Notes under the pieces: generated by a model | Databases searched by the model: none | What the model saw: the letters and a program-made list of their open reading frames with translations, nothing else | What the model was told of the DNA's origin: nothing | Position numbers and translations under genes: made by a program | Shown: positions 1 through 35,069 of the stretch, in pieces | How the letters are laid out: each line of letters begins with the position of its first letter | Numbering within the stretch: position 1 is the first letter of the stretch | Assembly (NCBI GenBank): GCA_023266575.1 | Contig: JAHFPV010000025.1 | Location: 1 to 35,069, forward strand | Reading direction: 5' to 3' | Source: Sphingobium sp. | Lineage (GTDB): Bacteria; Pseudomonadota; Alphaproteobacteria; Sphingomonadales; Sphingomonadaceae | DNA length: 35,069 nt

Positions 1-57
1 CTCAACCTCACGCAGCTTGCCGATGATCTCTTCTGGCTTGTGCTTCTTGCTCGGCAT
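1..57 (-). CDS. IS3-family transposase OrfA, N-terminal fragment
   Basis: Only the first 19 codons are inside the window. They read MPSKKHKPEEIIGKLREVE, a characteristic N-terminus of IS3-family OrfA proteins, which carry a helix-turn-helix that binds the element ends; normally orfA is joined to the DDE-type orfB by frameshifting. The ATG at 57-55 is preceded by AAGGGG about seven bases upstream, which supports the start. The gene is cut by the window edge, so it is partial here rather than necessarily broken. The subgroup cannot be set from this fragment. Confidence 0.75.
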   Translation of the reverse strand, partial: MPSKKHKPEEIIGKLREVE

Positions 58-120
58 TCAATGTCCCCTTCATGGTCCAGACTATCATAGTCTCTGGGCC
101 ACTCAGCGGGGGGCAGATCA
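1..120 (-). mobile_element. End of an IS3-family insertion sequence (cut by window edge)
   Basis: Read on the minus strand, the block begins TGATCTGCCCCCCGCTGAG at about position 120, runs through some 60 non-coding bases and a ribosome-binding site (AAGGGG), and enters an orfA-type transposase start at 57. A TG start at the outer terminus and a short leader before orfA are typical of IS3-family ends. The opposite end and orfB lie outside the window, so neither the full inverted repeat nor a target duplication can be confirmed. The outer boundary at 120 is inferred from the TG/CA rule and the change in base composition beyond it. Confidence 0.7.
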
Positions 121-603
121 CATTGCTCAAACGCTGTGACACTTTCGTCGTCACCCAAGTAGTGATTCATATCCCACATAAGCGTTGTGCATCAAAAAAA
201 ATACGCAACCGTTACTGGGTTTCGCAATATGTCGTTAGGCGGCCAAGGGCTGAACCGTGCAACCGAAAACCCACTATCTGTACAATATTTTCCAAACGAG
301 ATTTTATTGATTTGTACTTTTAGTGGGAAAACATGAGTTAAATTCAGACTTGCAAGCAGTATCGCAACGAGATTTTTTAAGATCAAAATCATTTATCCCT
401 CAAAGATCGCTCATCTGCGCCATCAGCGGCGATCATACAAAACCTCACGTCCGGTCATGGTCGGTGCGCTGTGCCCTTCCATACGCAAATACTATGCGCT
501 TGCGATATCCTCCGTCTCGAATTCCAACGACGCCCTGCAATATCTAGGCGACTGCAGATGACTCATGCGGCCTCCTTCGCGCGAGCACTGTGGGAGACAA
601 CCC
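121..603. other. AT-richer intergenic stretch between the IS end and the kdp operon
   Basis: No convincing gene is visible: the short open frames here show no family motifs or codon bias, and one of them runs across the IS boundary. Base composition is clearly more AT-rich than the rest of the window, with several A and T runs between about 180 and 400. An 11-base direct repeat, AACGAGATTTT, occurs at 295-305 and 366-376. The kdp promoter and KdpE site should lie in the later part, but I could not identify them with confidence. A purine-rich ribosome-binding site (GGGAGA, about 592-597) precedes the small ORF at 604. Confidence 0.5.
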
Positions 604-687
604 ATGCAGGACATCCTCTGGATCGGCCTCATCCTCGCTCTGCTCGGCGCTAGCCTTGGCTATGTCGCCCTGTGCGACAATGCGTGA
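604..687 (+). CDS. Small single-span membrane protein upstream of kdpF (27 aa)
   Basis: A 27-codon ORF begins at an ATG six bases after GGGAGA and ends 13 bases before kdpF. It encodes a short N-terminus (MQDILWIG), one continuous hydrophobic stretch of about 18 residues (Leu, Ile, Ala, Gly) and a polar tail ending CDNA. From general knowledge, small unnamed membrane ORFs often precede kdpF in proteobacterial kdp operons, but I do not know an assigned function. The good ribosome-binding site, tight operon spacing and membrane-helix composition support a real gene. It may be a second accessory micropeptide of the Kdp complex or a leader peptide; both are inference. Confidence 0.6.
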   Translation: MQDILWIGLILALLGASLGYVALCDNA

Positions 688-700
688 GGGTGGCCGGACA

Positions 701-790
701 ATGACCATTGATCTCTGGCTCGCGGCAATCACCGCCCTTGGCCTCCTTCTTTATCTGGTCGCCGTACTCGTGCGGCCCGAACGCTTCTAG
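701..790 (+). CDS. kdpF: Potassium-transporting ATPase small subunit KdpF
   Basis: This 29-residue ORF has a single hydrophobic helix (about residues 5-23) followed by the tail VLVRPERF, the conserved C-terminal signature of KdpF. KdpF is a one-span membrane peptide that stabilises the KdpABC complex. Its length matches the family (about 29 aa in E. coli). It sits directly in front of kdpA with a 15-base gap, as in the canonical kdpFABC order. The start ATG at 701 is the only one giving the full helix. Confidence 0.9.
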   Translation: MTIDLWLAAITALGLLLYLVAVLVRPERF

Positions 791-805
791 ACAAAGGAAG
801 CTCTC

Positions 806-2509
806 ATGACATTCCAGGGATGGCTGCTGATCGCGGCCTTTGTGGGCATTTTGCTGGCGCTGACCAAGCCGGTCGGCCTTTGGCTGTTCGCTCTGTATGA
901 GGGACGCCCCACACCGCTTCATGCCATACTCGGCCCGGTCGAGCGTGGCTTTTACAAATTGTCGGCCATCGATCCGAACGAGGATCAGAGCTGGCGGCGC
1001 TACGCCGTCCATATGCTGATCTTCAATGCCGCGCTGCTGCTGCTGACCTACGCCATATTGCGGTTGCAAGCGGGGCTTCCGCTCAATCCGCTTGGATATG
1101 CCGGGTTGAGCGAACATCTCTCGTTCAACACCGCGGTCAGCTTCACCACCAACACCAACTGGCAAAGCTATGGCGGCGAATCGACCATGTCGAACCTCAG
1201 CCAGATGCTTGGCCTGACCATCCACAATTTCCTGTCGGCCGCGACCGGTATCGCGCTCGCCTTTGCCTTTTTTCGCGGATTCGCGCGGCGCAGCGCGGCG
1301 GGTATCGGCAATTTCTGGGCCGATATGACGCGGGTGACGCTCTATCTGCTGCTGCCGTTCTGCATCGTCTATACGCTGTTCCTGATCGCCAGCGGTGTGC
1401 CGCAAACATTGGCCGGTTCGGTCGATGTGACGACCCTGGAAGGCGTGAAGCAGACACTCGCGCTTGGCCCGGTCGCCAGCCAGGAAGCGATCAAGATGCT
1501 CGGCACCAATGGTGGCGGCTTCTTCAACGCGAATTCCGCCCACCCGTTCGAGAACCCGACCGCGCTCACCAATTTCGTGCAGATGGTGTCGATTTTCCTG
1601 ATCGGCTTCGGCCTGACCTGGACCTTTGGCAAGGCGGTCGGCAACACCCGCCAGGGTTGGGCAATCCTCGCCGCGATGCTCACCATCTTCCTGATCGGCG
1701 TGACGATCGTCTATGCACAGGAAGCCGCCGGTAATCCGATCCTGCACGGCCTGGGTGTTCCGGGCGGCAATATGGAGGGCAAGGAGGTCCGTTTCGGCAT
1801 CGCCGCTTCGGCACTCTTCTCCGTCGTCACCACAGCGGCCAGTTGCGGCGCGGTCAATGCGATGCATGACAGCTTCACGGCGCTGGGCGGCATGATTCCG
1901 CTGTTCAACATCCAGCTGGGCGAAGTCGTCGTCGGTGGCGTCGGTGCCGGTATCTACGGCTTCCTGCTTTTCGCCATCCTGGCCGTGTTCGTCGCTGGCC
2001 TGACGGTTGGCCGGACGCCGGAAAATGTCGGCAAGAAAATCGAGAGCCGCGAAGTGAAACTGGCGGTGCTGGCCATTGCCGTTCTGCCGCTCATAATTCT
2101 TGGCTTTACCGCTATCGCCTCGGTCATGGATGCCGGACTTGCCGGACCGCTCAACAAGGGGCCGCACGGCTTCTCGGAGATACTTTACGCCTTTACCAGC
2201 GCCGTCGGGAATAACGGGTCGGCCTTTGCGGGTCTTACCGCCAACACGCCCTTCTATAATGGGCTGCTCGGCATCGCGATGTGGCTTGGCCGTTTCTTCG
2301 TGATCATCCCGATGCTGGCGATCGCAGGCAGCCTTGCGGCGAAAAAATATACACCGGCGACAGCGGGCAGCTTCCCGACCACCGGACCGCTCTGGACCGG
2401 CCTCCTGATCGGCATCGTGCTGATCGTGGGCGGCCTCACCTTTCTGCCCAGCCTCGCGCTTGGTCCCATTGCCGATCATCTTGCGATGATCCGCGGCCAG
2501 CTTTTCTGA
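806..2509 (+). CDS. kdpA: Potassium-transporting ATPase, K+-translocating subunit KdpA
   Basis: This 567-residue polytopic inner-membrane protein matches KdpA in length and in its repeated pore-loop regions, for example [34 protein letters not shown] and [12 protein letters not shown]. These glycine/asparagine-rich loops form the selectivity filter of the SKT/Trk-like fold. KdpA binds and conducts K+ while KdpB hydrolyses ATP, giving high-affinity K+ import under potassium limitation. The start at 806 follows AAAGGAAG. It is the third gene of the operon, 13 bases before kdpB. The protein is full-length with no visible damage. Confidence 0.97.
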
Positions 2510-2522
2510 TCGGAGCATCAAA

Positions 2523-4559
2523 ATGGCACGCACAGCGTCCAAATCGCTCTTCACCGCAGACCTGATCGTTCCGGCGATCGGCGATGCATTCCGCAAGCTC
2601 AATCCCAAAAAACTGATCCGCAATCCGGTGATGTTCACGACCGCGGCGGTGGCTGTTCTTCTGACCGTCCTTTTAGCTGTCGGGCAGGACGGGCTGACGG
2701 TCGGCTTCAAACTGCAGCTGGTCATCTGGCTGTGGCTGACGGTGTTGTTCGGCACCTTTGCCGAAGCCATCGCAGAGGGGCGTGGCAAGGCGCAGGCTGT
2801 GTCGCTGCGCGCGACCAAAGCCGACCTGACCGCCAAGCGCCTGAAAGGCGACGGTCGCGAGAGCGAAAATGTGCCGGCGAGCGCGCTCCGCATGGGCGAC
2901 ATCGTCCTGGTGGAAACGGGCGACCTGATCCCGGCCGATGGCGAGGTCGTGTCAGGCGTCGCGTCAGTCAACGAAGCGGCCATTACCGGCGAAAGCGCGC
3001 CTGTGATCCGCGAGGCCGGTGGCGACCGGTCGGCGGTCACGGCGGGCACGCGCGTCATTTCGGACGAGATTCGCGTCCGTGTCACCGTGAACCCCGGCCA
3101 GGGTTTCCTTGATCGGATGATCGCCCTGGTCGAAGGGGCCGAGCGGCAGAAAACGCCCAACGAGATTGCTCTCACCATATTGCTGGTGGGCCTGACCATA
3201 ATCTTCCTGATCGCTGTTGGCACTATCCCCGGCTTTGCAAGCTATGCTGGCGGGTCTATTCCGGTCGCGATACTGGCCGCGTTGCTAATCACCCTTATCC
3301 CGACGACGATCGCCGCTTTGCTGTCTGCGATCGGCATAGCCGGCATGGACCGGCTCGTGCGCTTCAACGTCCTCGCCAAGTCCGGCCGTGCCGTCGAGGC
3401 CGCAGGCGACATTGATGTGCTGCTGCTCGACAAGACCGGCACCATCACGGTCGGCGATCGGCAGGCGACCGAGTTCCGTCCGGTCGGCGGGGCAAGCCAG
3501 GCAGCGCTCGCAGAGGCCGCCCTGCTCGCCAGCCTGGCCGACGAGACGCCGGAAGGTCGTTCCATCGCCCTGCTCGCCCGTGACAAGTTCGGCCAATCGG
3601 CGCAGGTTCTGCCCGACGGCGCGGAGGTGATCCCGTTTACGGCGCAGACGCGGATATCCGGCGTGAAGGTCGGCGGCAGCGTGATCCAGAAGGGCGCGGT
3701 CGATTCCATCCTTCGCGCCAATCCCGGCCTGGACAAGGAACCGGCGACGCAGGAACTGCGCCGCATCACCGACGAGATTGCGCGCGCGGGCGGCACGCCG
3801 CTGGCGGTTGCCAAGGACGGCAAGCTGCTGGGCGCGATATTCCTGAAGGACATCGTCAAGGCGGGCATCCGCGAACGTTTCGGCGAACTGCGCGTCATGG
3901 GCATCCGCACGGTCATGATCACTGGCGACAATCCCCTGACCGCCGCGTCGATCGCCGCCGAAGCTGGCGTCGATGACTTTCTTGCCCAGGCGACGCCAGA
4001 GGACAAGCTGGCGCTGATCCGCAAGGAACAGGAGGGCGGACGCCTGGTCGCGATGTGCGGCGACGGCACCAATGACGCGCCAGCGCTCGCCCAGGCGGAT
4101 GTCGGTGTCGCGATGAATACCGGCACCCAGGCAGCGCGGGAAGCGGGCAATATGGTCGATCTGGACAGTGATCCGACCAAGCTCATCGAAATAGTGGGGC
4201 TTGGCAAGCAGCTGCTGATGACCCGTGGCGCGCTCACCACCTTCTCGGTCGCCAATGACGTCGCCAAATATTTCGCGATCATTCCGGCCATGTTCGTGGT
4301 GCTTTATCCGGGCCTGGGCATTCTCAACGTCATGAAGCTTGCGACACCGCAGAGCGCGATCCTGTCGGCGATCATCTTCAACGCGCTGATCATTCCGCTG
4401 CTCGTGCCGCTGGCGTTGAAGGGTGTGACCTACCGGCCCATCGGTGCCGGGCCGCTGCTGGCACGCAACCTCGCCATCTACGGGCTGGGCGGCCTCCTGT
4501 CGCCGTTCGTCGGCATCAAACTCATCGACCTGGCCGTCAGCGGCCTTGGCCTCGCCTGA
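2523..4559 (+). CDS. kdpB: Potassium-transporting P-type ATPase, catalytic subunit KdpB
   Basis: This 678-residue P-type ATPase carries the full set of family motifs: the actuator TGES loop ([13 protein letters not shown]), the phosphorylated aspartate D303 in DKTGTIT, and the hinge motif [20 protein letters not shown]. Length and D303 correspond closely to E. coli KdpB (682 aa, D307). Its phosphorylation cycle energises K+ movement through KdpA in the inner membrane. The ATG at 2523 follows GGAGCATCAAA. It lies between kdpA and kdpC in one transcription unit. Nothing is missing or truncated. Confidence 0.98.
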
Positions 4560-4585
4560 CATCATCGGGCCTGAAGGAAAGCATC

Positions 4586-5176
4586 ATGGGCAAGGACTTC
4601 CTCACCTCTCTCCGGCCAGCGATCGTGCTGACCATCCTCTTCGCGCTTCTGCTCGGCATCGTCTATCCGCTGACGATGACGGGCATCGGCCAAGCCCTCT
4701 TCCCGCATCAGGCCAATGGCAGCCTGATCGAGGAACAGGGCAAGCTCGTCGGCTCATCGCTCATCGGCCAGGGCTTTGCCGATCCGCGCTATTTCTCGCC
4801 GCGCCCGTCTGCCGCTGGCAAGGGCTATGATGGCCTTGCCTCATCAGGCTCCAATTTCGGTTCGACGAGCCAGGCGCTGGTCGATCGTACGAAAGCCGAT
4901 GTCGCCAAATTTCAGCAAATGTCCCCCGGTCTCCCTGTTCCGTCCGACCTGGTGACAGCCTCCGCCTCAGGCCTTGATCCTGACATCTCGCCTGAGGCGG
5001 CTTTTTATCAAGTTGCGCGTGTCGCCGCCGTTCGCGGCCTGCCCGCGGCGCGCGTTCGCGCCCTGGTGCAGGACACGATCAGGACGCCGTTCCTGGGCTT
5101 CCTGGGCGATCCCAGCGTCAACATTCTCGATCTTAATCGACGACTGGACCGGATCAGCGCTACAACAGCACAGTGA
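4586..5176 (+). CDS. kdpC: Potassium-transporting ATPase subunit KdpC
   Basis: This 196-residue protein has one N-terminal membrane helix (LRPAIVLTILFALLLGIVYP) followed by a periplasmic domain. It contains the conserved patches YFSPRPSAA, SSGSNFGSTS and the C-terminal VNILDLNRRLD, all typical of KdpC, which joins the KdpFABC complex and raises its K+ affinity. Length agrees with the family (about 190 aa). The ATG at 4586 has AAGGAAAG in front. Its stop codon overlaps the GTG start of kdpD by four bases, so the transporter and sensor genes are probably translationally coupled. Confidence 0.96.
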   Translation: MGKDFLTSLRPAIVLTILFALLLGIVYPLTMTGIGQALFPHQANGSLIEEQGKLVGSSLIGQGFADPRYFSPRPSAAGKGYDGLASSGSNFGSTSQALVDRTKADVAKFQQMSPGLPVPSDLVTASASGLDPDISPEAAFYQVARVAAVRGLPAARVRALVQDTIRTPFLGFLGDPSVNILDLNRRLDRISATTAQ

Positions 5177-7842
5177 ACGACACCGACAAACGCCCTTCGC
5201 CAGAGTCCTTCCTGCGCGCAGCCGCGCAGGAAGGACGCGGCCGTCTCAAGCTGTTCCTCGGCGCGGCGCCTGGCGTCGGCAAGACTTACGAGATGCTCAG
5301 CGACGGGATGCGGCGGCTCAAGTCCGGCGTCGATGTCGTGGTTGGCGTTGTCGAGACGCATGGCCGACGCGAGACCGAAGCGCTGATCGCGGGTCATGAA
5401 GTGATACCAAGGCGGCAGATCGACCATGGGGGGATCAGCCTTGGCGAAATGGATCTGGATGCCATCCTCGAACGGCAGCCAAAGCTCGCCCTGGTCGATG
5501 AACTGGCGCACAGCAATGCACCGGGGAGCCGTCACCCCAAACGCTATCAGGACGTCGAGGAACTGCTCGACGCCGGTATCGACGTCTATTCTACGATCAA
5601 TATCCAGCACATAGAGAGCCTGAACGACGTCGTCGCATCCTTCACCCATGTGCGCGTGCGCGAAACCGTGCCCGATTCCATTCTGGAAACCGCGGAGATC
5701 GAGGTCGTCGACATATTGCCGGACGAGCTGATCGAACGGCTCAAGGAAGGCAAGGTCTATATCCCGGCAGAGGCGACGCGGGCGCTCTCCCATTTTTTCT
5801 CCAAGTCCAACCTGACCGCCCTGCGGGAACTGGCGCTGCGCCGTGCCGCGCAGGCGATCGATACGCAGATGCTCGATTATGTCCGCGCCCACGCGCTGGC
5901 GGGCAGCTTCGCGGTGGGCGAGCGCGTCGTGGTCGCCGTCAGCGAGCAACCGAGCGCGCCGGGTCTGGTCCGCGCTGCCAAACGCCTCGCCGATGCGCTC
6001 AAGGCGCCCTGGACCGCAGTGCATATCGAAACCCGGCGCGCGCAGGCCTTTTCCGACGAGGAGCGCAAGGCGCTGGCCGATACGCTGGCGCTGGCATCGC
6101 GACTGGGCGCGGCGACAGCCAGCATTCCGGCGGAAAATGTTGTCGAGGGTCTGCGGAGCTTCGCCGCCGATGCGCACGCGACCCAGATTGTCATCGGCAA
6201 ATCGAGCCGATCCTGGTGGTTCGAGCTGCGCCACGGATCCGTGGTCGACCGGCTTGTCCGCGATATCGGGTCGGTGGCGGTCCACGTCCTTCCATCCGAC
6301 GACGATCTTGCGCCGCCGCGCATCCGGCATTCCACCCGCATGGCATGGGGCAAGCCGACCGACTATCTCTGGTCGGCGCTGACGATCGCCGCGATGACGG
6401 CGGTTGGCCGCCTGCTGCTGGAGGTCATCGACCTTGGCAATATCGCCTTGCTGTATCTGGTCCCGGTCATGTTCGCCGCAGCAACCTACGGCCTGCGCGC
6501 CGGGCTGTTTGCCGGGCTGGTATCGAGCCTTGCCTATAACTTCTTCTTCCTGCCGCCGACCGGCACGTTGACCGTCAGCAACCCGGAAAATGTCATCTCC
6601 ATCCTCGTGCTGCTGGGCGTTGCGATCGTCACCAGCCAGTTTGCCGCGCGGGTGCGCGGGCAAGCCGATCTTGCCCAATCCAGCGCGCGCCAGAATGCGG
6701 CGCTTGCCGGTTTCTCCCGACAGCTGACCTCCGCAGCCAGCCAGGATGATCTGATCCAGGCGATCTGCGCGGAGATTGCGCGGCTGCTTGACGTTCGCAC
6801 GGTCATGCTGCTGCCGTCCGATTCCGGCCCCGCGCTGCGCGCCGCCTACCCGCCGGACGACAGACTTCAGGAAATCGAGCGGGCCGCAGCGCAATGGGCG
6901 ATGAACAATGCCCAGCCAGCGGGCCGGGGATCATCGACGCTGACCGCGTCCGACTGGCTGTTCCATCCGCTGCGCACCCAGCGCGGCGTGCTGGGCGTGC
7001 TGGGGATGGCGCGCGACGATGCGGGGGAACCGCTGCGATCGGATCAGACGCCCCTGCTCATGAGCCTTCTCGATCAGGCAGCGATTGCGCTCGATCGCAT
7101 GGCGCTGGAGGAAGAGATGCAGGGCGCGCGGCAGATTCACGAACGCGACCGTTTGCGATCCGCGTTGCTGTCATCCGTCAGCCACGACCTGCGCACACCA
7201 CTGACGACGATCAGGTCTGCGGCGCAGGAATTGCGAAGAAAGCAACCATCGGCGCTGCTCGACACGATCGAGGGTGAAGCGCAGCGCCTCAACCGGTTCG
7301 TCGCCAACCTGCTGGACATGGCCAGGGTAGAAGCCGGCGCCCTGCCGATGAAGATCGAGCCGACCGACCTGTTCGACGCGGTGGCCAGTGCCATCGGAGA
7401 CACGCGCCAATCACTTGTCGGCCATGAGATCAGGGTCGACATTCCTTCGGACATTCCGCTGGTGCGCGTCGATCCGGTCCTGCTGCACCACTGCCTGATC
7501 AACCTGCTCGACAATGCGGGCCGCTATGGTGAGCCGGACACCCCGGTCACGATCAGCGGCAAGCGGGTCGCCGATGCCATCCTGCTATCCGTCATCGACG
7601 AGGGACCGGGTATCCCGGTCGGCGCGGAAAAGAAGGTGTTTGATACGTTCACGCGCCTGGAAGGATCGGACCGGGTCAAGCATGGCACGGGACTTGGCCT
7701 CGCCATCGTCAAGGGTTTTGCAGAAGCGATGGGCCTGGGCGTCGATGCCTCGACCAACAGCGAACCGCGCGGTGCCTGCTTCACATTGCGCATACCCGAA
7801 CATCTCATCATCAGCGATTTTCCCGGCGAGCCACTGTCATGA
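5173..7842 (+). CDS. kdpD: Osmosensitive K+ channel histidine kinase KdpD
   Basis: At 889 residues this matches full-length KdpD (894 aa in E. coli). Domains in order: an N-terminal KdpD domain with Walker A (GAAPGVGKTYEML, about 30-42), a universal-stress-protein-like region (about 250-375), four membrane helices (about 395-495), a GAF-like region (about 520-640), the HisKA box SSVSHDLRTPL with phospho-acceptor H671, and an HATPase domain with N-box LLDNAGRYG, DEGPGIP and GTGLGLAIVKG. It senses potassium limitation and osmotic stress and phosphorylates KdpE. The start is GTG at 5173, overlapping the kdpC stop; kdpE follows with a four-base overlap. Confidence 0.97.
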   Translation: MNDTDKRPSPESFLRAAAQEGRGRLKLFLGAAPGVGKTYEMLSDGMRRLKSGVDVVVGVVETHGRRETEALIAGHEVIPRRQIDHGGISLGEMDLDAILERQPKLALVDELAHSNAPGSRHPKRYQDVEELLDAGIDVYSTINIQHIESLNDVVASFTHVRVRETVPDSILETAEIEVVDILPDELIERLKEGKVYIPAEATRALSHFFSKSNLTALRELALRRAAQAIDTQMLDYVRAHALAGSFAVGERVVVAVSEQPSAPGLVRAAKRLADALKAPWTAVHIETRRAQAFSDEERKALADTLALASRLGAATASIPAENVVEGLRSFAADAHATQIVIGKSSRSWWFELRHGSVVDRLVRDIGSVAVHVLPSDDDLAPPRIRHSTRMAWGKPTDYLWSALTIAAMTAVGRLLLEVIDLGNIALLYLVPVMFAAATYGLRAGLFAGLVSSLAYNFFFLPPTGTLTVSNPENVISILVLLGVAIVTSQFAARVRGQADLAQSSARQNAALAGFSRQLTSAASQDDLIQAICAEIARLLDVRTVMLLPSDSGPALRAAYPPDDRLQEIERAAAQWAMNNAQPAGRGSSTLTASDWLFHPLRTQRGVLGVLGMARDDAGEPLRSDQTPLLMSLLDQAAIALDRMALEEEMQGARQIHERDRLRSALLSSVSHDLRTPLTTIRSAAQELRRKQPSALLDTIEGEAQRLNRFVANLLDMARVEAGALPMKIEPTDLFDAVASAIGDTRQSLVGHEIRVDIPSDIPLVRVDPVLLHHCLINLLDNAGRYGEPDTPVTISGKRVADAILLSVIDEGPGIPVGAEKKVFDTFTRLEGSDRVKHGTGLGLAIVKGFAEAMGLGVDASTNSEPRGACFTLRIPEHLIISDFPGEPLS

Positions 7843-8546
7843 CCATCCGCCACAAGGTTCTTATCATAGATGACGAACCGCAGATCCGCAGGCTGATCAA
7901 CGCGGCGCTGAGCCGCGCCAATTATGCGACCGTCGAGGCGGAAAATGCGCGCGACGCGCTGGAAAAATTGCGGACCGAGCGGCCGGATATCAGCCTGCTC
8001 GACCTGGGCCTGCCCGATCGCGACGGACTGGAACTGGTGCCTTTGTTCAAGCAGAAAAGCGATACGACACTGATCATCGTGTCAGCGCGGGACGCCACCG
8101 AAGAGAAGGTCGCGGCGCTCGATCTGGGCGCGGACGATTATCTGACCAAGCCCTTTGACACGGACGAACTTCTGGCGCGGGTTCGCGTGGCGCTGCGCAA
8201 CCGCATGACCAAAGGCGGCGGCGTCCCTTCAGTGCGTGCGGGCAATGTCGAGATTGATCTGCTCAACCGGGTGGTCAGGAAGGCCGGGCAGGAGGTGCAT
8301 CTGACCCCCAAGGAATATGCGGTGCTGGCCCAGCTCGCACAATTTCCTGGCCGTGTGATCACCCATGGCCAGATCATGAAGGAGGTCTGGCCCAAGGAAC
8401 ATGAGCATCATGTCGAATATCTGCGCGTCCTCATCCGCACCTTGCGGCAAAAGCTTGAGGATGATCCGCAGCGTCCGCAGATTATCGGCAACGAGCTGGG
8501 GATCGGTTACCGCCTCCGCTTCTCAAGCGAACTGGCTGACGGTTAA
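7839..8546 (+). CDS. kdpE: Response regulator KdpE, activator of the kdp operon
   Basis: This 235-residue OmpR/PhoB-type regulator has a receiver domain with the acidic pair D11/D12, phospho-acceptor D55 (ISLLDLGLP) and K104 (LTKPFD), followed by a winged-helix DNA-binding domain (LTPKEYAVLAQLAQ to GIGYRLRF). KdpD phosphorylates it, and it then activates transcription upstream of the kdp structural genes. It overlaps the kdpD stop by four bases. Only 16 bases separate its end from the convergent gene on the minus strand, and no clear terminator is visible there. Confidence 0.95.
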   Translation: MTIRHKVLIIDDEPQIRRLINAALSRANYATVEAENARDALEKLRTERPDISLLDLGLPDRDGLELVPLFKQKSDTTLIIVSARDATEEKVAALDLGADDYLTKPFDTDELLARVRVALRNRMTKGGGVPSVRAGNVEIDLLNRVVRKAGQEVHLTPKEYAVLAQLAQFPGRVITHGQIMKEVWPKEHEHHVEYLRVLIRTLRQKLEDDPQRPQIIGNELGIGYRLRFSSELADG

Positions 8547-8562
8547 GGTGACCGGCGCGATA

Positions 8563-9063
8563 TCAAACAATCTCCATCGCGTCGCCCGGTTGCAGCAGCG
8601 GTAGCAGTTGCAACATGTCCGTGCGCTCCACCGCGACACAGCCTGCGGTCGACCGGCCTTCCGACAGGTGGAAGAAGATCGCACTGCCCTGCCCCGGCAC
8701 CGGCGGCCGGTCGTTATGGCCGAGGATGACGATCACATCATAGGCGTCGTCGGCGCGGATCAGGCTTTCGGCAGAGAAACAACGCGGCAGGCGGACCGGG
8801 CGATTATAGGCGGGATCAGCCGGATCATCCGACCACCCATCGCCCGCCCGCACCCAGCGCCAGGGCAAACGCAGCCCCGCCGGATCGACCTTGCCCGGTC
8901 GCAGCAACATGCCCCGAAGCGGCCAGACGCCCAGCGGGGTGCAGCCGTCGCCCTCGCACTTGTCGCTCGCCACGCAGGCACCGCTCCGACCGATGGTGCA
9001 GGCCATGCTGGTCGCACCAAAGCTCAGGCGACCCGCGCCGCTATCGACGCGGATCAGGCTCAT
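8563..9063 (-). CDS. L,D-transpeptidase (YkuD) catalytic-domain protein
   Basis: This 166-residue protein contains the YkuD fingerprint: H116 in ILGHNDRP, H132 in IFFHLSEGR and the catalytic cysteine C142 in STAGCVAV. Such enzymes form 3-3 peptidoglycan cross-links or attach proteins to peptidoglycan through a cysteine acyl-enzyme. No N-terminal signal peptide or membrane anchor is evident, which is unusual for a periplasmic enzyme; an upstream start could exist, but the ATG at 9063 overlaps the ribA stop by four bases and looks coupled. It is last in the xth-ribA unit. The fold is secure; the substrate and the cell compartment are not. Confidence 0.8.
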
Positions 9064-10133
9064 AGCTGGTGGCCGGTCCGGTCGCGCTTGGTGGCGAGAT
9101 AGCGTTCGTTATGCGGGTTGGTCGGCAGGATGATCGGCAGCCGTTCGGCCACGCTGATCCCCGCCGCCTCCAGCCCCGCCACCTTTTGCGGATTATTGGT
9201 CAGCAGCCGCACGCTGCGCACCCCGATCAGGTCCAGCATCCGCGCCGCGACCGAAAAATCGCGCGCGTCGATGGCAAAGCCAAGCCGGACATTGGCGTCC
9301 ACGGTGTCGAAGCCCTGATCCTGCATCGCATAGGCGCGCAATTTGTTGACGAGGCCAATGCCGCGCCCTTCCTGCCGCAGATAGAGCAGCACGCCCCAGG
9401 GTGCGTCGGCGATCTGGTGGAGCGCTTCGTGCAGTTGCGGGCCGCAGTCGCATTTCAGGCTGCCCAGCACATCGCCGGTCAGGCATTCGCTGTGCAGGCG
9501 GACGACGGGGGGTGAGGAGTCCCGCTTCCCGACAATGAGTGCGACATGTTCGCGCGGTTCATCGGGGCTGCGGAAGGCAATGATTTCCGCGCTTTCGCTG
9601 GCCGACACCGGCAGGCTGGCGCGGGAGGCGATGGCAAGGTGGACGGCATCATCATAGGCGTCGATCGCTTCGGCGCTGACATCGACATCCCTGTCGCCCT
9701 CGCCGTCCAGCGCGAAATAGGCGGGAAGGATACCGGCGAGGCGGGCAAGGCGCAGCGCGGCCTTGGCAGCGAGGGGGGCCGTGAGCGCGCGGGCCTGAAA
9801 TGGGCCCTTAAGCGGGGAGGCGAGGTCCAGCACCGGGTCTGAGATGGCGGTCGCCACATCGGCGTCGATCCAGGGCGCGCGGGCGATCAGCACCGGCATG
9901 TCGGGATCAGCCGCGGCGATCTGGTTGGCGAGTTTGAGCGTCTGGCCGCGCGCAGCGGAGATTAATATGTCGGCTTTGCCCGCAGGATCGAAGTCGGCCA
10001 GCGTTACCGCGTCCGCCCCCTCCACCGCCATCAGCCGCAGCGCGCCATCGGCAGCCGACACCCGCACCGCCCAGCCGCGGCGCAGCGCGTCGATCGCCCG
10101 CGCCGCGTCGCGCCCGATCGCTCGCCTGCCCAT
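9060..10133 (-). CDS. ribA: GTP cyclohydrolase II with a degenerate RibB-like N-terminal domain
   Basis: The C-terminal half (about residues 165-357) is a complete GTP cyclohydrolase II: zinc ligands C217, C228 and C230 ([20 protein letters not shown]), [10 protein letters not shown] and the end LLTNNPQKV. It opens GTP in the first step of riboflavin synthesis. The N-terminal 160 residues resemble DHBP synthase in outline ([24 protein letters not shown]) but lack the acidic RibB catalytic motif, so this part is probably inactive. The open frame extends upstream, but the ATG at 10133 overlaps the xth stop by one base and begins the recognisable domain. Gene order is xth-ribA-transpeptidase. 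Confidence 0.9.
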
Positions 10134-10930
10134 CAGAAGGCGAATTCGGTGATGATGGGGATATGGTCGGACGGCTTGCCCCAGTTGCGCGCCGGTTCGA
10201 CGACACGGTGGGCAACCGCCTTTTCGGCGACGTCGCGGGTCATCCACATATGGTCGAGCCGGCGACCGCGATCCGATTCGGCCCAATCCTTGGCGCGATA
10301 GCTCCACCAGGTGTAGAGTCGCGCTGGTGCAGGGTGGAAATGGCGGCCGATATCGACCCAGTCGTTCGATGCCTGCAAGCGAGCGAGGATTTCACATTCG
10401 ACCGGCGTGTGGCTGACAACGTTGAGCAATTGCTTGTGGCTCCAGACGTCGCATTCCAGCGGCGCGATGTTGAAATCGCCGGTCAGGATGGTCGGCTTGT
10501 TATCCAGCGCCGACGACCATTGAATCATGCGTTCAATAAAATCGAGCTTCTGGCCGAATTTGGGATTTTGCTCCCGATCGGCAATGTCGCCCCCGGCGGG
10601 GACATAGACATTTTCGATCCGCACCCCATTGTCGAGACGGACGCCGACATGGCGTGCCTCGCCATTGGCCTGCCAGTCGAGCCGGTCATCCTCATGTATC
10701 GGCACCCGGCTCATGATCGCGACGCCATGGTGCATTTTCTGGCCGTTCAGCACCTGATGAACATAGCCCAGACGGCGGAACATATCGGCGGGGAAGGTCT
10801 CGTTCACCACCTTGGTTTCCTGAAGGCACAATATGTCCGGCGCTTCTTGGGTCAGGAATTGTTCGACAATGTCGATGCGCGCGCGGACGCTGTTGATGTT
10901 CCAGGATGCGATGGAAAGAGTGTCGGCCAT
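10133..10930 (-). CDS. xthA: Exodeoxyribonuclease III (AP endonuclease family 1)
   Basis: This 265-residue protein shows the exonuclease III motifs in order: [10 protein letters not shown], the metal-binding glutamate in [24 protein letters not shown], and the C-terminal catalytic SDHIPI. It cleaves DNA at abasic sites and removes 3' blocking groups in base-excision repair. Length fits the family (about 260-270 aa). The ATG at 10930-10928 starts immediately before IASWNIN. It is the first gene of the three-gene unit that continues with ribA. Closely related enzymes differ in details, so the symbol is by family. Confidence 0.93.
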
Positions 10931-10993
10931 GGTGTCGCACTAGGAGGCTAATCCGCGCCATGCAAGACGGCTGCGCGCACTGCCCACAAAGTA

Positions 10994-11027
10994 AGACCCC
11001 CGCTCCGGGGGCATGGAACGGGGGTCT
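10994..11027 (-). terminator. Probable terminator downstream of lolA
   Basis: A perfect nine-base inverted repeat (AGACCCCCG at 10994-11002, CGGGGGTCT at 11019-11027) encloses a 16-base loop. On the minus strand the stem is followed by TACTTTG, a weak T-rich tail. It lies about 165 bases beyond the lolA stop and about 65 bases before the xth start, so it probably ends ftsK/lolA transcripts. Confidence 0.45.
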
Positions 11028-11189
11028 CGATCGCGCCCTTGAAGCGCTTTGCGACGGGAGGACTGTGCCGGGTAACAGGGGGGAAATCCCGGTTGGCCTC
11101 TCGCCGTGGAGTTCTAGATAGCGCCCCGGATATGAGCGGCAGATGAACGGAACGGCAAGTTTTTCCGTCCATCGCGCGGGGCGCTCGTT

Positions 11190-11825
11190 TCAGCCGCCCG
11201 CCGAGCGTCCCTTTGGCCTGGGATCGGTCCAGCGGAAGGCGGAATCGGCGATCGGAACGCCATAGCGCTGGTTGGACAGGCGGATGGCGGTGCGGTTATT
11301 CTGCGAATCCAGCGCGACCCAGCCATAGAGTTGCAGGCCCGCCGGGCTGGCGGCGTCGCGGCGGAAAATCATGGTGATGGTGCCATATTCAGGCCGCTTG
11401 GGATCGCGCGCCTGCACGCTCAGGATCGAGGGGTCGCCGGTTGGGACGACCTTGCCATATTTCGACAAATCCTTGTTCGGATCGAGCAACGCTCCGAGCG
11501 GTGAATTGCCGATCGGCCAGCGCTGTACCTGGCGCACCTCATAATCGATTACGGTCAGCGCCTTGCCATCGCCCACGATCAGCATCGGCACGCCTTTTTG
11601 ATATTGAAAGCGGATCTTGCCTGGCTGTTTAAGTGTAAGCTGTCCGGTCAGTGTCTGTCCGTTGCGGTCGGTCTGGCTGAAGTCGGCGGTCATGCTGGTG
11701 ACGGCACGGATATAGGCATTGACCCGGCTGAGTTCAGACTGGCCCTGCTGCGCCAGCAACGGCGCGGCGAGCGGGACGGCAAGAACGAAAGGCGCGATGG
11801 CCAGCGCGAGACTGATGCGCTTCAT
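11190..11825 (-). CDS. lolA: Outer-membrane lipoprotein carrier protein LolA
   Basis: This 211-residue protein has a signal peptide (KR followed by a hydrophobic run, ending APLLAQQ at about residue 26) and the LolA core: SFSQ-like MTADFSQTDRNGQTLTGQL, KPGKIRFQY-type LKQPGKIRFQYQ, and YGWVALDSQNNRTAI. LolA carries lipoproteins across the periplasm from LolCDE to LolB. The open frame continues 50 codons further upstream, but the ATG at 11825 follows GGAGAG and starts the signal peptide. It lies 100 bases after ftsK, matching the widespread ftsK-lolA gene order. Confidence 0.88.
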   Translation of the reverse strand: MKRISLALAIAPFVLAVPLAAPLLAQQGQSELSRVNAYIRAVTSMTADFSQTDRNGQTLTGQLTLKQPGKIRFQYQKGVPMLIVGDGKALTVIDYEVRQVQRWPIGNSPLGALLDPNKDLSKYGKVVPTGDPSILSVQARDPKRPEYGTITMIFRRDAASPAGLQLYGWVALDSQNNRTAIRLSNQRYGVPIADSAFRWTDPRPKGRSAGG

Positions 11826-11925
11826 GGAAAACTCTCCGGTTGTTACGGATGCGGTGTAGGATGAAGCGATTGAACGACCTGTGAACCCGCCCGTTCCCTG
11901 CCGTTCAGCCACGCCCCCCGTCAGG

Positions 11926-14244
11926 CTATAGCGGATTGCCATTCTCATCGCGCAGCACTTCGCGGCGACCGACATGGTTGGGGGGGCCGACCAGCCCTTC
12001 TTCCTCCATTTTCTCGATCAGGCGCGCGGCGCTGTTATAGCCTACCCGCAATTGCCGTTGCAGCCAGCTGGTCGAGGCCTTCTGGTTCTCGAACACCAGC
12101 TGGCACGCCTTGCGGAACAGCTGCGCGTCGGGGCTGTCGTCGCCAAGGTCCACGCCGTCGAGGGCGAAGCTGCCTTCTTCGGGTTCTTCCGTGACGGCCT
12201 GGATATAGTCGGGCTGGCCCTGCGCGCGCCAATGGTCGGCGACGACGCGGACTTCATCGTCCGACACGAACGGCCCATGGACGCGCATCAGCCCCTTGCC
12301 GCCGTGCATGTAGAGCATGTCGCCCTTGCCCAGCAATTGTTCGGCACCTTGCTCGCCCAGGATGGTGCGGCTGTCGATCTTGCTGGTGACAAAGAAGCTG
12401 ATCCGCGTCGGCAGGTTCGCCTTGATGACGCCGGTGATGACGTCGACCGAGGGGCGCTGGGTCGCGAGGATCAGGTGGATGCCGGCGGCGCGCGCCTTTT
12501 GCGCGAGGCGCTGGATCAGGAATTCGACTTCCTTGCCCGCCGTCATCATCAGGTCGGCCAGCTCGTCCACCACCACCACGATCTGCGGCAGCGGCTGGAA
12601 ATCGAGCTGTTCTTCCTCATAGATGGGTTTGCCATTTTCAGGGTCATAGCCGGTCTGGACACGGCGGCCCAAGGGCTTGCCCTTCGCTTTGGCGGCGCGG
12701 ACCTTTTCGTTGTAATTGGCAAGGTTGCGGACCGAGATGGACGCCATCATGCGATAGCGATCCTCCATCTGCTCGACCGCCCATTTGAGCGCGCGGATCG
12801 CCTTTTGCGGTTCGGTGACGACCGGGGAGAGGAGATGCGGGATGTCGTCATAGGTCGACAGTTCCAGCATCTTGGGATCAATCATGATCAGGCGCAGTTG
12901 GTCCGGCGTCATGCGGTAGAGCAGGGACAGGATCATGGCGTTAAGGCCGACCGACTTGCCCGACCCGGTGGTGCCCGCAATCAGCAGATGGGGCATGGGG
13001 GCCAAGTCGGCGATGATCGGTTCGCCGGAAATATTCTTGCCCAGAATGATCGGCAGCGTCCCTTCGCCACCAAATTGCTCGCTGGTGATGAGTTCGCGGA
13101 AGGACACGCCTTCGCGATGGGCATTGGGCAGTTCGATGCCGATGACGGTGCGGCCCGGAATCGTCGCAACACGGGCCGACAGCGCCGACATGTTGCGGGC
13201 GATATCGTCCGCCAGCGCGATCACCCGGCTGGCCTTGATGCCCGGCGCTGGTTCCAGTTCATACATGGTGACGACCGGGCCGGGACGGACTTCGACGATA
13301 TTGCCCTTCACATGGAAGTCGTCGAGGACGGATTCGAGCAGCCGGGCGTTGCGCTCCAGCGCCGCCTTGTCGATCTTGCCGCCCTGGCTGGCGGGAACCG
13401 GGTTGAGCAGGTCGGGCGATGGCAGCGAGCTATGGCCAAACAGATCATCCTGACTGACCGGGGCCATGGGCCGCTGGGCGGGCGCAGGCTTGGGCGTCTG
13501 GATGGTGATCGGCGGCTTGGGTTCGTTGGACACGGTCCTGCGCGGGGCGATGACCCGTTCGCCGACCTCTTCTTCCTCTTCCTCATCCGCCGCACTGCTG
13601 CCCGCAAAGCCAAGGCTGGGCTTGGGCAGGCTGAGTTTGGGAAGGGCCGGGCGGCGCAGCGCAAGAATCGGCTTTTCCAATGCCAGGCTGCGATAGCAGG
13701 CGACCAGGCCACCGATCATGGCGATGATCACGATAGCCCCGGTGATCCATGGCTGCGCCACCGGTACTTGGGCCGTCAGGCTCAATATCCCCTTGGCAGT
13801 CACCAGCGCGATCACCCCGCCCCAGCCCGCTGGCAGGCCGACCAGCGGATTAGTCTGGAACAGGGCCAGCGCAATCCCGATCAGGATGATGCCGAACAGG
13901 CATTGGCCAAACTGCCCCTTCCAAGCGCTCATATCCTGGTCACCCCACAGGCGGCGCGCGGTGACCGCCATCAGCGGCAGGATCAGCGCAATGGGCACGC
14001 CCAGCAGCCAGAGCAGGAAATCGGCGGTCCAGGCACCGGGTGCCTGCATGACATTGGCGACATGATCGCCCGCCACCGTGTTCATCGACGGGTCGCTGGG
14101 TGTATAGCTGAGCAGCGCCAGCGCCAGAAACAGCGTCGCCAGCATCAGCGCGATCGCGCCGATCAGCGCGCCGCTGCGGAGCAGGCTGCGCTTGAGCATT
14201 TCGCGCCATTCGGGCGTGCGCTTCACTGTGCGGCTGACAGCCAT
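11926..14244 (-). CDS. ftsK: DNA translocase FtsK
   Basis: The chosen start gives 772 residues. The N-terminus carries about four membrane helices (roughly residues 20-190), followed by a short acidic and proline-rich linker (about 200-300) and the RecA-like motor with Walker A (IAGTTGSGKSVGLNAMI, about 420-435) and Walker B (IVVVVDELADLMM). The C-terminal gamma winged helix (VGYNSAARLIEKMEEEGLVG) reads KOPS sites. FtsK sits at the septum, pumps chromosome termini and activates XerCD. The frame extends to 14349, but the ATG at 14244 fits the usual N-terminus. The acidic linker is short compared with E. coli, as is common in alphaproteobacteria. Confidence 0.95.
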   Translation of the reverse strand: MAVSRTVKRTPEWREMLKRSLLRSGALIGAIALMLATLFLALALLSYTPSDPSMNTVAGDHVANVMQAPGAWTADFLLWLLGVPIALILPLMAVTARRLWGDQDMSAWKGQFGQCLFGIILIGIALALFQTNPLVGLPAGWGGVIALVTAKGILSLTAQVPVAQPWITGAIVIIAMIGGLVACYRSLALEKPILALRRPALPKLSLPKPSLGFAGSSAADEEEEEEVGERVIAPRRTVSNEPKPPITIQTPKPAPAQRPMAPVSQDDLFGHSSLPSPDLLNPVPASQGGKIDKAALERNARLLESVLDDFHVKGNIVEVRPGPVVTMYELEPAPGIKASRVIALADDIARNMSALSARVATIPGRTVIGIELPNAHREGVSFRELITSEQFGGEGTLPIILGKNISGEPIIADLAPMPHLLIAGTTGSGKSVGLNAMILSLLYRMTPDQLRLIMIDPKMLELSTYDDIPHLLSPVVTEPQKAIRALKWAVEQMEDRYRMMASISVRNLANYNEKVRAAKAKGKPLGRRVQTGYDPENGKPIYEEEQLDFQPLPQIVVVVDELADLMMTAGKEVEFLIQRLAQKARAAGIHLILATQRPSVDVITGVIKANLPTRISFFVTSKIDSRTILGEQGAEQLLGKGDMLYMHGGKGLMRVHGPFVSDDEVRVVADHWRAQGQPDYIQAVTEEPEEGSFALDGVDLGDDSPDAQLFRKACQLVFENQKASTSWLQRQLRVGYNSAARLIEKMEEEGLVGPPNHVGRREVLRDENGNPL

Positions 14245-14406
14245 GTTAACCCCGTGTCCCCCAAATGTTCCGTTTGCGCACAATGCGCCGGGCGGGGAGT
14301 CGGCGTCAAGGGTGCGCGCCCACGGCTCGTCCCGACTGATCCGTAACATTCCGTATGGCGGGCGGGGTCAGCGGCGGGGCAGGAAGAAGCAAGAAAGGAA
14401 TTCACC

Positions 14407-14505
14407 ATGATCGCCGACTATTTCCCTGCCGTCGTTGCCCTGTCGCTGGGCGCCTTTGCCGCCATGCTGATCTTTGTCAGTGTCGAGGACGCTCTCAAGC
14501 GGTGA
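14407..14505 (+). CDS. Hypothetical single-span membrane protein (32 aa)
   Basis: A 32-codon ORF starts at an ATG preceded by AAGAAAGGAATTCACC, a strong ribosome-binding site. After a short acidic start (MIADYFP) it has a hydrophobic stretch of about 18 residues (Val, Ala, Leu, Ile, Phe) and ends in a charged tail, SVEDALKR. This layout is that of a one-helix inner-membrane micropeptide. It is divergent from ftsK and its last 11 bases overlap the end of the convergent acetyltransferase gene. I do not recognise a named family. Because it is very short, confidence rests on the ribosome-binding site and composition. Confidence 0.5.
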   Translation: MIADYFPAVVALSLGAFAAMLIFVSVEDALKR

Positions 14506-14989
14506 TCGGGGCCGTGGCGGCGAGCGCGCGGAGCGCTTCGCCGTCGAGCCTCTGCACCGTCCATTCGTCCATCGGCTGCGCGCCGATGGCGCGATAGACG
14601 GCGATGGCGGGCGCGTTCCAGTCCAGCACCGACCATTCCAGCCGGGCGCAGTCGCGATCCAGCGCGATCTGCGCAAGCCGGGCGAGCAACGCCCTGCCCG
14701 CGCCCATGCCACGCGCGTCCGGCAGTACGAACAGATCCTCCAGATAAAGACCCGGCCGCCCTTCAAAGGTCGAGAAATTGTGGAAGAAGAGCGCGAAGCC
14801 TATGGCCGCGCCGTCACTTTCCGCGATCAGCACTTCGGCCATCGGGCGCGGACCGAACAGGTAGCGGGCCAGCGTCGCGGGGTCCGCCTTCACCGCGTGG
14901 GACAGCTTTTCATACGCCGCCAGCGCATGGATAAAGCCCACGATCGCATTGAGATCGTCCGGCGTGGCGGGGCGGATGGTCAGGGTCAT
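14495..14989 (-). CDS. GNAT-family N-acetyltransferase
   Basis: This 164-residue protein has the GNAT fold signatures: an N-terminal TIRPATPDDL, the central strand YLEDLFVLPDARGMGAGRALL with the acetyl-CoA pyrophosphate-binding loop (R/Q-x-x-G-x-G/A type), and the late motif WNAPAIAVYRAIGA. The residues around GLYLEDLFV and DWN resemble the diamine/thialysine acetyltransferase (SAT) branch, so a polyamine-like or small amine substrate is possible but unproven. The ATG immediately follows the stop of the EamA transporter gene with no gap, implying coupled translation. Confidence 0.85.
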   Translation of the reverse strand: MTLTIRPATPDDLNAIVGFIHALAAYEKLSHAVKADPATLARYLFGPRPMAEVLIAESDGAAIGFALFFHNFSTFEGRPGLYLEDLFVLPDARGMGAGRALLARLAQIALDRDCARLEWSVLDWNAPAIAVYRAIGAQPMDEWTVQRLDGEALRALAATAPITA

Positions 14990-15889
14990 TCAGGCGGTTC
15001 CCGGTTCGACATGGGCGATAGCCGCCCGCTTGCCGCGTGCGGTTATCAGGCAGGCGGCGATGATAAGGGCTGCGCCCGCCACTGTGGTCAGGGTCAGCCG
15101 CTCGCCAAAGGCCAGCCAGCCGACCACCGCCGCCCAGAGGAAGGCGCTATATTCGACCGGGATCAGCCGCTGCGCTTCAGCCCGTGCATAGGCCCAGGCC
15201 AGCGCGGCAAGCGAGGTGAAGGCCAGACCCGCCGCCAGCAGGATCAGCGGGATCGCTGACGGCACCGGCAGCCGGGCGTAGAAGGGCGCGCCGATGGCGA
15301 ACACGCCCAGCATGACGAGATGCTGGAAGAAGGCGACCTCGATCGGGGACGCGCGCTGCGCCTGCTGGCGTTGCAGGATGAGGTTCCAGGCGAACAGCAC
15401 CGCCGACGCCAGCACAGCCAGCGCGCCCAGCAAGGCGTCGCGATCATAGTGGCCCTGCAAACGCCCCGACAGGATCACGCCGACGCCGACCAGCCCCAGC
15501 ACAGACGCACCTATTGCCTGCCGCCCGATCGTTTCGCCCAACAGCAGGGCGGCGAGATAGAGCGCGATCAGCGGCGCGATGAAGGACAGGGCTATCGCTT
15601 CGGCGAGCGGCATCCGCATCAGCGCCCAGAAGAACAGCCCGGCCATCAGCGCCACGACCGATCCGCGCAGCATGTGCAGGCGCAGCACGGCGCGGTCCGG
15701 CCAGCGCTGGCGGGTGAGGAGCATCAGGCCAAGGCCGAGCAGCGTCCCCGTGATCGCCCGCCACAACAGGGCGTTGTAGAGACCGATGGCGAGGCTCAGC
15801 CCCTTCATCGCCGCATCCATCACCGAAAACAGCGCAACACCGACGCAGCAGACGGCAAAGGGAATGAGGAAGCTGGAGCGCGCTGGCAT
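14990..15889 (-). CDS. EamA/DMT-family transporter (10 membrane helices)
   Basis: This 299-residue protein is hydrophobic throughout, with about ten predicted helices arranged as two EamA halves (about 10-140 and 150-285). Typical DMT features are the early charged WRAITGTLLG segment, the PLAEAIALSFIAPLIALYLAALLLGE-like helix pair in the first half, and the repeated AFLWAAVVGWLAFGE pattern in the second. Members export amino acids, metabolites or drugs; the substrate cannot be told from sequence. It starts five bases after the vapC stop and abuts the acetyltransferase gene, so all four genes may share the vapB promoter. Confidence 0.88.
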   Translation of the reverse strand: MPARSSFLIPFAVCCVGVALFSVMDAAMKGLSLAIGLYNALLWRAITGTLLGLGLMLLTRQRWPDRAVLRLHMLRGSVVALMAGLFFWALMRMPLAEAIALSFIAPLIALYLAALLLGETIGRQAIGASVLGLVGVGVILSGRLQGHYDRDALLGALAVLASAVLFAWNLILQRQQAQRASPIEVAFFQHLVMLGVFAIGAPFYARLPVPSAIPLILLAAGLAFTSLAALAWAYARAEAQRLIPVEYSAFLWAAVVGWLAFGERLTLTTVAGAALIIAACLITARGKRAAIAHVEPGTA

Positions 15890-15894
15890 GGCTT

Positions 15895-16275
15895 TCAGCG
15901 GATGAGCCGGATGTCGATGCCGATGTCCAGCGCGGTCCAGGCCCGGTCAGCGGTGATCACAGGCAGGTTAGTCAGCCGCGCAAGCGCCAGACAGGCCCGA
16001 TCGCCAAGGGACAATCCCAAATGCCGGGTCATCGGACGAAGCATGGCGGCTTCCAACGCGTGCGCTTCGTGGAATGGGCTGATACGCAGTTCCAGGCGCA
16101 TGACCTGGTGCTCGGCATCGTCTCGCGACAGGCCAGCCTCGACAAGTTTCGTGTAGGTTTCACACAGATTGATGACCGACATCTGCCCGATCGCCAAATG
16201 CGGCCGCACCTGATCGGCTCCCGGCTCATTCAGCAATATGGTCAACAATGCCGATGTATCGATGACCGCGGTCAT
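15895..16275 (-). CDS. vapC: PIN-domain ribonuclease toxin, VapC family
   Basis: This 126-residue PIN domain has the conserved acidic metal-binding residues D6 (VIDTSALL), E39 (INLCETYTK), D92 (LSLGDRACLALA) and D110 (ITADRAW). VapC toxins are Mg-dependent endoribonucleases, usually acting on tRNA or rRNA, held inactive by VapB. The start overlaps the upstream antitoxin gene by four bases, the normal type II toxin-antitoxin arrangement. All active-site residues are present, so the toxin is predicted to be functional. The RNA target is unknown. Confidence 0.88.
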   Translation of the reverse strand: MTAVIDTSALLTILLNEPGADQVRPHLAIGQMSVINLCETYTKLVEAGLSRDDAEHQVMRLELRISPFHEAHALEAAMLRPMTRHLGLSLGDRACLALARLTNLPVITADRAWTALDIGIDIRLIR

Positions 16276-16514
16276 TCGCGTTCCGCTTCGGCGCGGCGTT
16301 CGGCTAGAAAATCATCGACGGTGAAAGGCTTTTTTATCAATGCTTTCAGATCGCTCTGCACTTCGCGCAAGACCTGATCATAGCTTTTCACCAGAATCCC
16401 GCTGCCGTGCCGCTCGAACACGATCCGGTCACCATCCTTGAAGCCCAGTTGTCGGCGCAACTCTGCGGGGAATACGGCCTTGCCGCCTGCAATCATCTTT
16501 CCGCTATAGGTCAT
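16272..16514 (-). CDS. vapB: AbrB/MazE-type antitoxin of the VapBC module
   Basis: This 80-residue protein has an N-terminal AbrB/SpoVT swapped-hairpin DNA-binding domain (KMIAGGKAVFPAELRRQLGFKDG; about residues 5-50) and a charged C-terminal tail (FLAERRAEAERE) of the type that wraps the VapC active site. It would bind its own promoter and neutralise VapC. The ATG at 16514 follows GGAGG about nine bases upstream. It overlaps vapC by four bases, and a 7+7 base palindrome lies directly upstream. The MazE label is also possible; pairing with a PIN toxin makes VapB the better name. Confidence 0.87.
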   Translation of the reverse strand: MTYSGKMIAGGKAVFPAELRRQLGFKDGDRIVFERHGSGILVKSYDQVLREVQSDLKALIKKPFTVDDFLAERRAEAERE

Positions 16515-16524
16515 GAAATGCCTC

Positions 16525-16551
16525 CAGGACCTGAATAATATATCGGTCCTG
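16525..16551 (-). promoter_or_regulatory. Palindromic operator/promoter of vapBC
   Basis: A perfect inverted repeat CAGGACC (16525-16531) / GGTCCTG (16545-16551) flanks a 13-base AT-only-type core containing, on the minus strand, TATATTATT, a good -10-like sequence. The right position for an autoregulated toxin-antitoxin operator: its edge touches the GGAGG ribosome-binding site of vapB. Binding by VapB is inferred from position and symmetry. Confidence 0.65.
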
Positions 16552-16565
16552 AATTTCCAAGCTAC

Positions 16566-17726
16566 CTATTCCGCTGCTTCCGCCTTACCCGCGTCGGTCA
16601 TGTCGGATTCGGCCTTGGCGGCCTCGATCTCCGCTGCCTTGGCCTCGACCAGCCGGACGATATGATCGACCATATTCTCGTCCTGAATGGTGTGGTCGGT
16701 GATACCCGACAGATAGACCATATGCTTGCCATTGCCGCCGCCGGTCAGGCCGATGTCGGTTTCACGCGCTTCGCCGGGACCGTTGACGACGCAGCCAAGG
16801 ACAGAGAGCGAGAGCGGCGTGTGGATATGCTGGAGCCGTTCTTCCAGCGCCTGCACGGTACGGATGACGTCGAAGCCCTGGCGCGCGCAGGACGGGCAGG
16901 AGATGACCTTCACCCCGCGAGTGCGGATGCCCAGCGATTTGAGGATCTCATAGCCGACGCGGACTTCCTCTTCGGGTTCGGCGGACAGCGAAACGCGGAT
17001 CGTGTCGCCCACCCCGGCCCAAAGCAGATTGCCGATGCCGATCGCGCTCTTCACCGTGCCGCCGATCAGCCCGCCCGCTTCGGTAATGCCCAGATGCAGC
17101 GGGCAATCGACCGCGTCGGCCAGCTGCATATAAGCGGCGACAGCGAGGAACACGTCGCTGGCCTTTACCGCGACCTTATATTCGTGGAAATCCTGGTCCT
17201 GGAGCAGCTTGATATGGTCGAGCGCGCTTTCGACCAGTGCTTCGGGGCAGGGTTCGCCATATTTTTCGAGCAGGTCGCGTTCCAGACTGCCGGCGTTGAC
17301 GCCGATGCGGATCGCGCAACCATTCGCCTTGGCCGCGTCCACCACTTCCTTGACGCGGGCTGACGATCCGATGTTGCCGGGGTTGATGCGCAGGCAGGCC
17401 GCGCCAGCATCGGCGGCTTCAAGTGCGCGCTTATAGTGGAAATGAATGTCCGCGACGATCGGCACGCGGGCGGCACGGACGATCTGCTTCAAGGCGGCAG
17501 TCGATTGCTCGTCCGGGCAGGACACACGGATGATGTCCACGCCCGCCTCTTCGCAGCGACGGATCTGGTCGATCGTCCCCTTGATGTCATGGGTGAGCGT
17601 GTTGGTCATGGTCTGGACCGTGACCGGCGCACCACCACCGACCGGGACATTGCCGACCATGATCTGGCGGCTCTGGCGGCGGGCAATGTCACGCCAGGGG
17701 CGCAGGCCGGGATTATGGTCGGACAT
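16566..17726 (-). CDS. ispG: 4-hydroxy-3-methylbut-2-en-1-yl diphosphate synthase IspG
   Basis: This 386-residue enzyme converts MEcPP to HMBPP in the MEP isoprenoid pathway using a [4Fe-4S] cluster. The N-terminal TIM barrel shows [23 protein letters not shown] and LRINPGNIG. The C-terminal cluster-binding domain has C277, C280 (SCPSCARQG), C312 and E319 ([10 protein letters not shown]), matching the E. coli ligands. The extreme C-terminus is a charged Ala/Glu-rich tail. The ATG at 17726 lies just downstream of a strong hairpin that includes its likely ribosome-binding GGAG. The single-copy gene is expected to be essential. Confidence 0.96.
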
Positions 17727-17733
17727 CTGTGAA

Positions 17734-17755
17734 CGGCTCCATCAATATGGAGCCG
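17734..17755 (-). promoter_or_regulatory. Perfect hairpin in the ispG leader
   Basis: CGGCTCCAT (17734-17742) and ATGGAGCCG (17747-17755) form a nine-base perfect stem with a four-base loop. On the minus strand it lies between the stop of the outer-membrane protein gene (17778) and the ispG ATG (17726). The only Shine-Dalgarno-like GGAG before ispG is inside its 3' arm. It may be a weak terminator for the upstream gene or a structure limiting ispG translation; there is no T-run. Confidence 0.5.
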
Positions 17756-17777
17756 CTATAGGGATGTTTGGTGACGG

Positions 17778-19073
17778 TTAAAACCGGATCGTTAGGGAAG
17801 CGGCCAATTGATCCGCATTGCCGCTGGCGTTCGACAGCGTCGTGGTGGTTACCGTGGCGGGGGCAGGATAATAATGGTCCGGCCGGATGATGTTCGCTTT
17901 TTCCACGAAGGTGTGCGCGTAGCTGAGGTTGAGCGCCAGCGCGGCGGACATATTCCAGGTCGCGCCGCCGCTCAGCCAGACGCGGTCGCCATCGGGGACG
18001 CGGGTGGTGAGGAATTGCGGATTGGTGGGCGTGCGGTCGAACATGGTGCCGGCGCGCAGGGTCAGCCGGTCGCTGACATCATATTCGCCGCCAGCGCTGA
18101 CGCTGTAGCTGTCATGATAGTGCATGTCCTTGACCGATGTGCCGGTCGCGGTGTTGATCGTGATCGCCTTGAACACCGACCAATTATACCAGCGCGCCGT
18201 CAGCATCGCCCGCAGCTTCGGCGTCAGGCGGTGCATCATGCTGACCGTGACGATATCGGGCAGTTCCAGCGGGGCGTTGGCGGCGAAAGTACCGTTGGCC
18301 CCGGCCAGCGGTCCCAGAAGCCCCGAAATCTCCTGTTCGCCTTTCAGCTTGTGGGACATGCCTGAACGATAATGGACGCCGAAATTGGTATCGCCGCTGG
18401 TGTAGAACAGGCCCGCGTTCCAACCGACCGAGAGATCGTCACCCTCGATCGAGGCATGGCCATCGGCCAGCAGCGGGGAGAGTTGCGGCAGGGCGTTGGT
18501 GAGCGTCACCTTGACATATTGCACGTCAACGCCGCCGCCGATCGAGAGATTGTCGCTCAGCTTGTAGGCGGCGGATGGCTGGACATTATAGGTTTTCAGG
18601 TCGGTATGGAGGGAATCGTATCGGCCGAAATAGCTTTCGTCATAATGCAGCTTCAGCCCGAACGGCGCGTTGACGCCCAGGCCCAGCCAGAGGCGGTCGC
18701 TGACCTGCGCGGTGGCGTAGAAGCTGGGAATCGGAATGATTTTGGCAAACGGATTGCCGCCATCATTGCCGGTGACCGGCACGGATGTAGGCAAGCCCGG
18801 CACAGAGCGGCTGGACCCGCGATTACTTTGCTGGGCGGTCGCCGACAGGATGATGCCGCCCACCGACGTCTGGATGCCCGACAATTGGGTCATCGCCGCG
18901 GGGTTGAAATAGATAGTCGATGGATCGTCGCCTGCGGCAGCGCCCCCTGACAGCGCACGCCCGGTTTCCTTGGGCGATTGTTCCTGCAGGTAGAAGCCGC
19001 CCGCCAGCGCCGGGACCGGGGCCGCCAGCACGCCTGACAGCAGGAAGGGAAGAAGGCGACGGCTAAGCGACAT
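17778..19073 (-). CDS. FadL/TodX-family outer-membrane transport protein
   Basis: This protein is 431 residues from the ATG at 19073, which follows AGAGGA. A signal peptide ends at about PALAGGF. The mature N-terminus has the FadL-type plug signature (FYLQEQSPKETGRALSGGAA and DDPSTIYFNPAAMTQL), and the remainder is a series of amphipathic strands (GLGVNAPFG, YNVQPSAAYKL, LNLSYAHTF) ending in the C-terminal phenylalanine SLTIRF needed for BAM insertion. FadL-type barrels admit long-chain fatty acids or aromatic hydrocarbons across the outer membrane. Which substrate applies is not clear. A strong minus-strand terminator upstream isolates its transcription from the phosphomannomutase gene. Confidence 0.9.
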   Translation of the reverse strand: MSLSRRLLPFLLSGVLAAPVPALAGGFYLQEQSPKETGRALSGGAAAGDDPSTIYFNPAAMTQLSGIQTSVGGIILSATAQQSNRGSSRSVPGLPTSVPVTGNDGGNPFAKIIPIPSFYATAQVSDRLWLGLGVNAPFGLKLHYDESYFGRYDSLHTDLKTYNVQPSAAYKLSDNLSIGGGVDVQYVKVTLTNALPQLSPLLADGHASIEGDDLSVGWNAGLFYTSGDTNFGVHYRSGMSHKLKGEQEISGLLGPLAGANGTFAANAPLELPDIVTVSMMHRLTPKLRAMLTARWYNWSVFKAITINTATGTSVKDMHYHDSYSVSAGGEYDVSDRLTLRAGTMFDRTPTNPQFLTTRVPDGDRVWLSGGATWNMSAALALNLSYAHTFVEKANIIRPDHYYPAPATVTTTTLSNASGNADQLAASLTIRF

Positions 19074-19480
19074 GGACGATCCTCTACACACTATCGTGCC
19101 GGCACCGGCGCGCTATCCCGCGCGCGCTGGCCGACTTTGCGCAGCGCGGATAGCAGCATCGTGGTTAATTTCCAGTATCGCGCCTGTCCGGTTCATCGCA
19201 TTTACAGGCGGTTGCGACGGTCAGTGACAGTCGGACGCTACGGCAGGAGGCAGGACCGCCATGCGACAAGACAAAAAAAAGCCGCCCCGAAGGACGGCCT
19301 TGAAGTTTTAGGAGAGGATGCCTGAAAGGCGAGTTTCTTTTGCGGTGCAGCAGCGATTGTCGCAAATGCGAAATATGACGGGGTGATTGCAGAAAATGCA
19401 ATCATCTCCGCGTTTACAGCTTTCCGTAAGGGAAAGGCCAAGGGCGCGGTGATAGCGATATCAAATTTTTTATCGGTCGA
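19074..19480. other. Intergenic region between the FadL-type gene and the phosphomannomutase gene
   Basis: This gap of about 400 bases has no convincing protein gene. It holds, on the minus strand, a strong terminator (19273-19298), an eight-base perfect stem with a five-base loop (TGATTGCA 19384-19391, TGCAATCA 19397-19404) and a six-base stem (CTTTCC 19420-19425, GGAAAG 19431-19436). The part nearest the FadL-type gene (19074-19260) must contain its promoter; I could not assign one. The segment 19273-19441 could be a small RNA or the structured 3' end of the phosphomannomutase mRNA. Confidence 0.5.
19273..19298 (-). terminator. Strong rho-independent terminator with UUCG loop
   Basis: On the minus strand the stem GCCGTCC / GGGCGGC closes a C(TTCG)G tetraloop (19298-19281) and is followed by eight consecutive T (19280-19273). 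This is a classical intrinsic terminator for transcripts coming from the phosphomannomutase side or from a small RNA in between. Confidence 0.85.
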
Positions 19481-20851
19481 TCATATAATGGGTCGCCTGA
19501 TCCCCGAATCGTGCAGCTGTGCGTCGACCTGGGCCATGAGTCTGGCCAGTCCTGCACCGTCTTGCGATTCGGCGCGGGCGACCAGGGCCGCCTGAGTATT
19601 GGAAGCGCGCAGCAGCCACCAGCCGTCAGCTGTGCGGACGCGCACGCCGTCTATCGCATTCACATCCGCGCCGCTGGCACGCAGCCGGGCGCGAACTTCG
19701 TCGATCACCGCGAATTTGCGATCCTCCGCCACCGCAAAGCGCAGTTCGGGGGTGTTGGCAAGGTCGGGCATCGCGCTGCGCAGGTCCGTGATGCTGCGAT
19801 CCTGCCGGGCGGCGCGGATCAGGCGGACGGCGGCATAGAGGCCGTCGTCATAGCCATAATAATCGTCGGCGAAGAAGAGATGCCCGGTCATCTCGCCCCC
19901 TAGTGGGCTGCCAATCTGCTTCATTCTGGACTTGATATGGCTGTGGCCGGTTTTCCACATATCGGGTCGGCCACCCAGCGCGGCGATGCCGTCGAACAGC
20001 GACTGGCTGGCCTTTACATCGGCGACAATCGCGGCACCGGGGCGTTTTTCCAGCACGCTCGGCACGAACAGGCCCAATAGCTGGTCGCCCGCAATCACCC
20101 TGCCCTGCCCGTCGATCACGCCGATCCGGTCGCCATCGCCATCGAAAGCCACACCGAAATCGAGCTGCTTGGCAAGGACAAGGGCGCGCAGGTCGGCCAG
20201 ATTCGCTTCTTCGGAAGGATCGGGATGATGGTTGGAAAAATTGCCGTCTATGTGGGTGAAGAGCAGATGATGCTCACCGGGCAGGCGCTGCACCAGCTTC
20301 TCGACCACCTGGCCCGCCGCGCCATTGCCCGCGTCCCAGCCGATGCGCCAAGCGCACCCGTCAAAATCCTCGACCAGCCGATCGACGTAGCGGTCGATGA
20401 TCGTAATGCTTTGACTCTGGCCAAAGCCATCGTCCCAGTCGCCTGCGGCCGCCATGACGCCCAGTTGCTGGATCGCTTCGCCGAAAAAGGGCGCATGGCC
20501 CTGCACCAGCTTGAAGCCATTTTGATCGCCGGGATTATGGCTGCCGGTTATCTGAATGGCGCCGTCCACCTGGCCGACCATTTCGGCATAATAGAGCATA
20601 GGGGTTGGTCCCAGCCCGATGCGCAGCACGTCGATGCCGCTGGCGCACAGACCGTCGACCAGCGCGCTTTCGAGCATCACTGAACTCAACCGTCCGTCAT
20701 AGCCCACGGCAATGCGCGATCCCCCTGCCCGCGCGATGACGGTGCCGAAGCTGCGCCCCAGCGCCCAGGCGTCGGCGGCGTCCAGCGTTTCGCCCACCGT
20801 GCCGCGCATGTCATAGTCGCGCAGCAGGGTCGGGTCGAAACGGTGAGTCAC
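19481..20851 (-). CDS. Phosphomannomutase/phosphoglucomutase
   Basis: This 456-residue alpha-D-phosphohexomutase has all four active-site loops: the phosphoserine loop ITGSHNPGDQNG, the metal-binding loop AFDGDGDRIGV, the sugar-specificity loop GGEMTGHLFF and the phosphate-binding loop RASNTQ. It interconverts mannose-6-P/mannose-1-P and probably the glucose equivalents, feeding GDP-mannose, exopolysaccharide and LPS synthesis. GEMTGH points to the ManB/AlgC (PMM/PGM) type. The start overlaps the stop of the J-domain gene by four bases, so it is the last gene of a mipZ-J-domain-PMM unit. Symbols manB, pgm and algC are all in use, so none is given. Confidence 0.92.
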   Translation of the reverse strand: MTHRFDPTLLRDYDMRGTVGETLDAADAWALGRSFGTVIARAGGSRIAVGYDGRLSSVMLESALVDGLCASGIDVLRIGLGPTPMLYYAEMVGQVDGAIQITGSHNPGDQNGFKLVQGHAPFFGEAIQQLGVMAAAGDWDDGFGQSQSITIIDRYVDRLVEDFDGCAWRIGWDAGNGAAGQVVEKLVQRLPGEHHLLFTHIDGNFSNHHPDPSEEANLADLRALVLAKQLDFGVAFDGDGDRIGVIDGQGRVIAGDQLLGLFVPSVLEKRPGAAIVADVKASQSLFDGIAALGGRPDMWKTGHSHIKSRMKQIGSPLGGEMTGHLFFADDYYGYDDGLYAAVRLIRAARQDRSITDLRSAMPDLANTPELRFAVAEDRKFAVIDEVRARLRASGADVNAIDGVRVRTADGWWLLRASNTQAALVARAESQDGAGLARLMAQVDAQLHDSGIRRPII

Positions 20852-21273
20852 CTTTCCGCCTGATCGCGCAGCAGCAGGTCGCGGGCAGCGTTGATCTGGG
20901 CCGCCAGTGCCTCCGTCCCGCCCTTGTCGGGATGGACCGACGCGATCAGGCGACGATGGGCAGCGCGGATCATGTCGGCGTCGGCATCGGGCGCCACCCC
21001 CAGCAGGGCGCGGGCCTGCGCAATATCCTGTGGCGGCAAGGGTTTGGGCGCGGCGGTCTTGCCTTTGCCGCGCAGCTTGCCTTGTCCTACGAAGAACATG
21101 GCCGCGCCGATCAACAGCGGCGCACCGATCACCGGCTTGCCCTTGGCCGCCAGCACCGCGCCGACCAGCGCCACGCCCAGCGCCATTCCATCTTTCGCGC
21201 TCATGCGTTGCAGCCTTCCTGTCCAGATCAGCCAGCCCGCAAGGCCCGCCAGCAGCAGCGCAAGCCAGCCCAT
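20848..21273 (-). CDS. Membrane-anchored J-domain protein (DnaJ/Tim14-like)
   Basis: This 141-residue protein has an N-terminal membrane helix (WLALLLAGLAGWLIW), a second hydrophobic segment (about 30-65), a Lys/Pro linker and a C-terminal J domain (about 80-138) with the invariant HPD motif (ASVHPDKGGTEA). J domains stimulate Hsp70 (DnaK) ATPase activity. The layout, with the J domain at the very C-terminus after membrane segments, resembles Tim14/Pam18 and alphaproteobacterial DjlA-like proteins. It overlaps mipZ upstream by one base (TGATG) and the phosphomannomutase gene downstream by four. The client protein is unknown. Confidence 0.85.
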   Translation of the reverse strand: MGWLALLLAGLAGWLIWTGRLQRMSAKDGMALGVALVGAVLAAKGKPVIGAPLLIGAAMFFVGQGKLRGKGKTAAPKPLPPQDIAQARALLGVAPDADADMIRAAHRRLIASVHPDKGGTEALAAQINAARDLLLRDQAER

Positions 21274-22079
21274 CAGGCCGCGCCGATCAAGTCCATGGAG
21301 CCAACGCCGCTGCGTTCGGGGAGCGCAAGGCCCGCCACCATTTCCCGCAACTCCTGCCGCGCGGCGATGTGGCTGACGCCCAGTTCGCCCAGATGCCCCT
21401 TGTCCAGCAGGGTCAGGCCCGACGGGAACAGTTCGCGGAAGATCACGCGCTCCGACAGGCCCGGAATGACGCGGAAACCGACGCGGCGGGACAATTCCAT
21501 CAGCGCGTCGCCGACCCGCTTCTTGTTGCGGGCATCCTGATGCTGGACGCGGTTGCGCAGCACGACCCAGTCGATCGAGACGCCATCGGCCTTGGCCCTG
21601 GTCTTGCGCGCTTCAAAGATGAGTTCGGAATAGAAGGACAGGCGCTTGACCTTGAAACTTTCCGCATCGACCTGCCCGATCAGGTCGAAATCGACGAAAC
21701 TGTCGTTCATCGGCGTGACCAGCGTGTTGGCGCGCGCGGCCATATGGCGGGCGAATACATCATCGCGGCCGGGCGTATCGACGATCAGGAAATCCGTGTC
21801 CTGCGAGACGGCAGCGACTTCGGATTCGAGCGCCTCTATGCTGTCGCCCTTCAACACCGCAAAGGTCGGTGCGACCAGTTCGATACCGCGGCGGCGCGCG
21901 GTTTCGGCGCGATTTTCCAGATAGCGGGTGACGGTGCGCTGGCGCGGATCAAGGTCGATCATGCTGACGCGATGGCCGAGCGCCGTCAGCGCGATCGCGG
22001 TGTGGACAGCAGTGGTCGATTTGCCGGTTCCGCCCTTTTCATTGGCGAATACGATGAGATGCGGCTGCGAATTGGCCAT
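21273..22079 (-). CDS. mipZ: Division-plane positioning ATPase MipZ (ParA family)
   Basis: This 268-residue P-loop ATPase has the deviant Walker A FANEKGGTGKSTTAVH (about 11-26), the switch region MIDLDPRQRTVTRYLENR and Walker B FLIVDTPGRDD. The DLDxRQRT...ENR signature is diagnostic of MipZ rather than of plasmid or chromosomal ParA. In Caulobacter MipZ binds ParB at the origin, forms bipolar gradients and inhibits FtsZ, restricting division to midcell. Here its gene is only about 2.7 kb from the predicted origin. It is first in the mipZ-J-domain-PMM unit and divergent from panC. Confidence 0.88.
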   Translation of the reverse strand: MANSQPHLIVFANEKGGTGKSTTAVHTAIALTALGHRVSMIDLDPRQRTVTRYLENRAETARRRGIELVAPTFAVLKGDSIEALESEVAAVSQDTDFLIVDTPGRDDVFARHMAARANTLVTPMNDSFVDFDLIGQVDAESFKVKRLSFYSELIFEARKTRAKADGVSIDWVVLRNRVQHQDARNKKRVGDALMELSRRVGFRVIPGLSERVIFRELFPSGLTLLDKGHLGELGVSHIAARQELREMVAGLALPERSGVGSMDLIGAA

Positions 22080-22189
22080 TGGACCCCTGATAACCCCGTT
22101 GATTGTCGCAATGATTCTTGACCGTCCAGCGACTGCGCGCCTAGCAGGACGTCCCTGACACCCCTGCCCTTATCGGAGCCGTTCCTCCC

Positions 22190-23035
22190 GTGCAAACCCT
22201 GTCTGACCTGCCCGCGCTGCGCGCCGCCATCGACGCGCTGAAAAGCGACGGAAAGCCGCTGGTTCTGGTGCCGACCATGGGTGCCTTGCATGACGGGCAT
22301 ATGGCATTGGTCGAGGAAGCGCGGCGGCACGGGCGGCATGTCGTCGTGTCGATCTTCGTCAATCCCAAACAGTTCGGGCCGAACGAGGATCTGGCCGCCT
22401 ATCCCAGGCGCGAGGCCAAGGACGCGCAGATGCTTAGCGCCGCCGGGGTGGATATTTTGTGGATGCCCACGGTCGATGTCATGTATCCGGCGGGCTTTGC
22501 CACCAACATCAGCGTCAGCGGGGTCAGCAACGGGCTGGACGGGGCAGCGCGACCGGGCCATTTCGATGGCGTCGCGACGGTGGTGACCAAATTGTTCAAC
22601 CAGGTGCGACCCGATGTCGCGATATTCGGCGAGAAGGATTATCAGCAGCTCGCCGTCATCCGGCAGATGGTGGCCGACCTTGATTTAGGGATAGAGATTG
22701 TCGGGATGCCGACCCAACGCGCCGAGGACGGCCTGGCCCTGTCATCACGCAACGCTTATCTGAGCGACGATGAGCGCAAGGCTGCGCTGGCTTTGCCGCG
22801 GGCGCTGGGCGAGGCCAAGCGGCAGATCGAAAAGGGCGGCGCGGTCGAGGAGGCGCTGGCCAAGGCGGTTACGATGCTGAGCGCCCAGGGCTTTGACCCG
22901 GTCGACTATGTGACGTTGTGCGATGCGGTCACGCTGGAGCCGATGCATGTGCTGGACCGCCCTGCCCGGCTGCTTGGCGCGGCCAGGCTGGGCAAGACAC
23001 GACTGATCGACAATATCGCCGTGGATGCAGCCTGA
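22190..23035 (+). CDS. panC: Pantothenate synthetase PanC
   Basis: This 281-residue enzyme joins pantoate and beta-alanine using ATP to make pantothenate, the CoA precursor. Motifs: the HIGH-like PTMGALHDGHMALV, FVNPKQFGPNEDL, FGEKDYQQLAVI and the KMSKS-like SSRNAYLS. Length is normal. The start is GTG at 22190; no in-frame ATG precedes the HDGH region, and the GTG gives the expected N-terminus QTLSDLPALR. It is on the plus strand, against the surrounding minus-strand genes, with a divergent promoter shared with mipZ. CoaE, the last step of the same pathway, lies on the other side of the origin. Confidence 0.95.
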   Translation: MQTLSDLPALRAAIDALKSDGKPLVLVPTMGALHDGHMALVEEARRHGRHVVVSIFVNPKQFGPNEDLAAYPRREAKDAQMLSAAGVDILWMPTVDVMYPAGFATNISVSGVSNGLDGAARPGHFDGVATVVTKLFNQVRPDVAIFGEKDYQQLAVIRQMVADLDLGIEIVGMPTQRAEDGLALSSRNAYLSDDERKAALALPRALGEAKRQIEKGGAVEEALAKAVTMLSAQGFDPVDYVTLCDAVTLEPMHVLDRPARLLGAARLGKTRLIDNIAVDAA

Positions 23036-23041
23036 TCTGCG

Positions 23042-23170
23042 TCAGAGCAGCTGTTTGACAAGGACAGCGGCCGCGACCAACAGGCCGATGATCGCCCATC
23101 CTTCCCAGCTACACGGGCCCCATCCCCAACCAAGACGCTTGCGACCAAACCAGAGGCGGGGATGATTCAT
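23042..23170 (-). CDS. Small tryptophan-rich membrane protein (42 aa)
   Basis: A 42-codon minus-strand ORF lies between panC and hemJ. It begins MNHPRLWFGRKRLGWGWG, a basic tryptophan/glycine-rich head, continues with CSWEGW and then one hydrophobic helix (AIIGLLVAAAVLVKQLL). AGGA lies about 11 bases before the ATG. Proteins of the pattern W-F-x-x-K-R-x-G-x-G-x-G...W-x-G-W plus one or more helices recur in sphingomonads and other proteobacteria as unnamed small membrane proteins; that comparison is from memory. The head resembles a conserved motif rather than random translation, which is why I call it a gene. Confidence 0.6.
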   Translation of the reverse strand: MNHPRLWFGRKRLGWGWGPCSWEGWAIIGLLVAAAVLVKQLL

Positions 23171-23322
23171 CGGACGACTCAATCCTGATGCTTAACTTCG
23201 CACTTTTCCCGGTAAATCGGACATTTTATTGCGCGGGTCTGATCCTATCGGAAAGCGACAGCGGGATTATAGCAGCGCGGCAGGGTGTAGGATAGCCTGC
23301 CCCCTCCCCTTCCCCCGAAGAT

Positions 23323-23763
23323 TTAGAACGGTTTGACGATCACGGCGATGACGATGACCGCGGCGGCCACGCCGGGGACTTCGTTGAACAGGCGCAGCTG
23401 GCGGTCGGTCAGGGTCCGCTGCCCCCTGGCCAGTTTCTTTGCATAGCCCGCAATCCAGCCATGATAGGCCGACAGACCCAGCACGAAGAGCAGTTTCAAG
23501 TGAAACCAGCCAAAGCTCCACGCGCCCAGTTCGACCATCAGCATCAGGCCGAAAATCCAGGTCAACACCAGCGAGGGGTTGAGGATGATCTTGAGCAGCC
23601 GCTTTTCCCGATCGATCCATTTGCGGTCCTCGTCCGATCCGGGCGCGCTTTCCTGATGATAGACGAAGAAGCGCGGCATCATGAACAGGCCCGCCATCAG
23701 GAAGATGACGAAGATGACATGGGCAGCCTTCACCCAGAGATAAGCGGCACCAAGATAGGCCAT
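23323..23763 (-). CDS. hemJ: Protoporphyrinogen IX oxidase HemJ
   Basis: This 146-residue four-helix membrane protein belongs to the HemJ (UPF0093) family. Visible family residues are H15 in WVKAAHVIFVIFLMAG, MPRFFVYH, and K90 in GWFHLKLLFVLGLSAYHGW; a conserved His and Lys are thought to bind haem b. It oxidises protoporphyrinogen IX to protoporphyrin IX in organisms lacking HemG or HemY. It overlaps hemE by one base (TGATG), so two haem-pathway steps are co-expressed next to the origin. Length and hydropathy are typical. Confidence 0.93.
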   Translation of the reverse strand: MAYLGAAYLWVKAAHVIFVIFLMAGLFMMPRFFVYHQESAPGSDEDRKWIDREKRLLKIILNPSLVLTWIFGLMLMVELGAWSFGWFHLKLLFVLGLSAYHGWIAGYAKKLARGQRTLTDRQLRLFNEVPGVAAAVIVIAVIVKPF

Positions 23764-24818
23764 CAGACATGCTTTCCGTTACGGACATAGGCGATCAGCG
23801 CCTCGACATGCGCGATGGGCGTGTCGGGGAGGATGCCATGGCCCAGATTCATGATGTGGGGTCGGTCGGCAAAGGCGGCGCGGATATTGTCCACCGCCTG
23901 TTCGACCGCCTGCCCGCCCGCGATCAGTGCCAGCGGATCGAGATTACCCTGCACCGGCAGGCCCTGGGGCAGGACGCGGTTGGCCCAGTGGGGATCGACC
24001 GTTTCATCTACGCCGATTGCATCGACCCCGGTGCCAGCGGCATAATCGGCCAGTTTCGCGCCCGCGCCCTTGGGGAAGCCGATGATCGGGATAGTGGGAT
24101 GGAGCGCCTTCAACTTGCGCACGATCGCGGCATTGGGCTGGACCACCCAGCGGTCGAACTGGAGCGGGGCGAGGCTGCCGGCCCAGCTGTCGAACAGTTG
24201 GATCGCCTCGACACCAGCCGCGATCTGGCCCGACAGGTAAGTGACGGTCGCATCGACAATGGCGTCGATCAGTGCGCTAAAGCGGACAGGATCGCCATAG
24301 GCGAGGCGACGGGCCGCGCCCTGATCCTTGCTGCCCTGCCCAGCCACCATATAGGTGGCGATGGTCCAGGGGCTGCCTGCAAAGCCAAGGAAGGTGACTG
24401 ACGGGTCGAGCGCGGCCTTGACCTGCCTGACCGTCTCATAGACCGCCTCAAAGCGGTTAAAGTCGGGTTTGAGAGTGCTGATATCGGTTTCGGCAAGGAT
24501 GGGAGCAAGCCGCGGACCTTCGCCCGCCTCGAACCATAAATCCTGTCCCATCGCATAGGGGACGATCAATATGTCGGAAAAGAGGATCGCGCCATCAAAG
24601 CCGAAGCGGCGCAAGGGCTGGAGCGTGACCTCGGCAGCGGCTTCGCTGTCATAGACAAGTTCGAGGAAGCCGCCCTTGTCCGCCCGCAATGCGCGATATT
24701 CGGGCAGATAGCGCCCGGCCTGGCGCATGAGCCACATCGGCGGCACGGCGGGGCGATCGCCCTGGAGGACGCCAAGCAGAGGCTTGGTAGCAAGGACCGT
24801 CGGCGCGTCGAGGCTCAT
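23763..24818 (-). CDS. hemE: Uroporphyrinogen decarboxylase HemE
   Basis: This 351-residue enzyme decarboxylates uroporphyrinogen III to coproporphyrinogen III in haem synthesis. It has the N-terminal signature PPMWLMRQAGRYLPEYRA, the active-site FSDILIVPYAMGQ, the second signature GFAGSPWTIATYMVAG and the C-terminal NLGHGILPDTP. In Caulobacter and Rickettsia hemE borders the chromosomal origin, and its promoter lies within it; here too the upstream region holds the origin features. The ATG at 24818 is only about ten bases from a CtrA-type site, suggesting cell-cycle control. Confidence 0.96.
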   Translation of the reverse strand: MSLDAPTVLATKPLLGVLQGDRPAVPPMWLMRQAGRYLPEYRALRADKGGFLELVYDSEAAAEVTLQPLRRFGFDGAILFSDILIVPYAMGQDLWFEAGEGPRLAPILAETDISTLKPDFNRFEAVYETVRQVKAALDPSVTFLGFAGSPWTIATYMVAGQGSKDQGAARRLAYGDPVRFSALIDAIVDATVTYLSGQIAAGVEAIQLFDSWAGSLAPLQFDRWVVQPNAAIVRKLKALHPTIPIIGFPKGAGAKLADYAAGTGVDAIGVDETVDPHWANRVLPQGLPVQGNLDPLALIAGGQAVEQAVDNIRAAFADRPHIMNLGHGILPDTPIAHVEALIAYVRNGKHV

Positions 24819-24828
24819 CTATTCTCTC

Positions 24829-24843
24829 TTAATATAGATTTAA
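24829..24843. promoter_or_regulatory. CtrA-type binding site TTAA-N7-TTAA
   Basis: The sequence TTAATATAGATTTAA is a perfect match to the full CtrA recognition pattern (TTAA, seven bases, TTAA). It lies about ten bases upstream of the hemE start and inside the most AT-rich part of the origin. In Caulobacter CtrA binds such sites to block initiation and control the hemE promoter. Whether CtrA does the same here is inference; in sphingomonads its role is less well known. Confidence 0.7.
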
Positions 24844-24963
24844 GTAGGATGATGGAGATAGTAGGGACGTTGGCAGCGGGGTTTATGCGCTGTGCCCGGA
24901 TTTGCCAACAGCTTGACTCCCTTAGCTTACGCTTTGCGGCCTGAGTCAGTCATTCTATCCCCG

Positions 24964-25084
24964 TTATCCACAGGCTGTGGATGAAAAACCGGGTCTGTTG
25001 GGGGGCTGTGGATAAGATTTGCGGTGTCGTGGACAGACGGAAAGCCGGGATTTTGTCCCCAACTCCTCCCTTGCTTTATCCACA
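24964..25084. promoter_or_regulatory. Cluster of four DnaA boxes
   Basis: Three perfect DnaA boxes are present: TTATCCACA at 24964-24972 (plus), TGTGGATAA at 25007-25015 (minus) and TTATCCACA at 25076-25084 (plus). A fourth, TGTGGATGA at 24976-24984 (minus), has one mismatch. The first two form a near-perfect inverted pair three bases apart (TCCACAG-G-CTGTGGA). Spacing and alternating orientation are typical of an origin. Confidence 0.88.
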
Positions 25085-25107
25085 GCCTGCCCACACAGAT
25101 AGGGGCC

Positions 25108-25935
25108 ATGTCGCGCATCCACCTGCACCTCCTGTCGGACTCCACCGGTGAAACGCTGGAGAATATCGCCAAGGCCGCGATCGGCCTGTTCGAAAATGTC
25201 GAGGCGATCCGCCATTTCTGGCCGATGGTGCGATCCGAAGTCCATCTCGACCGGATCATGCAGGAAATCGCCGCCAATCCGGGGCTGGTGCTGTTCACCC
25301 TGACCAACCATGTGTTGCGGCGGCGGCTGGAAACCCGCTGCCGGGCGCTGGGCCTGCCCCATGTCGCCGCGCTCGACAGTGTAGCCGACGCGCTGTCCAA
25401 CATATTGGGGCAGGAAACCCGGACCCGGCCGGGGCGTAAGCATATTCTCGACGAAGCCTATTTCGCCCGGATCGAGGCGATCCAGTTCACCATCGCCCAT
25501 GATGATGGCGTGGGCCATGAAAATTGGGAAGAGGCCGATATCGTGCTGGCGGGCGTGTCGCGCGCGTCCAAGACGCCGACGTCGATCTACCTCGCCAATC
25601 GTGGGTATAAGACCGCCAATATCCCGCTGGTGCCGGAATCGCCGCCGCCAAAAAGCCTCTATAGCCTGAAACATCCGATGATCGTCGGCCTGACCGTCAG
25701 CCCCGACCGGCTGATCCAGATAAGGCGCAACCGGCTGCTCTCGCTCAATCAGGCGCCGGAGACGGCCTATGTCGACAATGAAAAGGTGCAAGAGGAGCTG
25801 GCTTTCGCCCGGCGGATGTTTGCCGATCATGGCTGGCCGGTGATCGACATGACCCGCCGGTCGATTGAGGAAGCCGCCGCGGCGATCATCAACCTGTTCA
25901 ACGACCATGTTCTGGGTGAAGGGGCGGCATCATGA
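25108..25935 (+). CDS. PPDK/PEP synthetase regulatory protein (DUF299 kinase-phosphotransferase)
   Basis: This 275-residue protein has the family N-terminus RIHLHLLSDSTGETLENIAKAA and the P-loop-like motif GVSRASKTPTSIYLANRG. The family (PpsR or PDRP) reversibly inactivates phosphoenolpyruvate synthase or pyruvate,phosphate dikinase by ADP-dependent phosphorylation and phosphate-dependent release, so it sets carbon flow between pyruvate and PEP. Which enzyme is the target here is unknown, so no symbol is given. The frame extends to 25024, but the ATG at 25108 with GGGG before it starts the conserved domain. It is the first gene to the right of the origin; maf overlaps its end by four bases. 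Confidence 0.9.
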   Translation: MSRIHLHLLSDSTGETLENIAKAAIGLFENVEAIRHFWPMVRSEVHLDRIMQEIAANPGLVLFTLTNHVLRRRLETRCRALGLPHVAALDSVADALSNILGQETRTRPGRKHILDEAYFARIEAIQFTIAHDDGVGHENWEEADIVLAGVSRASKTPTSIYLANRGYKTANIPLVPESPPPKSLYSLKHPMIVGLTVSPDRLIQIRRNRLLSLNQAPETAYVDNEKVQEELAFARRMFADHGWPVIDMTRRSIEEAAAAIINLFNDHVLGEGAAS

Positions 25936-26525
25936 TCGTGCTGGCATCGCAAAGCGCCAGTCGTCGGGCGCTGCTGGAGGCGGCGCATGTGCCGTTCGAG
26001 GCGCTGTCGCCCGGCGTGGATGAGGAAGCGGCCAAGGACGCCTTGCGCGCCGACGGGCTGGATGCGCGGGCGCTGGCGGATGCGCTGGCGGAGTTGAAGG
26101 CGCTCAAGGTTTCGCGCCGGGTGCCGGGCGGGCTGGTGCTGGGGTGCGACCAGACGCTGAGCCTGGATGATGGCAGCATGATCGACAAGGCGGTCGACCG
26201 GGCGGACGCGGCGCGGATACTGCGATTGCTGTCGGGGCGGGTGCATCATCTGCATAGCGCGGCGGTGATCGTGTTGAATGGCGAACCGATCTGGCGCCAT
26301 GTCGAGCGGGTGCGGATGACGGTTCGGTCCCTGAGCGATGGCTTTATCGACACCTATCTGGATGGCGACTGGGACGAATGTCGCTGGTGCGTGGGTTGCT
26401 ACCGGATCGAGGGGCCGGGCGCGCAATTGTTCAGCAAGGTCGAGGGCAGCCAGTTTGCAATTCAGGGTCTGCCGCTGCTGCCGCTGCTTGACTTTCTGCG
26501 CGTGCGCGGCGTTTTGGCGGCATGA
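25932..26525 (+). CDS. maf: Maf-family nucleoside triphosphate pyrophosphatase
   Basis: This 197-residue protein has the Maf signature at its N-terminus (IVLASQSASRRALLEAA), the central VLGCDQTLSLDDG, and SKVEGSQFAIQGLPLLPLL near the end. Maf enzymes hydrolyse non-canonical or methylated nucleotides (dTTP/UTP or m7GTP types) and are linked to cleansing of the nucleotide pool and septation. Substrate type cannot be fixed with certainty. It is coupled to both neighbours by four-base ATGA overlaps, as in the Caulobacter origin cluster. Confidence 0.9.
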   Translation: MIVLASQSASRRALLEAAHVPFEALSPGVDEEAAKDALRADGLDARALADALAELKALKVSRRVPGGLVLGCDQTLSLDDGSMIDKAVDRADAARILRLLSGRVHHLHSAAVIVLNGEPIWRHVERVRMTVRSLSDGFIDTYLDGDWDECRWCVGCYRIEGPGAQLFSKVEGSQFAIQGLPLLPLLDFLRVRGVLAA

Positions 26526-27346
26526 CCGACACGCTCCCTTATGCTGAAGTGATTGGCGATCCGATCGCCCATAGCAAATCGCCGCTCATTCATAATTTCT
26601 GGCTGAAAGCGCTGGATATCGAGGCGGAATATCGCAAGACTCATGTGACGGCTGAGGGGCTGTCCAGCTATTTCCTGCAACGGCGCGCCGATCCCGACTG
26701 GCTGGGCTGCAATGTCACCATTCCGCACAAGATGGCGGTGATGGATTATACCGACGATCCGGGCGGGGTGCGCACGCGGATCGGGGCGATGAACACCATC
26801 GCCAGCGAAACCGGCGGGCCGCTGATCGGCACCAACACTGATGCGGGTGGCTTCCTCCAGCCTCTGCTGCGCGACAAATGGAAGGGGCAAAGGGCCGTCC
26901 TGATCGGCGCGGGTGGCGCGGCGCGGGCGATCCTGTTCGCGCTATCGAGCCTGGGCGTGCCGGATATTACGATCATGGTGCGCGATGTCGCCAAGGGGCA
27001 GGCGCTGCTCGATCGGGCTGGGGTGAAGGGACGAGTCATCAGCCTGACCGACCCGCTGCCGGCCTGCGACCTGCTGGTCAACAGCACGTCGCTGGGCATG
27101 GTGGGTCAGCCGGTGCTGGACCTTGACCTTGCCCCCCTGCCCGCCAGCGCGACCGTCTATGACATTGTCTATGCGCCGCTGGAGACCGATTTGCTGAAAG
27201 CCGCGCGGGCGCGGGGTCTCAAGACGCTCGACGGTCTGGAGATGCTGATCGGGCAGGCGGCGCTGGCGTTCGATATTTTCTTCGATGCGCAGGCGCCGCG
27301 TGAGCTGGACGCGGATTTGCGCGCGTTGCTGCTGGCGGCGGACTGA
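26522..27346 (+). CDS. aroE: Shikimate dehydrogenase AroE
   Basis: This 274-residue NADPH-dependent enzyme reduces 3-dehydroshikimate in aromatic amino acid synthesis. Substrate-binding motifs are IGDPIAHSKSPLIHNFW, NVTIPHK with catalytic K70, and NTDAGG with D107; the nucleotide-binding loop is GAGGAARAI, and the C-terminal GLEMLIGQAALAF is typical. The ATG at 26522 overlaps the maf stop by four bases. Length fits the family. It lies third in the run from the origin, as in Caulobacter. Confidence 0.95.
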   Translation: MTDTLPYAEVIGDPIAHSKSPLIHNFWLKALDIEAEYRKTHVTAEGLSSYFLQRRADPDWLGCNVTIPHKMAVMDYTDDPGGVRTRIGAMNTIASETGGPLIGTNTDAGGFLQPLLRDKWKGQRAVLIGAGGAARAILFALSSLGVPDITIMVRDVAKGQALLDRAGVKGRVISLTDPLPACDLLVNSTSLGMVGQPVLDLDLAPLPASATVYDIVYAPLETDLLKAARARGLKTLDGLEMLIGQAALAFDIFFDAQAPRELDADLRALLLAAD

Positions 27347-27357
27347 CGGGCAGCCCC

Positions 27358-27951
27358 ATGAAGATTTATGGCCTGACCGGATCGATCGGCATGGGCAAGT
27401 CGGCGGTGGCGGCGATGTTCCGGCGTGAGGGCGTACCATTATTCGATGCCGATGCGGAGGTGCATCGGTTGCAGGGGCCGGGCGGCGCGCTGATCCCGGC
27501 GATCGAGGCGCGCTTTCCCGGCGCCACCGGACCCAGGGGGGTGGACCGGGCGAAGCTGGGCGCGGCGGTCTTTGGCCATCCCCATGAATTGCGGGCGCTC
27601 GAAGCCATCGTCCATCCGGCGGTGCAGGCGGCGCGGCGCGTTTTCCTGCGGCGGCACCGCTCGCGGCGCTTTGTGATTCTCGACATTCCGCTGCTGTTCG
27701 AAACGCATGGGCAAAAGCGGCTGGCGGGCGTGATCGTCGTCACTGCGCCGGCGTGGAAACAGCGCAAGCGGGTGCTGGCGCGGCCGGGGATGACACCCGC
27801 CAAGTTCCGCCGAATCGTCCATCTCCAGACCCCGGACGCGGAAAAAAGGCGGCGGGCCGATCATATCATCCACACCGGCACCACTTTCACCCAGACCCGC
27901 GCGCAGGTGCGGCGTCTCGTCGCTTGCCTTGGCGCAAAGATGGGTCGATAA
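27358..27951 (+). CDS. coaE: Dephospho-CoA kinase CoaE
   Basis: This 197-residue P-loop kinase phosphorylates dephospho-CoA in the last step of CoA synthesis. It has Walker A GLTGSIGMGKSAVAAMF (K14, S15), the substrate motif PLFDADAEVHRL, and the lid and partner motifs VILDIPLLFET and VVTAPAWKQRKRVLAR. The ATG at 27358 is 11 bases after aroE. Length is normal. The start is clear because the P-loop begins within the first eight residues. Confidence 0.95.
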   Translation: MKIYGLTGSIGMGKSAVAAMFRREGVPLFDADAEVHRLQGPGGALIPAIEARFPGATGPRGVDRAKLGAAVFGHPHELRALEAIVHPAVQAARRVFLRRHRSRRFVILDIPLLFETHGQKRLAGVIVVTAPAWKQRKRVLARPGMTPAKFRRIVHLQTPDAEKRRRADHIIHTGTTFTQTRAQVRRLVACLGAKMGR

Positions 27952-27971
27952 GGGTTTGCCCAAGAGTCGAT

Positions 27972-28685
27972 ATGAAGAGGGCGATGCGCGAGATTATTTT
28001 CGATACCGAAACGACCGGATTCGATCCGGCATCCGGCGACCGACTGGTCGAGATCGGCTGCATCGAACTGATCAATCGCGTGCCGAGCGGCCGCACCTTC
28101 CATGCCTATTATAACCCGCAGCGCGACATGCCCGCCGCAGCGGAGGCGGTGCATGGCCTGTCGTCGATTTTCCTGAAGGACAAGCCGCTGTTTGCCAGCG
28201 GCGTCGATGATCTGCTCGCCTTTCTGGAGGACAGCCCGCTGGTCGCGCATAATGCGCGCTTCGATTTCGGCTTCCTCAACCATGAATTGCGGCTGTGCGG
28301 CCGCGCCGATGTGTCGATGACGCGGATGATCGACACGGTGGCGATCGCACGGACGCTGCATCCGGGCGCCAAGCACAGCCTGGACGCGCTCTGCACCCGC
28401 TACGGCATCGATCGCAGCCATCGCATCAAGCATGGCGCGCTGCTCGACGCCGAATTGCTGGCGCAGCTTTACATCGAACTGACCGGCGGCCGTCAGATCG
28501 GCTTGGGTCTTGCACAGGAGGAGGAAAAAGCAGCCACAGACGGGGAACTTGGCGCTGGCGCCATGGTTCGCCCTGTTCGTCCCGCGCGCGTTTTTGCAGC
28601 GAGCGCGGCGGAGCTGGAACGGCATGGCAGGTTCATTGCGACCCTGGACAAGCCGATCTGGCTGGAGGAGGCGCAGACGGGCTGA
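27972..28685 (+). CDS. dnaQ: DNA polymerase III epsilon subunit DnaQ (3'-5' exonuclease)
   Basis: From the ATG at 27972 the protein is 237 residues. It has the DEDDh exonuclease motifs: Exo I IIFDTETTGFDP (D11, E13), Exo II VAHNARFDFGFLNHE and Exo III KHGALLDAELLAQLYIEL. A C-terminal segment (about 190-237) would bind the alpha subunit. It proofreads for the replicative polymerase. The open frame extends about 220 bases upstream through coaE, but that part is a shadow; the next in-frame ATG (27984) is an alternative start. It closes the origin-proximal cluster. Confidence 0.93.
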   Translation: MKRAMREIIFDTETTGFDPASGDRLVEIGCIELINRVPSGRTFHAYYNPQRDMPAAAEAVHGLSSIFLKDKPLFASGVDDLLAFLEDSPLVAHNARFDFGFLNHELRLCGRADVSMTRMIDTVAIARTLHPGAKHSLDALCTRYGIDRSHRIKHGALLDAELLAQLYIELTGGRQIGLGLAQEEEKAATDGELGAGAMVRPVRPARVFAASAAELERHGRFIATLDKPIWLEEAQTG

Positions 28686-28761
28686 CAAAAACGGTCCGTG
28701 TCCGTGCCTCCAGGTCATCCGGGCCGCTTCCTGCGACCCGGCAAGAATAAGGAGAAGGCAT

Positions 28762-29370
28762 ATGGATATTCGTGTTTCCGGGCATCAGGTCGACACGGGC
28801 GATGCGCTCAAGCAGCATGTCGCCGACCGCATGGAGGCGATGGCCGAGAAATATTTTTCCCGCACGATTTCGGCCCATGTGACCTTTCGACCCGCGCCGC
28901 ACGGCGCCTTCCACTGCGACATCGTCTGTCATGTCATGACTGGCCTGATCCTGAAAGGAGCAGGCGAGGCGCAGGAGGCGCATCCGTCCTTCGACCAGGC
29001 GGCGGACCGGATCGAAAAGCAGCTGCGCCGCTATATGCGCCGTCTGAAGGACCGGCACAGCCAGGCGACCGCGGCGGAGGCGCAGCGGGTCAGCAGCTTC
29101 AGCGTCGATGATATTGACGGGGCGGGCTACACCATTTTCGCCTCGCCCGTGGACGAGCATGAGGAGGTGATCGAGGATTCGCCGCTGATCGTCGCGGAAA
29201 CCCGCGTCGATATCCCCGAAGCCAGCGTGTCCGACGCGGTCATGATGCTCGACCTGCGCAACACCAATGCGCTGCTGTTCGTCAATGCCGGGACCGCGGC
29301 CTATAATATGGTCTATCGTCGCCATGACGGTACGATCGGTTGGGTCGAACCGCGTTTGGCGGCGAGCTGA
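28762..29370 (+). CDS. hpf: Ribosome hibernation-promoting factor, long form (HPF/RaiA)
   Basis: This 202-residue protein has an N-terminal ribosome-binding S30AE domain (MDIRVSGHQVDTGDALKQHV, about 1-100), a linker and the C-terminal dimerisation domain (SVSDAVMMLDLRNTNALLF ... AYNMVYRRHDGTIGWVEP), which defines the long form that alone makes 100S ribosome dimers in stationary phase. The ATG at 28762 follows AAGGAGAAGG. Upstream in-frame codons belong to a shadow of dnaQ. It is followed by ptsN, recalling the rpoN-hpf-ptsN order of other proteobacteria, but rpoN is not in this window. Confidence 0.93.
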   Translation: MDIRVSGHQVDTGDALKQHVADRMEAMAEKYFSRTISAHVTFRPAPHGAFHCDIVCHVMTGLILKGAGEAQEAHPSFDQAADRIEKQLRRYMRRLKDRHSQATAAEAQRVSSFSVDDIDGAGYTIFASPVDEHEEVIEDSPLIVAETRVDIPEASVSDAVMMLDLRNTNALLFVNAGTAAYNMVYRRHDGTIGWVEPRLAAS

Positions 29371-29389
29371 ACCGGGCCATCCGCCATGG

Positions 29390-29419
29390 GCCGCCTGTTG
29401 ACCTGATGGTGCAGGCGGC
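29390..29419 (+). terminator. Possible hairpin terminator after hpf
   Basis: GCCGCCTG (29390-29397) and CAGGCGGC (29412-29419) form a perfect eight-base stem with a 14-base loop, 20 bases after the hpf stop. Only TTATG follows, so there is no real T-run; it may be a weak terminator or mRNA 3' end structure. Confidence 0.35.
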
Positions 29420-29501
29420 TTATGGGGCCGGGCTTTATATTCCCCGATCGCCGCGCATCTAGACCCCAGGCTGGGCGCGGCTCGGCTGGTTCGGACAGAC
29501 C

Positions 29502-29969
29502 ATGGTTGATTTCCACGACATCGTTTCAGCGGACGCGCTCGCCACGGGCCTTTCGGTGAACGGCAAGAAGCAGTTGTTCCAGAAGATCGCGGCGCTGGCG
29601 TCCTGCGCCTATGGGCTGGACGCCGACGAGGTTGGCGACGCTCTGTTCGAGCGGGAGCGGCTGGGTTCGACCGGCTTTGGCGGCGGTGTCGCCATTCCAC
29701 ATGCCAAGATTGCCGGGCTGGAACGGATGTGCGGCATGGTCGTGCTGCTCGATCCGCCGGTGCCGTTCGATGCGGTCGATGATGCGCCGGTCGATATCGT
29801 CTTTGCCCTGCTTTCGCCGGTGGATAGCGGCGCGGAACATCTCAAGACATTGGCGCGGGTATCGCGTTATCTGCGCGACGAAAATCAGGTCGTGCGGTTG
29901 CGCGGGGCCAAGTCTGCCGCCGCGCTCCACGCGCTGCTGGCCGGTGGCGGGGCGCGTGACGCTGCCTGA
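29502..29969 (+). CDS. ptsN: PTS IIA-like nitrogen-regulatory protein PtsN (EIIA-Ntr)
   Basis: This 155-residue protein has the PTS EIIA type-2 fold with phospho-acceptor H67 in GGGVAIPHAKIAGL, preceded by RERLGSTGFG. EIIA-Ntr receives phosphate through PtsP and NPr and regulates potassium transport and sensor kinases, nitrogen metabolism and stress responses; in E. coli its unphosphorylated form acts on KdpD and TrkA. The presence of a complete kdp operon in the same window is notable but not proof of a link. The ATG at 29502 gives full length. It overlaps the next gene by 14 bases. Confidence 0.92.
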   Translation: MVDFHDIVSADALATGLSVNGKKQLFQKIAALASCAYGLDADEVGDALFERERLGSTGFGGGVAIPHAKIAGLERMCGMVVLLDPPVPFDAVDDAPVDIVFALLSPVDSGAEHLKTLARVSRYLRDENQVVRLRGAKSAAALHALLAGGGARDAA

Positions 29970-30426
29970 GACAGGCGCGCCCGCCAGCGGCGAGGCCGCG
30001 CATTTCCGTGCGCTGGAAAATCTCTATCGCTCCGCGCCGATCAACCGGCTGTTCCGATCGGAGATTGCGATTCAGGAGCCGGGCCGCTGCGTCATCGATT
30101 TCGATGTGGATGAAAGCCAGTTCCACGCCGCCGGTGCCGTCCATGGCACCGTCTATTTCAAGATGCTGGACGATGCGGCCTTTTATGCGGCCAACAGCCT
30201 GGTCAGCGACCGATTCCTGCTGACCACCGCCTTCAACCTGCTGTTCACCCGGCCGATCGCGCCGGGCCGGATTCGCGCCGAGGGGCGCTGGATCAGCGGC
30301 AAGCGCCGCGTTTATGTGGCCGAGGCGAGTCTGGTCGATTCGGACGGCGAGGAAGTCGGGCGCGGCACCGGCACCTTCATGCGGTCGCAATTCCCCCTGT
30401 CATCGCTGCCGGGATATGGTGGCTGA
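29956..30426 (+). CDS. PaaI-family hot-dog thioesterase
   Basis: From the GTG at 29956 the protein is 156 residues. The hot-dog core includes VHGTVYFKMLDDAAFYAANSL, in which the helix following HG carries the catalytic acidic residue, and the strands FLLTTAFNLLFTRPIAPGRIRAEGRW. PaaI-type enzymes hydrolyse acyl-CoA thioesters. No ATG is available in front of the domain; GTG 29956 overlaps ptsN by 14 bases and is the best start. The substrate is unknown. It continues the hpf-ptsN transcription unit and overlaps the DUF1491 gene. Confidence 0.8.
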   Translation: MTLPETGAPASGEAAHFRALENLYRSAPINRLFRSEIAIQEPGRCVIDFDVDESQFHAAGAVHGTVYFKMLDDAAFYAANSLVSDRFLLTTAFNLLFTRPIAPGRIRAEGRWISGKRRVYVAEASLVDSDGEEVGRGTGTFMRSQFPLSSLPGYGG

Positions 30427-30769
30427 GTCGCAGGACAATGCGCGGCTGACCAGTGCGATTCTGGTCAACGCGCTGGTGCGGCGGACCAACGCGGCGGGCG
30501 GCTTTGCCATGGTGCTGGTCAAGGGCGACGCGACCAGCGGCGTCATACTCATACAAGCGCTTGAAAAGGGGAAGGAAACCGGATTGTTCGAACGGGTATC
30601 GAACTTTGCCGGGGGTCATGCGTTGATGCGCTGTGGACCTTCCCCGGAGGATGGGCCGGAGGCGCTTGCCACCTATGTGGCGCGCCGGCGCAGATCGGAC
30701 CCCGATCTGTGGATCGTTGAACTCGATATCCCGGAAGCAGAACGGTTTGCCGCTGAAACGATCTGCTGA
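30416..30769 (+). CDS. DUF1491-family protein
   Basis: This 117-residue protein shows the DUF1491 pattern: RLTSAILVNALVRRTNAAGGFAMVLVKGDATSG, a middle region of charged and aromatic residues, and the near-terminal RRSDPDLWIVELDIPEAERF. The family is small, alphaproteobacterial and of unknown function. Two starts are possible, ATG 30416 and GTG 30419; ATG is taken. It overlaps the thioesterase gene by 11 bases, so the two are probably translated together. No catalytic motif is evident. Confidence 0.8.
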   Translation: MVAESQDNARLTSAILVNALVRRTNAAGGFAMVLVKGDATSGVILIQALEKGKETGLFERVSNFAGGHALMRCGPSPEDGPEALATYVARRRRSDPDLWIVELDIPEAERFAAETIC

Positions 30770-30945
30770 TCGTTGACATAGTGCAATGGTCCGTGCAGAG
30801 GCGCGCCCACGCTGAACGCGCAGGTTGCTGCATTCGTCCAAGGGGGGTGAATGTTGTAAACACGCAGACGGGGGGCGGCCCAACGTCAGGGAATATGTGT
30901 TAAAAACGACGTTTAAGGCCAAGAACCGCACGTTTTTGAGTAGTA

Positions 30946-31617
30946 ATGAGTTTTCGTCTGAGAGCCGCGATCATCGTGGCATTTGCACTGTCCGCCACAG
31001 CGGCAGTGACCGCTTCCGACATGTCGATCGCCGGTGAGTCGGTCCAGTCGGTAGCCTCCCTGTCCAGGGACAATGCGCTGATTCCAGCGCCTGCGGTCGC
31101 CCAAAAGCCCGCCATCACTTTTGCCGCGCCGCGCGAAATCGTGCAGCCGCTGGCTTCGGCCTCCAAGGCCGACCTCACTTATTCTCCCGAATCCGACGTC
31201 CAGGCGAGCAGCCTGTCCGCGCTGGTTGCCGCCCATGGCGACGCAGAAGCCGTGGACGGCGACATGAAGTGCCTGGCCGGAGCGGTCTATTTCGAATCCA
31301 AGGGCGAAAGCCTGGAAGGCCAGCTGGCCGTGGCACGGGTGATCATCAACCGCGCCAAGTCTGGTCGCTTTGCCGACAGCCTGTGCGGCGTCGTTTATCA
31401 GCCCAGCCAGTTCAGCTTCGTGCGTGGCCACGGGATGCCGCCGATCCGCATCGACAGCCGCAGCTGGCGCGAAGCCGTCGCCATCGCCCAGATCGCGATG
31501 AACGACAGCTGGAACAGCCCGGCCGAAGGCGCGCTTTTCTTCCACGCCCGCCGCGTTTCGCCGGGTTGGGGCAAGGCCAAGCTGGCGATGATCGACAATC
31601 ATATCTTCTATCGTTGA
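30946..31617 (+). CDS. Secreted cell-wall hydrolase (SleB/Hydrolase_2 family)
   Basis: This 223-residue protein has an N-terminal signal peptide (RLRAAIIVAFALSATAAVTA, cleavage near 24), a low-complexity Ser/Ala/Pro linker (about 25-100) and a C-terminal hydrolase domain with CLAGAVYFESKGESLEGQ and the following VARVIINRAKSGRF, typical of SleB-type peptidoglycan hydrolases (lytic transglycosylase-like, catalytic Glu in the YFES motif). It probably remodels septal or side-wall peptidoglycan in the periplasm. A TTGACA (30773-30778) lies in the 176-base upstream gap, but no matching -10 box was seen. Two terminators follow. Confidence 0.87.
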   Translation: MSFRLRAAIIVAFALSATAAVTASDMSIAGESVQSVASLSRDNALIPAPAVAQKPAITFAAPREIVQPLASASKADLTYSPESDVQASSLSALVAAHGDAEAVDGDMKCLAGAVYFESKGESLEGQLAVARVIINRAKSGRFADSLCGVVYQPSQFSFVRGHGMPPIRIDSRSWREAVAIAQIAMNDSWNSPAEGALFFHARRVSPGWGKAKLAMIDNHIFYR

Positions 31618-31623
31618 GAGACG

Positions 31624-31647
31624 GCGCGCGATTGGCGCGCATCTTTT
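31624..31647 (+). terminator. Hairpin immediately after the cell-wall hydrolase gene
   Basis: GCGCGC (31624-31629) and GCGCGC (31635-31640), with loop GATTG, are followed by ATCTTTT. It lies six bases after the stop codon and fits an intrinsic terminator. Confidence 0.5.
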
Positions 31648-31660
31648 GGGGTGGATCATG

Positions 31661-31701
31661 AAAAGGCCGATTTGGTGTTTACCGAATCGGCCTTTTCTTT
31701 T
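31661..31701 (+). terminator. Strong bidirectional terminator
   Basis: AAAAGGCCGATT (31661-31672) and AATCGGCCTTTT (31685-31696) form a perfect 12-base stem whose loop extends by GGT/ACC; CTTTTG follows. The A-rich 5' arm and T-rich 3' arm allow termination in both directions. It separates the cell-wall hydrolase gene from mmcB. Confidence 0.85.
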
Positions 31702-31728
31702 GTTCCCGACCTGTTCTAAAGTCGCGCC

Positions 31729-32223
31729 ATGAGTAGCGCTCCTATCGAAAGTTGTTCCCCGTTGACCGACGGCACCGCGCTGGCGGTGGCGCGGGGGACG
31801 TTGCGGCTGTTTTTCCGCCATGACATGAGCGGCATATTGGAAGTGCCGCTGCCCAATGGGCGGCGTGCCGACATTATGGCGATCGACGGGGCAGGGCGGC
31901 TGACGATCGTGGAGATCAAGTGCAGCCGCGCGGATTTGCTGGGCGACATGAAGTGGCCCGACTATTTCGACTATTGCGATCGCTATTATTGGGCGGTGCC
32001 GATGGGGTTCGACCTGTCGCTGTTCGATAGTGAAGCACTATGGCCCGCGCGCACCGGGCTGATCGTTGCGGATCAATATGACGCCGAACTGGTCCGCCCC
32101 GCGCCGATCGAGCCATTGGCTGCGGCCCGGCGCAAAGCGGAGACGTTACGCTTTGCCCGGCGCGCGGCGCGGCGGCTGACCGCGATCAGCGACCCTGATC
32201 ATGCGGCGGAGATCGGGTGGTAG
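31729..32223 (+). CDS. mmcB: MmcB-family DNA-repair protein
   Basis: This 164-residue protein matches MmcB (DUF1052), an alphaproteobacterial protein required for mitomycin C resistance in Caulobacter. It has a PD-(D/E)xK-like nuclease core: RRADIMAID (D48) followed by LTIVEIKCSRADLL (E62, K64) and KWPDYFDYCDRYYWAVP. It is therefore predicted to be a DNA-processing nuclease in crosslink or SOS repair. The ATG at 31729 follows the bidirectional terminator by about 30 bases, so it has its own promoter. Full length, no defects. Confidence 0.88.
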   Translation: MSSAPIESCSPLTDGTALAVARGTLRLFFRHDMSGILEVPLPNGRRADIMAIDGAGRLTIVEIKCSRADLLGDMKWPDYFDYCDRYYWAVPMGFDLSLFDSEALWPARTGLIVADQYDAELVRPAPIEPLAAARRKAETLRFARRAARRLTAISDPDHAAEIGW

Positions 32224-32236
32224 GGGGCGTTTTGCC

Positions 32237-32866
32237 TCAGAACACCGGACCCTGCACCGGTCCCTTGGGTGCGGTGCTGGTCTTGGCGGCGGCGAGGGCT
32301 TCGGTGAGGCCGGGGGTGCGGTTGTCGCGGTTGGCATAGTCGCGCGCGGACATGCCGGCGATGCTGTCGCGCTTGTCGGGATTGGCGCCCTGCGCCACCA
32401 GCAGCCGGACAAGGCCTAGGTCGCGCAACTGCACCGCACGGATCAGCGGGGTTTCGCCGCTGCCATTGGTCTTGTCGACCTGCGCGCCACGGGCGATCAG
32501 CGTGCGCACGCCTTCCTCGAACCGGCCCTGCACCGCCTTCATCAGCGGGGGATTGCCCGCATTGTCGGCCAGATTGGGGTTGGCCCCCTTGGCCAGCATG
32601 AAGGCCAGCCAGGTGGCGTCGCGCCGCGCGATGACGATGTGCAGCGCGGTTTCGCCGGTCGTGACGTCGCGGCTGTTGACCACAGTGGAGCCGGGCTTTT
32701 GCAGCAGGTCGGTGACCTTCTGCCCGTCGGCATCCTTCACGGCTTTGAGGAAATTATAATTGTCGGAAAATTGCGCCTGCGCCGCGACCGGGGACAGCAG
32801 CGCCAGCGTCAGCGCGGCGGCGCGTCCCAGACCCATCCATGCGCTCAACCCGGTCTTGATCATCAT
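32237..32866 (-). CDS. Exported ankyrin-repeat protein
   Basis: From the ATG at 32866 the protein is 209 residues with a signal peptide (hydrophobic AAALTLALLSPVAAQAQ) and four to five ankyrin repeats, seen as GETALHIVIARRDATWLAFMLAKGANPN, GNPPLMKAVQGRFEEGVRTLIARGAQVD and GETPLIRAVQLRDLGLVRLLVAQGANPD (each split here by length). Ankyrin repeats bind proteins; no enzyme domain is attached. A second ATG three bases on (32863) is equally possible. The frame extends to 33004 without coding signs. It is divergent from the SCO1-type gene by about 50 bases and convergent with mmcB. Confidence 0.82.
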   Translation of the reverse strand: MMIKTGLSAWMGLGRAAALTLALLSPVAAQAQFSDNYNFLKAVKDADGQKVTDLLQKPGSTVVNSRDVTTGETALHIVIARRDATWLAFMLAKGANPNLADNAGNPPLMKAVQGRFEEGVRTLIARGAQVDKTNGSGETPLIRAVQLRDLGLVRLLVAQGANPDKRDSIAGMSARDYANRDNRTPGLTEALAAAKTSTAPKGPVQGPVF

Positions 32867-32919
32867 CTGCCCCGTATCATTTGCAAATCGGCCCATAGCA
32901 AGGCATGGCTGGCGGCACC

Positions 32920-33558
32920 ATGAACAAAGCAAAGATTGCGATCGCCCTGCCGCTGCTGGCCTTGCTGGCTGCGTGCAATATGGGGGCGGACGGAAACGCA
33001 TCAAGCGGCGACAGTGCGCCGGGGGAACTGGCTGGCGCGCGGATCGGCGCGCCCTTCACCCTGACCGATCAGGATGGCAAGCCGCGAGGCTGGGACGATT
33101 TCAAGGGCCAGTATCGCCTGGTCTATTTCGGCTATACCTATTGTCCCGATGTCTGCCCGGTCGACCTGCAACGCATCATGCAGGCCTTTGCCCAGTTCGA
33201 GAAAGCGCAGCCCGCGCTGGCGGCGAAGGTCCAGCCGATCTTCATCAGTGTCGATCCCGCGCGCGATACGCCCGCAATCCTGAAACCCTATGTCGCCGCT
33301 TTCCACCCGCGCCTCATAGGCCTGACCGGTACGCCGGAGCAGATTGCGAAGGTCGCCAAGGATTTCGTGGTCCTCTATAATGTGGAGGGGAAACCTGGGG
33401 ACAGGGACTATCTGGTCAGCCACAGCCGCACGCCATACCTGTTCGATCCTGACGGCAAGCCGGTAGCGCTAGTGCCGGTCGATGATCCGGGGACACCGGA
33501 TATGGACGAAGGCGCGCCGGACAAGGTGCTGGCCTCGCTTCAGAAATGGGTGAAATAG
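32920..33558 (+). CDS. SCO1/SenC-family copper chaperone lipoprotein
   Basis: From the ATG at 32920 the protein is 212 residues. A lipobox (LAAC, C19) ends the signal peptide, so it is an inner- or outer-membrane lipoprotein facing the periplasm. The thioredoxin-like domain has the copper-binding GYTYCPDVCP (C75, C79) and H168 in YLVSHSRTP, the three SCO ligands. It delivers copper to the CuA centre of cytochrome c oxidase or acts as a thiol reductase. An upstream ATG at 32905 is possible. It is followed by the cysteine-cluster gene after three bases. Confidence 0.88.
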   Translation: MNKAKIAIALPLLALLAACNMGADGNASSGDSAPGELAGARIGAPFTLTDQDGKPRGWDDFKGQYRLVYFGYTYCPDVCPVDLQRIMQAFAQFEKAQPALAAKVQPIFISVDPARDTPAILKPYVAAFHPRLIGLTGTPEQIAKVAKDFVVLYNVEGKPGDRDYLVSHSRTPYLFDPDGKPVALVPVDDPGTPDMDEGAPDKVLASLQKWVK

Positions 33559-33561
33559 GGC

Positions 33562-33987
33562 TTGGACTTCTGGGAAAAGCCTCTCCACACGCTGGACGCT
33601 GCCCAATGGGAGGCGTTGTGCGATGGCTGTGGCAAATGCTGCCTGCACAAGGCGGAGGATGAGGATACGGGGCATATCTACCCCACCAATGTCGCCTGCC
33701 GCCTGCTCGACCGCCATAGCGGCCAATGCACCAGCTACAAGAATCGCCGCAAATTCGTGCCTGACTGCGTGCGGCTGACCCCGGCCAAGGTCAAACAGAT
33801 CAGCTGGTTGCCGCGCACCTGCGCCTATCGCCTGCGCGAGGCGGGCGAACCGCTGCCCGACTGGCATTATCTGGTGAGCGGCGACCGGGAAGCGGTGCAT
33901 CGCGCGCAGGAATCGGTGCGTGGCTGGACCGTGGCGGAGGCGGAAGCGGGCGACCTGGAGAATCATCTTGTCGACCGGGACATCTGA
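33562..33987 (+). CDS. YcgN/YkgJ-type cysteine-cluster protein (UPF0260)
   Basis: This 141-residue protein has the family cysteine pattern CDGCGKCC (C20, C23, C26, C27), then C46, C56, C69 (VPDCVRLT) and C87 (RTCAYRL), likely a zinc or iron-sulfur binding cluster. The family is widespread and without an assigned function. The start is a TTG at 33562, three bases after the SCO1-type stop; no ATG gives the conserved FWEKPL N-terminus. It overlaps the downstream metallohydrolase gene by 20 bases. Confidence 0.85.
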   Translation: MDFWEKPLHTLDAAQWEALCDGCGKCCLHKAEDEDTGHIYPTNVACRLLDRHSGQCTSYKNRRKFVPDCVRLTPAKVKQISWLPRTCAYRLREAGEPLPDWHYLVSGDREAVHRAQESVRGWTVAEAEAGDLENHLVDRDI

Positions 33988-34684
33988 TCCCGACGCCGCG
34001 ATCGTTATCGACGGTGTCGCGATGCCGGTGCGGGTGCGCCGGTCGGCACGGGCGCGCGCCTACCGGCTGACGATCGACGGGGCGCGGGGCGAATTGCGGC
34101 TGTCGATGCCGGTGCGGGCGAACCTGAAACGCGCGCTTGGCTGGGCGCAGCAGCATGAGGGCTGGGTGCGCACGCAGATGGCGGCGCAACCGGCGGTGAC
34201 ATTGCTGGAGGATGGCGCGACCTTCCCGCTGGAGGGGCGGGAGGTGCGCATCTGCTGGGTCGAAGGCGCGTCGCGGACGATAAGGCTGGAGGGTGACCGG
34301 CTGATGCTCGGTGGAGCAGCGGAGTCGGTGAGTGCGCGGGTGCAGCGCTGGCTGGTCGTACGGGCGCGGGCGGTGCTGGAAACCGAGACGCAGGAGTTGG
34401 CGCGCGATCATGGGCTGATCGTCGCGTCGGTGGGCGTGGGCGATCCGCGCAGCCGCTGGGGCAGTTGCACCTCGTCCGGCGCGATCCGCTATAGCTGGCG
34501 GCTGATCCTCTGCCCGCCGGAGGTACGCCGGTCGACCGTGGCGCATGAGCTGGCGCATCTGCTGCATATGGACCACAGCCCGGCCTTTCACGCCGCCCAT
34601 GCGCGGATTTATGGGGCGGACCCGCGACCTGCGCGGGCCTGGCTGCGCGCAAACGGGGCGGGGCTGCACCGCTATCGGGCTTAG
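33968..34684 (+). CDS. YgjP-type zinc metallohydrolase (M48-like)
   Basis: From the TTG at 33968, preceded by GGAG at a spacing of about eight bases, the protein is 238 residues. Catalytic motifs are RWGSCTSSGAIRYSWRL, then VAHELAHLLHMDHSPAFH with HELAH at about 193-197 and a third His near 208, as in the YgjP/DUF45 family. These are predicted zinc peptidases or hydrolases, linked to SprT-like folds; the substrate is not known. An ATG at 34022 would lose the conserved N-terminus and is less likely. It overlaps the cysteine-cluster gene. Confidence 0.83.
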   Translation: MSTGTSDPDAAIVIDGVAMPVRVRRSARARAYRLTIDGARGELRLSMPVRANLKRALGWAQQHEGWVRTQMAAQPAVTLLEDGATFPLEGREVRICWVEGASRTIRLEGDRLMLGGAAESVSARVQRWLVVRARAVLETETQELARDHGLIVASVGVGDPRSRWGSCTSSGAIRYSWRLILCPPEVRRSTVAHELAHLLHMDHSPAFHAAHARIYGADPRPARAWLRANGAGLHRYRA

Positions 34685-34688
34685 GCGA

Positions 34689-34949
34689 ATGGCGCGCAGA
34701 AAACGCTATCTGACCGCGACCATGCCGGACGGCTATGTCAAGACGATCGGGCCGACCGCGGACCCCTTCACCCATTATTGGCGGATCGTCGCCGTGCTGG
34801 ACAATGGCAAGACGGAAGTGTTCTGGGGCCATGTGCGGTCACTGGCCGAGGCAAAGAAGAAGCGCGCGGCGGCGGCGGACGGCGCGCGGATGCGCGGCTG
34901 GAAAAGCTATGCGTTCGAGATTGCAGAGCTGGTGGAGACGGTGCCTTAA
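34689..34949 (+). CDS. Small basic hypothetical protein (86 aa)
   Basis: This 86-residue ORF starts at an ATG four bases after the metallohydrolase stop, so it belongs to the same unit. It begins MARRKRYLTATMPDG, has a central HYWRIVAVLDNGKTEVFWG and ends with a Lys/Ala-rich helix and AFEIAELVETV. It has no signal peptide or membrane helix. I do not recognise a named family; the mix of aromatic and charged residues and the tight gap support a real gene. Confidence 0.65.
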   Translation: MARRKRYLTATMPDGYVKTIGPTADPFTHYWRIVAVLDNGKTEVFWGHVRSLAEAKKKRAAAADGARMRGWKSYAFEIAELVETVP

Positions 34950-34950
34950 T

Positions 34951-34974
34951 CCGTTCGTTTCGAGCGAAGTCGAG
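34951..34974. repeat. REP-like repeat (CGAGCGAAGTCGAG type)
   Basis: CCGTTCGTTTCGAGCGAAGT followed by CGAG resembles a short extragenic sequence that I recall as very common in sphingomonad genomes, usually as an inverted pair between genes. Only one copy is visible in this window, directly between the last gene and the transposase remnant. Its identity as a repeat is from memory and not shown by the window. Confidence 0.45.
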
Positions 34975-34989
34975 CATCTGTCTTGTTGG

Positions 34990-35069
34990 TCAAGCATGGA
35001 TTGGGGACCAAGTTCGATTTTCGGCAACGAGGCGATTGGCGAGGACGACGATTTTTCTAGCGACGGCGG
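34990..35069 (-). CDS. Transposase C-terminal fragment, probably IS110 family
   Basis: Read on the minus strand in one frame from 35067, 25 codons (AVARKIVVLANRLV then AENRTWSPIHA) end at a stop at 34990. The pattern AVARK-hydrophobic-N-x(6-8)-W at a C-terminus is familiar from IS110-type (IS116/IS902) transposases. The rest of the gene lies beyond the window edge. The family call is moderately uncertain because the fragment is short; IS5-type transposases are an alternative. Confidence 0.5.
   Translation of the reverse strand, partial: AVARKIVVLANRLVAENRTWSPIHA

Follow-up and report, generated by a model that had tools for sequence, protein, structure and literature searches.

The 289-bp intergenic gap between the divergent hemE and Kinase-PPPase genes (positions 24819-25107) is very probably the chromosomal replication origin (oriC) of this Sphingobium, of the hemE-linked alphaproteobacterial type, and we put the probability of this reading at about 0.93. 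The reading is based on the gene neighborhood, the sole cluster of DnaA boxes in the genome, the conservation of these boxes within the genus, and the presence of parS-like sites 20-55 kb from the locus in 7 of 7 relatives, and these findings support the original prediction of a likely replication origin at this place. The window, that is, the whole stretch of DNA that was analyzed, is an entire contig (C13) of 35,069 bases from a 3.62-Mb draft genome of 26 contigs.

In the mechanism proposed here, DnaA would bind to the inverted pair of boxes at 24964 and 24976 and to the single boxes at 25007 and 25076. The resulting DnaA complex would open an AT-rich stretch, most likely the one beside hemE at 24819-24863, and the helicase would then be loaded and bidirectional replication would follow. 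An IHF-like core may be used in this process, and methylation by CcrM may have an effect at the two GANTC sites of the gap.

Gene neighborhood and DnaA boxes

The hemE gene, which encodes uroporphyrinogen decarboxylase (Pfam URO-D), is located at 23763-24818 on the minus strand with its start at 24818, and the Kinase-PPPase gene (PPDK-regulator family, COG1806-type; referred to below as the regulator gene) is located at 25108-25935 on the plus strand. The start of the regulator gene was set at 25108, with an alternative in-frame GTG upstream at 25024; the query protein used in the searches was taken from 25108, where the matches of most relatives begin. The gene order of hemJ-hemE on one side and regulator-maf-aroE-coaE-dnaQ on the other, with a strand switch between them, had been proposed from the sequence alone. 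The Pfam domains of the neighbors, namely UPF0093 (HemJ), URO-D (HemE), Kinase-PPPase, Maf, shikimate dehydrogenase, CoaE, and a DnaQ-type exonuclease, agree with this order, and hemE and the regulator gene lie on opposite strands. The proposed match to the genes that flank the Caulobacter origin also held, as both hemE and COG1806/Kinase-PPPase were identified with Pfam. The gap is 47.8% AT compared to 36.7% for the window, the window and not the genome being the basis of this comparison. A gene for a MipZ-family ATPase (PF09140, E 1.1e-109) is located at 21273-22079 on the minus strand, approximately 2.7 kb from the gap. In Caulobacter, the division site is placed relative to the origins by MipZ.

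The motif search recovered the three perfect DnaA boxes and the one-mismatch box of the original prediction. Box 1 (perfect TTATCCACA, 24964-24972, plus strand) and box 2 (one mismatch, TCATCCACA, 24976-24984, minus strand) form the inverted pair that had been described, with three bases between them, and boxes 3 (25007-25015, minus strand) and 4 (25076-25084, plus strand) are again perfect copies of TTATCCACA. When up to one mismatch was allowed, the window contained 10 matches, while 100 shuffles of the window gave a mean of 2.31 and a largest count of 7. The genome of 3,619,040 bases has 9 perfect boxes, and three of these nine lie in the gap. At the genome's own rate, the Poisson probability of at least three perfect boxes in such a gap is approximately 6e-11, and the genome holds about 12,500 gap lengths. 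The looser motif TTWTNCACA had 48 matches in the genome, and nowhere outside the gap did two of them lie within 1 kb. A stronger box cluster at another alphaproteobacterial origin locus had been named as one result that would speak against an origin here; at the sensitivity used, the genome search returned the gap as the only cluster.

To compare the locus among relatives, three samples were drawn. The genus sample consisted of 59 of 61 genomes, all with different gaps; the gaps of G008 and G011 are cut by a contig end, as seen from the coordinates, and these two genomes were left out. The family sample consisted of 40 loci, one per genus, from 113 non-Sphingobium matches. For the class sample, 40 of the 64 matches outside the family were taken, and the removal of 3 with no hemE match within 1.2 kb left 37. 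A single alignment included 8 of the 59 genus rows and 38 of the 40 family rows, the two remaining family rows being left out for their long gaps.

Perfect boxes were present in nearly all of the genus gaps, with at least one in 58/59, at least two in 51/59, and at least three in 26/59. In the 59 Sphingobium gaps, their recurring positions relative to the regulator start are approximately -143, -100, and -31; box 1 recurs near -143, and box 4 is the one most often perfect in the genus list. The inverted partner, near -131, varies among the Sphingobium loci between a perfect match and one mismatch, and boxes 2 and 3 were covered by the same genus comparison. Beyond the genus, hemE lies upstream of the regulator gene within 1.2 kb in 40/40 family loci (gaps of 260-946 bp) and within 1.2 kb of it in 37/40 class loci, and a perfect box is present in only 12/40 loci of other family genera and 13/37 of the class. 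The regulator protein had no match at all in 4/119 family genomes and 29/95 class genomes. The four family genomes with no Kinase-PPPase regulator match (G080, G081, G132, and G163) are all 2.1-2.3 Mb in size.

The gap resembles the Caulobacter crescentus origin, Cori, in its hemE and COG1806 flanks and its DnaA boxes. Passages of PMC1914354 place the origins of both Caulobacter and Rickettsia between hemE and COG1806, that of Caulobacter by experiment and that of Rickettsia by prediction. The Sphingopyxis origin was predicted at hemE, likewise those of most Sphingomonadaceae in DoriC, in passages of PMC4741004 that cite Brassinga et al. 2001, and the predicted origin of Novosphingobium PP1Y adjoins hemE according to part of PMC4059872. 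Because hemE origins have already been published for sphingomonads, the gap adds one more of a known type. The oriC of Sphingopyxis granuli TFA is also close in description: Ori-Finder predicted it at hemE, together with conserved DnaA boxes and a putative DUE. It is from another genus, and the passages of PMC4741004 examined mention neither GANTC nor IHF at the origin. According to a passage of PMC8116508, proximity of dnaA to the origin is not a conserved feature in the Sphingomonadales.

Chromosome position in relatives

The search for parS-like sites allowed up to one mismatch and covered 7 near-complete relatives of 60, picked for their long contigs. All 16 distinct sites fell between 19.8 and 54.6 kb from the regulator start, none of them on the hemE side, and this held for 7/7 relatives. 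G030, G022, and G051 are not independent, since their parS spacing is nearly identical. In the genome under study, two parS-like sites were found, on contigs C10 and C24, and the contig that forms the window ends 10 kb downstream.

GC skew was sampled as 20 x 20 kb in three relatives, in which 17, 12, and 12 of the 20 samples agreed with an origin at the gap. The GC-skew optimum was 370, 341, and 56 kb from the locus, and 14.6%, 25.1%, and 5.0% of chromosome positions scored the same or better. The sampled skew is thus in loose agreement with an origin at the gap, which is compatible but weak. Within the window, the skew over 5 kb on each side was 0.002 to the left of the gap versus 0.069 to the right, and the cumulative skew minimum of the window is at 9397, outside the gap.

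In each of the three relatives (G051, G050, and G019), skew of the wrong sign was observed at distances from the gap of about 150-180 kb beyond hemE and 190-300 kb beyond the regulator gene. GC content was unusually low, at 0.47 and 0.48, in two sampled stretches about 50-80 kb beyond the regulator gene, G051:C1:1-20000 (L061) and G019:C1:3376001-3396000 (L118), which may represent an island with the same location in both relatives.

The weak GC skew in the three relatives would also suit a reading in which the boxes belong to a promoter region from which DnaA regulates hemE and the regulator gene, with replication initiated at another locus. DnaA doubles as a transcription factor, and both promoters must sit in the gap, as the two genes are divergent. 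Such a promoter region would leave unexplained the nearby parS-like sites in every one of the seven relatives, the absence of a second box cluster from the genome, and the hemE-linked origins of related genera, and we regard it as very improbable.

AT-rich segment, GANTC sites, and IHF-like core

In the origin reading, the segment beside hemE at 24819-24863, which is 71% AT, is the candidate duplex-unwinding element. A DnaA-trio unwinding element in 24845-24865 was considered by eye, and no claim is made for it. Next to the AT-rich segment, the alignment showed an inverted repeat, GTTGGCA/TGCCAAC with a 27-nt spacer (24869-24909). Its right arm, TTGCCAAC, is kept in 58/59 genus gaps, 15/40 family gaps, and 0/37 class gaps, and the left arm is more variable.

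Among the gap motifs counted, GANTC, which is the methylation motif of CcrM, is the most widely shared across the family. The genus gaps contain 290 sites in 17,102 bases (17.0/kb versus 2.0/kb in the flanks; mean of shuffled gaps, 66), the family gaps 203 in 13,015 bases (15.6/kb versus 2.3/kb; shuffle mean, 51), and the class gaps 111 in 17,221 bases (6.45/kb versus 1.7/kb; shuffle mean, 59). At least two GANTC are present in 38/40 family gaps, and the sites are spread across most of the gap in relatives. Of seven permuted motifs, the densest reached 6.3/kb in the genus gaps and 6.0/kb in those of the family. Some permuted motifs also exceeded every shuffle, namely AGNCT and TGNCA in the genus (100 and 108 versus means of 64 and 65) and AGNCT in the family (78 versus a mean of 51), and therefore an effect of kinship is visible, which the shuffle controls leave in. 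Measured against their own chromosomes, the gaps of G051 and G050 have 9 and 7 GANTC compared to maxima of 4 and 6 in 3,940 sampled 300-bp segments each; the gap of G019 has 4, a count that 3 sampled 300-bp segments equal.

Only one or two GANTC occur in 9/59 genus gaps, among them the gap in the window, which has two CcrM-type sites. These are site A (GACTC, 24915-24919) and site B (GAGTC, 24943-24947), and GANTC is found in the corresponding zones in 48/59 and 55/59 genus loci, respectively. The middle base is nearly fixed at both (C in 47/48 for site A and G in 55/62 for site B), so the whole block is conserved there. At the hemE-proximal GANTC of the genus gaps, the middle base is T in 34, G in 8, C in 7, and A in 3, and a varying middle base in a GANTC that stays is what would be expected if the methylation motif itself is kept. 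A sigma-70 promoter reading of TTGACTC, made by eye, was set aside, the expected -10 stretch being poorly conserved in the genus alignment. Elsewhere in the window, a denser GANTC run of seven sites in about 390 bp is located at 30069-30457. Both this run and the genus gaps with only one or two sites weigh against the reading of GANTC as a kept methylation motif.

Overlapping a GANTC site is an IHF-type site with one mismatch and a TCAA-N4-TTR core (24906-24918, minus strand), a consensus match within a highly conserved block. The core is present in 54/59 genus gaps (shuffle, 3.0) and 18/40 family gaps (shuffle, 1.8); in the class, the 4/37 gaps with the core are not a genuine excess over the shuffle value of 3.0. 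Fusion of the core to GANTC is seen in 48/59 genus, 16/40 family, and 0/37 class gaps. The full IHF consensus occurs in only 1/59, 1/40, and 2/37 of these gaps, respectively, and consensus matches in the window with one mismatch allowed number 7 versus 7.79 by chance. The IHF-like core is taken as a lead only, because it is short, was spotted after alignment, and has counts that include kinship.

Possible control of origin firing

A possible role for the GANTC sites is control of sphingomonad origins by CcrM, whereby a conserved GANTC array, with one site fused to an IHF-like core, would become hemimethylated upon firing and prevent refiring until CcrM acts late in the cell cycle; we consider this quite unlikely as matters stand. 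In this reading, the array would be a Dam/SeqA-like device made of different components, it would either supplement or replace the CtrA brake known from Caulobacter, and the Sphingobium of the window would have retained just the two core sites. The E. coli oriC with Dam/SeqA is like the relatives of the window in that its origin is dense in adenine-methyltransferase sites; the sites are GATC for Dam in E. coli and GANTC for CcrM in the relatives, and the window has just two. Excerpts of the literature report several GANTC in the Caulobacter origin and GANTC in the origins of close species, as in the gap of the window. Available portions of other reports describe measured GANTC methylation in Sphingomonas sp. 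AAP5 and an effect of methylation on ori2 of Agrobacterium. Among the matches listed from the open-licence literature, none dealt with GANTC at the origin of a sphingomonad.

Two other explanations of the gap motifs, both compatible with an origin here, bear on this. The GANTC sites and the TTGCCAACAGCTTGACTC block have about an even chance of being GcrA/CcrM promoter elements of both genes and not elements of origin control. The genome encodes a GcrA-family protein and a 376-aa protein with N6_N4_Mtase and RAMA domains, which is the layout of CcrM. In the parts of the literature available, GANTC is described as enriched in alphaproteobacterial intergenic regions and as acting at promoters, and replication control is normal in Caulobacter lacking CcrM. 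Promoter elements would account less well for sites that cover most of the gap, or for a gap density above that of the sampled chromosome in two of the three relatives (G051 and G050, but not G019). The second explanation, an unlikely one, is that the perfect TTAA-N7-TTAA palindrome (24829-24843) functions as a CtrA site through which the origin is repressed, in the manner of Caulobacter. The palindrome is one of 5 such places in 3.62 Mb and had zero occurrences in 100 window shuffles, and CtrA influences replication in Sphingomonas melonis according to passages of PMC8116508. Against this, perfect matches, the only ones counted, were found in just 7/59 genus, 0/40 family, and 5/37 class gaps, this zone, which lies within 45 nt of hemE, contains GANTC in 43/59 genus gaps, and the same passages report that loss of ctrA does not harm the growth of S. 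melonis. Being rare in the gaps of relatives, the palindrome was not taken as a conserved control element, and CtrA control through it was dropped as a main claim; given the S. melonis result, CtrA itself may still play a part. Passages of PMC1914354 describe five CtrA sites in Cori, compared to one poorly conserved palindrome in the window, and the absence of CtrA sites from some predicted hemE-type origins.

With the gap as oriC, the origin of this draft genome is narrowed to a few hundred bases with a layout that can be tested. The part most worth following up is the conserved and unexpectedly dense GANTC array in relatives. Since perfect CtrA sites like those of Caulobacter are missing from most of the gaps examined in sphingomonads, the control of once-per-cycle firing is worth testing in this group, with origin methylation as a concrete candidate mechanism.
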